Assembly: GCF_007827275.1 (NCBI RefSeq) | Contig: NZ_VISE01000001.1 | Location: forward strand, 992,001 to 1,056,000 | Direction: 5' to 3' | DNA from: Gillisia sp. Hel_I_86 | GTDB taxonomy: Bacteria > Bacteroidota > Bacteroidia > Flavobacteriales > Flavobacteriaceae | DNA length: 64,000 nucleotides | Shown here: positions 1 to 64,000 of the stretch, piece by piece | Layout: each line of letters opens with the position of its first letter | Position numbering within the stretch: the stretch's first letter is position 1 | Notes under the pieces: model-generated | Databases searched by the model: none | The model's input: only the letters and a program-made list of their open reading frames with translations | What the model was told of the DNA's origin: nothing | Program-made: the position numbers and the translations under genes

Positions 1-751
1 TTCCCCGGTGAGCCATTCCCATTACAAAATCTTTTACACCAAGACTTGCAGCTTTTTCTATAAGGATATCCAATGCTGGAATTAAACTCTCGTTCCCTTC
101 TAAAGAAAATCTTTTTTGCCCCACATATTTGGTATGCAAAAAGCTTTCAAAAGAAACAGCCTTATTTAATTTGGCAAGGATATTCTTTTTTTCGGCGTCA
201 TTAAAATTAGGCTGATTATCGTTGATATTAAGTTTTTTCTGAATCCAATCGATCTCCTCAGGCTTTCGGATATACATATATTCCACTCCGATAGATTGGC
301 AATAAATCGTTTCCAAATGCCCAACGATATCTTTTAGCGTTGTGGTCCCAATTCCTATAATTTCCCCTGCACTAAATGTTTTCTCTAGATCTTCTGAAGT
401 CAATCCGAAATTCTCTAACGCTAAAGTAGGTACATATTGCCTACGTTCCCTTACTGGATTTGTTCTAGTAAACAAATGCCCTCGAGTTCTATAACCGTCT
501 ATTAATCGGATTACCTGAAACTCTTTTCTTATATTTTCCGGGACTTCGGCTAGCGCGAACTCTTGTGGTGCAACACCATTTTCCTGATGTGCTTCTTGAG
601 AAAGTTTTCCATCTTGCTCCATTCCAAAGTCGAAACCTTGAAAGAAAGCTCTCCAACTAGGTTCTACGCTATCTGGATTTTGTAAATACTGATCGTAAAG
701 ATTTGCGAAGTAAGCTGTAGGTGCAGCGTTTAGAAATGAAAATTTGTCCAT
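1..751 (-). CDS. sucA: 2-oxoglutarate dehydrogenase E1 component, N-terminal 250 residues (partial)
   Basis: Thiamine-diphosphate E1 subunit of the 2-oxoglutarate dehydrogenase complex of the TCA cycle, which decarboxylates 2-oxoglutarate and passes the succinyl group to the E2 subunit. Only the 5' part is in the window; the gene runs out at base 1. I translated it from the minus strand: it starts MDKFSFLNAAPTAYFANLY with ATG at 751-749, includes SWRAFFQGFDFG (the E1 N-terminal segment that contacts the complex), and reaches FVMGMAHRG, the conserved motif at the start of the ThDP-binding core, just before the edge. The frame is open throughout. It is divergent from the outer-membrane protein gene at 862; the 110-bp gap probably holds both promoters. 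Confidence 0.93.
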   Translation of the reverse strand, partial: MDKFSFLNAAPTAYFANLYDQYLQNPDSVEPSWRAFFQGFDFGMEQDGKLSQEAHQENGVAPQEFALAEVPENIRKEFQVIRLIDGYRTRGHLFTRTNPVRERRQYVPTLALENFGLTSEDLEKTFSAGEIIGIGTTTLKDIVGHLETIYCQSIGVEYMYIRKPEEIDWIQKKLNINDNQPNFNDAEKKNILAKLNKAVSFESFLHTKYVGQKRFSLEGNESLIPALDILIEKAASLGVKDFVMGMAHRG

Positions 752-861
752 AGGTGGAAACTAATGTTTCTTTTATATTAAACAAAGCGAAAATACAAAT
801 TTTAGAATTTATAGCTTATAGAAATCCTTATATTTATCCCTCATCTTATAAGAAATTTAAC

Positions 862-1410
862 ATGTTTAAAAAAAAACTGCTCCTTAATTATTTAGCCTTT
901 TATTGTCTTTTTACCGGTCTTCTTGGTGTTAATAACCTTTTAGCACAAGAAAATGGAGCTGCACAATATTTGGAGAATGATTTTTGGGATTCGGTTAGGT
1001 TTGGCGGTAGCTTGGGATTGAGTTTTGGCAACAAGCAATTTACAGGAATCATTGCTCCATCGGCAGTTTACGATTTTAATGAAATTGTTTCGGCAGGAGT
1101 AGGATTGAATGCAGCATACGCCAAACAAGGCCAATCCAAGGCAACCAGCCTTGGGGGAAGTGTCTTGGCGCTAATAAGGCCTCTTAGGTTTATTCAACTT
1201 TCAGCAGAATTCCAGGAATTGAATATTCACAGGAAATATGAACTGATTGGCTTGGACTTAGAAGAGAGATATTGGGTGCCCGCGCTTTGGGCAGGAATTG
1301 GGTACAACACAGGAAATGTTGTCGCCGGCGTACGCTATGATCTTTTGTACGATGAAAACAAAAGCTTCTATAGCAATGCTTTTATGCCATTTGTTAGTGT
1401 ATATTTTTAA
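862..1410 (+). CDS. Small predicted outer-membrane beta-barrel protein
   Basis: Predicted exported protein of 182 residues. An in-frame upstream ATG at 754 exists, but the ATG at 862 directly precedes a basic N-terminus (MFKKK), a hydrophobic segment and a likely signal-peptidase site near LLAQ-EN, so I use 862. The mature part alternates short hydrophobic and polar stretches with many Gly and aromatic residues, and it ends in VSVYF. A terminal Phe after alternating residues is typical of outer-membrane barrels. From memory, flavobacterial relatives beside sucA are often labelled alpha-ketoglutarate decarboxylase; nothing in this sequence supports an enzyme. Its stop overlaps the stop of the convergent prenyl synthase gene (shared TTAA at 1407-1410). 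Function unknown. Confidence 0.75.
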   Translation: MFKKKLLLNYLAFYCLFTGLLGVNNLLAQENGAAQYLENDFWDSVRFGGSLGLSFGNKQFTGIIAPSAVYDFNEIVSAGVGLNAAYAKQGQSKATSLGGSVLALIRPLRFIQLSAEFQELNIHRKYELIGLDLEERYWVPALWAGIGYNTGNVVAGVRYDLLYDENKSFYSNAFMPFVSVYF

Positions 1411-2381
1411 ACCTCACGCTCCATTAGGGAAGAGCCAAACTGCCTTAACAATGCTTTTTTGTTCTTTGGCAAATCCATTTTATCTAGAATCCCAAAGGCT
1501 TGGTTTGTATATTTTGAGATTTCTTTTCTCGTAAGTTCTGCAGCACCACTTTCTTCAAAAATAATTTTTACAGCCTCTATCTTTCCACTGGCATCCATAG
1601 GATTAATGGAGTAAAGATCTTCTAGGTTATTAACATCTAATTTTCCCGAGTGCTCTAATGCCTTTAGGTACAAAAATGTCTTTTTGTTTTCTATAATATC
1701 CCCCCCCGGTTGTTTTCCAAAAGTTTCTGGATCTCCAAAGGCATCCAAGTAATCGTCTTGTAACTGGAATGCAATGCCCAACAATCTACCGTATTGATAT
1801 ACCGCTTTTTTGCACTCTTCAGTAGTTTCGGCTATGATAGCGCCCATTTGCAAGGAAGCGCCCACCAAAACAGCCGTCTTATATTCTATCATTTTAAGAT
1901 AATCCTCAATCTCTACATCATCCCTACTCTCAAAATCTATATCGTATTGCTGCCCTTCACAAACCTGGATTGCCGTTTGTGTAAACAATTGCGCCAGTTC
2001 CTTAAAAATCGTGCCATCATAATTTTCGAATAATTGATAGGCATTTATAAGCATGGCATCCCCAGAAAGTATCCCGGTGTTTAAATCCCATTTTTCGTGT
2101 ACCGTAGCTTCCCCCCTCCTTAATGGAGCATCATCCATAATATCGTCATGCACCAAGGAAAAATTATGAAACACCTCTATGGCCAATGCCGCATCCAAGG
2201 CTTTTTCAAAAGGGGTGTCAAATATCTCAGCACTCATGAGCACAAGAACGGGGCGCAATCTCTTTCCTCCAAGACTCAATATATAAGTAATAGGTTCGTA
2301 AAGATTTTTAGGTTCTCTAGTCTCTACTTTTGCATTTAAATACTCAATAAAAGCTTCTCTATATTCAGAAATAGTGTGCAT
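1407..2381 (-). CDS. Polyprenyl diphosphate synthase (FPP/GGPP synthase family)
   Basis: Trans-isoprenyl diphosphate synthase that condenses isopentenyl diphosphate with allylic diphosphates to make C15-C20 or longer chains for quinones, carotenoids or undecaprenyl carriers. The 324-residue protein has the first aspartate-rich motif in LVHDDIMDDAPLRRGE and the second in FQLQDDYLDAFGD, plus GGKRLRP near residue 40. These are the full substrate and Mg-binding set of the family. I chose ATG at 2381 (MHTISEYREAF); a TTG two codons upstream is less likely. Chain length cannot be assigned safely by eye. It is convergent with the outer-membrane protein gene, with a 4-base overlap of stop codons. Confidence 0.9.
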   Translation of the reverse strand: MHTISEYREAFIEYLNAKVETREPKNLYEPITYILSLGGKRLRPVLVLMSAEIFDTPFEKALDAALAIEVFHNFSLVHDDIMDDAPLRRGEATVHEKWDLNTGILSGDAMLINAYQLFENYDGTIFKELAQLFTQTAIQVCEGQQYDIDFESRDDVEIEDYLKMIEYKTAVLVGASLQMGAIIAETTEECKKAVYQYGRLLGIAFQLQDDYLDAFGDPETFGKQPGGDIIENKKTFLYLKALEHSGKLDVNNLEDLYSINPMDASGKIEAVKIIFEESGAAELTRKEISKYTNQAFGILDKMDLPKNKKALLRQFGSSLMEREV

Positions 2382-2853
2382 TCGCAAAATTTTTGGCTAA
2401 AATACCATAATTGAAAATATATTCTAATCTTAAGGAAGTTTAATATAAATATTCATTGACGTCTGGTTAAAGATTACAGACCGCTTTGCTCAAAGAAACA
2501 AGAACAAAGACTTGATTTTAACTTTGTGAAAATGAATGTTTTGATTTGTATTGATTTTTCAATCAGAAAAAATAATTATGTGCCGATAGCAAGACCCAGC
2601 TATTGAAAACAATCTAAATATACGTCGTTTCTAAGATCACCGAAATCTAGGATTTTTACCTTACACAACTGATAAATATTGAGTTTACTCCGAAAACTCA
2701 AGTTAAACAGGTAATGAGTAAAAAAGTCAATAATTCTGGATTTTGCCATTTTGCATACGGCTATTGAGCAAGGTTTGGAGGGTTTTTAAATTTTGACTTT
2801 TTGTGTTTCTAAAATTAAAGCTGCTTTTCGTAGGGGACTCAATATTAAACTTT
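2382..2853. other. Gene-free intergenic stretch
   Basis: About 470 bases between the prenyl synthase start and the TetR promoter. I find no convincing open frame, RNA gene or repeat family member here. The only clear signals are the operator and promoter at its right end, annotated separately. Confidence 0.6.
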
Positions 2854-2881
2854 GGAAACTTTTTTTGTTTTTAAAGTTTCC
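2854..2881. promoter_or_regulatory. Probable TetR operator (28-bp palindrome)
   Basis: Perfect 9-bp inverted repeat GGAAACTTT (2854-2862) and AAAGTTTCC (2873-2881) separated by 10 bases. It covers the -33 box and spacer of the promoter that drives the adjacent TetR-family gene. Position, symmetry and length fit an autoregulatory TetR-family operator; binding is inferred. Confidence 0.65.
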
Positions 2882-2895
2882 TTGCTGTACTTTTG
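2865..2895 (+). promoter_or_regulatory. Promoter of the TetR-efflux operon
   Basis: TTG at 2865-2867, 20-bp spacer, then TACTTTTG at 2888-2895, matching the Bacteroidota consensus TTG-N(about 19-20)-TAnnTTTG. The -7 box contains the TTG at 2893 that could be read as an upstream start codon, so that codon would lie outside the transcript. Confidence 0.7.
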
Positions 2896-2913
2896 CCGAA
2901 ATTTATAATTAGC

Positions 2914-3525
2914 GTGAGAGAGAAAATTTTACATAAAGCTGTGGAGCTATTTTTAAACTTCGGATTTAAAAGTGTAACGATGGATGATATTGCCTCAGAA
3001 ATGGGGATCTCAAAAAAGACCATCTATGCCCACTTTTCTACCAAAACAAAATTAGTGGAAGCAGCTTCACTTCATATTTTTGATATTATTTCAACCGGTA
3101 TCAATTGCATTAGTGCCAAAAAGCTAAATGTGATAGAAGAGACTTTCGAAATAAAGGACTTTGCGATGCAGCATTTAAATAATGAACGCTCGTCGCCACA
3201 ATATCAACTAAACAAATATTACCCTAAGACAGCTGCGTTACTAAAGAAAAAACAATATGAAATTATGCAGAGCTGTGTGGTGGATAATTTAAACAGGGGG
3301 ATAGAAACCGGAATTTACCGAAAGGACATCCCCGTTTCATTTATCTCTAAGATCTATTTTATAGGGATTACGGGAATCAAGGATAATGATATTTTCCCAC
3401 CTGAAGAAATTAGCACTCCTGAGTTAATGCAGAATTATCTTGAATATCATTTACGCGCCATAGTAACAGATAAGGGAATAAAAACACTCAATCAATTCAT
3501 CAAAAAAATACCTGAAAACAAGTAA
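2914..3525 (+). CDS. TetR/AcrR-family transcriptional repressor of the efflux operon
   Basis: DNA-binding repressor of 203 residues when started at GTG 2914 (VREKILHKAVELF). A TTG at 2893 is in frame, but it lies inside the -7 promoter box, so it is rejected as a start. The N-terminal helix-turn-helix is clear: SVTMDDIASEMGISKKTIY then AHFSTKTKLV, the canonical TetR pattern. The C-terminal ligand domain is family-typical in length but divergent. It is the first gene of a four-gene operon; its stop TAA overlaps the ATG of the tolC-like gene by one base. A 28-bp palindrome over its own promoter suggests it controls the whole operon. The inducing ligand is unknown. Confidence 0.88.
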   Translation: MREKILHKAVELFLNFGFKSVTMDDIASEMGISKKTIYAHFSTKTKLVEAASLHIFDIISTGINCISAKKLNVIEETFEIKDFAMQHLNNERSSPQYQLNKYYPKTAALLKKKQYEIMQSCVVDNLNRGIETGIYRKDIPVSFISKIYFIGITGIKDNDIFPPEEISTPELMQNYLEYHLRAIVTDKGIKTLNQFIKKIPENK

Positions 3526-4889
3526 TGAAAAAGATTATCCTAACCCTCTTTCTTGCGTTCCCTGTCCTTATATACGCACAGGATGTAGACACCAATCCCG
3601 TACAAACCTATACACTGGAAGAAGCCGTTGCGTATGGATTGGAAAATAGCTATAATTCAGAAATTGCTAGCAAGGATGTTGCAATTGCATTGAAACAAAA
3701 GTGGGAAATTATTGCTCAGGGCCTACCACAAATAAGTGGCAATGCAGAATATAGGAACAACATAAAACTGCCTGTCACAATTTTACCTGGTGAGATTGCT
3801 GGTGGAGATCCAGGAACATTTGTGCCCGTTACTTTTGGAACCAAGCAAAATTTAACTGCTACAGCAATCTGGAATCAGTTGATATTTGACGGCTCCTATA
3901 TAGTAGGAGTGCAATCTGCAAAAACCTTGTTGAAAATTTCGGAAAACGCCAAGGTAAAAACGGACCTGGAGGTAAAACAAACCATTACCGATGCTTACGG
4001 GAATGTATTGCTGGCAAGGGAAAGCGTGGAAATTTCCAAAAGGAACCTTACTTCCATTCAGAAAAATTATAACGACACGAAAGTCACTTACGAGAATGGT
4101 CTTATTGAAGAAGAGTCTGTAGAGCAGCTGGAAATCACTTTACTTGGTGTGGAAACCAGTTTGAACAATGCGCAACGCTTGGAAGTGATTGCCTACGACA
4201 TACTAAAATTAAGTATGGGAATCCCGGTGGAAAATTCTATAGTTGCGGTGGACAACCTAGAACAATTGAGTACCGATAATTTTGACTTGCAATTGCTGAA
4301 CAAAGAAATTCCGGTAGAAGAAAATATAGATTATAGATTGGCAGAAGATCAAAGCAACCAGGCAGAGATCTTGGTGAAACTTGAAAAAAGCAAGGCCTTG
4401 CCCACTTTGAGTGCTTTTCTAAATTACGGGACACAAGGGAACAGCGAGAGTTTTAGTTTTTTCAATAACAATCAAATCTATTACGATCAATCTGTGTTGG
4501 GCCTTAGCCTAAATGTGCCAATTTTTAGTAGTGGCTCAAGAAGTGCCAAAACCGCACAAAAGCAAATTCAATTTGAGCAATCTTTACTGCAATTGGAATT
4601 CACTAAAAATCAGGTGGAATTGGAAATTCAATCGGCTAAAAACGATTATGAATTTAGCTTGGAGAACTATGCCAACAAAGGTAAAAGTTTGGATCTCGCC
4701 GAACGCATAGAAAATAAAAATCAGGTTAAATTTTTAGAAGGATTGTCTTCCAGTTTCGAATTAAACGACGCACAACAACAATTATATAGGGCACAGCAGG
4801 AATATTTACAAGCTATGTTGGAAGTAATCACCACCAAAACAGAACTGGAAAATCTACTGGACACCACAAAATATTCAAAAGAAAATTAA
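3525..4889 (+). CDS. TolC-family outer-membrane efflux channel
   Basis: Outer-membrane exit duct of a tripartite pump, 454 residues. It has a cleavable signal peptide (MKKIILTLFLAFPVLIYAQD), then YTLEEAVAYGLENSYNSEIA, the typical first helix of the outer-membrane efflux protein domain, and two long alpha-helical coiled-coil halves rich in Gln, Glu and Leu. Length matches the TolC/OprM family. It is translationally coupled to the TetR gene by a 1-base overlap and lies 22 bases before the membrane-fusion gene, so the three pump parts are made together. The cargo cannot be read from sequence; drugs, detergents or metabolites are all possible. Confidence 0.9.
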   Translation: MKKIILTLFLAFPVLIYAQDVDTNPVQTYTLEEAVAYGLENSYNSEIASKDVAIALKQKWEIIAQGLPQISGNAEYRNNIKLPVTILPGEIAGGDPGTFVPVTFGTKQNLTATAIWNQLIFDGSYIVGVQSAKTLLKISENAKVKTDLEVKQTITDAYGNVLLARESVEISKRNLTSIQKNYNDTKVTYENGLIEEESVEQLEITLLGVETSLNNAQRLEVIAYDILKLSMGIPVENSIVAVDNLEQLSTDNFDLQLLNKEIPVEENIDYRLAEDQSNQAEILVKLEKSKALPTLSAFLNYGTQGNSESFSFFNNNQIYYDQSVLGLSLNVPIFSSGSRSAKTAQKQIQFEQSLLQLEFTKNQVELEIQSAKNDYEFSLENYANKGKSLDLAERIENKNQVKFLEGLSSSFELNDAQQQLYRAQQEYLQAMLEVITTKTELENLLDTTKYSKEN

Positions 4890-4911
4890 AAAACCCTCCA
4901 ATTTTAAGAAC

Positions 4912-6072
4912 ATGAAAAAGTTATTATATATATCAGCATTAAGTTTTTTACTCGCTTCCTGTGCAAACAAAAACGAATCTGTGGATTCTTTAATTAGCAA
5001 CGGGGACCTTACCGCCATAAAAGCAAAAAAAACCGAATTGAACAACCAGCAGAAAAGTTTAAGGTTGGATTTGGAAAAGCTCAATGAATACATCCAGTCT
5101 AAAGAAAAAGACGAATTGCCGGTGTTGGTTACTACACGAACCCTTAACGATACCCTGTTTAAACATTTTGTAGAAGTTCAGGGAAATGTAGAAACAGATC
5201 AAAACATTATTTTATACCCAAATTATTCTGGGGTCTTAACCAATATCTACGTTAAACCTGGGCAAAAAGTTACCAAAGGACAGCGCTTGGCGACTATAGA
5301 TGATGCCGGTCTTTCCAGCCAATTGGCACAACAAGAAACCCAAACTTCCCTGGCCGAGACAACCTTTGAGCGGCAGGAGCGATTATGGAATCAGAAGATT
5401 GGATCCGAGATCCAGTACCTAGAGGCAAAATCCAATTTCGAATCTTTAAAGAATGCTTCCAACCAACTAAGATCTCAATTGGCAAGAACAGTAATTACCG
5501 CCCCTTTTAGCGGAGTTGTGGACAATGTGATCGCAGATCAAGGGCAAGTTGTAAATCAAGGACAAACAGAAGTGATTAGATTGGTAAATCTGGATAACAT
5601 GTATGTGAAAGCTTCAATCCCCGAAAATTATACGAAAAGCATTAAAAAAGGAACAGAAGTCATGGTGAACCTCTCTTCTATAGGCCAGGATTATAAAGGA
5701 ATTGTTAGACAGGTGGGAAATTATATTAATCCGGACAACAGGACCTTTGATGTGCAAATTGAAATTCCCAATAAGGATGGTTTTGTAAAACCAAACCTTA
5801 TAGCAACGGTCAAGGTAAACGACTATACCAGTGAAAACACCATTACAATTCCAGAAAACATACTTCAGGAAAATTCCAACGGGGAAAGCATCGCATACAT
5901 TTATGAAGCAATAAACGACAGCGTTGGGATTGCTAAAAAGGCAATATTGGAATTGGGTTCCATTTATCAAAATAATATCGAGGTAAAAAGCGGATTAAGT
6001 GCTGGCGATATCATTATCCTAGAAGGCGCAAAAAGCATACGGGATGGGCAACGGGTAACTGCAATTAACTAA
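4912..6072 (+). CDS. RND efflux membrane-fusion (periplasmic adaptor) lipoprotein
   Basis: Adaptor linking the inner-membrane RND pump to the TolC-like channel, 386 residues. The N-terminus is a lipoprotein signal with lipobox LLASC (Cys17). A coiled-coil stretch precedes the lipoyl/barrel-sandwich half-motifs (GVLTNIYVKPGQKVTKGQRL and later PFSGVVDNVIADQGQVVNQG), followed by a beta-barrel domain and a C-terminal membrane-proximal domain ending in GLSAGDIIILEG. This is the HlyD/AcrA architecture in full length. It is preceded by the tolC-like gene and followed 14 bases later by the RND pump gene. Confidence 0.92.
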   Translation: MKKLLYISALSFLLASCANKNESVDSLISNGDLTAIKAKKTELNNQQKSLRLDLEKLNEYIQSKEKDELPVLVTTRTLNDTLFKHFVEVQGNVETDQNIILYPNYSGVLTNIYVKPGQKVTKGQRLATIDDAGLSSQLAQQETQTSLAETTFERQERLWNQKIGSEIQYLEAKSNFESLKNASNQLRSQLARTVITAPFSGVVDNVIADQGQVVNQGQTEVIRLVNLDNMYVKASIPENYTKSIKKGTEVMVNLSSIGQDYKGIVRQVGNYINPDNRTFDVQIEIPNKDGFVKPNLIATVKVNDYTSENTITIPENILQENSNGESIAYIYEAINDSVGIAKKAILELGSIYQNNIEVKSGLSAGDIIILEGAKSIRDGQRVTAIN

Positions 6073-6086
6073 GAAAGAACGTTATT

Positions 6087-9000
6087 ATGAGTAAGAATCC
6101 GTATAAAGAATTTAGCATTTCTTCTTGGGCGATAGATAACAAAATGACCGTGTATGTTATCATTGGTATCATTTTATTTTTAGGTATTTTCTCCTATTAC
6201 AGCATGCCAAGGGAAGCTTTTCCAGAAATCGTGGAAACCAAGATCTATGTGAGTTCCATAAACCCTGGAAACTCTGCCGAAGATGTGGAGAAATTTATCA
6301 CCGAACCTTTAGAACAAGAATTCAACAATGTTGCGGGGGTAAAGGAAATAACTTCTACCACGCTTCAAGATTATTCCATGATAATTGTGGAATTTGAAGA
6401 AGATATGGAAATTCCCTTCGCCAAACAATTGGTAAAAGATAAGGTAGACCAGGTAAAGTCTGAAACCACATGGCCCACACTGGATAATGGAGCCAAGGTA
6501 GAGCCAAATGTTTTCGATTTAAACATATCTGAAGAGCAACCTATTTTAAACATCAACCTTACCGGAAACTATCCTGTACAGCAATTAAAGGATTATGCCG
6601 AATATCTTCAAGACAAAATAGAGTTATTGCCTCAAATTAAGGAAGCCAGTATTCGTGGCGCCGAAGAAATGGAGGTCGAAATTGCGGTGGATATTTATAA
6701 AATGACAGCTTCAGTAGTAAGTTTTAGCGATATCATCAATGCAGTAAGGGGAGAAAACAACACGATTTCGGGAGGAAACGTTATTAGTAATGGAGTGGAA
6801 AAAAACATTCGGATCATTGGTGAAATAGACGATCCAAAGGAACTAGAGAATGTGGTGATAAAAAGGGATGGTGGAATCGTTTTTCTAAAAGATATTGCTG
6901 ATATAAAATTCAAAGAAAAAGAAGCGACCACCTACGCAAGGGAATATGGAACACCAGTGGTGATGTTGGACATTAAAAAGCGTGCCGGTAAAAACATGAT
7001 TGAAGCCGTAGAGCAAATCAAAGAATTAATTAAAAAGGAGCAAGAGGATTATTTCCCAGAACAATTAAAAATTTCCCTTACGAACGATCAGTCCATTAAG
7101 ACCCAAAACCAGGTAGACGATTTGGTCAACAACATCATCTTCGGGGTAATTCTCGTGGTCTTGGTATTGATGTTTTTCTTAGGGTTTAGAAATGCACTGT
7201 TTGTTGGTTTTGCGATACCGCTATCTATGTTACTGTCCCTATTTGTGCTCTCCTCCTTTGGGTTTACCTTAAACACCATGGTGCTTTTTGGGTTGGTAAT
7301 GGGTCTGGGAATGCTTGTGGATAATGGAATTGTTGTTGTAGAGAATGTATATACCCTTATGGATCAAGGGATGCCACGAATAAAAGCGGCAAAACAGGGA
7401 ATGGGGGAAATTGCATGGCCAATTATTGCATCTACCGCGACCACCTTGGCAGCCTTCTTTCCTCTAGGTCTATGGCCCGGGACTATTGGGAAATTCATGA
7501 TTTACTTCCCAATAACCCTATCGGTAGTATTGGGATCGTCCCTATTTGTAGCATTGATTATTAATGCGATGCTTACTTCCAAGTTCATGAAAACGGAAGA
7601 AGAATCTTTAACCAAGAAAAAGCTGATTAGATGGAGTCTAATCCTAACCATAATTGGGGTGGTATTTTTAATAACAGGATTTGCAATAGATTCTGGAGGA
7701 TTTCGAGGATTGGGGAATTTAATTATCCTTACGGCCATTATGCTTTGGGTTTATAAGTATTTGCTTGCAGGTGCGGTAGACTATTTTCAATTTAAAGCCT
7801 TGAAAAAGCTTGAAAACTTTTACGAAAGGACCTTAAAGTTTGCGCTTAGGGGCAGAAAAGCCTATTGGTTCTTTGTGGGCACCTTTGTGTTGTTAATCCT
7901 ATCCTTTGTACTGGTTGCCTTGGTACAGCCAAAAGTGCTGTTCTTCCCGGAAAATGAACCAAATCAAATTATCACATATCTCGAATATCCCGAAGGAACA
8001 GACATTGAAAAAACAAATAAACTCACCAAATTAGTTGAAAACAGGATTTTTGAAGCCATCAGCAAATATGAAGATCCAGATGGCTATAATTATATGGTAG
8101 AATCTGCGATTTCCCAGGTCGGTCAAGGTGCAGGAAACCCTCAAACAGATGCAGGACAAGCGAATGAAATGCCTCAAAAAGGAAAAGTCACGCTGTCCAT
8201 GCGCGACTTTAAACTTAGAAGAGGTATCAAAAGCAGTACGGTTCTGGAAGAAGTTAGGGATGCTGTTAAAGGCTTTCCGGGAGCCTCAATTATTGTAGAA
8301 AAAGATGCCGCCGGACCTCCTTCAGGATATCCCGTTAACATCGAGCTAAAGGGCGATAACTACGACGAGATGCTGAAAGAAGCAGAGAACATGAGGGCTC
8401 ACATAGAAAGCCTTAATCTCGCCGGAATTGAAGCGCTAAAAATCGATGTGAACAAAGCCAAACCAGAGATGGACATCACTGTGAACCGCGAAAAAGCAGG
8501 ACAGTTGGGGGTCTCTACGGCAGATGTAGGGCAAACTTTAAGGCGTGCCATTTATGGAGAAGAAATTTCCACTTACAAAGACGGTGACGACGATTATGAA
8601 ATCAATGTGAGGTTTGCAGACAAATTTAGACATGATGAGAACGCCTTGTTCAATCAGCCGGTAACCTTTAGGGACAATAGTGGAAATCTTATTCAGGTCC
8701 CTATTTCTTCATTAATAACAAAAAAGAACACTTCTTCTTTTAGTTCTATTAAACGAAAGGATCTTAAACGTGTTATTACGGTATATTCCAACGTACTTGG
8801 TGGCTACAATCCAACAGAATTGGTCACAGATTTAAAATCTGAATTGGAAAATTACGAAACCCCACAAAACATTTCATATTCTTTTACAGGGGAACAAGAA
8901 GAACAATCAGAAAACATGTCCTTTCTTTTATTGGCATTATTCTATGCCATGGGAGGTATTTTACTGATCCTGGTTGGACAGTTCAACTCGGTTTCCAAAC

Positions 9001-9578
9001 CCATAATCATCTTAATGGCCATTGTTTTAAGTTTGGCGGGGGTATTTATTGGTCTTGTGGTTTTCCAAATGGATTTTGTGATTATCATGACCATGATGGG
9101 GATTATTTCCCTGGCAGGAATTGTAGTAAATAACGCTATTGTATTAATAGATTATACTCAAATCCTTATAGATAGAAAGAAATTGGATTTAAAGATTGAA
9201 GATGAAGACCTCCTGACCAAAGAACAATATTTTGAAATAATTGTGGAGGGTGGAAGATCGCGTCTAAGACCGGTCCTACTAACGGCCATTACTACGGTCT
9301 TAGGACTTATCCCATTGGCAGTAGGGTTTAATATAGATTTCTTCGGATTGTTTACAGATTATGATCCCGCAATTTATATAGGTGGGGATAACGTGATTTT
9401 CTGGGGCCCATTAGCATGGACCGTGATCTTCGGATTAATTTTCGCCACTTTCCTCACGCTCATTGTTGTGCCAGTTATGTTCTATTTGGTGAACAGGGCC
9501 AAAGTTAGGTTTGCAAATAAAAGAAAACAACGAGCAGATAGAAAAGAGCGGGAAAAAGAAGCACTTTCAACTACCTAA
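6087..9578 (+). CDS. RND multidrug efflux transporter (AcrB/HAE1-like)
   Basis: Proton-driven inner-membrane pump of 1163 residues. It has the duplicated RND plan: TM1 near residues 20-37, a large periplasmic loop, TM2-6 (about 345-500) with GLVMGLGMLVDNGIVVVEN carrying the acidic proton-relay residues, an extra amphipathic and hydrophobic insert (about 510-565), a second periplasmic loop, and TM8-12 (about 950-1140) with GIISLAGIVVNNAIVLIDY. Length is slightly above AcrB because of the inter-half insert and charged C-terminus. It is the last gene of the TetR-TolC-MFP-RND operon and is followed by a strong terminator. Substrate range is unknown; heavy-metal type is less likely than the hydrophobe type. 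Confidence 0.92.
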   Translation: MSKNPYKEFSISSWAIDNKMTVYVIIGIILFLGIFSYYSMPREAFPEIVETKIYVSSINPGNSAEDVEKFITEPLEQEFNNVAGVKEITSTTLQDYSMIIVEFEEDMEIPFAKQLVKDKVDQVKSETTWPTLDNGAKVEPNVFDLNISEEQPILNINLTGNYPVQQLKDYAEYLQDKIELLPQIKEASIRGAEEMEVEIAVDIYKMTASVVSFSDIINAVRGENNTISGGNVISNGVEKNIRIIGEIDDPKELENVVIKRDGGIVFLKDIADIKFKEKEATTYAREYGTPVVMLDIKKRAGKNMIEAVEQIKELIKKEQEDYFPEQLKISLTNDQSIKTQNQVDDLVNNIIFGVILVVLVLMFFLGFRNALFVGFAIPLSMLLSLFVLSSFGFTLNTMVLFGLVMGLGMLVDNGIVVVENVYTLMDQGMPRIKAAKQGMGEIAWPIIASTATTLAAFFPLGLWPGTIGKFMIYFPITLSVVLGSSLFVALIINAMLTSKFMKTEEESLTKKKLIRWSLILTIIGVVFLITGFAIDSGGFRGLGNLIILTAIMLWVYKYLLAGAVDYFQFKALKKLENFYERTLKFALRGRKAYWFFVGTFVLLILSFVLVALVQPKVLFFPENEPNQIITYLEYPEGTDIEKTNKLTKLVENRIFEAISKYEDPDGYNYMVESAISQVGQGAGNPQTDAGQANEMPQKGKVTLSMRDFKLRRGIKSSTVLEEVRDAVKGFPGASIIVEKDAAGPPSGYPVNIELKGDNYDEMLKEAENMRAHIESLNLAGIEALKIDVNKAKPEMDITVNREKAGQLGVSTADVGQTLRRAIYGEEISTYKDGDDDYEINVRFADKFRHDENALFNQPVTFRDNSGNLIQVPISSLITKKNTSSFSSIKRKDLKRVITVYSNVLGGYNPTELVTDLKSELENYETPQNISYSFTGEQEEQSENMSFLLLALFYAMGGILLILVGQFNSVSKPIIILMAIVLSLAGVFIGLVVFQMDFVIIMTMMGIISLAGIVVNNAIVLIDYTQILIDRKKLDLKIEDEDLLTKEQYFEIIVEGGRSRLRPVLLTAITTVLGLIPLAVGFNIDFFGLFTDYDPAIYIGGDNVIFWGPLAWTVIFGLIFATFLTLIVVPVMFYLVNRAKVRFANKRKQRADRKEREKEALSTT

Positions 9579-9600
9579 TTAATAGCCCTATTATTTCTAC

Positions 9601-9631
9601 AAACCCGAAACCGATTGTTTCGGGTTTTTTT
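9601..9631 (+). terminator. Rho-independent terminator of the efflux operon
   Basis: 11-bp perfect stem AAACCCGAAAC / GTTTCGGGTTT with a 5-base loop (9612-9616), followed by a T run, 22 bases after the RND stop codon. Confidence 0.85.
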
Positions 9632-9709
9632 ACGATCAAAGAAAAATCCTCTAATTTTGATCTTTACTAATTTTACACTTAAATATTTAAAGAAACCAGC
9701 AGTTCTTCT

Positions 9710-9717
9710 TACTTTTG
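9710..9717 (+). promoter_or_regulatory. Promoter -7 box of aspS
   Basis: TACTTTTG matches TAnnTTTG and lies 24 bases before the aspS ATG. No good TTG is present at the -33 position, so this is a partial match. Confidence 0.55.
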
Positions 9718-9741
9718 CAAACCAAAATTCAATAGTGCGTT

Positions 9742-11490
9742 ATGTATAGAAGTCATAGTTGTGGGGAATTAAGAGAAACTCATATAAATCAAGAAGTTAC
9801 CCTGTCTGGTTGGGTTCAAAAGACCCGAAATAAAGGCTTTATGATCTGGGTAGATCTTAGGGATCGTTATGGGGTAACGCAACTTATTTTTGACGAGGAG
9901 CGTACTCCTTTGGAAATGATGGAAAAAGCAGTACAATTGGGTCGCGAATTTGTAATTCAGGTGACCGGAAAAGTGATCGAGCGCGAATCCAAGAATCCGC
10001 AACTTCCAACAGGGGGTATTGAAATTTTGGTTACAGGATTGGAAATATTGAATGCTTCCTTAACCCCTCCTTTCACTATTGAAAATGAAACCGACGGTGG
10101 CGAGGAACTTCGTATGAAATATCGCTATTTGGACATTCGTAGAAATCCTGTGAAGGAAAATCTAATGTTCCGTCATAAAGTGGGAATGAAGGTGAGAAAT
10201 TACCTTTCTGAAGAAGGATTTATTGAAGTGGAAACCCCTTATCTTATAAAATCCACTCCAGAAGGAGCTCGGGATTTTGTAGTGCCAAGTAGGATGAACG
10301 AAGGTCAGTTTTACGCATTGCCACAATCCCCACAAACCTTTAAGCAATTGTTGATGGTGGGCGGAATGGATAAATATTTCCAGATCGTGAAATGTTTTAG
10401 GGATGAAGACCTTAGAGCAGACAGGCAGCCGGAATTTACACAGATTGACTGTGAAATGGCATTTGTGGAGCAAGAAGACATCTTGAATATCTTTGAAGGA
10501 TTGACCCGCCATTTACTTAAAGAAATCAAAGGGGTGGAAATAGGTGATTTTCCAAGGATGACCTATGCCGACGCTATGAGAAAATATGGAAACGACAAAC
10601 CGGACATTCGTTTTGGGATGGAGTTTGCAGAATTGAACGAGCTGGCAAAAAACAAAGGGTTCAATGTGTTCGATCAGCAAGAGCTTATTGTTGGAATTGC
10701 GGTTCCTGGAGCTGCATCTTATACAAGAAAGCAGATAGATAAACTTATCGAGTGGGTGAAGCGCCCACAAGTTGGTGCCAGCGGCATGGTGTGGGCAAAA
10801 TACAATGAAGATGGAACTTTAAAATCTTCGGTAGATAAATTTTATTCTGAAGAGGATCTAAAAACCTGGGCAACTGCAACTGGAGCAAATCCCGGAGACC
10901 TTATTTTGGTGATGTCTGGAGATGCCAATAAAACCCGGACTCAGCTTAGTGCTTTAAGAATGCAATTAGCTACAGAACTAGACTTGAGAAATCCGAAAGA
11001 ATTTGCTCCGCTTTGGGTAGTAGATTTCCCTCTTTTAGAATGGGATGAAGAATCCAAAAGGTATCATGCAATGCACCACCCATTTACCTCTCCAAAGCCT
11101 GAAGATATCAAGCTTTTAGCTACAGAGCCAGGGAGGGTAAGGGCAAATGCTTATGATTTGGTGATGAACGGAAATGAAATAGGTGGAGGTTCTATTCGTA
11201 TTCACGATAAAGAAACTCAGGCTAAAATGTTTGATTATCTAGGCTTTACCCCGGAAGAAGCAAAAGCGCAATTTGGATTTTTGATGGACGCATTCCAATA
11301 TGGCGCACCACCACATGGCGGGATTGCTTTTGGATTTGACAGGTTGGTAGCAATCTTGGGAGGACATGAAACAATTCGGGACTATATCGCTTTCCCAAAG
11401 AACAATTCCGGGCGGGATATCATGATAGATGCACCTTCGAAATTGGGTGACGCCCAACTTGGAGAATTGCATTTGCGAGTAACGGAATAG
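9742..11490 (+). CDS. aspS: Aspartyl-tRNA synthetase
   Basis: Class II synthetase charging tRNA-Asp, cytoplasmic, 582 residues, the usual bacterial length. An N-terminal OB-fold anticodon-binding domain (about 1-105, [19 protein letters not shown]) is followed by the catalytic core with motif 2 in [19 protein letters not shown] (about 217-235), the bacterial insertion (GAD) domain around 285-420, and motif 3 in [16 protein letters not shown] (about 525-540). All signature residues are present. It is a stand-alone gene with its own -7 box, after the efflux-operon terminator. Whether it is discriminating (AspRS1) or also charges tRNA-Asn cannot be decided here, but the bacterial-type length argues for the discriminating form. 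Confidence 0.96.
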
Positions 11491-11622
11491 GGCAAGATTC
11501 ATTTTAAAACAAGGTTGGATACCTTTTAGGATTTTTATTGAGAAAGTATAGAACTCCTAATTGATTTTATCTTGATATATTAGTAATACCATTTTCACTG
11601 TTCAATAATTTCAACATCCTAG

Positions 11623-13413
11623 ATGTTCTCACGAGCCAAACCCGGTTTTCAAAAATTTTTGCTTTGGAAGACTAATAATCTTACTCAACATCAATTTATT
11701 TTAATTCTAAGCGCCCTCATTGGGTTGGCCAGTGGTTTAGGTGCAGTTTTGATTAAAAACCTGACGCACTTCATTCAGGAATTGTTAGAAGGAAAACTAA
11801 TTACAAATGTGTATCATGCTTTCTATTTCATTTTTCCAATTATTGGGCTTGCACTTACTCTAGTGATTCTAAAATACGGCTTCCATAAAAAACTTGGTCA
11901 TGGGATTCCGTCTACTTTATATGCGATTTCCAAACGAAAGGGGCTCATGAAACCTTTCCAGATGTATGGATCCTTGCTTACGGCTCCAATTACCGTGGGC
12001 TTTGGAGGATCTGTAGGACTGGAAGGCCCAACAGTTGCCACTGGTGCCTCTTTGGGTTCCAATATCGCTAGGCTGTTTCAAATGAGTCAGACTCATCGCA
12101 CCCTATTAATTGGTTGTGCCGCTGCAGGAGCCATGTCATCTATCTTTAAAGCCCCCATTGCTGCAATAATTTTTGCTATTGAAGTATTTAGTTTGGACCT
12201 TACTTTGGTTTCTATGTTGCCCTTGCTTATCGCTTCGGTTTCCGCAATACTTACCTCCTATTTTTTCTTCGGATCGGATATTATTTTACCGTTTCAGCTA
12301 AAAGACAAATTTATTATTTCTGAAGTCCCATTTTATATAATGTTAGGAATTTTAGCTGCAATTTGTTCCATGTATTTTACAAGTATGTATTTCAAAATCA
12401 ATGAACTATTCAAAAAATTTGGCTCTCCTTTAAAAAGGCTGTTGTTTGGAGGAATAGGCTTAGGAATACTGGTTTATATGATCCCGCCACTTTACGGGGA
12501 AGGTTATAATGTGATAAACAACTTATTGCACGAAAACTACCTAAAAGCATTGGGAACCAATTTATTTAACGATTATCTCGAAAATATCTGGATAGTGATC
12601 GCTCTTTTGGCCGGACTGGTTATCTTTAAAATTATTGCCACCTCCCTCACCTTTGGAGCTGGTGGGGTTGGAGGTATCTTTGCACCTGTTCTTTTTATGG
12701 GAAGTGCCATGGGCCATGTTTTTGCACTATTGGTAAATAACTTGGGGTTCTTAAAAAATCCTATCTCTGTAAGCAGCTTTACATTGGTAGGTATGGCAGG
12801 ACTAATGGCGGGTGTTTTACATGCTCCTCTTACCGCTATTTTCTTAATAGCAGAACTTACAGGGGGCTATGGCCTTTTTGTGCCTTTAATGATTACGGCA
12901 ACCATTTCCTATATGATCACAAATCAGTTCCAACCACATTCTGTTTACACCATGGAACTGGCAATGAAAGGGGAACTTTTAACACATGATAAAGATAAAG
13001 CCGTACTCACTTTAATGAATATTAGAAGGCTAGTTGAAACTAATTTTATTAAATTGGAAATAGATATGACCTTGGGAGATGTAATACATAAAGGCGTAAC
13101 CAAATCTTCCAGAAATTTATATCCGGTATTGGATCATAAAGGACATTTTGTAGGCATTATATTATTGGACGATATAAGGCCCATTATGTTCGACAGGGAT
13201 CTATACGACAAGGTCACCGTTCAGGAGCTTATGCAACAGGCCCCTGAAATTATTGATATCAGAAAAGATGGAATGCAGGATATAATGAAAAAATTCCAGG
13301 AAAGTGATGCATGGAATTTACCAGTAATAGAAAATGATACGTATATCGGGTTTGTATCCAAATCTAAATTGCTCACCGCATATAGACAGAAATTAATTGA
13401 AGTAACCGTTTAA
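11623..13413 (+). CDS. ClC-family chloride channel/antiporter with C-terminal CBS pair
   Basis: Integral-membrane chloride channel or H+/Cl- exchanger of 596 residues. The ion-path motifs are GHGIPS (about 93-98, in place of GSGIP), GSVGLEGP (about 129-136, with the gating glutamate in GxEGP) and GGIFAP (about 350). Multiple hydrophobic helices fill residues 20-440, and a cytoplasmic CBS pair occupies about 455-590, ending in NDTYIGFVSKSKLL. The Ser-to-His change in the first filter motif may alter anion selectivity. The gating Glu is kept, and transport versus channel mode cannot be told. The next gene begins 3 bases after the stop, so they are co-transcribed. Confidence 0.9.
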   Translation: MFSRAKPGFQKFLLWKTNNLTQHQFILILSALIGLASGLGAVLIKNLTHFIQELLEGKLITNVYHAFYFIFPIIGLALTLVILKYGFHKKLGHGIPSTLYAISKRKGLMKPFQMYGSLLTAPITVGFGGSVGLEGPTVATGASLGSNIARLFQMSQTHRTLLIGCAAAGAMSSIFKAPIAAIIFAIEVFSLDLTLVSMLPLLIASVSAILTSYFFFGSDIILPFQLKDKFIISEVPFYIMLGILAAICSMYFTSMYFKINELFKKFGSPLKRLLFGGIGLGILVYMIPPLYGEGYNVINNLLHENYLKALGTNLFNDYLENIWIVIALLAGLVIFKIIATSLTFGAGGVGGIFAPVLFMGSAMGHVFALLVNNLGFLKNPISVSSFTLVGMAGLMAGVLHAPLTAIFLIAELTGGYGLFVPLMITATISYMITNQFQPHSVYTMELAMKGELLTHDKDKAVLTLMNIRRLVETNFIKLEIDMTLGDVIHKGVTKSSRNLYPVLDHKGHFVGIILLDDIRPIMFDRDLYDKVTVQELMQQAPEIIDIRKDGMQDIMKKFQESDAWNLPVIENDTYIGFVSKSKLLTAYRQKLIEVTV

Positions 13414-13416
13414 CCA

Positions 13417-13656
13417 ATGAAATTAATTATTAAAATACTGGCGATATCTATCCTAATTGCCATTGGAATTGGCTTCTATTTTAGAATGAACAATGAAATG
13501 ATCTTAGGGGATAGAATAATAGGAATTGCGGTACTTGCAAGTGCTTTTATCCTGATGCCCATCTTCCTATACGTTCGGTGGAAAGGAAAAAAATTAAGCG
13601 ATTATACCTTTTCAAAAGAAAACATGGAGAAAATGCGCGATAACCGCAGGAATTAA
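13417..13656 (+). CDS. Small two-helix membrane protein co-transcribed with ClC
   Basis: 79-residue protein with two predicted transmembrane helices (about 4-21 and 33-53) and a basic, polar C-terminal tail (YVRWKGKKLSDYTFSKENMEKMRDNRRN). I do not recognise a family with certainty. Its start codon follows the ClC stop by 3 bases, which argues for translation from the same mRNA and possibly for a role near the channel; that link is only positional. Confidence 0.65.
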   Translation: MKLIIKILAISILIAIGIGFYFRMNNEMILGDRIIGIAVLASAFILMPIFLYVRWKGKKLSDYTFSKENMEKMRDNRRN

Positions 13657-13721
13657 AAGGGATATAATTAATAATGGTAAAAAATATTCTTAATTGAGCA
13701 AAAAGGGTAAATTATATTATG

Positions 13722-13729
13722 TAAGTTTG
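13722..13729 (+). promoter_or_regulatory. Promoter -7 box of the cold-shock gene
   Basis: TAAGTTTG matches TAnnTTTG, 27 bases before the csp ATG. It would give a short leader of roughly 20 bases, and it lies downstream of an in-frame TTG (13694) that therefore cannot be the start. Confidence 0.55.
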
Positions 13730-13756
13730 TTCTTTATTAATTTTTATTTTATTACA

Positions 13757-13954
13757 ATGGAAGGTACAGTTAAATTTTTCAATGAGTCTAAAGGTTACGG
13801 ATTCATCACTAACGACGATACAGGAAGAGACATTTTCGTGCACGTTACAGGTCTTAATGGAGAGTCTTTAAATGAAGGCGACAAAGTTGAGTACGTTGAA
13901 GAAGAAGGAAGAAAAGGACTAACGGCTGCTCAAGTTCGTTTGATCCACGATTAA
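13757..13954 (+). CDS. Cold-shock domain protein (CspA family)
   Basis: Single-stranded nucleic-acid binding OB-fold protein acting as an RNA chaperone, 65 residues. RNP1 is in KGYGFITND and RNP2 in DIFVHVTGL, both intact. The real start is the ATG giving MEGTVKFFNESKGYG. A longer frame from TTG 13694 adds 21 hydrophobic residues unlike any Csp and starts upstream of the -7 box. The acidic C-terminal half (EEEGRKG) is usual in Bacteroidota members. It is a monocistronic gene bounded by its own promoter and a strong terminator. Confidence 0.93.
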   Translation: MEGTVKFFNESKGYGFITNDDTGRDIFVHVTGLNGESLNEGDKVEYVEEEGRKGLTAAQVRLIHD

Positions 13955-13983
13955 TATATTTTTTATATTTAATTCGAAGATTT

Positions 13984-14019
13984 AAAAACCCGTCTGAATT
14001 AATTCAGACGGGTTTTTTT
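13984..14019. terminator. Bidirectional terminator between csp and tdh
   Basis: Perfect 34-bp palindrome (AAAAACCCGTCTGAATT and its complement, 13984-14017) with A run on the left and T run on the right, so it can terminate both convergent genes. Confidence 0.85.
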
Positions 14020-14048
14020 GTTTGCTTTATCTTCAGGCTAAAAGGGAT

Positions 14049-14993
14049 TTAATCCTTTAATCCTTCTAACATCGCTTGAGTAAGTTTTTGTAGATCATAT
14101 GTATGCTTCCAGCCCCAATCTTCCCTTGCAGAAGTGTCATTAATACTACTTGGCCAGGAATCGGCGATCTCTTGTCTAAAGTCTGGATTGTATGTAATTT
14201 CAAATTCTGGCAATTCAGCTTTAATAGCTTCTGCAAGCTCTTTAGGCGTAAAACTGATTGCAGATAAATTATAAGAAGATCTTATCTTCACTTTTTCTTT
14301 AGGGGCTTCCATAATATCAATAGTCGCTTTAATGGCATCGTCCATAAACATCATTGGCAAAGCGGTATCTTCACTTAGAAAGGAAGTATAATTGCCAGAT
14401 TTAATCGCTTCATGGAAGATCTCGATGGCATAATCTGTAGTTCCACCACCGGGCAAGGTCTTGTAACTAATGATCCCGGGATATCTGATGCTCCTAACAT
14501 CTACCCCAAATTTTCTGAAGTAATATTCACACCAGCGCTCTCCGGTTTGCTTACTCATTCCATAAACTGTGGTAGGTTCCATAATGGTGGTCTGTGGAGT
14601 GTTTTGTTTTGGAGTACTTGGTCCAAAAACAGCAATACTAGAAGGCCAGAATACTTTGTTAATCTTCTTTTCTTTCGCAAGGTTAAGAACAATAAAAAGA
14701 GAATCCATATTTAGATCCCACGCTTTCATTGGCATTTTCTCTCCCGTAGCACTCAACATTGCTGCCATTAAATATACATCAGTGATCTCGTACTTCTCGA
14801 CTAAGTTCGCAATTCCCTCTTCATCTGTAGCATCCATGATCTCAAAAGGGCCTGATGCCATTAATTCTTTTCCCCCCTTTTTTATATCGCTGGCAACAAC
14901 ATTTTCGTTCCCATAAAGCACTCGCAATTTCAAACTTAGCTCGCTTCCAATCTGTCCTGAAGCCCCAATGATCAATATTCTCTTAGAATTCAT
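14049..14993 (-). CDS. tdh: L-threonine 3-dehydrogenase, short-chain (epimerase-like) type
   Basis: Oxidises L-threonine to 2-amino-3-ketobutyrate with NAD+. The 314-residue protein has the Rossmann motif GASGQIG (10-16), the catalytic Ser in WPSSIAVFG and the YxxxK pair Y144/K148 in YGMSK. It also has the substrate-loop signature PGGGTTDYA (181-189) and RYPGIISY, which are typical of the SDR-type threonine dehydrogenases first described from Flavobacterium frigidimaris rather than of sugar epimerases. The start is ATG 14993 (MNSKRILIIG); the 12 extra codons upstream lie in the promoter region. It stands alone, convergent to csp. Confidence 0.88.
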   Translation of the reverse strand: MNSKRILIIGASGQIGSELSLKLRVLYGNENVVASDIKKGGKELMASGPFEIMDATDEEGIANLVEKYEITDVYLMAAMLSATGEKMPMKAWDLNMDSLFIVLNLAKEKKINKVFWPSSIAVFGPSTPKQNTPQTTIMEPTTVYGMSKQTGERWCEYYFRKFGVDVRSIRYPGIISYKTLPGGGTTDYAIEIFHEAIKSGNYTSFLSEDTALPMMFMDDAIKATIDIMEAPKEKVKIRSSYNLSAISFTPKELAEAIKAELPEFEITYNPDFRQEIADSWPSSINDTSAREDWGWKHTYDLQKLTQAMLEGLKD

Positions 14994-15112
14994 TCTTTCT
15001 ATTTTACTGCGCAAATATATCCAATTCAATAAGGATGAAACAAACTTCTACCTAAAAAAGCAGGTTTCCTCTCACAACTTTATAGCAGCCTTTTTTTGGA
15101 AGGCTTTTTCCT

Positions 15113-15120
15113 TAACTTTG
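15113..15120 (+). promoter_or_regulatory. Promoter -7 box of the lipoprotein gene at 15138
   Basis: TAACTTTG matches TAnnTTTG, 17 bases before the ATG. A TTG at 15096-15098 is upstream with a 14-bp spacer, shorter than usual. Confidence 0.45.
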
Positions 15121-15137
15121 CCTTACAAGATTCGCTT

Positions 15138-15743
15138 ATGAAAACCTTCTTCTGGATATTGATTATAGTTTTAATAGTTGGCTGCAACCAAAAAAAGACA
15201 GAAACCACAAATGAGTCAACCAAAAAAGAAGTTCAATTAGCTCTTGCCAAGAAATTGGAAGCTTCAAAAATGGAGGTAACTCTTTTGCCCGAGGCTCAAG
15301 AGATCACCAATGAATGGTTGGCTTATATCACTGCTCAAAGTGAGATTGAAAACCTTAAGAATTATACACTGAATGATGTGATTGCTAATGCTGCACCAAT
15401 AACGGAAATCATGAAATCTTTGCAGGAGACGGTGCCGGCAAGATTAAAATCCAATGCGGTTAGGGCCAGATTGGGAGTGCTCGTAACGAAGTCTAAGATC
15501 TTGCAGCAACTCGCCAATAAAAGAACAGTGAATCCTGAAGAAATTTCTAAAACAGCAAAAGAACTGCCTTTAGAGTGGAACAATTTCAAAATTCAGGTAA
15601 ATGAACTCTTCCTGAAAACCTTAGAGGAATTTGAAGAAGAATTGGATGAAATTGAAAATGAAGAAGAACAACCAACAAACAGGTTGATACCGCCATTGCG
15701 AAAAAGACCAATGAACCTTAAGAAAATACGCGACTCTATTTAA
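15138..15743 (+). CDS. Lipoprotein of unknown function
   Basis: 201 residues. The N-terminus MKTFFWILIIVLIVGC is a lipoprotein signal with the acceptor Cys at 16, so I start at ATG 15138 rather than at 15096, where 14 uncharacteristic residues would precede the signal. The rest is largely alpha-helical and acidic near the end (EEFEEELDEIENEEEQP), followed by a basic tail (RLIPPLRKRPMNLKKIRDS). I do not recognise a domain. It is probably tethered in the cell envelope. The next lipoprotein gene begins 34 bases later on the same strand. Confidence 0.7.
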   Translation: MKTFFWILIIVLIVGCNQKKTETTNESTKKEVQLALAKKLEASKMEVTLLPEAQEITNEWLAYITAQSEIENLKNYTLNDVIANAAPITEIMKSLQETVPARLKSNAVRARLGVLVTKSKILQQLANKRTVNPEEISKTAKELPLEWNNFKIQVNELFLKTLEEFEEELDEIENEEEQPTNRLIPPLRKRPMNLKKIRDSI

Positions 15744-15776
15744 TTGATATATCTCAAAATTAACTTCTTCAGAAAT

Positions 15777-16331
15777 ATGAAAAAATTAGTCCTTCTCCTT
15801 TTAATTGCAAATTTTTCATGCAATAACGCCAACTCTCAAAAAGATGAAACATCTTCAGAAAAATCGGAATCTCAAAGGATGGCTCCCGAAAAAAATTCAA
15901 AAGAAAAAATAAATACTGCACTAGAGAATTGGCACAATGCAGCTGCCGAAGCTAATTTTGAAGCGTATTTCGGGTTAATGACAAAAGATGGAGTTTTCCT
16001 TGGTACCGATGCTACCGAAAACTGGCAACACAAAGAGTTCCGTGAATTCTCCAAGCCTTATTTCGATAAAGGAAAAGCCTGGAGCTTCACAACTTTGGAA
16101 CGAAATATCTACACAGAAAATAGGAATGATCTGGCTTGGTTCGATGAATTGTTAAGTACGCAAATGGGAATTTGTAGAGGGTCTGGTGTAATGGAAAATG
16201 TAGACGGGAATTGGAAAGTGAAACATTATGTGCTTTCTATTGCCATTCCCAATGACAATGTTGCAGAAATTACTGCTTTAAAAAAAGAGACCGATAGTCT
16301 TTTAATCGCAAAGTTTCAGTCTGAGAAGTAA
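15777..16331 (+). CDS. Lipoprotein with SnoaL-like (NTF2 fold) domain
   Basis: 184 residues. Signal MKKLVLLLLIANFSC with lipid-acceptor Cys15, then a short polar linker, then a SnoaL-like domain (about 50-165): ALENWHNAAAEANFEAYF, MTKDGVFLGTDATENW, and a C-terminal strand GNWKVKHYVLSIAIPND. This is the calcium/calmodulin kinase-association-like NTF2 fold seen in many Bacteroidota secreted proteins. No catalytic assignment can be made. It is probably co-transcribed with the preceding lipoprotein. The in-frame ATG at 15744 would place 11 extra residues before the signal and is rejected. Confidence 0.78.
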   Translation: MKKLVLLLLIANFSCNNANSQKDETSSEKSESQRMAPEKNSKEKINTALENWHNAAAEANFEAYFGLMTKDGVFLGTDATENWQHKEFREFSKPYFDKGKAWSFTTLERNIYTENRNDLAWFDELLSTQMGICRGSGVMENVDGNWKVKHYVLSIAIPNDNVAEITALKKETDSLLIAKFQSEK

Positions 16332-16425
16332 GCATTTCAAATAATTACGAGAGGTCGGCAGACAACCACATACGATTTTTATCAATTATTTTATTGATCT
16401 TCAAACAGTTAAAATATTTAGTTTT

Positions 16426-16516
16426 GTCAGTTCGAGCGCAGTCGAGAACTTTTTAGCTTAAAAAGAAGGTTTAGACTTTAGCCTGTATTGAGCGAAGTCG
16501 AATTGTGCAACCTGAC
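16426..16516. repeat. Palindromic intergenic repeat element
   Basis: Begins GTCAGTTCGAGCGCAGTCGAGA and ends GCAACCTGAC, with an internal TATTGAGCGAAGTCGAA segment. It shares the TCGAGCGNAGTCGAG core with repeats at 40.9, 41.0, 41.4, 48.1, 48.6 and 61.6 kb. It lies in a gene-free gap (16332-16757) that otherwise holds only the pepO promoter. Confidence 0.75.
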
Positions 16517-16702
16517 ATCCCTACTACACATTATAATTTTGATATGAACACAACCATTGCCTCTAATAATTATAATTCAAACCCATCTTAATTTTAATGT
16601 AAAGGCAGGTTTCGTTTGAGACAATTTTAAATTTTCACCAATATTTAAACCTAGGCCTACTTTTTCCCTAAATAATAAAAATCCAGCGTAAAGAATAACT
16701 AT

Positions 16703-16731
16703 TTGCAATCTTCTACTTTTTAGTATTTTAG
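16703..16731 (+). promoter_or_regulatory. Possible pepO promoter
   Basis: TTG at 16703-16705, 18-bp spacer, TATTTTAG at 16724-16731, which differs from TAnnTTTG at one of its fixed positions. It ends 26 bases before the pepO ATG. Confidence 0.4.
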
Positions 16732-16757
16732 CTTGGAAATTTTAATTTATCCTTTAA

Positions 16758-18830
16758 ATGAAAAAAATAACAAATGCACTTATTTTATCTGCACTTGCGG
16801 CAACGGTAGTAACCAGCTGTAAAAGTGACGATAAAAAAATGGAAGTTAAAGAAGAATCCCATGGGATCAATTTAGCTTTTATGGATACCACCATGAGCCC
16901 TAAAGAGGATTTCTTTAGATACGTTAACGGAACATGGGCAGATTCTACCGAAATTCCAGACGATCACACCACTTGGGGCAGTTTTAATGAACTAAGAAAA
17001 AACACCGATGAAGATGCGCTTTCTTTATTGGAAAAAGCTTCAAAAGATAAAGACTTAGATGCCAAAAGCGATCAGGCAAAAGCGGTGTTCCTATACGAAA
17101 GTATCATGGATACTGTTGCCAGGAACAAAAAAGGAGTGGAACCTTTAACTCCATATTTAGAGAAAATTGCAGCGATCCAGAATAAGCAAGATCTTCAAGC
17201 ATTTTTAACCGAAATGCAACAATATGGAGGAGCCGGGTTTTTTAGGTTTACCATTCGTGCCGATGCCAAGGACAGCAATGCCAATGCTGCTTACATTTAT
17301 CCTTCTGGCCTAGGATTGCCAGATAGGGATTATTACGTAGAAAATGATGCTAGCTCGAAAGAAACTCGTGAAAAATACAAAAAACATGTGACCAGAATGT
17401 TGCAGTATTTAGGAGATTCTGAAGAAGAAGCTTCTAAAAGTGCTGAAACAATCCTAGCCTTTGAAACTAGTTTGGCTACACCTCAAATGGATAAAGTAGA
17501 TCGTAGAGATGCGAGAAAGACCTACAATCCAATGGCTATAGCTCAACTACAAAAAGAAGTTTCTGCAATCGATTGGAAAAAATATTTCAATGAAATTGGA
17601 GCTTCCAAGGCAGATACCGTAATTGTATCGCAACCAAAATATATGCAAGCTTTACAAAAGACTTTTACTGCAAATAAAGTTGCAGACTGGAAAACTTACT
17701 TGCGTTGGAATTTATTGAACGATGCTGCCTCTGCTTTAAGCATGGAAATAGAGCAAGCCAACTGGGACTTTTACAGCAAAACGCTTCAAGGAGCTAAAGA
17801 ACAACGCGCGCTTAAAGAACGCGCTTTACAAACTGTAAATAGAACTTTGGGGGAAGCTTTGGGAAAACTATATGTTGAGGAGAATTTTCCGCCAGAAGCC
17901 AAGAAAAAAGCCCGAGAGATGATCGCTAACATTATAAAAGCTTACGAAGTAAGAATAGACAAGCTTGCTTGGATGAGCGACAGCACTAAAACAAAAGCTA
18001 AAGAAAAATTAGCCTCTACCACCATTAAAGTTGGATATCCAGATGAGTGGAAAGATTATAGCGAGTTGGAGATCACGTCTCCAAAAGATGATAAAGGGTC
18101 CTACTTCCAGAATATGCTGAATGCAGCTAAATGGAATGTAAAAGAGGATATGGCAAAATTAGGAGAGCCTGTAGATAAAACCGAATGGTTTATGGCACCT
18201 CAAATTGTGAATGCGTATTATAACCCTAGCTACAACGAAATTGTATTTCCTGCTGCCATTTTACAACCCCCTTTCTACGATTACAAAGCAGATGCTGCTG
18301 TAAATTATGGCGGAATTGGAGCGGTAATAGGTCATGAAATTTCTCACGGATTCGACGATAGCGGATCCCGATTCGATGCAGAAGGAAACCTGAACAACTG
18401 GTGGAGCGATAAAGATCTTGAATCTTTCGAAGGCCTGGGCGGGGCTTTGGCTGAACAATACAGTGCTATCGAGGTGCTGGATAGTGTTTACATTAACGGA
18501 AAGTTCACTTTGGGCGAGAACATTGGGGATCTAGGTGGTGTAAATGCCGCTTACGACGGACTTCAATTACATTTAAAAGAACATGGAAATCCTGGTGAAA
18601 TAGACGGCTTTACTCCAGAGCAGCGTTTCTTCCTTTCATGGGCAACCGTTTGGAGAACCAAGATGAGGGATGAAGCTTTAAGAAACAGAATTAAAACCGA
18701 TCCGCATTCTCCTGGAATGTACCGCGCCTATGTGCCTTTACAGAATATCGATGCTTTTTATGAGGCTTTTGATATTACCGAAGGGGACAAAATGTACGTA
18801 AAACCAGAGAACAGGGTAAAGATCTGGTAA
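16758..18830 (+). CDS. pepO: M13-family zinc metallopeptidase (PepO/neprilysin-like), lipoprotein
   Basis: Oligopeptide-degrading zinc protease of the neprilysin family, 690 residues, likely anchored in the envelope: the signal ends in VVTSC with Cys21. Peptidase M13 N-terminal domain about 45-430, then the catalytic domain with HEISH (H526, E527, H530) and the third zinc ligand in ENIGDLGG (about residue 588). NAYYNPSYNEIVFPAAILQPPF is the NAYY substrate-binding motif. The C-terminus KPENRVKIW matches the family's conserved ending. All catalytic residues are present, so it should be active. It is monocistronic, with a terminator at 18851. Confidence 0.95.
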   Translation: MKKITNALILSALAATVVTSCKSDDKKMEVKEESHGINLAFMDTTMSPKEDFFRYVNGTWADSTEIPDDHTTWGSFNELRKNTDEDALSLLEKASKDKDLDAKSDQAKAVFLYESIMDTVARNKKGVEPLTPYLEKIAAIQNKQDLQAFLTEMQQYGGAGFFRFTIRADAKDSNANAAYIYPSGLGLPDRDYYVENDASSKETREKYKKHVTRMLQYLGDSEEEASKSAETILAFETSLATPQMDKVDRRDARKTYNPMAIAQLQKEVSAIDWKKYFNEIGASKADTVIVSQPKYMQALQKTFTANKVADWKTYLRWNLLNDAASALSMEIEQANWDFYSKTLQGAKEQRALKERALQTVNRTLGEALGKLYVEENFPPEAKKKAREMIANIIKAYEVRIDKLAWMSDSTKTKAKEKLASTTIKVGYPDEWKDYSELEITSPKDDKGSYFQNMLNAAKWNVKEDMAKLGEPVDKTEWFMAPQIVNAYYNPSYNEIVFPAAILQPPFYDYKADAAVNYGGIGAVIGHEISHGFDDSGSRFDAEGNLNNWWSDKDLESFEGLGGALAEQYSAIEVLDSVYINGKFTLGENIGDLGGVNAAYDGLQLHLKEHGNPGEIDGFTPEQRFFLSWATVWRTKMRDEALRNRIKTDPHSPGMYRAYVPLQNIDAFYEAFDITEGDKMYVKPENRVKIW

Positions 18831-18850
18831 GATTTTAAGTTGAAACTACA

Positions 18851-18880
18851 AAAGGGCCGCAGCAATGTAGGCCCTTTTTC
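18851..18880 (+). terminator. Terminator of pepO
   Basis: Stem AAAGGGCC (18851-18858) / GGCCCTTT (18870-18877) with an 11-base loop, then T-rich sequence, 20 bases after the stop. Confidence 0.75.
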
Positions 18881-18994
18881 TTTGGCTGCGTCCGCCAAAA
18901 AGGCGGTCGGGCTATTCGCTAAAGTCCCAATTGCAAAAGGCAATCGGGAGCTACCGCTGCTATCCCTCGCAGGGTGTATAAGAGCATCAAAGTT

Positions 18995-19144
18995 GTCGTT
19001 TCGAGCATAGTCGGGAAATCTCATGATGTAGAAAAACATTCGATTTATTGTCCTTTCGAAGGAGCTTTTCGCGACTGAGAAATCCCTTCTTCCCAGCAAA
19101 AATCGATTTCAACGAGATCTCTCCCGGGGGTCCAGATGACAAAC
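18995..19144. repeat. 150-bp intergenic repeat, copy 1 of a direct pair
   Basis: Starts GTCGTTTCGAGC and ends GGTCCAGATGACAAAC. Near-identical to 19171-19320; internal landmarks are GATGTAGAAAAACATTC, GGAGCTTTTCGCGACTGAG and CTTCTTCCCAGCAAAAAT. The GTC...GAC-type ends are inverted, as in the other elements of the window. Short open frames here are repeat-derived and not genes. Confidence 0.85.
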
Positions 19145-19170
19145 CCTGAAAATCATGCTCAACAAACAAT

Positions 19171-19320
19171 GTCATTTCGAGCGGAGACGGGAAATCTCAC
19201 GATGTAGAAAAACATTCTCTCTACTGTCATTTCGAAGGAGCTTTTCGCGACTGAGAAATCCCTTCTTCCCAGCAAAAATTGATTTCATTGAGATCTCTCC
19301 CGCTGGTCGAGATGACAAAC
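19171..19320. repeat. 150-bp intergenic repeat, copy 2 of a direct pair
   Basis: Starts GTCATTTCGAGC and ends GGTCGAGATGACAAAC. Same length and order as copy 1, 176 bases downstream, with a 26-base spacer between them. Most differences are single substitutions. Confidence 0.85.
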
Positions 19321-19335
19321 GGTTGTCAATACACC

Positions 19336-20139
19336 TCAAATTGTATTCTTAAATTGATATCCTAAGATCTCATCAATATTCACAGACTTAATAACCTTCC
19401 CTTTTGAAACCGAATCCTCATTAAAGCTCATGCCTGCCAATCCTTTCACTTTGGCTACTCTGCTATAATATTCTTTACGGGTTGGATGCTCGGGACAGAC
19501 CCCATGAAAGGTTTCTCCCCAGGCGTCTTTTTCTATAATGGCTTCAATTATCCCGATACAATCTTCCAGATGGATGAGGTTTACCGGTCCTTCCGGATCT
19601 TTAAGATCGGTTTTCCCTGAAAGGTAATTTACAGGATGTCTTCCCGGTCCAATCAATCCTCCAAAACGAAGTACGCTGGTTTTATAGTTATCTGAAGCTT
19701 TCAACAATTCCTCTGCTTCTATTAGCTGCTTTGCATTCTCAGCAGTGCCATTGGGAACATCTTCTTCTGTATATGTTGGTAAATTTTTCCCATCCTCGAA
19801 CACCGAGGTAGCACTTACAAAAAGCACTTTTTGGATCCCCGATTTTTCAACATAGGACTTAAGCCGACCTATTTTAGCAACAAAATTCACTTCAGGATCC
19901 TTTCGTAATCCCGGTGGGATATCGATGATCAGTACTTCAGAATTTTCTAAAAATGAAGAAATATCACCCTGCACGCCTTCTTCAAAAAGTTGAATTTTAT
20001 AGGGTGCAATCCCTTCATTCCCAAGCGAGTTCATCTTATCTCGACTCGTGGTAGATCCATTTAGTGTATGACCACCTTCAATCAATTTTTTTGCTAATGG
20101 CAATCCCAACCAACCACACCCTAATATGGAAATATTCAT
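19336..20139 (-). CDS. NAD(P)-dependent epimerase/reductase-like SDR protein (YeeZ type)
   Basis: 267-residue atypical extended short-chain dehydrogenase. The N-terminus MNISILGCGWLGLPLAKKL carries the dinucleotide-binding GxGxxG-like loop GCGWLG, typical of the YeeZ-like group rather than classical GxxGxxG epimerases. VLFVSATSVFEDG supplies the Ser/Thr position of the SDR core; a clear YxxxK pair is not visible, so catalytic activity is uncertain. FGGLIGPGRHPVNYLSG is the usual substrate loop. It lies 97 bases downstream of a second SDR gene on the same strand and may share its mRNA. The substrate is unknown. Confidence 0.75.
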   Translation of the reverse strand: MNISILGCGWLGLPLAKKLIEGGHTLNGSTTSRDKMNSLGNEGIAPYKIQLFEEGVQGDISSFLENSEVLIIDIPPGLRKDPEVNFVAKIGRLKSYVEKSGIQKVLFVSATSVFEDGKNLPTYTEEDVPNGTAENAKQLIEAEELLKASDNYKTSVLRFGGLIGPGRHPVNYLSGKTDLKDPEGPVNLIHLEDCIGIIEAIIEKDAWGETFHGVCPEHPTRKEYYSRVAKVKGLAGMSFNEDSVSKGKVIKSVNIDEILGYQFKNTI

Positions 20140-20236
20140 GTTTTTCAGACTTTATTAATTCACACTTCAACAGGCCCTGCGTGACCTTATTTTATATTTC
20201 AAAAGTCTGCCACATTGAGCTTGAAATGTGCTTATA

Positions 20237-20881
20237 CTATCTACTTAAATCTATAATAGCATTCTTTATGGGTTCTTTTCCTTCCAAGGCCTCAAAAGTC
20301 TTATTTTTCACCAAGGGATCTGCAAGGCTCATCACCAATAAAAAGGCAACATCATCTCTGGAGATTTCTCCCTTCTCCTCTAATTTTTCAGCAAGCTTTA
20401 CTTTTGCCAATCCAAGATCATCATTCAATGCGCCGGGCCGTACAATTGTATATGAAAGTCCGCTATTTCTTAGATGCTCATCTGCCGTTTGTTTGGCTTC
20501 CAGATATACTTTTAAATCCTCGTTGGATTCAGGTTTATCTGCCCCCATAGAGCTCAGCATCACAAATTTCTTGACCTTCGCTTTTTTGGAAGCATCTATC
20601 ATTTTTATGGCTCCTTCTTGATCTATCGCAATGGTTTTATCTTCTCCTGTTTTTCCACCGGAACCAGCAGCAAAGATCACCTTATCCATTCCTTGGACGG
20701 TTTGCCCTACCTCCTTTTCAAGATCGCCCATCACAGTTTCCACATCCATATCCTCGAACATCTGTCGTTGGCCTTCTTTTCTTATCATTGCGTATGGCTC
20801 AAAGGTGCTGGAACTGTTCAATATTTCAATGATCCTTTTCCCAGTTTGACCTGTTGCTCCTACTACTAATACTCTTTCCAT
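20237..20881 (-). CDS. NAD(P)H-binding atypical SDR protein
   Basis: 214 residues when started at ATG 20881 (MERVLVVGATGQTGKRI); a longer reading adds 17 residues without family support. The Rossmann motif GATGQTG (about 8-14) opens an NmrA/YwnB-like fold, followed by MIRKEGQ, VIFAAGSGGKTG, KFVMLSSMGADKPE and SYTIVRPGAL, all family-typical. It lacks the YxxxK catalytic pair, as many members of this atypical group do, so it may be a flavin/NAD(P)H-linked reductase or a redox sensor. It lies upstream of the other SDR gene on the same strand. Confidence 0.78.
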   Translation of the reverse strand: MERVLVVGATGQTGKRIIEILNSSSTFEPYAMIRKEGQRQMFEDMDVETVMGDLEKEVGQTVQGMDKVIFAAGSGGKTGEDKTIAIDQEGAIKMIDASKKAKVKKFVMLSSMGADKPESNEDLKVYLEAKQTADEHLRNSGLSYTIVRPGALNDDLGLAKVKLAEKLEEKGEISRDDVAFLLVMSLADPLVKNKTFEALEGKEPIKNAIIDLSR

Positions 20882-20983
20882 TTTATTTGATTTTAAAATT
20901 TTAATATACCTATGATGCCGTACAATTCCCAATATTACTGAAGGTATAACAGGAAATTAACAACCCACAAAAAAATGATTTTT

Positions 20984-22783
20984 TTATACTTGATTCTGTT
21001 TTTGTTCCAATTCCCTTTGGAATTCCTCCATTACAGGTTTTACCGTGCTTTCCGGGAGGTCTGCAATCTTGATGTACATTAGGCCATCAATTGCATTGTT
21101 AAACAATGGATCTACATTAAAGGCTACCACGCGGGCGTTTTGCTTTATGTATTTTTTGATCAATACTGGAAGCCTTAAACTTTCTGGTTCCAGCTCATCT
21201 ATAATCTTATCGAATTTATTGAGATCGGCTTCACTTTCATCAAAAACAATGTCTTTATCGGCATCATTCAGTTTCACTTTAAATTCCTTTTTTGGTCTTA
21301 TATATTGCGCCACAAAGGGATCGTAATAATTGGACTTCATGAATTCGATCATCAAAGATTTGGAGAAATTCGAGAATTTATTGCTGATGCTCACGCCACC
21401 AATTAGATATTTATGCTCTGGAAATCTAAGTGTACAATGCACGATTCCTTTCCATAACAAGAACAAAGGCATTGGTCTTAATTGATATTCCTTTATAACA
21501 AAAGCCCTTCCCATTTCTATGGAATGGCTCATCATATCGTACAATTCTGGTTCGAACCTAAAGAGGTCTTGCAGATAAAAGCCATTTATTCCATGTTTTT
21601 TAAATATTTCGGCACCCATTCCCATTCTGTAAGCGCCAACTATTTTTTTTGACTCGTTGTCCCAAAGGAATAAATGATAGTAATAATCATCGAAAGGATC
21701 CAGGTCTATAGAATTATTGCTGCCTTCGCCAACTTCCCTAAAAGTGATTTCCCGCAACCTTCCAATTTCAGTGAGGATATTTGGAACCACTTCTCTTTTG
21801 GCTAAAAAGACTTCATAATTTTTACTTTGCAAAAGGCGCTTATCAAATCTCCTACAAGTCTCAATTTCCTCTTCCATCAAAGATTGATTTGCCTGCGAGG
21901 CGATCTTTTTTGGACTTTTTGGCAACTTCAGGCTTTTGGGAATGTTATCAAAAAGGCCTTTCTTTTCAAAAGAATTGGCCAACATAAAGGTTTTTCTACG
22001 TAAAAATGCGGTAAAGCCCTCCAAATTTGGATTTGCCATTTGATCTTCAACCGAGATAGGGTTTCCAATACGCACCATGATCTTCCTTTTCTTTTGGGAA
22101 AGCATTTCGCTGGGCAACTTAGCTGTTCGCAAGATATCGCTCATACTTGCCAAGCGGTAAAAAAAAGTGCTGTTCTTGGCGTGAAAATAAATAGGAATCA
22201 CCGGAACCTGAGCTTTTTGAATAAGCTTCATGGCAGAAGGTTCCCATGGTTTATCCACGATATGTTTTTCATCTTTATAGGTAGAAACTTCTCCTGCCGG
22301 AAAGATCCCCAAAGCCGCGCCTTCTTTTAAATGTGCGATCGATTGCTTGATTCCGCTTAAACTGGATTTTGCATCCTTATGGTCTTCAAAAGGATTTACT
22401 GGCATTATATAAGGCTTCAACGGATCTAAACGGTGCAAAAGGAAATTGGCGATTACTTTAAAATCACTGCGTTTTTCCAGTAGAATTTTCATAAGGATCA
22501 TCCCATCTATTCCGCCTAAAGGATGATTTGAAATGCTTATAAATGCGCCTGTTTTTGGGATTCGTTTTAGGTCTTTTTCGGGGATCTCGAAATCGATCTC
22601 AAAACCTTCCAAAATAGAATTTATAAATGTAATTCCATCTAGGTCCTTTCTAGAATCGTATTCTTTATTTAAGGTAGAAAGTTTGGTACTGCGTAAAACC
22701 ATCCAACCAATAGCAGTGCCTATTGGCCCCAGTTTTTGAAGATTCATAACTTTGGCAACTTCCTGCGCGGTAACAATTCCCAT
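20984..22783 (-). CDS. Bifunctional acyltransferase, PlsC-like plus GNAT/hemolysin-like (OlsF type)
   Basis: 599-residue fusion. Residues about 50-280 form a PlsC-like O-acyltransferase with NHPLGGID (86-93; the His-to-Asp spacing is one longer than in classical HX4D) and GIFPAGEVSTYK. Residues about 310-540 form an OlsB-like N-acyltransferase (hemolysin-type GNAT): FLWDNESKKIVGAYRMGMG, SIEMGRAFVIKEYQ, YLIGGVSIS. This order is that of OlsF, reported to make ornithine lipids from ornithine in two acylations in Serratia and Flavobacterium. Related enzymes make glycine lipids in Bacteroides, so the amino acid used here is inferred. It is a likely source of phosphorus-free membrane aminolipids. 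Confidence 0.82.
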   Translation of the reverse strand: MGIVTAQEVAKVMNLQKLGPIGTAIGWMVLRSTKLSTLNKEYDSRKDLDGITFINSILEGFEIDFEIPEKDLKRIPKTGAFISISNHPLGGIDGMILMKILLEKRSDFKVIANFLLHRLDPLKPYIMPVNPFEDHKDAKSSLSGIKQSIAHLKEGAALGIFPAGEVSTYKDEKHIVDKPWEPSAMKLIQKAQVPVIPIYFHAKNSTFFYRLASMSDILRTAKLPSEMLSQKKRKIMVRIGNPISVEDQMANPNLEGFTAFLRRKTFMLANSFEKKGLFDNIPKSLKLPKSPKKIASQANQSLMEEEIETCRRFDKRLLQSKNYEVFLAKREVVPNILTEIGRLREITFREVGEGSNNSIDLDPFDDYYYHLFLWDNESKKIVGAYRMGMGAEIFKKHGINGFYLQDLFRFEPELYDMMSHSIEMGRAFVIKEYQLRPMPLFLLWKGIVHCTLRFPEHKYLIGGVSISNKFSNFSKSLMIEFMKSNYYDPFVAQYIRPKKEFKVKLNDADKDIVFDESEADLNKFDKIIDELEPESLRLPVLIKKYIKQNARVVAFNVDPLFNNAIDGLMYIKIADLPESTVKPVMEEFQRELEQKQNQV

Positions 22784-22836
22784 TAAGCTTGGTTTAGGTT
22801 GTTAACAAAGATAACGAAATCAGCTTTCGGTCCGGA

Positions 22837-24090
22837 TCATGTCTTTGTTACTATTTGAACGGTATTTTGCATCACTTGTTTCAGCAATACCTCTTTATCT
22901 TTTTCCAGGGATTTAATAGCGCCATCATCAAAATGCCTAATGGTATATAGGGAAACCCCTGTGTTGTAACTCACCTTATACCTCGCTTTTAAATGCTGAA
23001 TAAGCTTCTCGAGGGTATTGAATCTATTATCTACACAAACAGCAAAACTAATTGCCGAATTTTGGATGAGATCTACCTTTATCTGATACAAATGAAACAA
23101 CCTGAAGATCTCACTGATGTTTTCTTCTACCATAAAAGAGAAATCCAAGGAAGAAAGGGATATTAAAACTTGGTCTTTTTTAACTATAAAACAAGGAATA
23201 GCGGGAATTAATGCCTGCCCTTTACTTACCGCCGTTCCATTTCCCAAAGGGTCTATAAAAGATTTAACGAATAGCGGAATTTCCTTTCGCTGTAAAGGCT
23301 GAAGTGTTTTAGGGTGAATTACAGAAGCCCCATAAAATGCCAATTCTATAGCCTCTTCATAAGAAATTTGGTGCAACAGCTGCGGATTTTCAAAAACCCT
23401 TGGATCTGCGTTCAGCACTCCGGGAACATCTTTCCAGATCACTACTTTTTCAGCATTCAAGCAATAGGCAAAAATAGCGGCTGTATAATCGCTTCCTTCC
23501 CTCCCTAAGGTCGTTGTGAAATTATTGGTGTCTGCGGCAATGAACCCCTGTGTGATGTGGAGGTGGTTTTTTTTAACCTTTTTTGCAATTCTATTTTGTG
23601 TTTCTTCCCAATTTACGGAGGCATCACGATAAATATTATCGGTTTTTATAAGGGTGCGGGCATCTATCCACGTATGGTCAACACCTTCTTGGATAAAATA
23701 TTCGCTCACAATGGTAGAGGAGATCAATTCCCCAAAACACACCATTTGGTCATACACGAAATCGTACTTGGTAGACTTGTTATGAACCATAAAATTCTGG
23801 ATCTCTTCAAAAAATCCTTTCAGCTTCTTATATATGGGGGCTTGTTCCGACTGGAATAATCCGTTGATTATTTTAAGATGATAAGATCTTATTTCTGAAA
23901 GGCTTTCAGGAATAGCTTTTGGATCGTTTAAATAATCTTTGATCACCACTTCAAAAGCATTGGTCATTTTTCCCATTGCCGAGATTACGATCACTTTATT
24001 TTTTGCTCCTGTTAGTTTGAGAACCTTTAAAACGTTCTGTACAGAAGCTGCATCTTTAACAGAGGCGCCACCAAACTTGTATATATCCAT
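22837..24090 (-). CDS. lysC: Aspartate kinase (monofunctional)
   Basis: Phosphorylates L-aspartate, the first step to lysine, threonine and methionine. 417 residues with the amino-acid kinase signature KFGGASVKDAASV (5-17) and TLGREGSDYTAAIFA (about 189-203), plus WKDVPGVLNADPR. The C-terminal part (about 300-400) is a short regulatory region that looks like degenerate ACT sequence (VLISLSSLDFSFMVEENIS). No homoserine dehydrogenase domain follows, so it is monofunctional. It starts 2 bases after the stop of the GNAT gene on the same strand and is almost certainly co-transcribed with it. Feedback specificity is unknown. Confidence 0.92.
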   Translation of the reverse strand: MDIYKFGGASVKDAASVQNVLKVLKLTGAKNKVIVISAMGKMTNAFEVVIKDYLNDPKAIPESLSEIRSYHLKIINGLFQSEQAPIYKKLKGFFEEIQNFMVHNKSTKYDFVYDQMVCFGELISSTIVSEYFIQEGVDHTWIDARTLIKTDNIYRDASVNWEETQNRIAKKVKKNHLHITQGFIAADTNNFTTTLGREGSDYTAAIFAYCLNAEKVVIWKDVPGVLNADPRVFENPQLLHQISYEEAIELAFYGASVIHPKTLQPLQRKEIPLFVKSFIDPLGNGTAVSKGQALIPAIPCFIVKKDQVLISLSSLDFSFMVEENISEIFRLFHLYQIKVDLIQNSAISFAVCVDNRFNTLEKLIQHLKARYKVSYNTGVSLYTIRHFDDGAIKSLEKDKEVLLKQVMQNTVQIVTKT

Positions 24091-24092
24091 GC

Positions 24093-24566
24093 TTATTTTT
24101 CGATATTTTTCTGAATCCCAGATTCGTCCATATGCACGGTGTACCAGTTTTTCTTGATGTCTGCCCCGGAGTTTTCGTAAAACTCGATCGCGTTTTTATT
24201 GCCTTCAGAAACCACCCATTCTACCCGTTTTACGCCATTATCATGTCCATACTGCACCACCCTTTTATACAATGCACCTCCAAGTCCGGTTCCACGCATC
24301 TCCTTTCTTACAATAAGATCTTCTAAATGCACGGTACGGCCTTTCCAAGTGGAAAACCTGAAATACACCAAAGCCATTCCCTGTAGCTCCCCACCTACAT
24401 CGGCTACAAAACACTTGAAATTATCATTCTCGAAACCTTCCTTTTCCAAATCTGCAACGTCTATTTCTACCTGATTAGATGCATTTTCATGAACTGCAAG
24501 TTCCTTGATGAGCTCAAGTACTTGTGGCATATCATTTTTTTTGGCTTCTCTAATTGTATATTCCAT
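24093..24566 (-). CDS. GNAT-family N-acetyltransferase (diamine acetyltransferase-like), copy A
   Basis: 157-residue acetyl-CoA-dependent acetyltransferase. Acetyl-CoA site in VRKEMRGTGLGGALYKRV (R/QxxGxG/A motif), preceded by the FRFSTWKGRTVHLEDL block seen in spermidine/spermine N1-acetyltransferase-like proteins, and ending in AIEFYENSGAD. It is a clear paralogue of the gene at 24810-25286 (same length, alignable end to end). It is followed 2 bases later by aspartate kinase. The substrate is not determinable; polyamines or an amino acid are the main candidates. Confidence 0.88.
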   Translation of the reverse strand: MEYTIREAKKNDMPQVLELIKELAVHENASNQVEIDVADLEKEGFENDNFKCFVADVGGELQGMALVYFRFSTWKGRTVHLEDLIVRKEMRGTGLGGALYKRVVQYGHDNGVKRVEWVVSEGNKNAIEFYENSGADIKKNWYTVHMDESGIQKNIEK

Positions 24567-24809
24567 AACTGTTGCTTTTTCACAAATTTAGCAAACCATT
24601 CTTATATATGGTGGATATATGGAAAATAGGATCCCTCATTGAGGGTTTAATATAAAAATTCCCCGAATGTTCGGGAGGGTGTTTTTTCCAAATTCATGGA
24701 AACACAAATAATGATAGTTCTATTGAAAAACAAAAACATCCCGACTGTGCTCAATGTGATATTTACCAAGATTATTTGTGAGAAAGCAGATACACAAAAA
24801 TAAGGGCCT
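24567..24809. other. Spacer between the two GNAT genes
   Basis: 243 bases without a gene. It contains two small palindromes: CCCTCA-T-TGAGGG (24633-24645) and the hairpin annotated as a minus-strand terminator. Confidence 0.6.
24650..24676 (-). terminator. Possible terminator of GNAT copy B
   Basis: On the minus strand, stem CCCGAA-CA-TTCGGG (24675-24662) is followed by GGAATTTTTATA. It is 134 bases past the stop of the upstream GNAT gene, suggesting that the two paralogues are separate transcripts. Confidence 0.5.
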
Positions 24810-25286
24810 CTATTTCTCCAAATAAGATTTCATGGCATCTTCATCCATTTGAACCGTGTCCCAATCCCTTAAAACCTTTGCTCCACTTCGCTCATAGAAT
24901 TCTACGGCTGGTGTGTTCCAATCTAGGACTACCCATTCTGCCCGTTTTACCCCTTGTTCCAATGAATAAGCAATTACCTTTTTGTAGAGCGCACTGCCCA
25001 TACCGGTGCCACGCATTTCTTGGCGGACTACCAGATCTTCAAGATGCACGGTACGGCCTTTCCAAGTGGAAAACCTAAAATAGACCAGTGCCATTCCTTC
25101 AATTTTGTTGTTTGTTTCAGCCACAAAACAAGTGTAAAATGCTTTGACTCCAAAACCTGCTTTTTCGAGATCTAGGACATTTATCTCTACGGCATCTGGT
25201 TCTTTTTCGAAAGTCGCCAGTTCCTGAATTAATTCAAGGATTTGTGGGAGATCTTTCTTTTCAGCTTTTCGGATTGTATATTTCAT
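24810..25286 (-). CDS. GNAT-family N-acetyltransferase (diamine acetyltransferase-like), copy B
   Basis: 158 residues, tandem paralogue of the gene at 24093-24566. Shared blocks include MALVYFRFSTWKGRTVHLED, RQEMRGTGMGSALYKKV and AVEFYERSGAK. Across a stretch coding for the first of these, 33 consecutive bases are identical between the copies (24327-24359 and 25044-25076), much more than elsewhere, suggesting a fairly recent duplication, gene conversion, or strong constraint. The divergent neighbour is fbp. Substrate unknown. Confidence 0.88.
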   Translation of the reverse strand: MKYTIRKAEKKDLPQILELIQELATFEKEPDAVEINVLDLEKAGFGVKAFYTCFVAETNNKIEGMALVYFRFSTWKGRTVHLEDLVVRQEMRGTGMGSALYKKVIAYSLEQGVKRAEWVVLDWNTPAVEFYERSGAKVLRDWDTVQMDEDAMKSYLEK

Positions 25287-25367
25287 AAGGATGTTAATTG
25301 TTTCAAAAATAAGGAACTTACAAATATTTAAATTGCGAAAACGTTATAGTACCTTATATATTTTGAA

Positions 25368-25375
25368 TATTTTTG
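25368..25375 (+). promoter_or_regulatory. Promoter -7 box of fbp
   Basis: TATTTTTG matches TAnnTTTG, 26 bases before the ATG; no clear -33 TTG at the expected distance. Confidence 0.5.
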
Positions 25376-25401
25376 CCACAACTTAACTTTATCCCATTAA
25401 A

Positions 25402-26412
25402 ATGTTCAAGAAAAATCAGACTTTAGGTGAATTCATCATTGAAAACCAAGAGGATTTTGCATATTCCTCCGGGGAATTATCCAGGTTGATCAATTCTATC
25501 CGGCTTGCCGCAAAAGTGGTAAACCATGAGGTGAACAAAGCGGGGTTGGTGGATATTATTGGGGCTTACGGAGAGACCAATATTCAAGGAGAAGACCAGC
25601 AAAAACTGGATGTGTATGCAAACGACACTTTTATAAAGACCCTTACAAACAGGGAAATTGTTTGTGGGATTGCTTCCGAAGAAAATGACGATTTTATTAC
25701 CATCGAAGGGCATAATAAAGACCACAAAAATAAATATGTGGTGCTAATGGATCCTTTGGATGGGAGTTCCAATATAGACGTAAATGTATCTGTAGGAACC
25801 ATTTTTTCTGTTTATAGAAGGATTACCCCGGTTGGAAAGCCTGTTACAAAGGAAGATTTTTTACAACCAGGGAACAAACAAGTAGCTGCTGGATACATTA
25901 TTTACGGTACTTCAACCATGTTGGTGTATACCACTGGGAATGGAGTAAACGGGTTTACATTGAACCCGGCCTTAGGTTCTTGGTATTTATCACATCCCCA
26001 TATGCGATTTCCTGAAACCGGAACCATTTATTCCATCAACGAAGGCAATTATATTCATTTCCCACAAGGAGTGAAAGATTATATTAAATACTGCCAACAG
26101 GAAAAACCAGAAGGGCCATATACTTCAAGATATATTGGTTCTATGGTGAGCGATATCCACCGGAATATGATAAAAGGAGGGATTTTTATCTACCCTAAAA
26201 GTTCCCAGAACTCTTCTGGGAAATTAAGGTTGCTATATGAGTGCAACCCAATGGCGTTCATAGTAGAACAAGCCGGAGGCAAGGCTAGTGATGGTTTTGA
26301 AAGAGTATTGGATTTAAAGCCAACCGAATTGCACCAGCGAATTCCATTCTTTTGTGGAAGCACGAAAATGGTAGAAAAAGCTGAAGAATTTATGACGGCG
26401 AAAGATCGCTAA
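25402..26412 (+). CDS. fbp: Class I fructose-1,6-bisphosphatase
   Basis: Gluconeogenic phosphatase converting fructose 1,6-bisphosphate to fructose 6-phosphate, cytoplasmic, Mg-dependent, 336 residues (usual class I length). The metal-binding signature is [20 protein letters not shown] (about 115-134), with GIASEEND upstream and [20 protein letters not shown] near the C-terminus providing the sugar-phosphate site and last metal ligand. All key acidic residues are present. It stands alone with its own -7 box; its stop is one base from the stop of the convergent TerB-like gene. Confidence 0.96.
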
Positions 26413-26413
26413 C

Positions 26414-26839
26414 CTACTCTTTGTTCAATAAATAACGGTAATCGTCAAAGCTTAAATGTCCGCTAAAGATATCTATAGATCTCTTTATGATAGCTTCTGC
26501 AGTTTCATTTGAGAATCCAAGTCCAATAGCATATTTTTTGATTAGCTCTGCCTCTTGATCCTCTATGATATGATCTGCGAAGATAATCACAAACAGGTCG
26601 TGAAGCCTCTCTAATCTTCTTTCTATAGAGTTTGGAGGTTGTATAGGAAAAGCGGTTGGGTTTTCTAGAACCTTGGAATATTCACTTTCATCAATATTCA
26701 ATTTTCTTGCAAAACGTTGAAGCTGAATTTCTTCTTCAGCGTTGATATCCCCATCTACAACAGCAAGATTAACAATAGCTGCAAAGTGACCTAAATTGCG
26801 TAAATGCTCTCCCGAGCCAAACAAATCTAAAAATGACAT
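26414..26839 (-). CDS. TerB-like (tellurite-resistance/DjlA fold) protein
   Basis: 141 residues, all-helical. The pattern HFAAIVNLAVVDGDINAEEEIQLQRFARKLNI followed by LHDLFVIIFADHIIEDQEAELIKKYAIGLGFS repeats the acidic DGxIxxxE motif of the TerB/DjlA-N fold, which binds metal or scaffolds envelope-stress complexes. No other ter genes are nearby, so tellurite resistance itself is not implied. It is convergent with fbp (one base between stops) and divergent from the ligase-associated repair operon. Confidence 0.78.
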   Translation of the reverse strand: MSFLDLFGSGEHLRNLGHFAAIVNLAVVDGDINAEEEIQLQRFARKLNIDESEYSKVLENPTAFPIQPPNSIERRLERLHDLFVIIFADHIIEDQEAELIKKYAIGLGFSNETAEAIIKRSIDIFSGHLSFDDYRYLLNKE

Positions 26840-26997
26840 ATGTTGAATAATTTAATGAAGCAAATATAGATAAACCTATAAGGTTGTGATATCAATTAAC
26901 CGCATAATTATTGCCAAGCTACACATTCGCTAATCTTTTCTTAATCGCTTTATCAAAAAAACGAGAAACCTTAACTTTCTCTTTCTAAATTAATAAG

Positions 26998-28053
26998 ATG
27001 AAAGCACCTTTACTGGCATTTAATGACAAGGGAATCTATTGTGCCCAAGCAGATGTATACCTGGATCCTTGGAAGCCGGTAACCAATGCCATTATTACCC
27101 ACGGGCATGCAGATCATTCTAGGTGGGGGCACAAAAAATACATCACCCATCATTCCAATGTACCAATAATAAGGCACAGGTTAGGTGAAATAGTGGTTAC
27201 TGGTAAGGATTGGAATGAATCTTTTACAATTAATGGAGTTAAGTTCTCGCTATACCCAGCCGGACATATAATTGGTTCTTCCCAGGTTCGAGTTGAGTAT
27301 AAAGGCGAAATATGGGTGTTTACAGGGGACTATAAAATGGAAGATGATGGGGTTGCAGTCCCCTACGAACCTGTGAAGTGCCACTCTTTTATCACAGAAT
27401 GCACTTTTGGCTTGCCGGCCTTTAAATGGGTGCACCAGCAACAAGTAATGGCAGATATTAATAATTGGTGGCAGCAAAATAGGGAGGATGGTAGGACTTC
27501 CATTCTTTTTGGATATTCCTTGGGAAAAGCCCAACGTTTGTTGAAGCATCTAGACCCAAGTATTGGAAAGATCTATACACACGGAGCAATCGAAAACATG
27601 ACAGAAGTCTTAAGGTCCCAATTGAACATGCCAGAAACAATTCGAATTACAAGGGACACTAAAAAAGAAGAGCTTAAAGGAAGTATGGTTTTAGCACCAC
27701 CTAGCGCTCACGGCACTCCTTGGATTCGTAAAATGGTTCCTTATGTAACTGCCTCGGCAAGTGGATGGATGGCATTTCGTGGCGCAAGACGACGGCGTGC
27801 CATAGACAAAGGTTTTGTACTTTCCGATCATTGCGATTGGCAAGGTTTGTTGCAAGCCATAGAAGGAACCGGCTGCGAAAAAGTGATCTGTACGCATGGC
27901 TATACCGAAATTTTTTCGAGATTCTTAAGAGAAAAAGGCTACGATGCCCGGACCGAGGAAACCCAATATGAAGGTGAACTCGGGGAATTGGAATCCAAAA
28001 GCGAGTTGGAAAAAGATCCGGAACCCTTGGAAAAAACGTCTGAGAACCTATGA
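26998..28053 (+). CDS. Ligase-associated DNA exonuclease (metallo-beta-lactamase fold)
   Basis: 351-residue MBL/beta-CASP nuclease, first gene of the four-gene ligase-associated repair operon. The zinc-binding motif HGHADHS is at 35-41 within AIITHGHADHSRWG; YPAGHIIGSSQV and FTGDYKMED supply further ligands; SDHCDWQGLL and CTHGYTE are the beta-CASP-side His motifs. It resembles CPSF-type mRNA 3' processing enzymes but by context belongs to the DNA-repair Exo group studied in Pseudomonas. The ATG of the ligase gene overlaps its stop (ATGA, 28050-28053). Expected role: trimming DNA ends before ligation. Confidence 0.9.
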   Translation: MKAPLLAFNDKGIYCAQADVYLDPWKPVTNAIITHGHADHSRWGHKKYITHHSNVPIIRHRLGEIVVTGKDWNESFTINGVKFSLYPAGHIIGSSQVRVEYKGEIWVFTGDYKMEDDGVAVPYEPVKCHSFITECTFGLPAFKWVHQQQVMADINNWWQQNREDGRTSILFGYSLGKAQRLLKHLDPSIGKIYTHGAIENMTEVLRSQLNMPETIRITRDTKKEELKGSMVLAPPSAHGTPWIRKMVPYVTASASGWMAFRGARRRRAIDKGFVLSDHCDWQGLLQAIEGTGCEKVICTHGYTEIFSRFLREKGYDARTEETQYEGELGELESKSELEKDPEPLEKTSENL

Positions 28054-29642
28054 AACTTTTCGCCGAACTAATAAGAACCTTGGATAGCACCAATAAAACT
28101 ACCCTTAAAGTAGAGGCGCTTACCCGTTATCTTAAGGAAGCTCCAGATAGGGATAAGGTATGGGCAATTGCCATTCTTTCTCACAGAAGGCCACCAAGAC
28201 CAGTAAATACTACCTTGTTGCGGGAATGGGCAACAGAGTTAGCAAATATTCCGCTTTGGTTGTTTGAAGAATCCTACCACATTGTTGGCGATCTGGCAGA
28301 GACGATAGCTTTAATAATTCCCACTTCCGATACTTCTTCAGATAAAAGTTTGAACCGGTTTCTTTTGGAGATCAAAGCACTAAAAGCTAAATCTGAAGAA
28401 GAAAAGAAGGAATATCTTCATAAAAACTGGCGGGAACTTAATTATTATGAACGTTTTGTTTTCAGCAAATTGATTACGGGAAGTTTTAGAATTGGAGTGA
28501 GCCAAAAATTGATGACCCGCGCACTGTCCAAAGCCACTAAAATAGATGAAGATATTCTTGCCTATAAATTAATGGGGAATTGGGAATCTACAGAAATTAC
28601 ATTTACACAGCTTGTACTGGAAGAAAACGAAGAAGATTATTTATCTAAACCCTATCCTTTTTATCTGGCTTATGGCTTGGAAGGAAGCATAGAGGAACTT
28701 GGAAATGTTAAGGATTGGAGTGCCGAGCACAAATGGGACGGAATCCGGTGCCAGGTGATTGTTCGGAATGACGAGTTATTTGTATGGAGCCGGGGAGAAG
28801 AGTTGGTAACCGATAAATACCCGGAATTTAAGGAATTTGTAGGTGTGCTCCCTAATGGAACGGTCATGGATGGGGAGATCTTACCTTTCCCTAATGGCGA
28901 AATAGGCACTTTTAACGACTTGCAAACCCGGATAGGAAGAAAAAACGTCTCCAAAGCTTTATTGAAAAAAACCCCGGTCATCTTAAAAGTATATGACCTT
29001 TTGGAGTGGGAAGGAAAAGATATTCGAACCGAAGCATTTAAGAAAAGACGGGAAATTTTGGAAAAGTTAGTTTCTGAAATTTCTTCTGAAAATATTCCGC
29101 TTCAGCTTTCAAAAAGTATATCTTTTGAAACTTGGGAGGAAGTAGCAAGAGAGCGGGAAAGATCGCGGGAAGAAAAATCTGAAGGATTAATGCTGAAGAA
29201 ATTGGATTCCCCCTACCTCGTGGGAAGAAAAAAAGGGGATTGGTGGAAGTGGAAAGTAGATCCTTTAACTATCGATGCCGTGCTTACCTATGCGATGCGT
29301 GGCCATGGAAGGCGTTCTAATTTATTTACAGATTACACCTTCGGCCTTTGGGACGAAGAAAAACAAGAACTGGTAACCTTTGCCAAAGCATATTCCGGAC
29401 TCACCGATGCCGAATTCAGAAAAGTAGATGCTTGGATCAAAAAAAATACACTCGAGCGTTTTGGCCCGGTTCGTAGCGTCACCCCACATCATGTGTTTGA
29501 AATTGCTTTTGAGGGGATCGCAGAATCCAAAAGGCATAAAAGCGGAATAGCTACTAGGTTCCCCCGAATTTTAAGATGGAGACAAGACAAAAAAATTGAA
29601 GATGCTAATTCCTTAGAAGACCTTAAAGCACTCATTCCCTAA
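28050..29642 (+). CDS. ATP-dependent DNA ligase (LigC/Lig3-like, repair operon type)
   Basis: 530 residues. An N-terminal helical DNA-binding domain (about 1-190) precedes the nucleotidyltransferase core with the adenylation motif EHKWDGIRC (nucleophile Lys228), then MDGEIL (motif III region), EGLMLKK (motif IV) and WWKWKVDP (motif V), and the C-terminal OB domain (RFPRILRWRQDKK). This ATP-type enzyme is additional to the NAD-dependent replicative ligase expected elsewhere. It is translationally coupled to the exonuclease and followed 41 bases later by the Lhr helicase. It is the sealing enzyme of the cluster. Confidence 0.94.
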   Translation: MKLFAELIRTLDSTNKTTLKVEALTRYLKEAPDRDKVWAIAILSHRRPPRPVNTTLLREWATELANIPLWLFEESYHIVGDLAETIALIIPTSDTSSDKSLNRFLLEIKALKAKSEEEKKEYLHKNWRELNYYERFVFSKLITGSFRIGVSQKLMTRALSKATKIDEDILAYKLMGNWESTEITFTQLVLEENEEDYLSKPYPFYLAYGLEGSIEELGNVKDWSAEHKWDGIRCQVIVRNDELFVWSRGEELVTDKYPEFKEFVGVLPNGTVMDGEILPFPNGEIGTFNDLQTRIGRKNVSKALLKKTPVILKVYDLLEWEGKDIRTEAFKKRREILEKLVSEISSENIPLQLSKSISFETWEEVARERERSREEKSEGLMLKKLDSPYLVGRKKGDWWKWKVDPLTIDAVLTYAMRGHGRRSNLFTDYTFGLWDEEKQELVTFAKAYSGLTDAEFRKVDAWIKKNTLERFGPVRSVTPHHVFEIAFEGIAESKRHKSGIATRFPRILRWRQDKKIEDANSLEDLKALIP

Positions 29643-29683
29643 AGAATGGCCAAAAACATTTAAAATAAGTAGAATGATTCAGT

Positions 29684-32206
29684 ATGAAAAGTAAGGAGGT
29701 GAAATTAAAAAAAACTGAACTTTACGATCTTGGAAAAGATTGGTTTAAGGATCAAGGTTGGAAGCCTTTCCCTTTTCAAACCCAAACTTGGAAAACTTAC
29801 CTTCAGAATAAAAACGGACTTTTAAATGCGCCTACAGGGAGCGGTAAGACCTATGCATTGTGGGTGCCCATCGTCTTGGAATACATCAAGAAAAACCCAG
29901 ATTATAAGTCCAAACATAAAAAAGGCTTAAAAGCGATCTGGATCACTCCCTTGCGGGCACTTTCTGTGGAAATTGAACAATCTGCCAGAAGGTTTGCCGA
30001 AGAAATGGGCACTCAGCTAACAGTAGGAATTAGAACCGGGGATACCTCCCAAAAAGAACGTACTGCACAAAAGCGAATGATGCCAGATTTGCTGATCACA
30101 ACGCCGGAAAGCTTACAGTTATTATTGTCCTCTAAAGGATATGATAAAACCTTTAAAGATCTCAATGCGATTGTAATGGATGAATGGCACGAATTGTTGG
30201 GCACCAAACGAGGAGTGCAGGTAGAATTGGGATTGTCCAGACTAAAAATAATTTCTCCAAAAATGAAGATCTGGGGCATCTCTGCAACCATTGGAAACCT
30301 GCAAGAAGCGAGAGAAGTTTTATTGGGGCCAGATTCCGAAGCCTTTAAAAATTCAGAATTGATACGAGCCGAACTCAACAAAAAAATCTCTGTAAAATCG
30401 ATTATTCCCGCTAAAATGGAAAAATTTCCATGGCGCGGGCATTTAGGATTGCACTTAATTGCAGAGGTAGTTCCAATTATCAACAATTCAAGAACAACTT
30501 TAATATTTACCAATACCCGGTCGCAATGCGAGTTGTGGTTTCAGAGATTGATGGAGAAATATCCTGAATTTGCCGGCGATGTTGCGATGCATCATGGAAG
30601 TATCAATAAAGAAACGAGGCTTTGGGTAGAACAGGCCATTAGAAATGAATCCCTAAAAGCGGTGGTTTGCACTTCTAGTTTAGATCTGGGAGTAGATTTT
30701 GCGCCTGTGGAAACCATCATTCAGATTGGTGGTCCCAAAGGGGTGGCACGGTTTATTCAGCGGGCTGGAAGGAGCGGACATCAACCCGGAAAGGAAAGTG
30801 TGATCTATTTTTTCCCAACACATGCTATAGAGTTGATCGAGGCTTCTGCTTTACAAAAGGCGGTAAATAAAACGGTGGTGGAAGACAGGATTCCCTATTT
30901 ATTGAGTTTCGATGTTCTGGTACAGTACCTTACCACTTTAGCCGTTTCCAACGGATTTTTTCCAGCCGAAATCTACCCAGAAATAAAATCCACTTTTTGT
31001 TTTCAAGGAATTACAGAAGAGCAGTGGCTTTGGGTGCTTAATTTTATAACCAAGGGTAGCCAGAGTTTACAAGCCTACGATGAGTATAAGAAAGTGGAGA
31101 TTGAAGAGGATGGAAGATTTAAGGTGAACGACCGCGGTGTTGCAATGCGCCATCGCTTGCAAATTGGAACCATAGTGGGCGATGCCGTACTTAGCGTAAA
31201 ATATATGAAAGGTGGCTTTATTGGCAGTATTGAGGAATGGTTTATTTCGAAATTAAATCCGGGAGATGTATTTACGTTTGCAGGTAGAAATCTGGAACTG
31301 GTACTTATTAAAAACATGCAAGTAATCGTGAAGTCATCTAAAAGCAAGACCTCTCGCGTGCCAAGCTGGCAAGGAGGAAGAATGACTTTTTCTGCACAGA
31401 TGAGTGAATTGCTTCGCGAGGAAATGTATGAAGCTTCAGCTTCGGTAAAGAATGCTTCAAAAAAAGAGATCAACAAGGGAAAAGGATCAAAATTTTCAGA
31501 AGAACTTATTGCCCTGGCACCTATTTTTAAGAGACAATTAAAAGAATCCATCATTCCAAATAACGAAGAATTCTTGATTGAAACCTTTAGAACAAGGGAA
31601 GGGTATCATGCCATTTTTTATCCTTTTGAAGGCAGATTTGTGCATGAAGCTTTAGGCAGTTTGTTGGCATATCGAATCAGTTTGTTATTGCCTATTAGTT
31701 TTACTTTGGCTTTTAACGATTACGGTTTCGAGTTACTTTCCGACCAGGAAATCGATATGAAACAAGTATTGGATAACGATCTTTTTTCTGCGGAATATTT
31801 AATGGACGATTTGTACAAGAGTTTAAATGCCACAGAGATGGCGAGAAGAAAATTTAGGGATGTAGCCGTAATTGCAGGCTTGGTGTTTACGGGCTACCCA
31901 AATAAATTGATCAAGACCAAACATTTGCAATCCAATTCCCAATTGCTTTTTAGTGTATTCAGGGATTATGAGCCAGATAATTTGTTGTTTTTACAGGCAT
32001 TTAGGGAAACTTTTGAGCACCAATTGGAAGAAGGCCGATTGCGAAAGGCATTAGAACGAATTTCCAGACAAGAAATAATATGGAAAGCTTGTAAAAAACC
32101 AACGCCGTTTTCTTTTCCTATAATTACAGATAGGTTACGGGAAAAATTAACCTCAGAAAAGGTGGAAGACCGTATTCGAAAAATGCTGAAATCGCTTGAA
32201 AAGTGA
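29684..32206 (+). CDS. Ligase-associated DEXH helicase (Lhr-Core type)
   Basis: 840-residue superfamily 2 3'-5' helicase/ATPase. Walker A APTGSGKT (about 49-56), DEWH box in VMDEWHELLG (about 165), GISATIGNL (motif III), CTSSLDLGVDF and FIQRAGRSGHQPG (motifs V and VI). The region beyond about residue 480 contains the Lhr winged-helix and Lhr-specific barrel domains; length matches Lhr-Core, without the long C-terminal extension of Lhr-Large. It lies between the ligase gene and pdeM. Context and family indicate ssDNA translocation and unwinding of RNA:DNA or DNA duplexes in damage repair. Confidence 0.94.
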   Translation: MKSKEVKLKKTELYDLGKDWFKDQGWKPFPFQTQTWKTYLQNKNGLLNAPTGSGKTYALWVPIVLEYIKKNPDYKSKHKKGLKAIWITPLRALSVEIEQSARRFAEEMGTQLTVGIRTGDTSQKERTAQKRMMPDLLITTPESLQLLLSSKGYDKTFKDLNAIVMDEWHELLGTKRGVQVELGLSRLKIISPKMKIWGISATIGNLQEAREVLLGPDSEAFKNSELIRAELNKKISVKSIIPAKMEKFPWRGHLGLHLIAEVVPIINNSRTTLIFTNTRSQCELWFQRLMEKYPEFAGDVAMHHGSINKETRLWVEQAIRNESLKAVVCTSSLDLGVDFAPVETIIQIGGPKGVARFIQRAGRSGHQPGKESVIYFFPTHAIELIEASALQKAVNKTVVEDRIPYLLSFDVLVQYLTTLAVSNGFFPAEIYPEIKSTFCFQGITEEQWLWVLNFITKGSQSLQAYDEYKKVEIEEDGRFKVNDRGVAMRHRLQIGTIVGDAVLSVKYMKGGFIGSIEEWFISKLNPGDVFTFAGRNLELVLIKNMQVIVKSSKSKTSRVPSWQGGRMTFSAQMSELLREEMYEASASVKNASKKEINKGKGSKFSEELIALAPIFKRQLKESIIPNNEEFLIETFRTREGYHAIFYPFEGRFVHEALGSLLAYRISLLLPISFTLAFNDYGFELLSDQEIDMKQVLDNDLFSAEYLMDDLYKSLNATEMARRKFRDVAVIAGLVFTGYPNKLIKTKHLQSNSQLLFSVFRDYEPDNLLFLQAFRETFEHQLEEGRLRKALERISRQEIIWKACKKPTPFSFPIITDRLREKLTSEKVEDRIRKMLKSLEK

Positions 32207-32219
32207 TTAAATTTACTGC

Positions 32220-32855
32220 GTGTTAGAAAATATCCAATTAGGCGATCAGCATTTTATATTACACCCTTCTGGAGTGATGTTCTGGGAAGAGCAAGAAATA
32301 CTGCTTATAAGCGATGTGCATTTAGGGAAGATTTCGCATTTCAGGAAATTCGGAAGCGCTGTGCCTTACGCCGCGATTTCAGAAAATTTCAAAAATTTAA
32401 CCATAGCAGTAGATTTTTTCGCTCCCAAAATCATTTGTTTTCTGGGTGATCTTTTTCATAGTTCTTTGAATGTAGAATGGGATCTATTCACAGATTGGGC
32501 AACCAAAACTAGTGCTTCAATTGTTCTAGTGGCTGGGAATCATGATATTATTTCAGGATTAAAATATGAAGCTCTTGGGATTAAAATATTTTCGGAAATT
32601 ATTCAAAATAACATTTTGTTAACCCACCATCCTGAAGAACGAGATGGGTTTTACAACATTTGCGGACACCTGCACCCAGGTTTCAAATTGAAGGGAGTTG
32701 GACGACAAATGGTAAAATTGCGATGTTTTTACCAAAACCAACAACAATTAATTATGCCTGCATTTGGGGAATTTACTGGGAATTTTTGGATTTCGCCCAA
32801 TGAAGGTGACCGTGTATTTGCAATAACTAAAAAAGAAGTAATTTTAGTTTACTAA
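32220..32855 (+). CDS. pdeM: Ligase-associated metallophosphoesterase/endonuclease PdeM
   Basis: 211-residue calcineurin-like phosphoesterase, GTG start 13 bases after the helicase stop. The binuclear metal set is complete: D32/H34 in SDVHLGK, D77 in FLGDLFH, N107/H108 in AGNHDI, H136 in THHPEE and H150/H152 in CGHLHPG. The closest characterised relative by context is the Mn-dependent MPE endonuclease of Pseudomonas putida, encoded with Exo, Lig and Lhr. It probably nicks or processes DNA for the ligase. It is the last of the four core genes; a membrane-protein gene follows 16 bases later. Confidence 0.9.
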   Translation: MLENIQLGDQHFILHPSGVMFWEEQEILLISDVHLGKISHFRKFGSAVPYAAISENFKNLTIAVDFFAPKIICFLGDLFHSSLNVEWDLFTDWATKTSASIVLVAGNHDIISGLKYEALGIKIFSEIIQNNILLTHHPEERDGFYNICGHLHPGFKLKGVGRQMVKLRCFYQNQQQLIMPAFGEFTGNFWISPNEGDRVFAITKKEVILVY

Positions 32856-32871
32856 CCAAAAGCTCATCAAA

Positions 32872-33666
32872 ATGAACGGGAATTATTCGGTGTTAAATTT
32901 ATTGTCTGTCCTGTTCACCATAATGATGAGTTATTTCTCTCAAATTCTTAGGCTTAATAATAACACTATAAGAGAGCTTAGTTTGGAAAACGATACGCTG
33001 TTTACACCATCCGGGTTTACATTTGCCATTTGGGGAATAATTTATATTGGCTTGTTAATAATGGCTGGTCATCAATTATATAGAACTTTTATAAATGACG
33101 AGGACGAATTGAACTTTCAAACAGGACCTTGGTTTATTATCGCAAATGTTGCAAATGCTCTTTGGGTGATCGTTTGGCTATATGAGTACGCTATTTTATC
33201 GGTGTTTTTTATGCTCATTATTTTATTTAGTCTCATAAAATTAATCCTACTTAATAATATGGAACGTTGGGATGCCCCCTTTAAAACCATTGCATTTTTT
33301 TGGTGGCCCATTTGCTTGTATTCTGGGTGGATCACTGTGGCGACAATTGCAAATATTTCTTCGGTGCTTGTAAAATATGACTGGAATGGCTGGGGACTGA
33401 GTGAACCGCTATGGGCAACTATTATGATTGTAGTTGCGCTGCTTATTAATCTACTAATGATCTACACAAGAAATATGCGGGAATTTGCACTGGTTGGGGT
33501 TTGGGCATTTATTGGGATTTATTTCAAAAACATGGCACAAGAGCCTAATGTGGCTTATGTTGCCATGGGTGCTGCCATCTTAGTGTTTTTGAATATCGCA
33601 TACCATGGGTTTGTAAACAGAAAGACCAACCCCATGTACAAATTGGTAAACGGGAAGTTGCTTTAG
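32872..33666 (+). CDS. Multi-pass membrane protein, TspO/tryptophan-rich sensory-like
   Basis: 264 residues with about seven hydrophobic helices and many Trp residues. The segment LFTPSGFTFAIWGIIYIGL resembles the TspO/MBR 'P-x-G/FxFxxxW' region, and later helices (FIIANVANALWVIVWLYEY, FFWWPICLYSGWITVATIA) follow the same Trp-rich style, but the protein is longer than a classical five-helix TspO. Ligand and function are unknown; porphyrin binding is only a family-level guess. It starts 16 bases after pdeM, so it is probably on the repair-operon mRNA, which is odd for a membrane protein. Confidence 0.65.
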   Translation: MNGNYSVLNLLSVLFTIMMSYFSQILRLNNNTIRELSLENDTLFTPSGFTFAIWGIIYIGLLIMAGHQLYRTFINDEDELNFQTGPWFIIANVANALWVIVWLYEYAILSVFFMLIILFSLIKLILLNNMERWDAPFKTIAFFWWPICLYSGWITVATIANISSVLVKYDWNGWGLSEPLWATIMIVVALLINLLMIYTRNMREFALVGVWAFIGIYFKNMAQEPNVAYVAMGAAILVFLNIAYHGFVNRKTNPMYKLVNGKLL

Positions 33667-33721
33667 CTCCTTAAAGCTCAAATTAATTTGAACTGGAAAA
33701 ATACAAATAATCATTAAACTT

Positions 33722-33752
33722 TTGTGAGGGAACTAGCGAGGGATTATCTTTG
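33722..33752 (+). promoter_or_regulatory. mfd promoter, nearly leaderless
   Basis: TTG at 33722-33724, 20-bp spacer and TATCTTTG at 33745-33752, a full match to the Bacteroidota consensus. The mfd ATG is only 5 bases past the -7 box, so the mRNA should begin at or next to the start codon. Confidence 0.65.
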
Positions 33753-33757
33753 CACCA

Positions 33758-36700
33758 ATGAGTAAGTCTACTATTGCCCAAACCTTTGCAAAGTCTCTGC
33801 AACAGCAGAAACTTGGGGATTTTATTGCCTCTTCTGAAAAAAACAATTCGAAAGTTCAATTAAAAGGCCTTGTAGGATCGGCATTATCCTATGTGATCTC
33901 GAATGCTTTTGAAGAAGCTGAGAGTCCGTTTTTGCTGATTTTCAACGATAAGGAGGAAGCTGCCTATTATTTGAACGATCTGGAACAATTAATGGGTGAT
34001 AAAAATGTACTTTTTTATCCCGGGAGTTATCGTAGGCCTTACGAATTGGAAGAGACCGACAATGCCAATGTGCTTTTGCGGGCGGAAGTTTTAAACAGGA
34101 TCAATTCCAGAAAGAAACCGGCACTTATTGTTACCTATCCAGATGCGTTGTTCGAAAAAGTGGTGACCAGAAAAGAGCTCGAAAAAAGCACATTGAAGAT
34201 CTCTGTCAACGATCAGCTTTCTTTGGATTTTGTGAATGAAGTGCTATTTGAATATAAGTTCAAAAGAGTGGATTTTGTGACAGAACCGGGAGAGTTTTCG
34301 GTGAGAGGTGGAATTATAGATGTGTTTTCTTTCAGTAACGACGAACCATATAGAATAGAATTTTTTGGAGATGAGGTAGATAGCATTCGGAGTTTCGATG
34401 TGGAAACGCAACTCTCTACAGATAAGGTGAAGAAGATATCGGTGATGCCCAATGTGGAGCATAAGCGCCTTGATGAGGTGCGGGAAAGCTTCTTGAAATA
34501 TGTTTCATCTAAAACAGTGGTACTTATCAAAAATGCTGAGTTACTGGCTGGAGCTATGGACAAGCTTTTCCAAAAGGCGGAAGATGCCTTTGGCAAGCTT
34601 TCAGAAGAAATAAAGCATAATACCCCAGAAGAATTATTTTGCACTTCAGGTTTGCTTACAACTCAATTAGAAGAATTTAAGGTGGTGGACTTAGGAACGT
34701 CCAATTTACGTCATCCTGTTCCGACAGCTATCGGAATTGTTTCAGGATCCAATCAGAAAAAGACCCTGAATCAAGTTCAGGGTGACGCTTCAATAATAGA
34801 ATTCCATACCAAGCCGCAACCTTCGTTCAATAAACAATTCGAATTATTGATCGATAATTTAATTGAAAATCACGAGGAAGGGTATACCAATTATATTTTT
34901 TGTGTAAGCGAGCAACAGGCAAAGCGTTTCCACGATATTTTTGAAGATCAGGATCGGGAAGTGAAATATCACACAGTGGTGCTTTCTATGTATCAAGGCT
35001 TTATAGATCCAGATTCTAAGATGGTTTGCTATACAGATCATCAAATCTTTGAGCGCTACCATAAATTCCATTTAAAGAATGGTTATGCCAAAAAACAGGC
35101 CATCACTATAAAAGAATTGACCAATTTAGAAGTAGGGGATTATGTAACCCATATCGATCACGGAATTGGAAAGTTTGGCGGACTTCAAAAAATAGATGTT
35201 GAAGGAAAAATGCAGGAAGCCATCAAATTGTTTTATGGAGAAAGGGATATTTTATACCTCAGTATTCATTCGCTTCATAAAATTTCCAAATTCAATGGAA
35301 AAGATGGGAAACCACCAAAAATATATAAATTAGGTAGTAATGCCTGGAAAAGTTTAAAGCAGAAAACAAAAGCCAGGGTAAAACATATCGCGTATAATTT
35401 AATTGAATTGTATGCGAAAAGACGAACTCAGGAAGGATTTCAATATGGGCCAGACTCTTATTTGCAATTGGAGCTGGAAGCTTCATTTTTATATGAAGAC
35501 ACACCAGATCAAAGTACAGCAACTGCAGATGTGAAGGAAGACATGGAAAGCCCAAGGCCAATGGATAGATTGGTTTGTGGCGATGTAGGTTTTGGAAAAA
35601 CAGAAGTGGCTATTCGTGCGGCTTTTAAAGCGGTAGATAATGGAAAGCAAGTGGCTATTTTAGTGCCGACTACCATTTTGGCATTTCAGCATCATAAAAC
35701 TTTTACCGAACGATTAAAGGATTTCCCCGTAACGGTAGATTATTTAAACAGGTTTAGAACGGCAAAAGAACGTAGGGAAACTCTGGAAGATCTTGAAAAA
35801 GGGAAAGTCGATATTATTATAGGAACGCATCAATTAGTGAACAAAGCCGTAAAATTTAAAGATTTGGGCTTATTGATCGTAGATGAAGAACAAAAATTTG
35901 GAGTAGCAGTAAAGGATAAACTGAAAACCATCAAAGAGAATGTTGATACGCTTACTTTAACTGCAACGCCTATTCCGCGTACGCTTCAATTTAGTTTGAT
36001 GGCGGCGAGGGATCTTTCCACTATCACCACTCCGCCGCCCAACAGATATCCTATCGAGACCAATGTAATTCGGTTTGGAGAAGAGACTATTCGAGATGCG
36101 GTTACTTATGAAATTCAGCGTGGAGGGCAGGTGTTCTTTATTCATAATAGGATTGAAAATATCAAGGAAGTTGCCGGGATGATCCAGCGCTTGGTGCCGG
36201 ATGCCAAAGTTGGTGTGGGCCATGGGCAAATGGAAGGGAAAAAACTCGAGAAACTGATGTTGAGTTTTATGAACGGGGAGTTCGATGTACTTGTTTCTAC
36301 TACGATTGTTGAAAGCGGATTGGATGTGACCAATGCCAATACCATTTTTATCAATAACGCGAATAACTTCGGGTTATCAGATCTGCACCAGATGAGGGGA
36401 CGGGTTGGGCGAAGCAATAAAAAGGCGTTTTGTTACTTTATTACCCCGCCATATTCTGCAATGACCGATGACGCTAGAAAAAGGATCACAGCATTAGAGC
36501 AATTCTCGGAGTTGGGAAGCGGGATCAACATTGCGATGAAAGATCTTGAAATTCGCGGTGCAGGAGATCTTTTGGGAGGAGAGCAAAGCGGATTTATGAA
36601 TGAAATCGGCTTTGATACCTATCAGAAAATATTGAATGAAGCTATTGAAGAATTGAAAGAAAATGAATTCAAGGACCTTTATGAGGATACCGAGGATGTA

Positions 36701-37210
36701 GATGATAAGGTGTACGTGAAAGATGCACAAATCGATACCGACTTTGAACTGTTGTTCCCGGATGATTATATCAATAACATTACAGAACGACTGAACCTTT
36801 ATACGCAATTAAATAATATTAAATCTGAAGAAGAGCTTCTTAAGTTTGAAGCTGATCTGGAAGACCGATTTGGAGAATTGCCAACACAGGCGATAGATCT
36901 TTTAAACAGTGTGCGCATCAAATGGATCGCAGCTCACATTGGTTTGGAGAAAGTGATTATGAAACATGGAAAATTCATTGGGTATTTCCTTTCAGATCAG
37001 CAATCCAGATTCTATCAGACACCAATTTTTACCAAGGTATTACAATATGTGCAAACACATTCGCATTCCTGCACCATGAAAGAAAAACAAACCAGGGCAG
37101 GATTGCGATTATTATTAACTTTTGAAAAAATAACCTCTATAGATCGGGCTTTAAAAGTTTTACAGCCCTTGGATTTTAGGGTGAAAGTGGAGGAAGAGGC
37201 GAAAGTATAA
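33758..37210 (+). CDS. mfd: Transcription-repair coupling factor Mfd
   Basis: Removes stalled RNA polymerase from lesions and recruits UvrA. 1150 residues. UvrB-like N-terminal module (about 1-300), RNA-polymerase-interacting CarD-like domain (about 455-555; GDYVTHIDHGIGKFGGLQK), RecG-like translocase with Walker A CGDVGFGKTE (about 605-614), DEEQ (about 709), TLTATPIPRTL and QMRGRVGRS, and the C-terminal TRCF domain. Oddity: residues 318-343 (34710-34786) are encoded by an intergenic palindromic repeat element inserted in frame between the UvrB-like and RID modules; the frame stays open and all motifs are intact, so the protein is probably functional. Confidence 0.96.
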   Translation: MSKSTIAQTFAKSLQQQKLGDFIASSEKNNSKVQLKGLVGSALSYVISNAFEEAESPFLLIFNDKEEAAYYLNDLEQLMGDKNVLFYPGSYRRPYELEETDNANVLLRAEVLNRINSRKKPALIVTYPDALFEKVVTRKELEKSTLKISVNDQLSLDFVNEVLFEYKFKRVDFVTEPGEFSVRGGIIDVFSFSNDEPYRIEFFGDEVDSIRSFDVETQLSTDKVKKISVMPNVEHKRLDEVRESFLKYVSSKTVVLIKNAELLAGAMDKLFQKAEDAFGKLSEEIKHNTPEELFCTSGLLTTQLEEFKVVDLGTSNLRHPVPTAIGIVSGSNQKKTLNQVQGDASIIEFHTKPQPSFNKQFELLIDNLIENHEEGYTNYIFCVSEQQAKRFHDIFEDQDREVKYHTVVLSMYQGFIDPDSKMVCYTDHQIFERYHKFHLKNGYAKKQAITIKELTNLEVGDYVTHIDHGIGKFGGLQKIDVEGKMQEAIKLFYGERDILYLSIHSLHKISKFNGKDGKPPKIYKLGSNAWKSLKQKTKARVKHIAYNLIELYAKRRTQEGFQYGPDSYLQLELEASFLYEDTPDQSTATADVKEDMESPRPMDRLVCGDVGFGKTEVAIRAAFKAVDNGKQVAILVPTTILAFQHHKTFTERLKDFPVTVDYLNRFRTAKERRETLEDLEKGKVDIIIGTHQLVNKAVKFKDLGLLIVDEEQKFGVAVKDKLKTIKENVDTLTLTATPIPRTLQFSLMAARDLSTITTPPPNRYPIETNVIRFGEETIRDAVTYEIQRGGQVFFIHNRIENIKEVAGMIQRLVPDAKVGVGHGQMEGKKLEKLMLSFMNGEFDVLVSTTIVESGLDVTNANTIFINNANNFGLSDLHQMRGRVGRSNKKAFCYFITPPYSAMTDDARKRITALEQFSELGSGINIAMKDLEIRGAGDLLGGEQSGFMNEIGFDTYQKILNEAIEELKENEFKDLYEDTEDVDDKVYVKDAQIDTDFELLFPDDYINNITERLNLYTQLNNIKSEEELLKFEADLEDRFGELPTQAIDLLNSVRIKWIAAHIGLEKVIMKHGKFIGYFLSDQQSRFYQTPIFTKVLQYVQTHSHSCTMKEKQTRAGLRLLLTFEKITSIDRALKVLQPLDFRVKVEEEAKV
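34710..34786 (+). repeat. Palindromic repeat element translated inside mfd
   Basis: 77-bp element with inverted ends GTCATCCTG and CAGGGTGAC. The right part is identical for 28 bases (34760-34787) to intergenic 48907-48934. The left part (CTGTTCCGA...GGAATTGTTTCA) matches intergenic 43585 onward and the reverse complement of 44730-44765. It adds about 26 residues to Mfd, including SGSNQKKTLNQVQGD. Confidence 0.9.
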
Positions 37211-37310
37211 CTTCTCGACTACGCTCGAAGTAATACAGTAAAAGTGAAACTGTAATAGACAAAAATGTCAGGTCGAGATCCGTGATAAAAAAATTATCCA
37301 GCGTAGGAAA

Positions 37311-37433
37311 TTGACGTGTTTTTTATATAAGCTGATGGGATGCTGAAACAAGTTCAGCATGACGACAATTCCGCATCGTCACCCTGAACTGGTTTCAGGG
37401 TCTTGGATTCACAAATAAATAAAAACACGTCAA
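37311..37433. repeat. 123-bp inverted-repeat element, copy 1
   Basis: Ends TTGACGTGTTTTTTAT and ATAAAAACACGTCAA form an imperfect terminal inverted repeat. Inside are two palindromes, GCTGAAACAAGTTCAGC and CCCTGAACTGGTTTCAGGG. The reverse complement occurs at 43676-43798 with the same length and few differences; similarity continues about 50 bp leftward (AATTATCCAGCGTAGGAAA). The whole gap 37211-37470 is repeat DNA and has no gene. Confidence 0.88.
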
Positions 37434-37470
37434 TGGTAGCGGAGTCGAAACCTATCCGGTTTGAGACCTA

Positions 37471-37830
37471 TTAAAAATACAAAAAAGCATTTTCCAAATG
37501 CTCTATTTTGGTGCCAGACTTATTCTTGATAATCGCTATAATATCGAATCGAACTTCCACATCCAGATTATGTTCGATCACGAAAAAATCGACTGCTTTT
37601 ACGAGGTTCTGGATTTGTTTCCCTTTCACAAAATCTTGGGGATTTCCAAAATCTGGAGTGCTGCGGGTCTTGACTTCTATAATTGCCAAAATATCCCCTT
37701 TTCTGGCAATGATATCCACTTCAGCTTTTTGATGTCTAAAGTTCGTGGCCACGATTTTATAGCCATGCTTTAAAAGATATGAAACTGCCAGTTCCTCTCC
37801 CCTTTTACCGAGCTCGTTGTGAAATGCCAT
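37471..37830 (-). CDS. yraN: YraN/UPF0102 family nuclease-like protein
   Basis: 119 residues, restriction-endonuclease-like fold. The N-terminus HNELGKRGEELAVSYLLKHGY and the core AEVDIIARKGDILAIIEVKTRS give the PD-(D/E)xK pattern (D in EVDII, ExK in IEVKT) of the UPF0102 family. Length is typical. The biochemical role is poorly defined; it is thought to be a Holliday-junction-resolvase-like nuclease. It is flanked on both sides by repeat elements. Confidence 0.88.
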   Translation of the reverse strand: MAFHNELGKRGEELAVSYLLKHGYKIVATNFRHQKAEVDIIARKGDILAIIEVKTRSTPDFGNPQDFVKGKQIQNLVKAVDFFVIEHNLDVEVRFDIIAIIKNKSGTKIEHLENAFLYF

Positions 37831-37938
37831 TTATTGTCTTTATAATTATGTAGGGAAGGAATAATGACTTAAATGTACTAATTTTCAGTAGATTATTGCT
37901 TTATAGATTGTCCCTAAAGTATCCCAAAAATAAGAGAC

Positions 37939-38029
37939 GTCATTCTGTCCCGACCGTTCGGGGGTTTCAGAATCTCATTACAATGAAAATCAATACAATA
38001 TTAAGACCCTGAAATAAATTCAGGGTGAC
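37939..38029. repeat. 91-bp palindromic repeat element
   Basis: Ends GTCATTCTG and CAGGGTGAC. The left half has a CCCGACCGTTCGGG hairpin and TTTCAGAATCTC; the right half has GACCCTGAAATAAATTCAGGG. It has the same plan as 63574-63678 and the mfd element. Gap 37831-38092 has no gene. Confidence 0.85.
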
Positions 38030-38092
38030 GAGAGAACTATTAGGACAAAAAACGTCTGTTTCATAAAACTTTATTGGTTGTTAAGCCCTGAA

Positions 38093-38668
38093 TTAAGGTT
38101 TAAATAGGATGGCTTTCACTTTTAGGTCCAGCTCTTTGATTTCTTCAGGAGTTGCTTTTACAATTTGATCTCCATAGAATTTATTTTTTGGCTCCTTTTC
38201 TGGCGCTAGAAACACATGCACATTCGATTTTTCCAATTTTCCATCATTCCATTGTACCGCGCCACTATAATCCCATCCAAAGCCATAAAAAGAAATTGGT
38301 TTCTGATTCATTTGGGTCAATTCCTCATAGGAAGAACCTATTTTAATAGCGGTCTTACTTTTCCATTTTCCATTGGAACCCATTCTAATATCCTCTATTC
38401 GAGTTCTGTTTTTATCCTTCCAGGTAATATGCAATTCATCTGGAGAATTAGGGGAGATCACGGTATACGCACGTTCTTCGGTTCCTTCTTCAAATAGTCC
38501 AACATCTTCAGTGATCACCTCATTTGGAAATGAATTTTTAATTTCTTCTGCATTCATTTCTAAAAGATCTTCAACAAAAAATTGTTTAGAAGCAGAGCTT
38601 TCTAAATTCTTCGAAGAATTACAAGCAACAATGAGTAGAATAGCCGATAAATAGAAAAACTTGTGCAT
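38093..38668 (-). CDS. Lipoprotein of unknown function
   Basis: 191 residues. Signal MHKFFYLSAILLIVAC with acceptor Cys16, a short Ser/Lys-rich linker and a folded domain with mixed beta strands (ERAYTVISPNSPDELHITWKD, KWKSKTAIKIGSSYEELTQM, FYGFGWDYSGAVQWNDGK). The central part resembles SmpA/BamE-like or META-like small envelope domains only vaguely, so I assign none. It is a stand-alone gene divergent from metG. Confidence 0.7.
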   Translation of the reverse strand: MHKFFYLSAILLIVACNSSKNLESSASKQFFVEDLLEMNAEEIKNSFPNEVITEDVGLFEEGTEERAYTVISPNSPDELHITWKDKNRTRIEDIRMGSNGKWKSKTAIKIGSSYEELTQMNQKPISFYGFGWDYSGAVQWNDGKLEKSNVHVFLAPEKEPKNKFYGDQIVKATPEEIKELDLKVKAILFKP

Positions 38669-38757
38669 AACTTAATTTTTTTTGCTAAAATGATGTTCTC
38701 GCATGACATAGTCATTCTCTTTTGCAATAATTTAACGCATACTATTTAGCAGTTGCT

Positions 38758-38765
38758 TACCTTTG
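38758..38765 (+). promoter_or_regulatory. Promoter -7 box of metG
   Basis: TACCTTTG matches TAnnTTTG, 26 bases before the metG ATG. Confidence 0.55.
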
Positions 38766-38791
38766 CGCCCGTAAATAAATCTTAGAACCTA

Positions 38792-40861
38792 ATGAGCAAT
38801 TCACCGCAAAGATATACTATTACAGCAGCTTTACCTTATACCAACGGGCCCATTCATATTGGGCACTTGGCTGGAGTTTATGTGCCTGCAGATATTTATG
38901 TACGATATTTAAGAATGCAGGGAAAAGATGTGGCATTTGTTTGTGGAAGTGATGAGCATGGAGTTGCAATCCCTATGAAGGCCAAGAAGGAGGGTGTTAC
39001 ACCGCAACAACTTATTGATAAATATCATGGCATCATCAAACAATCTTTTGTGGATTTTGGAGTGACTTTCGATAATTATTCGCGGACATCCAGTAAGATC
39101 CATCATGAAACGGCTTCAGAATTTTTTAAGAAGTTATATGAGGATGGAAAATTTATTGAAGAAACCACCGAGCAATTATACGATGCAGAAGCCAATCAGT
39201 TTCTTGCAGATCGTTTTGTAACGGGAACCTGCCCAAAATGTGGCAACCCAGAAGCCTATGGGGATCAATGTGAAAGTTGTGGTAGTTCTTTGAATGCTAC
39301 AGACCTTATTAAGCCTAAATCGGCTATTACAGGTGCGGTGCCTAGTATGAAAGAAACCAAACACTGGTTCTTGCCTTTGGATCAATATGAGGGTTTTTTA
39401 AGGGAATGGATCCTGAAAGGGCATAAAAAAGATTGGAAAGCCAATGTGTACGGACAAGTAAAATCTTGGGTAGATGAAGGATTGAGAGCACGTGCGGTAA
39501 CCCGGGATCTGGATTGGGGAATCCCGGTGCCTGTAGAAGGAGCTGAAGGAAAAGTGCTTTATGTATGGTTTGATGCGCCAATCGGTTACATTTCGTCTAC
39601 CAAAGAATGGGCAGCACGGGAAGGAAAGAATTGGGAAGATTATTGGAAGAAGAAAGACACCAAAATGGTGCATTTTATAGGAAAGGACAATATCGTATTC
39701 CACTGTATTATTTTTCCAATTATGCTGAAAGCAGAAGGGAGTTATATTCTTCCAGAAAATGTACCGGCAAACGAGTTTTTGAATTTGGAGGGGAAAAAGC
39801 TTTCCACTTCCAAAAACTGGGCAGTGTGGCTACATGAATATTTGGAAGATTTTCCAAATCAGCAAGATGTGTTAAGGTATACACTTACCGCCAACGCCCC
39901 TGAAACCAAGGATAACGATTTTACCTGGAAGGATTTTCAGGCCAGGAACAACAATGAGTTGGTTGCGATCTTCGGGAATTTCATTAATCGTGCAGTCGTG
40001 CTTACAGATAAATATTATGAAGGAGTGGTTCCAGCACCAGGAGATTTCACTGAAGTTGATGAAGAAACCTTAGCTGCAGTAAAAGCATATCCCGCGGTAA
40101 TTGCAAGTTCTTTAGAGCGATACAGGTTTAGGGAAGCGCAAGGGGAGTTAATGAACTTGGCCCGACTTGGCAATAAATACCTAGCCGATGAAGAGCCTTG
40201 GAAAGTGATTAAAACTGACCCGGAAAGAGCGAAAACTGTAATGTTTGTAGCGCTTCAGATCTCTGCAGCTTTAGCTACTTTATGCGAACCGTTCTTACCA
40301 TTTACTTCAGAGAAGTTGAAAAAGATATTAAATGTTCCTTCCAATGAAGGAGCTCTTAAATGGGAAGAAGTAACCGAAAAAGGTACTTTGATTCCTACAG
40401 GACATAAAATAGGGAAAGCTGAATTGCTTTTCAGTAAAATTGAAGATGAACAAATTCAACAACAATTAGATAAATTGGAAGCAACTAAAGCCGCTAACGA
40501 AGTCGATAATAAAAAAGCAGAACCACAAAAAGAAGAATGTACTTTCGAAGATTTCACCAAAATGGATCTTCGAGTTGGAACCATCGTTGAAGCTTCAAAA
40601 ATGCCAAAAGCAGATAAATTATTGGTGTTAAAAATAGATACGGGAATCGATGTGCGCACCATTGTTTCGGGAATCGCAAAGAGCTTTAAAGCTGAAGATA
40701 TTATTGGTAAAAAAGTAACTGTATTGGTTAATCTTGCTCCACGTAAGTTAAGAGGAGTAGAGAGCCAGGGAATGATTTTAATGACAGAGAATGCTGAAGG
40801 AAAATTGGTGTTCTTGAATCCCGATGAAGAGGGAGCAACTAATGGGACTGTCATTAGTTAG
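38792..40861 (+). CDS. metG: Methionyl-tRNA synthetase with C-terminal tRNA-binding domain
   Basis: Class I synthetase charging initiator and elongator tRNA-Met, 689 residues. HIGH signature H22-I-G-H25 in PIHIGHLAG, zinc knuckle CPKCG...QCESCG (about 147-170), KMSKS variant [11 protein letters not shown] (about 332-342), the alpha-helical anticodon domain and a C-terminal EMAP/Trbp111-like OB domain (about 587-689: [31 protein letters not shown]). Length fits the dimeric MetRS with fused Trbp domain. It is monocistronic; the downstream gap is repeat DNA. Confidence 0.96.
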
Positions 40862-40890
40862 TTCTTGTTTTGATATTTCTGGACTAATAT

Positions 40891-40947
40891 AGTTCTCGAC
40901 TCCGCTCGAACTGACAGTGTTTGTCACCTCGAGCGGAGTCAAGAGGT
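40891..40947. repeat. Short palindromic repeat element
   Basis: AGTTCTCGACTCCGCTCGAAC then, in inverted orientation, CACCTCGAGCGGAGTCAAGAGG around a GACAGTGTTTGT centre. The two arms can pair as a long hairpin. Related to 41027-41066 and 41401-41486. Confidence 0.8.
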
Positions 40948-41026
40948 AATTAATTTTACGTCAAGAGTAACGACAATAACCGAAATGTTGAATTTGTTAT
41001 TTTCAGATAATTCTAGATTGCGCAAT

Positions 41027-41066
41027 GACAGTTGTGTATTCGTCACCTCGAGCGAAGTCGAGAGGT
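41027..41066. repeat. 40-bp direct repeat left of the GIY-YIG gene
   Basis: GACAGTTGTGTATT followed by CGTCACCTCGAGCGAAGTCG and AGAGGT. It matches 41447-41486 at 37 of 40 positions; the two copies are exactly 420 bases apart and enclose the GIY-YIG gene. Confidence 0.85.
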
Positions 41067-41088
41067 CTTAAGCTAAATTCAATTGGTT

Positions 41089-41400
41089 ATGAAACTCTAT
41101 TATGTTTATATCCTAGAATGTTCAGATACCCTTTTATATACGGGTATCACCAACAGTATATCTCGGAGAATTACAGAACATAATTCAGGATTGAATAAAA
41201 CGTGTTTCACCTTTAAAAGAAGACCCGTAAACCTTATTTTTAGTCAAGAATTTACTAATGTGAATCAGGCTATCTACTTTGAAAAGAAAATTAAAAAGTG
41301 GAGTGCAGTCAAGAAAAGAGCTTTAGCCAAGGAAGATGAATTGCTGTTACATCTTTTAGCTGAATGCAGAAATGATTCGCATTTTAGGAATAAACATTGA
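41089..41400 (+). CDS. GIY-YIG nuclease superfamily protein embedded in repeats
   Basis: 103-residue single-domain GIY-YIG protein (UPF0213/UvrC-N-like). MKLYYVYILECSDTLLYTGI gives the two signature strands (YVYI and LYTG), followed by TNSISRRITEHNSG with the catalytic-type Arg, and a C-terminal Glu in AIYFEKKIKKW for metal binding. The start is ATG 41089; the in-frame TTG at 41083 is less likely. A repeat element ends 22 bases before the start codon and another begins with the base right after the stop. Members of this small family are usually orphan and uncharacterised; the link to the repeats is positional. Confidence 0.85.
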   Translation: MKLYYVYILECSDTLLYTGITNSISRRITEHNSGLNKTCFTFKRRPVNLIFSQEFTNVNQAIYFEKKIKKWSAVKKRALAKEDELLLHLLAECRNDSHFRNKH

Positions 41401-41486
41401 GTTCTCGACTTTAGCCTGTATTGAGCGAAGTCGAAATGCTCGAACTGACAGTTGTGTATTTGTCCCCTCGAGCGAAGTCTAGAGGT
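41401..41486. repeat. Palindromic repeat right of the GIY-YIG gene
   Basis: Begins immediately after the stop codon with GTTCTCGACTTTAGCCTGTA, continues TTGAGCGAAGTCGAAATGCT and GACAGTTGTGTATT, and ends CGAGCGAAGTCTAGAGGT. The first 40 bases recur in the 502-bp tandem units (about 48185 and 48690) and near 16450-16505. Confidence 0.85.
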
Positions 41487-41612
41487 TTCACTCTAATCAA
41501 ATTATTATTTATAATTCCTAAAAATAAATCTCTCCTCTTATAATTGCTTTCTATATTATCAATACTCTTATAATTTCTATATCTTAGGGCTTATTAAAAT
41601 TCATAAGGCAAT

Positions 41613-43520
41613 ATGAGCAGTTATCACATAAAGAACCTAGAAGAATATTACCAAGTGTATAGAAAATCTGTGCGGGATCCGGAAAATTTTTGGGCAGAGA
41701 TCGCCGAAGAACATTTTGTTTGGAGAAAGCCTTGGAATAAGGTGTTGGATTGGAACTTTTCTACCCCAGAGGTAAAATGGTTTGAAGGTGCTCAACTAAA
41801 TATTACCGAAAACTGTATCGATAGGCATCTGGCTACAAAAGCAGATAAAACCGCCATCATTTTTGAACCAAATGATCCTTTAGAGAAGGCACAACATATT
41901 AGTTATAAGCAGCTGCATGAAAAAGTTTGTGCTTTTGCAAATGTCCTAAAAGATCAGGGCATCAAAAAAGGGGATCGCGTATGTATTTATTTACCCATGA
42001 TCCCGGAATTGGCAGTTTCGGTTTTGGCATGTGCGCGGATTGGCGCAATCCATTCTGTAGTGTTTGCGGGCTTTTCAGCAACAGCTTTATCTACCAGAAT
42101 AAATGATTGCGGATGCAATATGGTGATCACTTCCGATGGTTCTTTCCGCGGAACAAAAAAAATAGATCTTAAAGGAATTGTGGATGAAGCCTTGGAGAGT
42201 ACACCTACTATAAAATCTGTTTTGGTGGTAAAAAGAACCAATGCTGAAATCAATATGAAATCTGGGCGTGACCATTGGTTACAGCCACTTTTGGAGAAAG
42301 CAGAAAAGGACTGTCCTATTGAAATAATGGACGCTGAAGAGCCCCTGTTTATTTTATATACTTCCGGGTCTACCGGGAAACCTAAAGGAATGATGCATAC
42401 TACTGCAGGGTATATGGTGTTTTGCGCGTATACCTTCAAAAATGTTTTTCAATATAAAGAAGGAGATGTGTATTGGTGCACTGCCGATATTGGTTGGATC
42501 ACGGGGCATAGCTATATAGTTTACGGCCCTTTGGCAAATGGAGCAACCACGATACTGTTTGAAGGAGTACCAAACCATCCTGATTTTGGACGATTTTGGG
42601 AGATCATAGAAAAGCACAAAGTAAATCAGTTTTACACAGCACCAACAGCAATCCGAGCTTTGGCCAAGGAGAAATTGGATTTTGTGGAAAACCATGACCT
42701 CTCTTCTTTAAAAGTTCTGGGGACTGTTGGAGAACCTATTAATGAAGAAGCCTGGCATTGGTATAATGATAATGTGGGGAAAAAGAAAAGTCCAATAGTG
42801 GATACTTGGTGGCAAACCGAAACAGGCGGGATCATGATCTCACCCATTCCATATACTACTCCAACCATTCCTACCTATGCTACGTTACCTTTACCCGGAA
42901 TTCAGCCAGCATTGATGGATGAACAAGGAGATGAGATCAAAGGGAATCAGGTAGATGGACGGTTGTGTATCAAGTTTCCGTGGCCTGGAATGGCAAGAAC
43001 AATTTGGGGAGATCATAACCGGTATAAGGAAACCTATTTTTCAGCTTACGAAAACAAATATTTTACCGGAGATGGCGCATTAAGAGATACCGTTGGGTAT
43101 TATAGGATTACTGGAAGGGTAGATGATGTAATCATTGTTTCTGGTCACAATTTAGGTACTGCGCCTATAGAAGATGCGATTAATGAGCATCCTGCTGTGG
43201 CCGAATCGGCAATTGTAGGGTTTCCCCATGATGTAAAGGGAAATGCACTTTATGGATATGTTATTCTGAAAGAAACCGGAGAATCCAGATTGCATGAAAA
43301 TTTAAGAAAAGAGATCAATCAGATCATTACTGAACATATTGGTCCCATAGCGAAACTAGATAAAATCCAGTTTACCGTAGGATTGCCAAAAACCCGTTCT
43401 GGGAAGATCATGCGCAGGATCTTGCGTAAGATTGCACATAAAGACACTGAGAATCTAGGTGATATTAGCACCTTGCTGAATCCCGAAGTGGTACAAGAGA
43501 TTATGGATAATGCCTTGTAG
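41613..43520 (+). CDS. acs: Acetyl-CoA synthetase (AMP-forming)
   Basis: Activates acetate with ATP to acetyl-AMP and then acetyl-CoA; 635 residues, typical Acs length. AMP-binding P-loop-like motif YTSGSTGKPKGMMHT (about 249-263), DTWWQTETGG (adenine/acetyl site, about 395-404) and the C-terminal PKTRSGKIMRR containing the catalytic Lys that is normally regulated by acetylation. YCTADIGWITGHSYIVYGPL supplies the acetyl pocket Trp. It is monocistronic between repeat blocks; upstream DNA is very AT-rich. Confidence 0.95.
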   Translation: MSSYHIKNLEEYYQVYRKSVRDPENFWAEIAEEHFVWRKPWNKVLDWNFSTPEVKWFEGAQLNITENCIDRHLATKADKTAIIFEPNDPLEKAQHISYKQLHEKVCAFANVLKDQGIKKGDRVCIYLPMIPELAVSVLACARIGAIHSVVFAGFSATALSTRINDCGCNMVITSDGSFRGTKKIDLKGIVDEALESTPTIKSVLVVKRTNAEINMKSGRDHWLQPLLEKAEKDCPIEIMDAEEPLFILYTSGSTGKPKGMMHTTAGYMVFCAYTFKNVFQYKEGDVYWCTADIGWITGHSYIVYGPLANGATTILFEGVPNHPDFGRFWEIIEKHKVNQFYTAPTAIRALAKEKLDFVENHDLSSLKVLGTVGEPINEEAWHWYNDNVGKKKSPIVDTWWQTETGGIMISPIPYTTPTIPTYATLPLPGIQPALMDEQGDEIKGNQVDGRLCIKFPWPGMARTIWGDHNRYKETYFSAYENKYFTGDGALRDTVGYYRITGRVDDVIIVSGHNLGTAPIEDAINEHPAVAESAIVGFPHDVKGNALYGYVILKETGESRLHENLRKEINQIITEHIGPIAKLDKIQFTVGLPKTRSGKIMRRILRKIAHKDTENLGDISTLLNPEVVQEIMDNAL

Positions 43521-43555
43521 AATTTAAGTTTTTTGAACTAAAAAAATAGAAAAAT

Positions 43556-43871
43556 AAAGAGGCTGTCTCAAAAGCACCTTTTTCGTCAAGCTGTTCCGAT
43601 GATAGCTATGGGAATTGTTTCAACTTCCAATTGGTGTGAATTTTCAATTAGTTAAAATCTTGAAATAAATTACCATTGACGGATTTTTATTTATTTGTGA
43701 ATCCAAGACCCTGAAACCAGTCCAGGGTGACGATGCGGAATTGTCGTCATGCTGAACTTGTTTCAGCATCCCATCAGCTTATATGAAAAATACGTTAATT
43801 CCCTACGCTAGATATTTTTTTTATTACGGGTTCCAGGATGACGCATTTCTGACCTTTGAGACAACCTCTTT
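43556..43871. repeat. 316-bp outer inverted-repeat (MITE-like) element
   Basis: Terminal arms AAAGAGGCTGTCTCAAAAG (43556-43574) and CTTTGAGACAACCTCTTT (43854-43871), one mismatch and one single-base indel when folded. Inside lie a decayed palindrome (43585 on, CTGTTCCGA...GGAATTGTTTC), the 123-bp element 43676-43798 and an ATTCCCTACGCTAGA tail. It has no open frame of note. It fills the gap between acs and ssb. Confidence 0.8.
43676..43798. repeat. 123-bp inverted-repeat element, copy 2 (reverse complement of 37311-37433)
   Basis: TTGACGGATTTTTATTTATT at the left and GAAAAATACGTTAA at the right. Internal CCCTGAAACCAGTCCAGGG and GCTGAACTTGTTTCAGC palindromes and GATGCGGAATTGTCGTCATG match copy 1 in inverted orientation. 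Confidence 0.88.
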
Positions 43872-43887
43872 TTAAACTATTAAGCTT

Positions 43888-44220
43888 TTATTTTCCCAAC
43901 AGCAGCAGTTCACTACAAACGATTTCAGTAACATAACGTTTTACGCCTTCTTTATCCTCGTAACTACGGGAAGTTAGTTTTCCTTCTATGCCTACTTCTT
44001 TTCCTTTTGGGACATAATTTTCAACAATTTCGGCAGTCTTTCCCCAAACAACAATATTATGCCATTGGGTATCGGTTACTTTTTCTCCTTTTGCATTTTT
44101 ATAGGATTCGTTGGTGGCCATTGTGAATTTTGCCAGGATCTTTCCTGATTCAAGATGGATGATTTCAGGATCATTACCTACGTTCCCGATCAATTGAACT
44201 TTGTTTCTTAAAGTGCTCAT
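43888..44220 (-). CDS. ssb: Short single-stranded DNA-binding protein
   Basis: 110 residues: one OB fold (LRNKVQLIGNVGNDPEIIHL, KFTMATNESYKNAKGEKV, TQWHNIVVWGKTAEIVENYV, GKEVGIEGKLTSRSYEDKEG) ending in EIVCSELLLLGK. It binds ssDNA as an oligomer. The Gly/Pro-rich linker and acidic C-terminal tip used by normal bacterial SSBs to recruit repair proteins are absent, so this is probably a second, specialised Ssb rather than the replicative one. The gene stands alone between two repeat regions and appears complete. Confidence 0.9.
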   Translation of the reverse strand: MSTLRNKVQLIGNVGNDPEIIHLESGKILAKFTMATNESYKNAKGEKVTDTQWHNIVVWGKTAEIVENYVPKGKEVGIEGKLTSRSYEDKEGVKRYVTEIVCSELLLLGK

Positions 44221-44910
44221 AACTATAGAATTTATTGCAGTTGAAAATCATTCGTTCATTTCAACAAGACAAATGTATATAAGGGCTTTTGGCGTATTCG
44301 GTTGGGAAAGGTTTGTTTTCGTTTACTTACGTTTGTAAGCGTTTGTTGTCGGTTAATATATTGATATACATTGATCTACCCGTTATCTAAATTATTTGAA
44401 TAAATATATATATCCGTTTTTTGTCCTAATAGTTCTTTCGTCACTCTGAGGCCCGTGAAAAAAATTTTATCTAGCGGAGGAAATTGACGGTTAAAAATTA
44501 CCTCGAATGTAGCCTGTTGAAGGATCTGAGAGCAGATCCTTCATAGGTCGGGAAGACAATAAAAAAGGATTGTCATTCTGAAGGAAACGTAGTGGACTGA
44601 AGAATCTCAATAAAACAGAATCAATGTAACCAGAGATCCCTCCTAGCGTCGGGATGACAAAGTATTCAAAATCCATCAATGGTAATTTATTTCAGGGTCT
44701 CAATATTGCATTGATTTACATTGAAATGAGATTCTGAAACAATTCCGATATCGGAACAGAATGACATCCTTTTCCAGTTTAGGATACTTTACGAACAAAC
44801 AATAAATAACATGCATGGCATAGATCTTTAATCTATCGAGATTTAGTGACTTAAATTTCCTATATTTAAGTTCCCTACCTCTTTATTATATCAATCTAAT
44901 TCCACTAAAA
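44221..44910. repeat. Repeat-filled intergenic region
   Basis: 690 bases without a gene. It contains a 10-bp perfect hairpin TGAAGGATCT/AGATCCTTCA (44518-44543), an 87-bp GTCATTCTG...GGGATGAC element (44573-44659), a fragment of the TTGACG family (44462-44493), and a TTTCAGGGTCTC...CAGAATGAC element ending at 44765. A 62-residue open frame on the minus strand is repeat-derived. The last 120 bases probably hold the promoter of the M16 protease gene. Confidence 0.75.
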
Positions 44911-47694
44911 ATGAAAAAAATCCTAATTTTCTTACTGGCTGCAATCTGTTATGTACAGCCATACCAAGCACAAAATGTTGAATTCAATATAGATGAAATC
45001 AATATAGACTATGAACGATTTGTATTGCCTAACGGATTGACCTTATTGGTACATGAAGACCATAAAGCACCTATTGTCGCCGTAAACGTTTGGTATCATG
45101 TAGGTTCTAAAAATGAAAAAAAAGGGAAGAGCGGATTTGCCCATCTCTTTGAACACCTAATGTTTAACGGAAGCGAGAATTACGACGATGATTATTTTCA
45201 AGTAATAGAGCGGATTGGGGGAACAGATGTTAATGGAACAACAAATTCCGACAGGACAAATTATTTTCAAAATGTGCCAGTTTCAGCCTTAGATCAAGTT
45301 CTCTTTCTGGAATCGGATAGAATGGGGCATTTATTGGGAGTTGTAGATCAAGAATTATTGGATGAACAAAGGGGTGTTGTTCAAAATGAAAAACGGCAAG
45401 GGGAGAATCAGCCTTATGGCCAACAACGAAACTATCTAACCAAAGCGATGTACCCGGAAGGCCACCCATATTCATGGACGGTAATTGGCGAAATGGAAGA
45501 CCTCAACGCAGCGTCCCTAGAGGATGTGCAGGAATGGTTTAAATCTTATTATGGTGCGGCAAATGCTGTTATTGCAATTGCCGGAGATGTGAATCCTGAA
45601 GAGATTCATAAAAAAGTGCTAGCATATTTTGGGGATATCCCTGCAGGCCAAACGATAGGAAGGCAAGAGGTGAATATTCCAGTGCACAATGGAGATACCT
45701 ATCAGGTATACGAGGACAGGGTTCCGGAAACCAGAGTGCTATTTGCTTGGAACACTCCTCCTTTTGGACATAAAGAAGATCTTCATTTCGATTTAATTAG
45801 CGCCATACTTAGTAGTGGGAAGAACTCAAGGTTATATAAAAAACTGGTCTATGAAGATCAAATAGTCAGTAACGTATTTGCATATCAGGCTTCAAGTGAA
45901 ATCGCGAGTACTTTTGTGAGTTTTGCCAATGTGAAACCAGGAGAGGATGCCAAGGAAGTGGAGAAAAAACTATTGGCTGAAATTGATAAATTTATTGAAA
46001 ACGGCCCTACAGAAGCGGAATTAAAACGAGTAAAAGCTGAATATTTTGCCAGATTTATAAAGGGGTTGGAACGTATAGGCGGTTTTGGAGGAGTATCAGA
46101 TATATTGGCTTCAAATGAGACCTATCATGAAGATGCTTCCTACTATAAGAAACAATTAAAATTCATAGAGGAAGCCACTGCTGCCGATTTGAAAGCTACT
46201 GCCAAGAAATGGTTGACAAGGGGCAAACATACCTTAATAGCAAATCCTTTTCCTGAATATACCGTGACCGAGTCTAAGATAGACAGATCTAAATTGCCGC
46301 CTTTAGGAACTCCTAAAACCGCAAAATTTCCAGAAGTGCAGCGGGCTCAATTATCAAATGGAATGAATATCGTTCTTGCAAAGAGAGAAGGTGTTTCCAC
46401 AATTGTAATGGATCTAATGTTTGATGCCGGATACAAAACAGATTATCTAGCAATTCCGGGAACCGCGTCCTTAGCGATGAATTTGATGGATGAGGGAACA
46501 AAAGACATGAACTCCCTACAAATAAATGAAAAACTACAGTTGCTGGGAGCAAATTTATATTCAAATTCCGATCTGGATATTTCCAGAGTTGGTATGAACA
46601 CTTTAAAGCAAAGTCTGGATGAAAGTTTAAACTTATTTGCAGATGTGATCATGAACCCGGATTTTCCGCAGAAAGAGTTCGACCGACTTAAGAGCGAACA
46701 AATGAATGATATAAAAAGGGAAAAGTCGCAACCTGTTGCAATGGCATTACGAGTAATCAATAAATACTTGTATGGAGAAGATCATCCTTACAGTAATCCT
46801 GCAACAGGAACCGGATATGAGGACACGGTAGAAAAATTAACCCGGGCAGATGTTCAGAAATTTTATGAGACTTGGATAAAACCAAATAATGCTACATTAG
46901 TGATCACTGGGGATGTAGAAATGAGCGAGTTAAAGTCCAAACTAGAAAAGTCCTTAGGTAAGATGAAGAAGGGCGATGTGCCTACAATTACCTATGCCAA
47001 GCCTAAAACTGGCGCGAAGAATACCCTTTATTTAATGAACAGGCCAGAATCTCAACAGTCTGTAATTATTGGGAGTTACCTTACTGAAAAATATGGAGAT
47101 GTTTCTGAGGTTGCGCTAGAGCAAATGGTAAATGTGCTTGGGGGAGAATTTACTTCCAGAATAAACATGAACTTAAGAGAAGATAAACATTGGGCATATG
47201 GTGCTTTTGGATTTGTTATGGATGCCAAGCAGGAACGCCCTTTTGTGGTATATGCTCCCGTACAAACCGATAAAACATCAGAGTCTATTTTAGAATTAAG
47301 AAAGGAGCTTTCAGAGTTTGTGTCAACTAGACCAGTTACCCAAGCAGAATTGGATAAGGTGAAAAACAATCAAATTTTGGCACTTCCGGGACAATGGGAA
47401 ACCAATAGCGCAGTTAATAATTCGCTGTATAATCTTGTTAAATATGATTTACCAGATGATTATTATCAGAGTTATGACTCCAATATTAGAAACCTTTCTT
47501 TAAAGGATATTGAAGAAGTTAGCACAAAAATGGTAAAACCTAATGAAGTGAACTGGTTTATGGTAGGAGATCGAGCTAAAATCGCAGATAAATTAGACCA
47601 ACTTGGTTTTGATTCCATCATTGAGATTGATGCCGATGGAAACATGCTTACTCCGCCTATAAAAACCCCCGAAAAAGATGAGGTTAAAAATTAA
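44911..47694 (+). CDS. M16-family zinc peptidase, two-domain (pitrilysin-like), periplasmic
   Basis: 927 residues with a Sec signal (ending near YQAQN). The first M16 half is catalytic: inverted zinc motif H78-L-F-E81-H82 in FAHLFEHLMFNG and the third ligand in GVVQNEKRQ (about E160). The second half (from about 470, VQRAQLSNGMNIVLAKREGV) is the inactive partner with no HxxEH. Together they form the clamshell that degrades peptides in the periplasm. Length is that of fused M16 proteins of Bacteroidota. It is a single gene, followed by a strong terminator. Confidence 0.92.
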   Translation: MKKILIFLLAAICYVQPYQAQNVEFNIDEINIDYERFVLPNGLTLLVHEDHKAPIVAVNVWYHVGSKNEKKGKSGFAHLFEHLMFNGSENYDDDYFQVIERIGGTDVNGTTNSDRTNYFQNVPVSALDQVLFLESDRMGHLLGVVDQELLDEQRGVVQNEKRQGENQPYGQQRNYLTKAMYPEGHPYSWTVIGEMEDLNAASLEDVQEWFKSYYGAANAVIAIAGDVNPEEIHKKVLAYFGDIPAGQTIGRQEVNIPVHNGDTYQVYEDRVPETRVLFAWNTPPFGHKEDLHFDLISAILSSGKNSRLYKKLVYEDQIVSNVFAYQASSEIASTFVSFANVKPGEDAKEVEKKLLAEIDKFIENGPTEAELKRVKAEYFARFIKGLERIGGFGGVSDILASNETYHEDASYYKKQLKFIEEATAADLKATAKKWLTRGKHTLIANPFPEYTVTESKIDRSKLPPLGTPKTAKFPEVQRAQLSNGMNIVLAKREGVSTIVMDLMFDAGYKTDYLAIPGTASLAMNLMDEGTKDMNSLQINEKLQLLGANLYSNSDLDISRVGMNTLKQSLDESLNLFADVIMNPDFPQKEFDRLKSEQMNDIKREKSQPVAMALRVINKYLYGEDHPYSNPATGTGYEDTVEKLTRADVQKFYETWIKPNNATLVITGDVEMSELKSKLEKSLGKMKKGDVPTITYAKPKTGAKNTLYLMNRPESQQSVIIGSYLTEKYGDVSEVALEQMVNVLGGEFTSRINMNLREDKHWAYGAFGFVMDAKQERPFVVYAPVQTDKTSESILELRKELSEFVSTRPVTQAELDKVKNNQILALPGQWETNSAVNNSLYNLVKYDLPDDYYQSYDSNIRNLSLKDIEEVSTKMVKPNEVNWFMVGDRAKIADKLDQLGFDSIIEIDADGNMLTPPIKTPEKDEVKN

Positions 47695-47747
47695 GGTTGA
47701 ACGTATTGAAGTTGACTTAAATTAAGCCTCATGCACAGTATAAAATC

Positions 47748-47792
47748 AAGCAAAGCTATTACTGAAACAAGGAAATAGCTTTGCTTTTTTAT
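47748..47792 (+). terminator. Terminator of the M16 protease gene
   Basis: 13-bp perfect stem AAGCAAAGCTATT (47748-47760) / AATAGCTTTGCTT (47774-47786) with a run of T after it. Confidence 0.88.
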
Positions 47793-47859
47793 TGTAAATA
47801 AAATGCAACTAATTGATGGGTTCCTATAATTCCATTGAATTGGCTATATTCATGTTTTT

Positions 47860-48958
47860 GTCATGCTGAACTTGTTTCAGCATCTCATGTATGTTAAATT
47901 AGATCCTGAATCCAGTTCAGGGTGACGAATGGCGAGCTGTTTTGAGACCCTTCGACAAGCTCAGTCTGAGAGCCTTTTTTTGCCATTCCGAACATAGTGA
48001 AGAATCTCTAAAGAGCAGCAATAATATATAATAAAAGAGATCCTTCCTTCGTCAGGATGACAAAAGGGGATATTATTGTCCCTTCGAGCGGAGTCGAGAA
48101 GTCGTTCTGTCCCGATAATCATGAAGATCGAATTGTCTGAATATAGTGAAGAATCTCACTGAAGCAGCAATGCGTTATAAAATAGTTCTCGACTTTAGCT
48201 TGTATTGAGCGAAGTCGAAATGCCCGAAATGACGCTTTTTTTTAAAATATTCGTGAATTCGTGCAGTAAAAAGCACTTCGATCCAATAGAGATCACTCCT
48301 AGCGTCGGGATGATATAGGAATAAAATTGTCCTCCTAATTGTTTGTATCTAAGGCCTCTCGCCATGCTGAACTTGTTTCAGCATCTCATGTATGTTAAAT
48401 TAGACCCTGAATCAAGTTGAGGGTGACGAATGGCGAGCTGTTTTGAGACCCTTCGACAAGCTCAGTCTGAGAGCCTTTTTTTGCCATTCCGAACATAGTG
48501 AAGAATCTCTAAGGAGCAGCAATAATATATAATAAAAGAGATTCTTCCTTCGTCAGGATGACAAAAGGGGGTATAATTGTCCCTTCGAGCGGAGTCGAGA
48601 AGTCGTTCTGTCCCGATAATCATGAAGATCGAAATGTGTTTCTAAACATAGTGAAGAATCTCACTGAAGCAGTAATGCGTTATAAAAATAGTTCTCGACT
48701 TTAGCCTGTATTGAGCGAAGTCGAAATGCCCGAAATGACACTTTTTTTTAAAATATTCGTGAATTCGTGCAGTAAAAATCACTTCGATCCAATAGAGATC
48801 CCTCCTAGCGTCGGGATGATATAGGAATAAAATTGTCATCCCATGTTTGTATCGAAGGTCTCTCGTCATGCTGAACTTGTTTCAGCATCTCATGTATGTT
48901 AAATTAAGACCCTGAATCAAGTTCAGGGTGACGAATGGTAAGCTGCCTTGAGATCCTT
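47860..48958. repeat. Tandem array of a 502-bp non-coding unit (about 2.2 copies)
   Basis: Copies begin at 47860, 48361 and 48865 with G(T/C)CATGCTGAACTTGTTTC; the third is cut after about 95 bases. Each full unit holds the same series of palindromes: GCTGAACTTGTTTCAGC, CCCTGAATC...TTCAGGGTGACG, CTTCGACAAGCTCAG, GAACATAGTGAAGAATCTC, CTTCGTCAGGATGAC, CTTCGAGCGGAGTCGAGAAG, TCGACTTTAGC...GAGCGAAGTCGA and CCTAGCGTCGGGATGA. Small open frames are not conserved in frame. With flanks, the gap 47695-49377 (1.7 kb) has no gene. Confidence 0.9.
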
Positions 48959-49059
48959 TGACAAGCTACCATTGACGGATTCCTAAAATATATCCATTTT
49001 CCCATGCTTTATGTTTTTATCAAAGGTTTTAGGATGACCAACAATAAACAGGATCATTG

Positions 49060-49120
49060 GCCACGAATGCACGAATTATTGGTTTTAACAATCCTGGAAA
49101 ATTATTCGTGCATTCGTGGC
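49060..49120. repeat. 21-bp perfect inverted repeat
   Basis: GCCACGAATGCACGAATTATT (49060-49080) and its exact complement (49100-49120) around a 19-base centre. The CGTGAATTCGTGCAGT sequence in the tandem units is related. It would form a very stable hairpin; no T run follows. Confidence 0.85.
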
Positions 49121-49205
49121 GATATCCAGAGAACCAACAAAACGCCGAACAATGCTGAACTGGTCTCAAAATCTTAAATACCTGGAAATAAATTTCCTTT
49201 AATAG

Positions 49206-49270
49206 AATTTTAAACACTTCAATTTCCTACGCTGGATAATTTTTTTATCCCGGGTCTCAGGGATGACGAG
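49206..49270. repeat. Fragment of the TTGACG-type repeat
   Basis: CTTCAATTTCCTACGCTGGA then TAATTTTTTTATCCCGGGTC and CAGGGATGACGAG, matching the right flank of 43798 and the complement of the left flank of 37311. Confidence 0.75.
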
Positions 49271-49377
49271 ATAGAGGGTCAGGTGAATTGCTGGACAAAT
49301 AAGGAATATGTATTAAATGCAATTTTTATATTGGAAGATCTTTAATTATCTTCAAAAAAAATAAATTACCACGATCA

Positions 49378-49953
49378 ATGCAACCAAAACTTATAGAAGA
49401 ACAAAACTTCAAAAAAATAAATTTTAGGAAAGAAAAGCTTCCAAAAGCCGATTATGAATTATGCACTTTTGAGGCCTGTGATTTTTCCAATTCGGATCTT
49501 TCAAAGCTTCGATTTGCAGAATGCGGTTTTAAAGATTGTAACCTTAGCTCTGCAAATATTGTTGGAACTTCATTTCAAGAAGTGAGATTTGAGGATTGTA
49601 AAATGTTCGGGCTCCATTTCGATAAATGTGATCCTTTTGGTTTTGAAATTAGTTTGGAAAATTGCCAGTTAAATCATACTTCCTTTTACAAGATGAAATT
49701 AAATACTTTCAAAGTAATTAACTCCAAACTAAAAGATGTGGATTTTACCGAAGCCAATTTATCTGGGGTACAATTTGAAAAATGTGATCTTCAGAGCGCG
49801 ATCTTTGAAAGATCTATTCTCGAAAAATGCGATTTTAGGACTGCCTCCAATTATTCTATAGATCCTGAGAATAATAAAATGAAGGGAGCCAAATTTTCAT
49901 TGAAGGGTGTGGTGGGACTTTTAGAGAAATACAAAATTACAATAGGGAAATAA
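49378..49953 (+). CDS. Pentapeptide-repeat protein (Qnr/McbG-like architecture)
   Basis: 191 residues of A(D/N)LxF-type pentapeptide repeats forming a right-handed quadrilateral beta-helix: CDFSNSDLSKLRFAECGFKD, CNLSSANIVGTSFQEVRFED, DFTEANLSGVQFEKCDLQSA, IFERSILEKCDFRTA. The cysteine-rich CxF pattern and a bulge at about 75-95 (KMFGLHFDKCDPFGFEISLE) resemble Qnr-type DNA-mimic proteins, which protect gyrase; that role is possible but unproven. It is the first gene after the long repeat array and is followed 10 bases later by phzF on the same strand. Confidence 0.85.
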   Translation: MQPKLIEEQNFKKINFRKEKLPKADYELCTFEACDFSNSDLSKLRFAECGFKDCNLSSANIVGTSFQEVRFEDCKMFGLHFDKCDPFGFEISLENCQLNHTSFYKMKLNTFKVINSKLKDVDFTEANLSGVQFEKCDLQSAIFERSILEKCDFRTASNYSIDPENNKMKGAKFSLKGVVGLLEKYKITIGK

Positions 49954-49963
49954 GTTCCATATA

Positions 49964-50752
49964 ATGAAGCTAAAAATATATCAAGTAGATGCTTTTACAA
50001 ATGCTGTTTTTGCCGGGAATCCTGCCTGTGTAGTGCCGCTGAATGAATGGCTGCCAGATGAGGTGCTGCTAAATATTGCCAAAGAAAATGCGGTGGCAGA
50101 AACCGCTTTTTTTATCAAAGGAAAGGATAATTATCATTTACGCTGGTTTACTCCGGAAGTAGAAATGGATCTTTGCGGCCACGCGACGCTTGCTTCGGCA
50201 CACGTAATTTGGAATTTTATAGATAAGACTTCTACGGAGGTCAGATTCGAAACTTTATCGGGACAGCTTCGTGTTCAAATAAATACTGAAGGATATACCC
50301 TAAATTTCCCATCCCGAAAACCAAAACCTTCAGAGTTACCTGAAGAAATAAGGCAGGCATTGAGCATGCAGCCACAAAAAGTGTATAAAGACCGGGATTT
50401 TATGCTGGTCTATGATAGTGAAGAGGATATCGAGAACCTTAAAATAGATCGTACCTTTTTCGATAAAATCAACTTAGGAACTGGCGGCGTTATTATCACT
50501 TCTAAGGGTTCGACATCAGATTTTGTCTCGAGGTTTTTTACACCGCAAGCCTCCATTTTAGAAGATCCTGTAACAGGTTCGGCACATTGCACGCTTGTTC
50601 CTTATTGGAGCGAGCAACTTCAGAAAACAAAACTAAGCGCGATACAACTTTCAGAAAGAAAAGGAATTTTGAACTGCGAAGACCTTGGGGATCGTGTATT
50701 AATTAGCGGAAATGCAAGAACGTATCTTCTAGGTGAGATATGTATGGAATAA
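49964..50752 (+). CDS. PhzF-family isomerase/epimerase
   Basis: 262 residues, two-lobed diaminopimelate-epimerase-like fold. IYQVDAFTNAVFAGNPACVV is the family's start signature; the catalytic Glu is in AVAETAFF (about 47), DLCGHATLASAHV is the phosphate/anion loop, and EDPVTGSAHC (about 198-207) carries the second conserved acid. There are no phenazine genes nearby, so a general isomerase role is more likely than antibiotic synthesis. It forms a run with the pentapeptide gene upstream and the thioesterase downstream (26 bases). Confidence 0.88.
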   Translation: MKLKIYQVDAFTNAVFAGNPACVVPLNEWLPDEVLLNIAKENAVAETAFFIKGKDNYHLRWFTPEVEMDLCGHATLASAHVIWNFIDKTSTEVRFETLSGQLRVQINTEGYTLNFPSRKPKPSELPEEIRQALSMQPQKVYKDRDFMLVYDSEEDIENLKIDRTFFDKINLGTGGVIITSKGSTSDFVSRFFTPQASILEDPVTGSAHCTLVPYWSEQLQKTKLSAIQLSERKGILNCEDLGDRVLISGNARTYLLGEICME

Positions 50753-50778
50753 TTTATAATTTTGATGATCTTAAATCT

Positions 50779-51237
50779 ATGGAGTTGAAACCCAAAACAA
50801 AGAATTACAAACAAAAAGTTGAAGACAGTTTCAAGCTTCAGAAATTCATGGATTTTATTGGGGCGAAATTGATAGACGTGAAACCCGGTTTTTGTGAAAT
50901 TCATTTAGCATACCGGGAAGAACTCACGCAGCAAAATGGCTTTTTTCATGCGGGCATTGTAAGTACCTTGGCAGATAATGCCGCGGGATATGCTGGTTTT
51001 TCGCTTATGGAAGAAGGTTCATCTATTCTCTCTGTAGAATTTAAACTGAATTTGCTCTCCCCGGGAATTGGAGAATTGCTAATTGCAAGAGCCAACGTGC
51101 TGAAATCTGGCAAAACACTCACTATATGCCGAGCAGATGTTTTTGTGGTAAAGGATGGTGTAGAGAAATTATGTGCTGCATCACAAGCAACGCTTATTCA
51201 AATAAAAAATTCTTCAGAAACAAAAATAGGAAAATGA
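50779..51237 (+). CDS. PaaI-family hotdog-fold thioesterase
   Basis: 152 residues from ATG 50779 (MELKPKTKNY). An in-frame ATG at 50740 would overlap phzF by 13 bases and is the alternative. Hotdog core: TQQNGFFHAGIVSTLADNAA has the catalytic-type H-G/A-x2-S/T-x3-D pattern, followed by LSVEFKLNLLSPG and GKTLTICRADVFVVKDG. It hydrolyses acyl-CoA or aryl-CoA thioesters; the chain is unknown. Probably co-transcribed with phzF. Confidence 0.85.
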   Translation: MELKPKTKNYKQKVEDSFKLQKFMDFIGAKLIDVKPGFCEIHLAYREELTQQNGFFHAGIVSTLADNAAGYAGFSLMEEGSSILSVEFKLNLLSPGIGELLIARANVLKSGKTLTICRADVFVVKDGVEKLCAASQATLIQIKNSSETKIGK

Positions 51238-51341
51238 GGATCCCTGTAGTATTTCTAATCTTTTGAGTTCCTAAAAATACTGGATCGGTAATTGAACTTA
51301 AATTTCAGTAAATTGTAAAAAATAAATCCAAGAATTAACCC

Positions 51342-52226
51342 ATGATAAAATTCAGTTTTCTGTTCACATTAAGTTTCTTCGCTTCAACTTCCCTATTTGC
51401 TTTTCAAGATATGGAAGATGTAAAAATTGAAGTGATTCCGGTAAATGAGAATATTTATATGCTCATGGGGAGAGGCGGGAATATTGGGGTTTCTGTTGGA
51501 GATAATGGGGTTTTTATGATAGATGACCAATATGCGCCTTTGTCAGCAAAAATTCGGCAAGCGATTAAATCCATTAGTGAACAACCTGTAAAATTTTTAG
51601 TGAATACCCATCATCATGGGGATCATACCGGCGGAAATTCGAATTTTGAAAAAGAGGGAACGCTGATCTTTGCTCATGAAAATGTAAGAAAACGCTTAAA
51701 GGAAGATAAAAAAAATACAGATCAATTAGGATTACCTATAATCACGTTCGATCATAAAATGCACTTGCATTTAAATGGTGATGATATCTTAGTGGTTCAT
51801 GTCCACAATGCACATACAGATGGCGATGCGCTTATCTATTTCCCTAAAAGCAATGTGCTGCATACCGGCGATACCTTTTTTAACGGGATGTTCCCCTATA
51901 TCGATCTTAAAGGCGGAGGAAGTGTTGCAGGGGATATTGAAGCTGCAAAAACAGGTTTGATGCTTATCAATGAGAATACTAAGATCATTCCTGGACATGG
52001 GCCTTTGGCAACTTATTTAGATTATAAGAATTATTTGAATATGCTTGAGGGAATAAAAAGAAATGTAATGGCAGCAATGAAAGCCGGAAGTAGCAAGGAA
52101 GAAATTGTAGCCGATGAGAGTTTAACTTCGGGATATATTACAGATGCTGCTGCGGAAAAGGCATTTATCACCGGGCCTAAAATTCGTGCTACGTATTATG
52201 ATAGCCTTTCAAATAACAAAGATTAA
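51342..52226 (+). CDS. Exported MBL-fold metallo-hydrolase
   Basis: 294 residues. Signal peptide MIKFSFLFTLSFFASTSLFA, then a metallo-beta-lactamase fold with the zinc motif H90-x-H92-x-D94-H95 in NTHHHGDHTGG, HVHNAHTDGDALIYF and HTGDTFFNGMFPYID (third His/Asp set), and IIPGHGPLA. It is periplasmic by its signal. Homologues in Bacteroidota are mostly uncharacterised hydrolases; beta-lactam cleavage is possible but not shown, and the subclass-B1 Cys is not apparent. It stands alone, about 100 bases after the thioesterase gene. Confidence 0.87.
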   Translation: MIKFSFLFTLSFFASTSLFAFQDMEDVKIEVIPVNENIYMLMGRGGNIGVSVGDNGVFMIDDQYAPLSAKIRQAIKSISEQPVKFLVNTHHHGDHTGGNSNFEKEGTLIFAHENVRKRLKEDKKNTDQLGLPIITFDHKMHLHLNGDDILVVHVHNAHTDGDALIYFPKSNVLHTGDTFFNGMFPYIDLKGGGSVAGDIEAAKTGLMLINENTKIIPGHGPLATYLDYKNYLNMLEGIKRNVMAAMKAGSSKEEIVADESLTSGYITDAAAEKAFITGPKIRATYYDSLSNNKD

Positions 52227-52279
52227 TTTTTTAGAATTTTTGTAACGTAAAAAGTGAAGGTCTGTGTAGATAAAAAAAA

Positions 52280-52420
52280 GCTGTCTAAAATTATAGTTTC
52301 GATGATTAAAATGATTTTAAGGGATTAAGGAAGGATCAAAGTTAGAAATCAATACCCTATAATTATAAAATAACCTCTTAATAAATTACCATTTTTCTTG
52401 AAAAAAAAATTCTAGACAGC
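52280..52420. repeat. 141-bp inverted-repeat region, GCTGTCT type
   Basis: Arms GCTGTCTAAAATT (52280-52292) and AATTCTAGACAGC (52408-52420) pair at 12 of 13 positions. The AT-rich centre has no gene. The arm start resembles the GGCTGTCTCAAA ends of 43556-43871. It could also serve as a weak bidirectional terminator. Confidence 0.6.
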
Positions 52421-52430
52421 CGATTTTATT

Positions 52431-53135
52431 TTAACCTTTTTCCTTCGGATTGAACACCAAAAATATAGGTTGCCCAATTACTCCGGCATGGTCCATTGCT
52501 TCTTTCAGTTTTGCGTCGTTCACAAAGGTTTTATAATCCTGTAAAGTATTCCACTGATTCATTACGTAAATCATTCTAGGGTCGCCATTAATAGTTCCCA
52601 CCTCATAGCTCACTTCTTTAAATTCTTTTCTGGTTCTTTCAAAATCGTCAAAAACACGTTTCCATTTATCATAGTCTTCCACTTCATGATAAATGATTCC
52701 GGTAATCTTATTGTCCACCGTTTTAGAACCTTCCAATTTGTTTAAAAGAAGAAATTTTGGAGCCTCTGTCACCCCTGCCTCCTCCATTTTTTCCTTTAAC
52801 TCCAGATCTTCTTTAAATTGTTTGTAATGATCTTTAGACTTCCAAGTGTTAAACACATACACAGTATTAGGATCATCTTCTAGTGTTCCAACTTCATAGC
52901 TAAGCTCTCCATTTTTTTCTCGTTGAGGTAGGTAAGCATCGAAAGCCTTTTTCCAAATTCCATAATCTTTCACTTTATGATAGATCAAAGATTTTGTTTT
53001 TGTTTGGGTTAAAGCCTTCGGTTCATTATTTTCTTGTTGCTTTTCATTGAAATCTACTTTTGGTGTATTCCAACTTAACATTAAAACAGAAAATACCACA
53101 GCCAGAATCTCGAACAAATAAATTTGCTTTTTCAT
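52431..53135 (-). CDS. Envelope-anchored protein with two tandem ABM-like domains
   Basis: 234 residues. A hydrophobic N-terminal segment (MKKQIYLFEILAVVFSVLML) serves as signal or anchor, followed by a polar linker and two homologous dimeric alpha/beta-barrel domains: about 50-138 (IYHKVKDYGIWKKAFDAYLP, SYEVGTLEDDPNTVYVFNTW) and about 145-232 (IYHEVEDYDKWKRVFDDFER, SYEVGTINGDPRMIYVMNQW). The internal duplication would let one chain form the usual ABM dimer. No catalytic residues for haem or quinone oxidation are evident, so function is unknown. Confidence 0.75.
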   Translation of the reverse strand: MKKQIYLFEILAVVFSVLMLSWNTPKVDFNEKQQENNEPKALTQTKTKSLIYHKVKDYGIWKKAFDAYLPQREKNGELSYEVGTLEDDPNTVYVFNTWKSKDHYKQFKEDLELKEKMEEAGVTEAPKFLLLNKLEGSKTVDNKITGIIYHEVEDYDKWKRVFDDFERTRKEFKEVSYEVGTINGDPRMIYVMNQWNTLQDYKTFVNDAKLKEAMDHAGVIGQPIFLVFNPKEKG

Positions 53136-53317
53136 AATGAATAGATTTAATAGTTGTTTAATTTTTTGATAACAAAAAATCCTCGGCGGGGGAGGATGGG
53201 GAGAAAGAAAAAAATTTAAAGCAATAATTTACAAAAAATAAATAAGAAAATGAATTTCTAAAGCGGTATTTTCTAAGTGTCGCGTTTAAAACTTAAATTG
53301 TAGTAAATACCATTTAA

Positions 53318-53521
53318 ATGAAAATTCGCGAAGCTATTGAGCAAGATCGCAAGGAATTAGGCCTCGACAGAATTGAAGGCTTTGGGGGATGTGAAAATCA
53401 AGATTGTAAGCGAGCAATGGAGAAACTTCATTTTAAATAGGAGCACACAGATAAGGATTGGGAATTGAAAAATGGAAAACTAATCAGCATTCATACTTGT
53501 TATAAATTGAAAAAAGATTAA
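53318..53521 (+). pseudogene. Small gene interrupted by an in-frame TAG
   Basis: ATG 53318 opens a 40-codon frame (MKIREAIEQDRKELGLDRIE ... ENQDCKRAMEKLHFK) closed by TAG at 53438-53440. The same frame continues sensibly (EHTDKDWELKNGKLISIHTC then YKLKKD) to TAA at 53519-53521. Composition on both sides of the stop is protein-like (charged, DKDWEL, three spaced Cys overall). It reads as one small protein of about 66 residues with a nonsense change, though a short 40-residue product is possible. Family not recognised. It lies in the gap 53136-53649, which otherwise shows nothing. Confidence 0.5.
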
Positions 53522-53649
53522 TATTCAATAGCACATTGAGTGTCTCAACAACTATCGATCTCGAGGTGTTTTTTCGCTTTAAATTTCCCTGGTTAATACA
53601 CTTGAAACAACTCATTCCCCATTAAAACTCTTTTTCCTATATTTAATTC

Positions 53650-53997
53650 ATGCAAAGAGCTTGTCCGGAATGCGGAGAAAAAATAGTTGGGAGAACAGAT
53701 AAAAAATTCTGCAGTGACTATTGTCGCAATGCCCATAATAATAAGATGAATAAGGATTCGACAAACCTTGTTCGGAATGTGAACAATCTACTTCGCAAGA
53801 ATTACAGGATCCTTCAGGAATTAAACCCTACAGATAAAACCAAAACCACTAAAGCCAAGCTCATGGCCAAAGGTTTTAGTTTTGAATATTTCACAAGCAT
53901 TTATACTACCAAGACGGGGACCGTGTATTATTTTATCTACGATCAAGGATATTTACCATTGGAGGGTAATTATTACGCCTTGGTAAAACGAAACTAG
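53650..53997 (+). CDS. Small zinc-ribbon protein of unknown function
   Basis: 115 residues. The N-terminal zinc-binding module is ACPECGEKIVGRTDKKFCSD with YCRNAH: two Cys pairs (CPEC and CSDYC), as in Bacteroidota-specific hypothetical proteins. The remainder (RNVNNLLRKNYRILQELNP, KGFSFEYFTSIYTTKTGTVY, YDQGYLPLEGNYYAL) looks like a compact alpha/beta domain. It may bind nucleic acid; no partner is evident. Its stop overlaps that of the convergent CBS gene within a CTAG palindrome (53994-53997). Confidence 0.78.
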   Translation: MQRACPECGEKIVGRTDKKFCSDYCRNAHNNKMNKDSTNLVRNVNNLLRKNYRILQELNPTDKTKTTKAKLMAKGFSFEYFTSIYTTKTGTVYYFIYDQGYLPLEGNYYALVKRN

Positions 53998-54461
53998 CTA
54001 TGCCAATTTTGTGCCCTTAATTTCATTGCAGCATACAAGATGTCCTTTCGGCTAATTTGTCCAATCAATTTTCCGTTATCTACAACGGGAAATCTCCTGT
54101 ACTCGTGTTTAAAAAAAAGTGAAGCACAATCAAAAATACTTACATCCTTATCTATGGTCCGCACATCGGTTTCCATAAATTCTTCCACCCTTCTATCCCC
54201 AATAGGAATGTTGTAATACCTGTTCTCAGAAATTGGTTTCATACAATCCCCATCAGAAATCACGCCTATAAGTTCGTTCCGTTCGTTAACTACCGGGGCT
54301 CCGGAAATCTTATATTTCATAAGTGTTTCGATCACTTTTATAATTGGATCATCTTTTCTGAACGTAATTAATGAATGAGACATATAGTCCTTTACCAAAA
54401 TTGCCGCACTCTGTAATTTTTCGGGTTCCGCCCTTCTTCCTTGAAAACTTTTAATTCCCAT
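53994..54461 (-). CDS. CBS-domain-pair protein
   Basis: 155 residues: a short N-terminal tail and a CBS pair (about 25-80: VKDYMSHSLITFRKDDPIIK, GAPVVNERNELIGVISDGDC; about 92-150: VEEFMETDVRTIDKDVSIFD, RRFPVVDNGKLIGQISRKDI). Such stand-alone CBS proteins bind adenine nucleotides and modulate other proteins. The partner is unknown; the gene is not in an operon. Convergent with the zinc-ribbon gene, 4-base overlap; divergent from the M28 protease. Confidence 0.88.
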   Translation of the reverse strand: MGIKSFQGRRAEPEKLQSAAILVKDYMSHSLITFRKDDPIIKVIETLMKYKISGAPVVNERNELIGVISDGDCMKPISENRYYNIPIGDRRVEEFMETDVRTIDKDVSIFDCASLFFKHEYRRFPVVDNGKLIGQISRKDILYAAMKLRAQNWHS

Positions 54462-54588
54462 AGCCCTAAGTTTTTGATTATTAGCTCATTAATATAATCA
54501 ATTTCTTGGCTTTTTGAAACCAGAACCGTATATTTATTTTATTCAGCTTAACTTATTTATATTTAAACCACCAATACTGCTTTCTATT

Positions 54589-56916
54589 ATGCTGAAAAAA
54601 TTATCTCCACTTTTAATAGCTATTTTAATATCTGGGATCGTCTGGTTTCTTTTTTATTCTAGCATGCCAAGAAGCACTTCTGAAGCAAATATCCCAGAAA
54701 CAGAATTTTCTACCGCCCGGGCTTTTGAACATGTGGAGGCTATTTCTAAACAGCCTCATTTTGTTGGAAGTCCTGCGCATAGTTTGGTGAGAAATTATAT
54801 TGTAAAAACATTGCAGGATCTTGGATTGGAAGTGCAAACTCAGGAAGGCTATAGTTTAACCAATAGCGGGATGCTTATCAGGCCACAAAATATTTTGGCA
54901 AGGATTCCGGGAAATGGAGATGGAAAAGCCCTTTTATTGATGTCGCATTACGATTCTGCCGGACATTCTTCTTTTGGGGCAAGTGATGCAGCAAGTGGGG
55001 TAGCTGTAATTTTAGAAGGTGTTCGAGCCTTGTTGGCTGAAGGGAATATGTTTAAAAATGACATTATTGTTCTGTTTACTGATGCTGAAGAACTTGGATT
55101 GAATGGTGCCGACTTGTTTGTAAATGAACATCCTTGGGCAAAAGATGCAGGGCTGGCCCTAAATTTTGAAGCCCGTGGAAGTGGGGGAAATTCCTTTATG
55201 CTCTTGGAAACAAATAGTGGGAATTCGAAACTCATTGAAGATTTTATTAAGGCACAACCTCAATTTCCGGTAACCAATTCCTTGGCATACAGCATTTATA
55301 AAATGCTTCCAAATGATACAGATCTTACCGTACTGCGGGAACAAGGAAATATCAACGGTTTTAATTTTGCATTTATAGACGATCATTTCGATTATCACAC
55401 TGCTAATGACATCCCTGCAAACCTAGATAAAGAAACCTTGGCGCATCAGGGCAGTTATCTCATGCCCTTACTTGCATTTTTTAAAGATGCAGATCTTGCA
55501 AGTTTCGATTCTAAAGAAGACCTCATCTATTTCAATTTACCTTTGGGGAAGATGGTGAGTTATCCATTTTCCTGGATCTTACCGATGTTAATTATAGGGT
55601 TTCTGTTGTTTTTTCTGGTTGTAGTGCATGGAATCTTCAAGAGGAAACTATTGCCAAAATCCATTTTAAAAGGAGTTTTGCCATTTTTTATAAGCTTATT
55701 GGGTTCCGGATTTTTAGTGTTTGTATTTTGGAAGTTCTGTAAGATGTTCTATCCTGAATATGGAGAAATGCTGAATGGCTTCACCTACAACGGCTATTAT
55801 TATATAGCTTTTGCAATATTCTTGAGCTTGTCCATTAGTTTTTATACCTATCATTTTATGGGCAAGGCGAAAGATCAAGCAAGTGTTTTTGTCTTTCCGC
55901 TCTTCTTTTGGTTGCTTATTTGCGCACTTACCGCCTTCTATTTAAAAGGAGCTGCTTATTTTATTATTCCGGCGTTCTTTGGGGTATCGCAACTTTGGGT
56001 AATGATCCGTCAAAAAAGGCCTAATTTATTCTTGATGCTGTTGTTAAGTTTACCTGCACTAGTGTTGATTTTGCCATTTGTTACGAGTTTTCCGGTGGCC
56101 TTAGGACTTAAGATCCTATTTGTGGCTGGGATATTGACAGTCTTGTTATTTGCCTTGTTCCTCCCTGTTTTCGGATATTTTAAGGGCAAAAAGTCGATTG
56201 CGGTGTTATTTGGATTGGTAGCGATCACGATGGCTGTAATTGCTCATTTTAAATCAGGTTTTAATGAAGATCGACCAAGACCAGATAGTTTGGTATATAT
56301 TTTAGATGAAGATAGGAATACTGCAAGTTGGAATTCTTACGATCTTAAATTGGACGATTGGAATAAAGCCTATTTTGGAGAGGACCCCCACAATACTGAA
56401 ATCATGGATAACGCTTTTGAAAGTAAATATGGATCTGGCTTTAAACATAGATCAACAGCCCCTGTGGTGAAGATTTCTTCCCCGGGAATTGTTTATAAAA
56501 AAGTGAGGAATGACGGTTCATTGAATGCTTCCCACAGTTATTCCTTAAAGATCGCACCCAATAGAAAAGTGCACAGGATGGAGTTGTTTTTAAATAGTTC
56601 CTATAATTTTGAGGAATTCACCGTGAATGGACTGGAAGCAGATTCAATTATTGCTGGTGGAGAAAATTATCATATTTTTATAAATAGGTGGAGCGACAGA
56701 TTGCTCACTTATCATGCCGCCAATGCAGATACATTATTGATTAATTTTACGACCAAGAAAAAGGCTGCACCCGAAATTGTGCTTTATGAAAGCAGTTATG
56801 ATCTTCTGGATAATCCAGATTTAAAAATAAAAAAGAGGGATAAAGCTAAAATACCGAAGCCTTTTGTGCTGAATGATGCCGTGATCCTTAAAAAGACGAT
56901 TAGGTTAGAGGAATAA
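54589..56916 (+). CDS. M28-family membrane aminopeptidase with C-terminal membrane domain
   Basis: 775 residues from ATG 54589 (MLKKLSPLLIAILISGIVWF), a signal-anchor; an earlier ATG at 54514 adds 25 unlikely residues. The M28 catalytic domain (about 50-310) has SHYDSAGHSSFGASDAASG (zinc ligands His and Asp), FTDAEELGLNGA (catalytic Glu and zinc Glu) and LNFEARGSGGNS. About eight hydrophobic helices follow (roughly 345-575), then a soluble beta-rich tail. This plan is shared with eukaryotic ERMP1/Pff1-type vacuolar peptidases and Bacteroidota homologues. The peptidase domain should face the periplasm. Confidence 0.87.
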   Translation: MLKKLSPLLIAILISGIVWFLFYSSMPRSTSEANIPETEFSTARAFEHVEAISKQPHFVGSPAHSLVRNYIVKTLQDLGLEVQTQEGYSLTNSGMLIRPQNILARIPGNGDGKALLLMSHYDSAGHSSFGASDAASGVAVILEGVRALLAEGNMFKNDIIVLFTDAEELGLNGADLFVNEHPWAKDAGLALNFEARGSGGNSFMLLETNSGNSKLIEDFIKAQPQFPVTNSLAYSIYKMLPNDTDLTVLREQGNINGFNFAFIDDHFDYHTANDIPANLDKETLAHQGSYLMPLLAFFKDADLASFDSKEDLIYFNLPLGKMVSYPFSWILPMLIIGFLLFFLVVVHGIFKRKLLPKSILKGVLPFFISLLGSGFLVFVFWKFCKMFYPEYGEMLNGFTYNGYYYIAFAIFLSLSISFYTYHFMGKAKDQASVFVFPLFFWLLICALTAFYLKGAAYFIIPAFFGVSQLWVMIRQKRPNLFLMLLLSLPALVLILPFVTSFPVALGLKILFVAGILTVLLFALFLPVFGYFKGKKSIAVLFGLVAITMAVIAHFKSGFNEDRPRPDSLVYILDEDRNTASWNSYDLKLDDWNKAYFGEDPHNTEIMDNAFESKYGSGFKHRSTAPVVKISSPGIVYKKVRNDGSLNASHSYSLKIAPNRKVHRMELFLNSSYNFEEFTVNGLEADSIIAGGENYHIFINRWSDRLLTYHAANADTLLINFTTKKKAAPEIVLYESSYDLLDNPDLKIKKRDKAKIPKPFVLNDAVILKKTIRLEE

Positions 56917-56975
56917 TGTCACGCTGAGTCCGTGAAAATAAAATTTATTCTAATGCAGGAAATTTACGCATGATG
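56915..56975. repeat. Decayed TTGACG-type repeat fragment
   Basis: TGTCACGCTGAGTCCGTGAA then AATTTATTCTAATGCAGGAA and ATTTACG. It aligns with the GTCACTCTGAGGCCCGTGAA block near 44441 and the flanks of 37311 and 43798, with many changes. It starts within the M28 stop codon. Confidence 0.6.
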
Positions 56976-57088
56976 GTTGCTCACAGGTTTATTGACTTAA
57001 ACACTTCTTTTTTGCAAGTATAGTGTTTCATCGCCGTAAATTTTTAGAAGCCTTGTTATAACATTCTTTCTGTTATTCTGGGCAAAAT

Positions 57089-57136
57089 AAAAAACCTCCA
57101 AATGGCAACTATAAAGTTCTAGTTGGAGGTTTTTTT
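57089..57136. terminator. Bidirectional terminator between M28 and VOC genes
   Basis: Stem AAAAAACCTCCAA (57089-57101) / TTGGAGGTTTTTT (57123-57135), 21-base loop, A run on the left and T run on the right; it serves both convergent genes. Confidence 0.85.
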
Positions 57137-57143
57137 ATTTTAG

Positions 57144-57530
57144 TTATAAGAAAGCTTTATCATTAGGTTCCCAAAGTTCTATTTTGTTTCCTTCCAGATC
57201 CACTATCCAGCCAAATTTGCCTTCCTCTATAGATACTGTTTTATCAATAACCTGGACACCTTCAGCTTTTAGGGTTTCCAATAATTCATCCAGGTTCTCT
57301 ACCCTAAAATTCATCATGAATTCTTTTTTGGAAGGCTTAAAATAATCGGTGTCTTCTTTAAAAGGGCTCCACTGTGTAGAACAGTCTTCACCTTCTTTAT
57401 TCTGCCACCAAAAGGTAGATCCCCATTGGTCGGTATTAAATCCTAAGTGGTCTCGATACCAATCTTTTACTGCTTTTGGATCTTTGGTTTTAAAGAAGAT
57501 TCCACCAATACCTGTAACTCGTTTTTTCAT
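57144..57530 (-). CDS. VOC (glyoxalase/bleomycin-resistance fold) protein
   Basis: 128 residues, two beta-alpha-beta-beta-beta units: GIGGIFFKTKDPKAVKDWYR, DHLGFNTDQWGSTFWWQNKE and NFRVENLDELLETLKAEGVQ, FGWIVDLEGNKIELWEPND. The C-terminal Glu in IELWEP is a common metal ligand. Enzyme activity is unknown; members include lyases, dioxygenases and drug-binding proteins. The gene stands alone between a terminator and a 38-base gap to the dehydrogenase gene. Confidence 0.85.
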   Translation of the reverse strand: MKKRVTGIGGIFFKTKDPKAVKDWYRDHLGFNTDQWGSTFWWQNKEGEDCSTQWSPFKEDTDYFKPSKKEFMMNFRVENLDELLETLKAEGVQVIDKTVSIEEGKFGWIVDLEGNKIELWEPNDKAFL

Positions 57531-57568
57531 AGTCTTTATTTCAGAATTAGCATTGTTCCCCGTGTTTG

Positions 57569-58516
57569 CTAGATTGCTTTTCCAAATTTATTTATGATCT
57601 TGTAGGCGATGGTAGAAGCCAATTTTCTATGTGACTCCTCTGTCCAACCTGCAACATGCGGGCTTAATAGTACATTGTCAAAAAACATAAGCTCCTTAAG
57701 ATCCGGAGGGATCTGGTGATCTTGAAATAAATGCTCGAAGGAATCCTTCTCATATTCCAGAACATCCAAACCGGCACCTAGGATCTTTCCTTCTATAATA
57801 CCTAAAACCAAATCTGCAGTTACCACACTTTTGCCACGGGCAGTATTAATAAACCAGAATGGTTTTTTAAATCCATTTATAAAATTGGTATTTATCATCC
57901 TATTCGTTTCTGGCGTCCAGGGAGTGTGCAAACTCAATACTTCCGCATTATCCTGAAGTTCTTCTAAACCTACCTGGGTGGCATTTTCATCTCCTACTCC
58001 CTTTAAAATGTCATAACAAAGCACCTTAACATCGAAACCCTTAAGTTTCTTGGCAAAGGCTTTCCCCATATTTCCATAGCCAATAATCCCAATTGTTTTC
58101 CCATCCAGCTCTATGCCCCGGTTTTCTTCCCGGTGCCACAAACCTTGATGCACTTCCCGATTTGCTTTGTTCAATTTATTTAGGAGCGATAACAACATCC
58201 CTAAGGCGTGTGCTCCAACGGCATTTCTATTTCCTTCTGGGGCGGCAAAAAGTTCAATCCCCTTCTGTTTTGCATATGCTACCTCTATACTTTCCAGACC
58301 TGCGCCAACCCTAGCTATAAACTTTAAATTGGGAGCTGCATCAATAAAATCCTTATCGATCTTAAATCTACTTCGTATCACGATCCCGTCAAATAAATGC
58401 TGATTGGCAAGTATTTCTTCCTTACAAACATCATAAGCTTCAATATTATGATAGCCTGCTTTTTGTAGTTCTTTTATCAATAATGGGTTATTGCTGTCGG
58501 CATGCAGGACAATCAT
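57569..58516 (-). CDS. D-2-hydroxyacid dehydrogenase, phosphoglycerate dehydrogenase-like
   Basis: 315 residues, NAD-dependent. The nucleotide-binding motif is IGIIGYGNMGKAFAKKLKGF (about 143-162), with the catalytic Arg in FINTARGKSVV (about 225-235), Glu in the following block and His in SPHVAGWTEESH (about 292). The N-terminal substrate lobe contains FIARVGAGLESIE. It lacks the ACT/ASB regulatory domain of SerA, so it may be a 3-phosphoglycerate dehydrogenase of the short type or another hydroxyacid dehydrogenase. It is 5 bases downstream of the cupin gene on the same strand. Confidence 0.87.
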   Translation of the reverse strand: MIVLHADSNNPLLIKELQKAGYHNIEAYDVCKEEILANQHLFDGIVIRSRFKIDKDFIDAAPNLKFIARVGAGLESIEVAYAKQKGIELFAAPEGNRNAVGAHALGMLLSLLNKLNKANREVHQGLWHREENRGIELDGKTIGIIGYGNMGKAFAKKLKGFDVKVLCYDILKGVGDENATQVGLEELQDNAEVLSLHTPWTPETNRMINTNFINGFKKPFWFINTARGKSVVTADLVLGIIEGKILGAGLDVLEYEKDSFEHLFQDHQIPPDLKELMFFDNVLLSPHVAGWTEESHRKLASTIAYKIINKFGKAI

Positions 58517-58521
58517 GATTT

Positions 58522-58887
58522 CTAAATTTTTGGATATGTATTCACAGTTAGTTCACTTTCCACATTCCCGGTATGTTTTACCGATAGTTTTTCAAAAAGC
58601 ATCACATGAACCTCTTCGTCGTTCTTCGTAAAAGGGCGATGCGCTACTCCTTTGGGAACCACAATGAGTTCACCTTCCTTTATCTTTACCGTTTTATCTT
58701 TGAATTGTATGTATAAAGTGCCTTTAACAACTTGGAACAATTCATCTTCTTCTTCATGGGCATGCCAGATAAATTCACCCTTTAGCTTGGCCAATAATAC
58801 TTGCATATCGTCTACAATAGCAATTTGATGTGGATTCCAGTTTTTGCTGAATTTTTCGAATTTCTTATTGATGTTGATACTTTCCAT
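58522..58887 (-). CDS. Cupin-domain protein
   Basis: 121 residues, single small beta-barrel. Cupin motif 1 is FIWHAHEEEDELFQVVKGTL (metal ligands His, His and Glu), motif 2 is PKGVAHRPF (last His). The N-terminus ININKKFEKFSKNWNPHQIA is seen in many Bacteroidota cupins of unknown substrate. Upstream in a probable two-gene unit with the dehydrogenase (5 bases apart). Confidence 0.86.
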   Translation of the reverse strand: MESININKKFEKFSKNWNPHQIAIVDDMQVLLAKLKGEFIWHAHEEEDELFQVVKGTLYIQFKDKTVKIKEGELIVVPKGVAHRPFTKNDEEVHVMLFEKLSVKHTGNVESELTVNTYPKI

Positions 58888-58944
58888 AGATAGAATATTA
58901 AGGGGAAATTTTAAAAGGGAGGAATATATAAAGATGCTACTAAG

Positions 58945-60297
58945 TTAAAAACCTAGAATGAGTTTTGCAATACTGAAATATATTAATATTCCGCAAATAT
59001 CATTACTGGTCGTGATAAATGGACCCGTTGCCATTGCAGGATCTATCCCTTGTTTGTCTAGAATAATTGGAACGAATGTCCCAATTAAAGACGCGATCAC
59101 GATTACAGAGATCAACGAAATTCCAATAGTTAATCCAAAATAAAGATCGAACCCTAACAGAAAGATGCCTCCCACGATTAATAAAATTGCCAAAACCACG
59201 CCATTAAAAAGACTTAAAACAATCTCTTTTAAAAGCCTTTTAAGCAATGAACCTTTTAAACTTTTATTTGCCAAACCCTGCAAAACAATTGCTGAAGACT
59301 GGACCCCAACATTTCCTGCCATCGCAGCAATTAAGGGAACAAAAAAGAAGAGTGCTGCATGTTCCTGCATAGCACCATCGAAAGTTCCAAGAACCGAAAC
59401 ACTTATAAATCCCCCAAAAAGGGCTAAAACAAGCCAAGGCAAACGAGCTCTGGTAAGCAACCAGATACTGTCATCTGCCTCTACATCTTCAGAAATACCC
59501 GCAGCCATCTGGTAATCTTTCTCCGCTTCATCCTTAACAAAATCCAAAATATCATCGATGGTAATTCGGCCAACCAATCTTCCCATTTCATCTACCACAG
59601 GAATAGCCTCTAAATCATATTTCTGCATCACCCTTGCCACTTCTTCGCCAGGCGTGTGCACATTTACATAATCTACTTGCGGAATGTACACATCGCTTAT
59701 ATGCGCGTTGCTGGGCGCAGTAAGTAAATCTTTAAGCGATAACCTCCCTTTTAATTTGTTTTTATCGTCCACTACATAAATGGAGTGCACCCTGGTAACG
59801 TTCTCTGCCTGGTTGCGCATTTCGCTCATACAACCGGTAACGTTCCAGTTTTCATTCACCTTCACCAATTCCTTTGCCATAAGACCGCCGGCAGAATCTT
59901 CATCATATCGCAGCAATTCCACGATATTATCGGCATGTTCCTCATCCAAGATCTGGGCAATAACCTTTTGTTGGCGGTCTTCGGAAAGTTCAGAAATAAT
60001 ATCGGCAGCATCATCGGTATCCATTTCTTCCAGTTCCTCGGCAATTTCCTTAGGAGATAAACTGTCTAAAATGCGTTCCCTAACGCCTTCTTCCAGCTCC
60101 ATTAAGGCTTCCGAAGTTTTCTCGCTATCCAGCAATTTTACAATATAGGTAGCTTCTTCAATATCTATTTCCGAAAGGATCTCGGCGATATCTGCAGGGT
60201 GAACTTCTTCTAGATGCAACAGCAGTTCCGCATCGTTCTTTTGCTCGATGAGGTATTCAATTTTTTCAATTAATTCTTCGCTTAATTCAAATTGCAT
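58945..60297 (-). CDS. mgtE: Magnesium transporter MgtE
   Basis: 450 residues. N-terminal Mg-sensing domain (about 1-130; [20 protein letters not shown]), CBS pair (about 135-255; [20 protein letters not shown] ends it), a connecting helix, and a five-helix membrane domain (about 285-450) with the pore sequence [19 protein letters not shown] and [15 protein letters not shown], whose acidic residue lines the Mg2+ path. Sensing and transport parts are all present, so it should be a gated channel closed by high Mg2+. Its start overlaps the end of rsmA by 11 bases, so it is translationally coupled. Confidence 0.94.
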
Positions 60298-61156
60298 CCT
60301 GCTGAATTTTTTCTGTAAGTTCTATAAACTCTTGAACACTTAACTGCTCTGGTCGTTGCCCAAAGATAGCATCTTCCCTCAAATTATCGGATAATTCGAA
60401 AGTTTTTAGACTATTCCTTAAGGTCTTTCGACGTTGCTGAAAGGCTGTTTTAACTACCCTGAAGAATAAAGCTTCATCGCATGGAAGTGTGAAGTTTTCT
60501 TTCCTTTTTAATCTGATCACCCCACTTTCTACTTTTGGCGGCGGATTAAAAACCGTTGGCGGCACCGTGAACAAATAGTCCACTTCGAAAAATGCCTGTG
60601 CCAAAACCGAAAGGATTCCATAGGTTTTATTGCCATGTGGCGCTGCAATTCGCTGGGCCACTTCTTTTTGGAACATTCCCGCAAACTCCGGGATCAGCTC
60701 CCTATTTTCTAAGGTCTTAAAAACAATTTGAGTGGAAATATTATAAGGAAAATTCCCGATGATCGCATAAGGTTCTTTTTCAAAAATCTCACTGATATCG
60801 GTCTTTAAAAAATCCTTTTCGAGGATCTTCCCTTCCAGTTGAGGGTAGTTCTCTCCCAAATAAGCCACACTGTCCCTATCTATTTCTATAACATGAAGGT
60901 CAATATCTTTTTTAAGCAAATATTTAGTGAGGACGCCCATTCCCGGGCCAATCTCCAATACATTCATATAGCCTTCATATCCAAGGGAATCGGCGATCTT
61001 TTCTGCTATTCCCTCATCTTTAAGAAAATGTTGTCCTAAGTGCTTTTTTGCTCGAACAGAACCATCTACACTAAAAGCAACTTTCCCGGGAGCGTATTTA
61101 CTTTGCTTAAATTTATTGTCCTTTGAATTGAAAGGATTCTTCTTGTTTTTTTTCAT
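60287..61156 (-). CDS. rsmA: 16S rRNA dimethyladenosine transferase RsmA/KsgA
   Basis: S-adenosylmethionine-dependent enzyme that dimethylates two adjacent adenosines near the 3' end of 16S rRNA. 289 residues: a lysine-rich N-terminal extension (about 1-35), then [15 protein letters not shown], the AdoMet loop [16 protein letters not shown] (about 66-81) and the catalytic NFPYNIST (N-F/L-P-Y motif), then [19 protein letters not shown] in the C-terminal rRNA-binding helices. All core motifs are present. Upstream of mgtE with an 11-base overlap; the DUF4286 gene lies 42 bases further upstream. Confidence 0.95.
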
Positions 61157-61198
61157 GCAGGGATTTTTTACTGCTAACTATAATAGGAAAAGTACCGC

Positions 61199-61507
61199 TT
61201 ATTGCTCACTTACAATTTCCATCTCGGTTCTAAAAGCTACAAATTTACCATTGAAGGGTTTCGATTTCGCTCTCAAACTAGGAGCATTTTCTTCATAATA
61301 TTTTTGCAACATCGCTTTGCTCTCGGTGGTATATTGAACAGAATAGGTGATTCCGCCCATTTCTTCATTTACCATCACCCTGCTCATCAATGCCTTTTTA
61401 AACTTTCCCGTATCCAACATTTCAGGAATATGCTCGGTTTTCATCCAGTTAAGCCATTCATCATGAATATCTTCCTGGATGTTTATAGTTACATTGTATA
61501 TGTACAT
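61199..61507 (-). CDS. DUF4286 family protein
   Basis: 102 residues, ferredoxin-like (ABM-like) alpha/beta fold: MYIYNVTINIQEDIHDEWLN, IPEMLDTGKFKKALMSRVMV, GITYSVQYTTESKAMLQKYY. It is nearly confined to Bacteroidota and is commonly found beside rsmA and serS, as here. Function unknown. No catalytic residues stand out. Confidence 0.85.
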   Translation of the reverse strand: MYIYNVTINIQEDIHDEWLNWMKTEHIPEMLDTGKFKKALMSRVMVNEEMGGITYSVQYTTESKAMLQKYYEENAPSLRAKSKPFNGKFVAFRTEMEIVSEQ

Positions 61508-61556
61508 TTTTTTATTTTTTAATCTATGCTTATCTGCTTTCCTGTCCTATTTAAAT

Positions 61557-61637
61557 GTCACATCGAGCGGAGTCGAGATGTTTTCAACCCTTTGCTTTTA
61601 GTTTATCCTGAGCGATAGTCGAAGGGCTCAGGGAGAC
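61557..61637. repeat. 81-bp palindromic repeat element
   Basis: GTCACATCGAGCGGAGTCGA at the left, GCTCAGGGAGAC at the right, with CCTGAGCGATAGTCGAAGGG inside; same family as 40891 and 48070. It lies between the TPR gene and the DUF4286 gene and interrupts what is normally a compact cluster. Confidence 0.8.
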
Positions 61638-61669
61638 AAAAAACATCAAGCAATTAAATTTATTTTTAA

Positions 61670-63457
61670 TTACTGTTCTACCTCGTCCCCTCTTAGCGCA
61701 CGGTATTTTTTTCTTGCATCTACAAAATAAATACTATCAGGAAAATTAAAGATGATCTGTTCGTAATACTGTTTTGCTTTTTCAGGATTTTCTAGCTGAT
61801 TATCATATAATGCTGCCAATAAAAAAGTGGCGTTATCTGCCAAAATATCCTTTCCGTAAAATTCCAAGATCTTCAAATAATTTTCTTCGGCCTTGTTCCA
61901 ATTTTCAGAAAGTTTGAACAATTCGGCTTGCTTCAATAACGCTTCATCTTCAATTTTTTCACCTTTATGATTCTGCAAGATATCATTTAACACTCCAATA
62001 GCTTCAATTGGTTTATTCTGAAAAGCTAATAAATCGGCTTTTGCGTATAGCTTTAGTGCCGTTTGGGTGGAATCTTCCAAACTGTTTTCCTTTATAAGCA
62101 GACTCAGCTCCAGAGCATCGTTTGCGATTAATTGGGTGGTAGAAGCTTTCAAGACATTTAACTGCGTAAGCGCCCAAGCAAAATCTCCTTTAAAATAGCT
62201 GGTTTTCGCTACTTTAAATCTAGCATTTTGCGCAATTTCATCATTTTTCACTAAAGTCTGAACCTGGGAATAATAAATCAGTGCCTGGTTGAATTTTTGA
62301 TCCAAGACCAGAATATCTGCCAATACCATTTTGATGGCAGCTTGCTGAAAATTATTTAACGGATTTTTAGAAAGCGTATTCAGCAATTGTTTGGCTTCCT
62401 CAATTTTATCCATTTTAAAGGCGAGAAAATTGGCGTAATCTATTTGCACGGCCATGGTTTCCAACCCTGTTCCAAATTCGGAAAGCACTTTTTCAAAATC
62501 CTTTTCGATATTTTTGAAATCTGAACCTTTTGCAGTGCTCAACTTCATATCCAACAATAATTGGTTCGCTTGTACAAGGATGCCGGGCGAAGTAGTTTCT
62601 TCAATAATAAAGGAAACTATTTCTTTTGCCGTTTCAATATCATTTTCAGACTTTGCTAAAACCGTAAGCTGAATGATGCGTTGCAGGTCCCGATTGTTCC
62701 TTCTATAAATTGCTTTTTCCTGAAGAAAGGCCTTGTCGAAATCTTTTTGCTGAATAAAAAGCCAAGCCAACAATTCGCTATAAGTAAGCTCTTGAGTTTT
62801 TTGAAGCTTTTGAAGCAACTGTTTTCTAAGGGCGATATTTGCCAAATTGGAAGCATCTTCCAAGATATAACGATCAAATTCCCGCATGAGATTAATACTC
62901 ATCTCGGGTTGCTTCGCAATTAGCTCTAAATATGCAGCAAACATCTCGTCCAATTTTCCTTGTTCGCCATAAATCCTGGCAAGGGGAAGATCAAAATTCA
63001 TTTCAGGTCTTAGTTGCATTCCCAAAACATAGGCTTGTTCTGCATAATCCAACAAACTATATTTTTCGAAATTACGAGCAATTGCATACGCGTAATTTGC
63101 TTTTTCATTTAATACACTTAAAGCACCTGTATACTGCTTTTTTGCAAGTTCTGGCTTATTTTGAAGCTCGTAATTGTGGCCTAATTCAATTAAAATAGTT
63201 GGATTGTTATTGGTGTCTTTAAGCCGTTCCTGCAATAAACTTTCTGCCATTGCAAAATCCTCCAATTGCTGGTAGGAAGTAACCAAGCCCAAAAAATAAT
63301 TGGAATTTCCGGGAGCTTCTTTTACCAAATTCTGGTAGACACTTAGTGCTTTGGCATACTCCCCTTGCTCCAGATATTTTTGCGCCAATTGATCTGACTG
63401 GCAAAAAACGCCCTGAATACCTATAAAAAATAAGGCTATATAAAGAAAACACCGCAT
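61670..63457 (-). CDS. Exported tetratricopeptide-repeat protein
   Basis: 595 residues. Signal peptide MRCFLYIALFFIGIQGVFCQ, followed by TPR units spread through most of the chain: QKYLEQGEYAKALSVYQNLV and PGNSNYFLGLVTSYQQLEDF (about 27-70), PTILIELGHNYELQNKPELA (about 88-107), and a C-terminal set ending NPEKAKQYYEQIIFNFPDSI. It probably scaffolds envelope or gliding-type complexes; no specific partner is visible. It lies next to serS in the conserved flavobacterial cluster. Its ATG lies inside a 15-bp hairpin arm (63447-63485). Confidence 0.85.
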   Translation of the reverse strand: MRCFLYIALFFIGIQGVFCQSDQLAQKYLEQGEYAKALSVYQNLVKEAPGNSNYFLGLVTSYQQLEDFAMAESLLQERLKDTNNNPTILIELGHNYELQNKPELAKKQYTGALSVLNEKANYAYAIARNFEKYSLLDYAEQAYVLGMQLRPEMNFDLPLARIYGEQGKLDEMFAAYLELIAKQPEMSINLMREFDRYILEDASNLANIALRKQLLQKLQKTQELTYSELLAWLFIQQKDFDKAFLQEKAIYRRNNRDLQRIIQLTVLAKSENDIETAKEIVSFIIEETTSPGILVQANQLLLDMKLSTAKGSDFKNIEKDFEKVLSEFGTGLETMAVQIDYANFLAFKMDKIEEAKQLLNTLSKNPLNNFQQAAIKMVLADILVLDQKFNQALIYYSQVQTLVKNDEIAQNARFKVAKTSYFKGDFAWALTQLNVLKASTTQLIANDALELSLLIKENSLEDSTQTALKLYAKADLLAFQNKPIEAIGVLNDILQNHKGEKIEDEALLKQAELFKLSENWNKAEENYLKILEFYGKDILADNATFLLAALYDNQLENPEKAKQYYEQIIFNFPDSIYFVDARKKYRALRGDEVEQ

Positions 63458-63485
63458 TTTGTAAAGATAACAAAATGCGGTGTTT
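63447..63485. promoter_or_regulatory. 15-bp inverted repeat spanning the TPR-gene start codon
   Basis: AAACACCGCATTTTG (63447-63461) and its exact complement (63471-63485) around a 9-base loop TAAAGATAA. On the minus strand the ATG is within the 3' arm. The loop reads TTATCTTTA, close to a -7 box, so the palindrome could be a DNA-binding operator over the promoter, or an RNA hairpin hiding the start codon. Confidence 0.6.
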
Positions 63486-63573
63486 GGGAATAACTATATA
63501 AGATTAAAAGCTATTTATCAGAAAGCCTCTTCAAATTTTATGCATATCCGTTTTTTGTCATAAAAGCTATCTC

Positions 63574-63678
63574 GTCACCCTGTCCCGAAGCGTCGGGATA
63601 TTTCAGGGTCTCAATTCATTTTATTGATTTATAGTATTGTGGGATTCGGAAACCCCCGAACAGTCAGGGCAGAATGAC
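63574..63678. repeat. 105-bp palindromic repeat element
   Basis: Ends GTCACCCTG and CAGAATGAC, with a TCCCGAAGCGTCGGGA hairpin on the left and a CCCCCGAACAGTCAGGG segment on the right. It has the same plan as 37939-38029. The gap 63458-63817 has no gene. Confidence 0.85.
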
Positions 63679-63817
63679 GCCTTTTATCAACATATTATTA
63701 CTTTACGGACAATCAATTAAAAATCAATAATTTCTGGACAAGCCCAATAGGTATAAATTAGAAAATACTTTTAAAATTCGAGACAAGCCTCGGAGAATAA
63801 AACCCCCAATGAGGAAT

Positions 63818-64000
63818 TTAATCGATCATTGTAAATCCGGTATATTTCACCAAAACCTCCGGTATTTTTATACCTTCCGGGGTTTGGTAATTCTCAAGGA
63901 TTCCTGCAAGAACCCTTGGCAATGCCAAAGCACTTCCATTTAAGGTATGCAATAATTCCTTTTTACCATCTTTATCCTTATACCTCAGCTTCAATCTATT
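63818..64000 (-). CDS. serS: Seryl-tRNA synthetase, C-terminal 60 residues (partial)
   Basis: Class II synthetase charging tRNA-Ser (and tRNA-Sec where present). Only the 3' end is inside the window; the gene continues past base 64000. The minus-strand translation includes [20 protein letters not shown] (motif 3, with the invariant Arg) then [19 protein letters not shown] and ends TMID-stop (TAA at 63820-63818). Motif 3 with this exact ending is diagnostic of bacterial SerRS. It is the upstream member of the conserved serS-TPR-DUF4286-rsmA-mgtE cluster. Confidence 0.93.

Follow-up and report, generated by a model that had tools for sequence, protein, structure and literature searches.

The window, a stretch of 64,000 nucleotides from the Gillisia sp. 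Hel_I_86 genome (a single contig of 4.245 Mb), carries an intact gene for the transcription-repair coupling factor Mfd. Within the reading frame of this gene lies a pair of palindromic repeats belonging to a family, here family A, that also occurs in intergenic DNA of the window.

33758..37210, + strand: mfd, transcription-repair coupling factor, 1150 aa (intact frame, Pfam domains)
34709..34787, + strand: in-frame head-to-head dimer of CGTC-tagged palindromic repeats (RHPVPTAIGIVSGSNQKKTLNQVQGD), mfd codons 318-343
34709..34751, + strand: first mfd unit, 39-nt long type with a nested palindrome in its loop (6 of 85 units have this length)
34760..34787, - strand: second mfd unit, common 24-nt type in opposite orientation (28-nt identity to 48906-48933)
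37340..37401, unstranded: intergenic pair of family-A units (sequence match)
38006..38029, - strand: intergenic family-A unit (sequence match)
43601..43631, + strand: intergenic relative of the first mfd unit (84% over 31 nt)
43708..43769, unstranded: intergenic pair of family-A units (sequence match)
44730..44750, - strand: intergenic reverse-complement relative of the first mfd unit (95% over 21 nt)
47860..47926, unstranded: intergenic pair of units within the 47.8-49.0 kb repeat block (sequence match)
48361..48429, unstranded: intergenic pair of family-A units (sequence match; left unit also by consensus pattern)
48865..48933, unstranded: intergenic pair of units, the right one equal to the mfd unit over 28 nt (sequence match)

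The mfd element is 79 nt long, with CGTC at its start and GACG at its end, and makes up codons 318-343 plus one base. The original prediction, made from the sequence, described these codons as an element with inverted ends whose left part resembles intergenic DNA, and both points are borne out (84% to 43601-43631 over 31 nt and 95% to the complement of 44730-44750 over 21 nt). The predicted identity of the right part to intergenic DNA over 28 nt also holds, after a correction of one base in the coordinates (34760-34787 equals 48906-48933). The element has a predicted fold of -29 kcal/mol against a shuffle mean of -16.7 (z -3.8), and none of 200 shuffles folded equally well. A known RNA family was ruled out, with no Rfam match at the gathering threshold across the whole window.

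Mfd itself contains the domains UvrB_inter (residues 146-233), CarD_TRCF_RID (457-512), DEAD, Helicase_C and TRCF, all above the Pfam cut-off, and its ATPase motif columns are present in an alignment of 44 sequences. These matches confirm that the frame stays open and that the downstream motifs are intact; a pseudogene is thus ruled out. The insert does lie between the UvrB-like and CarD-like domains, as proposed, and the term linker is right only loosely because the Pfam domains are ~85 and ~115 residues away. In an AlphaFold fragment model of moderate quality (mean pLDDT 68.5), residues 318-340 fall below pLDDT 50 and form a coil between blocks of ~84-97, and a poor full-length model (mean pLDDT 57.8) agrees on low order at 318-340. 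The top Foldseek matches are Mfd chains, but their rmsd is 6-17, and sequence profiles map onto the solved E. coli Mfd only in the stretches flanking the insert region. In the protein, the element would presumably appear as 26 residues, most of them hydrophilic.

The palindromic repeat family and its nearest counterparts

A 111-nt query of the mfd site gave at least 50 matches in the source genome, itself included, and the best of the other places had an E value of 4.6e-13 (40 of 167 first-look candidates scored). Across 38 fetched stretches and the window there were 69 merged family-A places, two of which lie in an open reading frame of at least 100 aa. These two are mfd and a doubtful frame of 126 aa. 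The consensus tntCGTCAccCTGAACTtGTTTCAGggTCTcat, derived from 76 common family-A units, has a CGTC tag, an 8-bp stem (ACCCTGAA / TTCAGGGT), a 5-nt loop (CTTGT) and an unpaired CTC tail; the search pattern demanded a GTCA-like start, and the tested part of the CGTC tag is the C and its flanks. The first stem pair of these units is A-T and the second position is mixed. In the 38 stretches and the window, a sample selected for resemblance to the mfd dimer, unit pairs are head-to-head in 18 cases and tail-to-tail in 16.

Repeats are also clustered at a larger scale in the window. The intergenic block at 47694-49378 includes a palindrome mosaic of ~500 nt (47862-48967), present in two copies that are 97% alike and a third, partial copy, with start-to-start distances of 501 and ~505 nt. 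Elsewhere, two clusters of intergenic repeats (37280-37438 and 43671-43829) form an inverted pair of 159 nt with 94% identity.

Precedents for protein-embedded repeats exist in Rickettsia and in some REP-rich genomes. The mfd case is like other protein-embedded palindromic elements in that it lies in a conserved gene, keeps an open frame and is absent from close orthologues. The GTAG-tagged REPs and REPINs mobilised by RAYTs are likewise short, dispersed inverted pairs that are mostly extragenic; the GTAG tag, however, is absent from the family-A consensus. The source genome has 13 Y1_Tnp (IS200/RAYT-like) places, four of them with in-frame stops, and a family-A unit was found near one of the eight loci examined, at a distance of ~650 nt. 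A RAYT-driven REPIN was rejected on the missing tag and this sparse association at the eight loci. Four of the Y1_Tnp loci are 98.6-100% alike across ~590 nt.

The closest known counterpart is the class of CGTC-tagged REPs, reported in Bacteroidetes and without a dedicated transposase (Di Nocera, De Gregorio, Rocco 2013, PMC3733652). Family A shares with this class the CGTC tag, the 8-bp stem, the 5-nt loop and head-to-head dimers. The common units fit the stem of 8-9 bp and loop of 4-5 nt given there, whereas the first mfd unit is longer. Two further differences can be named. Most tails, not all, fit CCA in the published class, but the tail is CTC in family A; and head-to-head dimers predominate there and tail-to-tail pairs are rare, in contrast to 16 against 18 head-to-head in our sampled stretches. 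The first two stem pairs are A-T in the published class; in family A the first is A-T and the second position varies.

The same source assigns RPE-4 and RPE-6, which lie inside genes of R. conorii, to the CGTC-tagged repeats. Like the mfd element, RPE-4 and RPE-6 are reported to sit in open frames inside unrelated proteins, though in a different phylum. The likeness to the protein-embedded repeats of Rickettsia, first suggested as a resemblance, is consequently more than analogy, given that the window repeat has most features of the class. Intragenic REPs are described there in several species, many of them in replication and repair genes, and it is suggested that linkers may tolerate REPs, with a mutator role as speculation; the same-site case named is Xanthomonas recB (PMC3733652). 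The word mfd is absent from the main text of PMC3733652. The literature searched, mostly titles and the beginnings of abstracts, yielded no paper on repeats in mfd, none containing any of four repeat peptides and none on several repeat families reusing one Mfd linker across a family.

Mfd was compared across 16 genomes of the same genus (the source genome included) and 80 named relatives, with the exception of one same-genus genome from which no Mfd was obtained (G014) and two in which it is broken (G011, G013). The Gillisia clade of the Mfd tree has 11 rows, and the other 10 (five distinct genomes, each present twice) lack the repeat. In G013, another close genome, which is 66% complete and stands outside the Mfd tree, the repeat NLRHPELVSGSNTDKNLK runs up to the end of a contig. 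The sister species Gillisia marina, 95% identical, has NLRKKSSAIETSEVIEF in place of NLRHPVPTAIGIVSGSNQKKTLNQVQGDASIIEF in the window, and over the whole Mfd segment the window has 16 residues more than G. marina. A gap of about 26 residues had been expected in the relatives. The repeat is indeed missing from the other 10 rows of the clade, but the net gain is 16 residues rather than 26, as G. marina has other residues at the site. Seventy matches to the repeat family were found in the genome of G. marina, whose mfd has no insert, so the absence is not explained by a lack of the repeat. Relatives that lack the repeat family and share the same 26 residues were not seen. Mfd matches with internal stops in two same-genus genomes (G011, G012) reflect broken genes or assembly errors.

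The presence of the repeat in mfd and its absence from close relatives support the prediction that the family has moved into coding DNA, and we infer that the direction of change was a gain. Aligned to G. marina at the DNA level, the linker of the window is replaced or scrambled, with no clean opening, and its junctions resemble those of a replacement or of an insertion accompanied by loss.

Repeats in the Mfd linker of other Flavobacteriaceae

The repeat in mfd proved to be part of a wider phenomenon than was claimed for the window, with unrelated repeats at the same linker in other genera. A family-A dimer is found in the mfd of Salegentibacter lacus, S. holothuriorum and S. salarius, and five Salinimicrobium rows contain the left or right half of the family-A element. 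Family B, unrelated to family A, occurs in the mfd linker of Algibacter, Aestuariivivens and others (VIA..TKQS..SQAPRNDE), family C in that of Confluentibacter and others (VMLSAVETS), and a fourth, G+C-rich family in that of an Aequorivita MAG. Matches in the carriers' own genomes (E up to 0.1, mfd counted where matching) number 6, 2, 19, 3 and 2 for family B and 11, 15, 8 and 4 for family C; in genome G017 the sole second family match is weak (E 0.083).

Repeats were found in the mfd linker of 18 of the 80 named relatives, which are the best Mfd matches chosen irrespective of the linker. The survey of the family matched 385 of 397 genomes and gave coordinates for 310, the count excluding 74 lower-scoring genomes, nearly all of at most 2.5 Mb. 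In it, 33 of the 78 long linkers read (those with a span of at least 918 nt or a split match, picked by eye, with the incomplete matches of G331 and G338 left out) contain a repeat, in 31 genera as counted by hand from group codes. Relative to all genomes with coordinates, this is at least 33 of 310, a lower bound because the shorter linkers were mostly unread. At least five positive genomes are common to the named set and the survey set.

A fuzzy scan with 11 repeat motifs scored 54 of 169 mfd linkers, against one of 1469 chunks of the same size from the rest of mfd and one of 3453 chunks of other genes (every second chunk of 6905); the thresholds were fixed before the counts were seen, while the motifs themselves were designed after the linkers had been read, and several positive linkers lie near threshold (for example L176, L189, L204, L217 and L232). 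The B and C motifs came partly from mfd inserts and were then checked for copies elsewhere, and H, H2, G and Q were drawn up in part from background knowledge. By eye, the one scoring chunk of another gene is not repeat-like. A BLAST comparison with intergenic DNA at 1e-5 gave matches for 22 of 169 linkers, three of 1469 mfd control chunks and 53 of 6905 chunks of other genes. The three mfd controls all match one stretch, and nearly all of the 53, by eye, match one or a few stretches of truncated genes that had been counted as intergenic; one of the 53, with seven matches, looks like a palindromic repeat.

On an Mfd tree of 93 rows built without the linker, the family labels change 16 times, and at least 13 times when forks of support below 95 are collapsed (A 6, B 3, C 3, G 1). 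A FastTree phylogeny of 196 short segments gave 39 label changes, with 56 of the 196 rows labelled; it was built on short rows with unusable linker lengths, and we therefore rely on the 93-row tree. Salegentibacter agarivorans, which has no insert, forms an unresolved fork with three species carrying one. Parsimony on the Mfd tree cannot separate gain from loss, and a single old insertion passed down within a clade may account for family B. Some mfd inserts consist of a single unit, and several look decayed.

Reading frames and other host proteins

As read from the consensus, the common family-A unit has two open forward frames and one open reverse frame. All 12 rows (10 distinct) of family-A plus units in mfd linkers use the hydrophilic frame RHPELVSGS, within five errors, and none of them uses the equally open hydrophobic frame; for three rows, the window included, the frame was judged by eye owing to fuzzy ends. 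The GTC phase predominates in families B and C; the entry mechanism therefore does not fix the phase. It is most likely that an insertion persists only where it falls in a disordered linker and is read in an open, hydrophilic frame.

A search for repeat peptides in further proteins had also been proposed. In other genomes PurL, MnmE and LeuS are among the hosts; for the source genome itself, mfd and the doubtful 126-aa frame are the sole cases among the 69 places. The family-A peptide gave 197 matches in 29 genomes, and among the best of these, which were listed, at least 10 fall in frames of 300 aa or more: six in mfd, two in MnmE, one in an HsdS-like protein and one in a nucleotide-sugar dehydrogenase. 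The HsdS-like host resembles a type I restriction specificity subunit through an NCBIfam match below cut-off, and such a subunit probably carries a family-A repeat. The MnmE insert falls within the GTPase domain, at a place where a solved homologue has two residues against 24. The family-A search recovered the mfd insert in six of 18 genomes known to have it, and with 12 missed it is an undercount; because the genomes were also picked largely for their mfd inserts, other hosts are undercounted, those of the source genome included.

In 15 genomes chosen for family B in mfd, the family-B peptide gave 28 matches, 20 of them in frames of at least 300 aa. These comprise mfd (12), PurL (5), LeuS (1) and, identified by eye, a HemW-like enzyme and a membrane protein. 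The PurL insert is at one site in all five cases, between the synthase and PurQ-like glutaminase parts (PurL identity by NCBIfam for one, by likeness for the other four). In genome G147, a small protein, TrpF-like by eye, has a repeat-like stretch in another frame (RHEEERNDVV...).

Origin of the linker inserts

We favour, at a probability of roughly three in four, the reading that a CGTC-repeat dimer entered a disordered, hypervariable linker of mfd, and that this linker is an open landing site on which a post-insertion filter selects. The dimer, from a mainly intergenic family, would have entered after the window lineage split from Gillisia marina, replacing or displacing several mfd codons and remaining in frame, and Mfd probably tolerates the resulting peptide without benefiting from it. 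Elsewhere in the Flavobacteriaceae, other repeat families would have entered the same linker independently, decayed and stayed as linker peptide. Repeats may enter genes often, the observed cases being those that passed the filter, which would require a length divisible by three, no stop, a hydrophilic soluble peptide and a loop unimportant for folding. The inserts in PurL and MnmE could be explained by the same filter. The recurrence at Mfd is higher than a pure loop-tolerance model obviously predicts.

A broader and tentative extension, which we consider possible though somewhat doubtful, is that the palindromic repeats of the Flavobacteriaceae serve as a permanent source of new linker sequence. 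The linkers of Mfd, PurL and MnmE would then be largely successive decayed insertions, and much of the linker diversity between genera would be fossil repeat. Protein-embedded REPs were already known; the novelty lies in one linker being occupied time and again, by several repeat families, across a bacterial family. The mostly environmental Flavobacteriaceae provide a dense natural experiment, with one linker, several unrelated families, about thirty genera and insert-free close relatives, in which the rate at which a non-coding repeat becomes protein, the frames that survive and the speed of decay can be measured. Whether repair proteins are favoured, a question raised in 2013 (PMC3733652), also becomes measurable.

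Such favouring underlies the first alternative, in which the repair role of Mfd makes it a favoured target, or one under selection, and the peptides alter its autoinhibition or activity, and hence mutability. REPs have been described in uvrA, uvrB, uvrD, polymerase I, recBCD and dnaE2, which in many species are the sole REP-bearing coding sequences (PMC3733652), and mfd is the only convincing host in our sample of the source genome. The inserts, however, are unrelated between genera and lie where the predicted order is very low, and the non-repair proteins PurL, MnmE, LeuS and a nucleotide-sugar dehydrogenase are hosts as well, probably together with the HsdS-like subunit. We regard this explanation as unlikely.

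Slightly less probable again is a single ancient insertion in mfd, later overwritten from each genome's own repeats. The identical position of all inserts, the presence of B and C in one part of the tree, the decayed-looking copies and a possible loss in S. agarivorans are consistent with it. Yet Salegentibacter sp. 24, S. maritimus and S. agarivorans share a plain short linker (YLEPQ-like), and the Christiangramia, Aquimarina and Mesonia rows examined have short linkers with no motif match. Moreover, the sequences of families A, B, C and G are unlike one another, and overwriting by homology is therefore not expected.

It is also conceivable, at a still lower and indeed very small probability, that the element acts as nucleic acid, an mfd mRNA hairpin that slows the ribosome between domains or controls decay, with the peptide incidental. 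The interdomain position and the strong folds predicted for the window (z -3.8) and for the Salegentibacter lacus insert (z -7.8) would suit such a role, whereas folding 30 nt of the Confluentibacter insert gave nothing stable (z +1.3), and there are also inserts that are single units or look decayed. Chance or compositional resemblance is refuted to near certainty by the 28 identical bases, the at least 50 genome matches and the control rates in the motif scan.

A second palindrome family (GTCACCTCGAGCGGAGTCGAGAGGT-like) is intergenic at 16420, 40917, 41036, 41456, 48072, 48573 and 61551, and motifs related to it score in the mfd linkers of other genera. Beside the ORF at 16758-18830 there is a tandem duplication of 151 nt, 89% alike (18994-19144 and 19170-19320).
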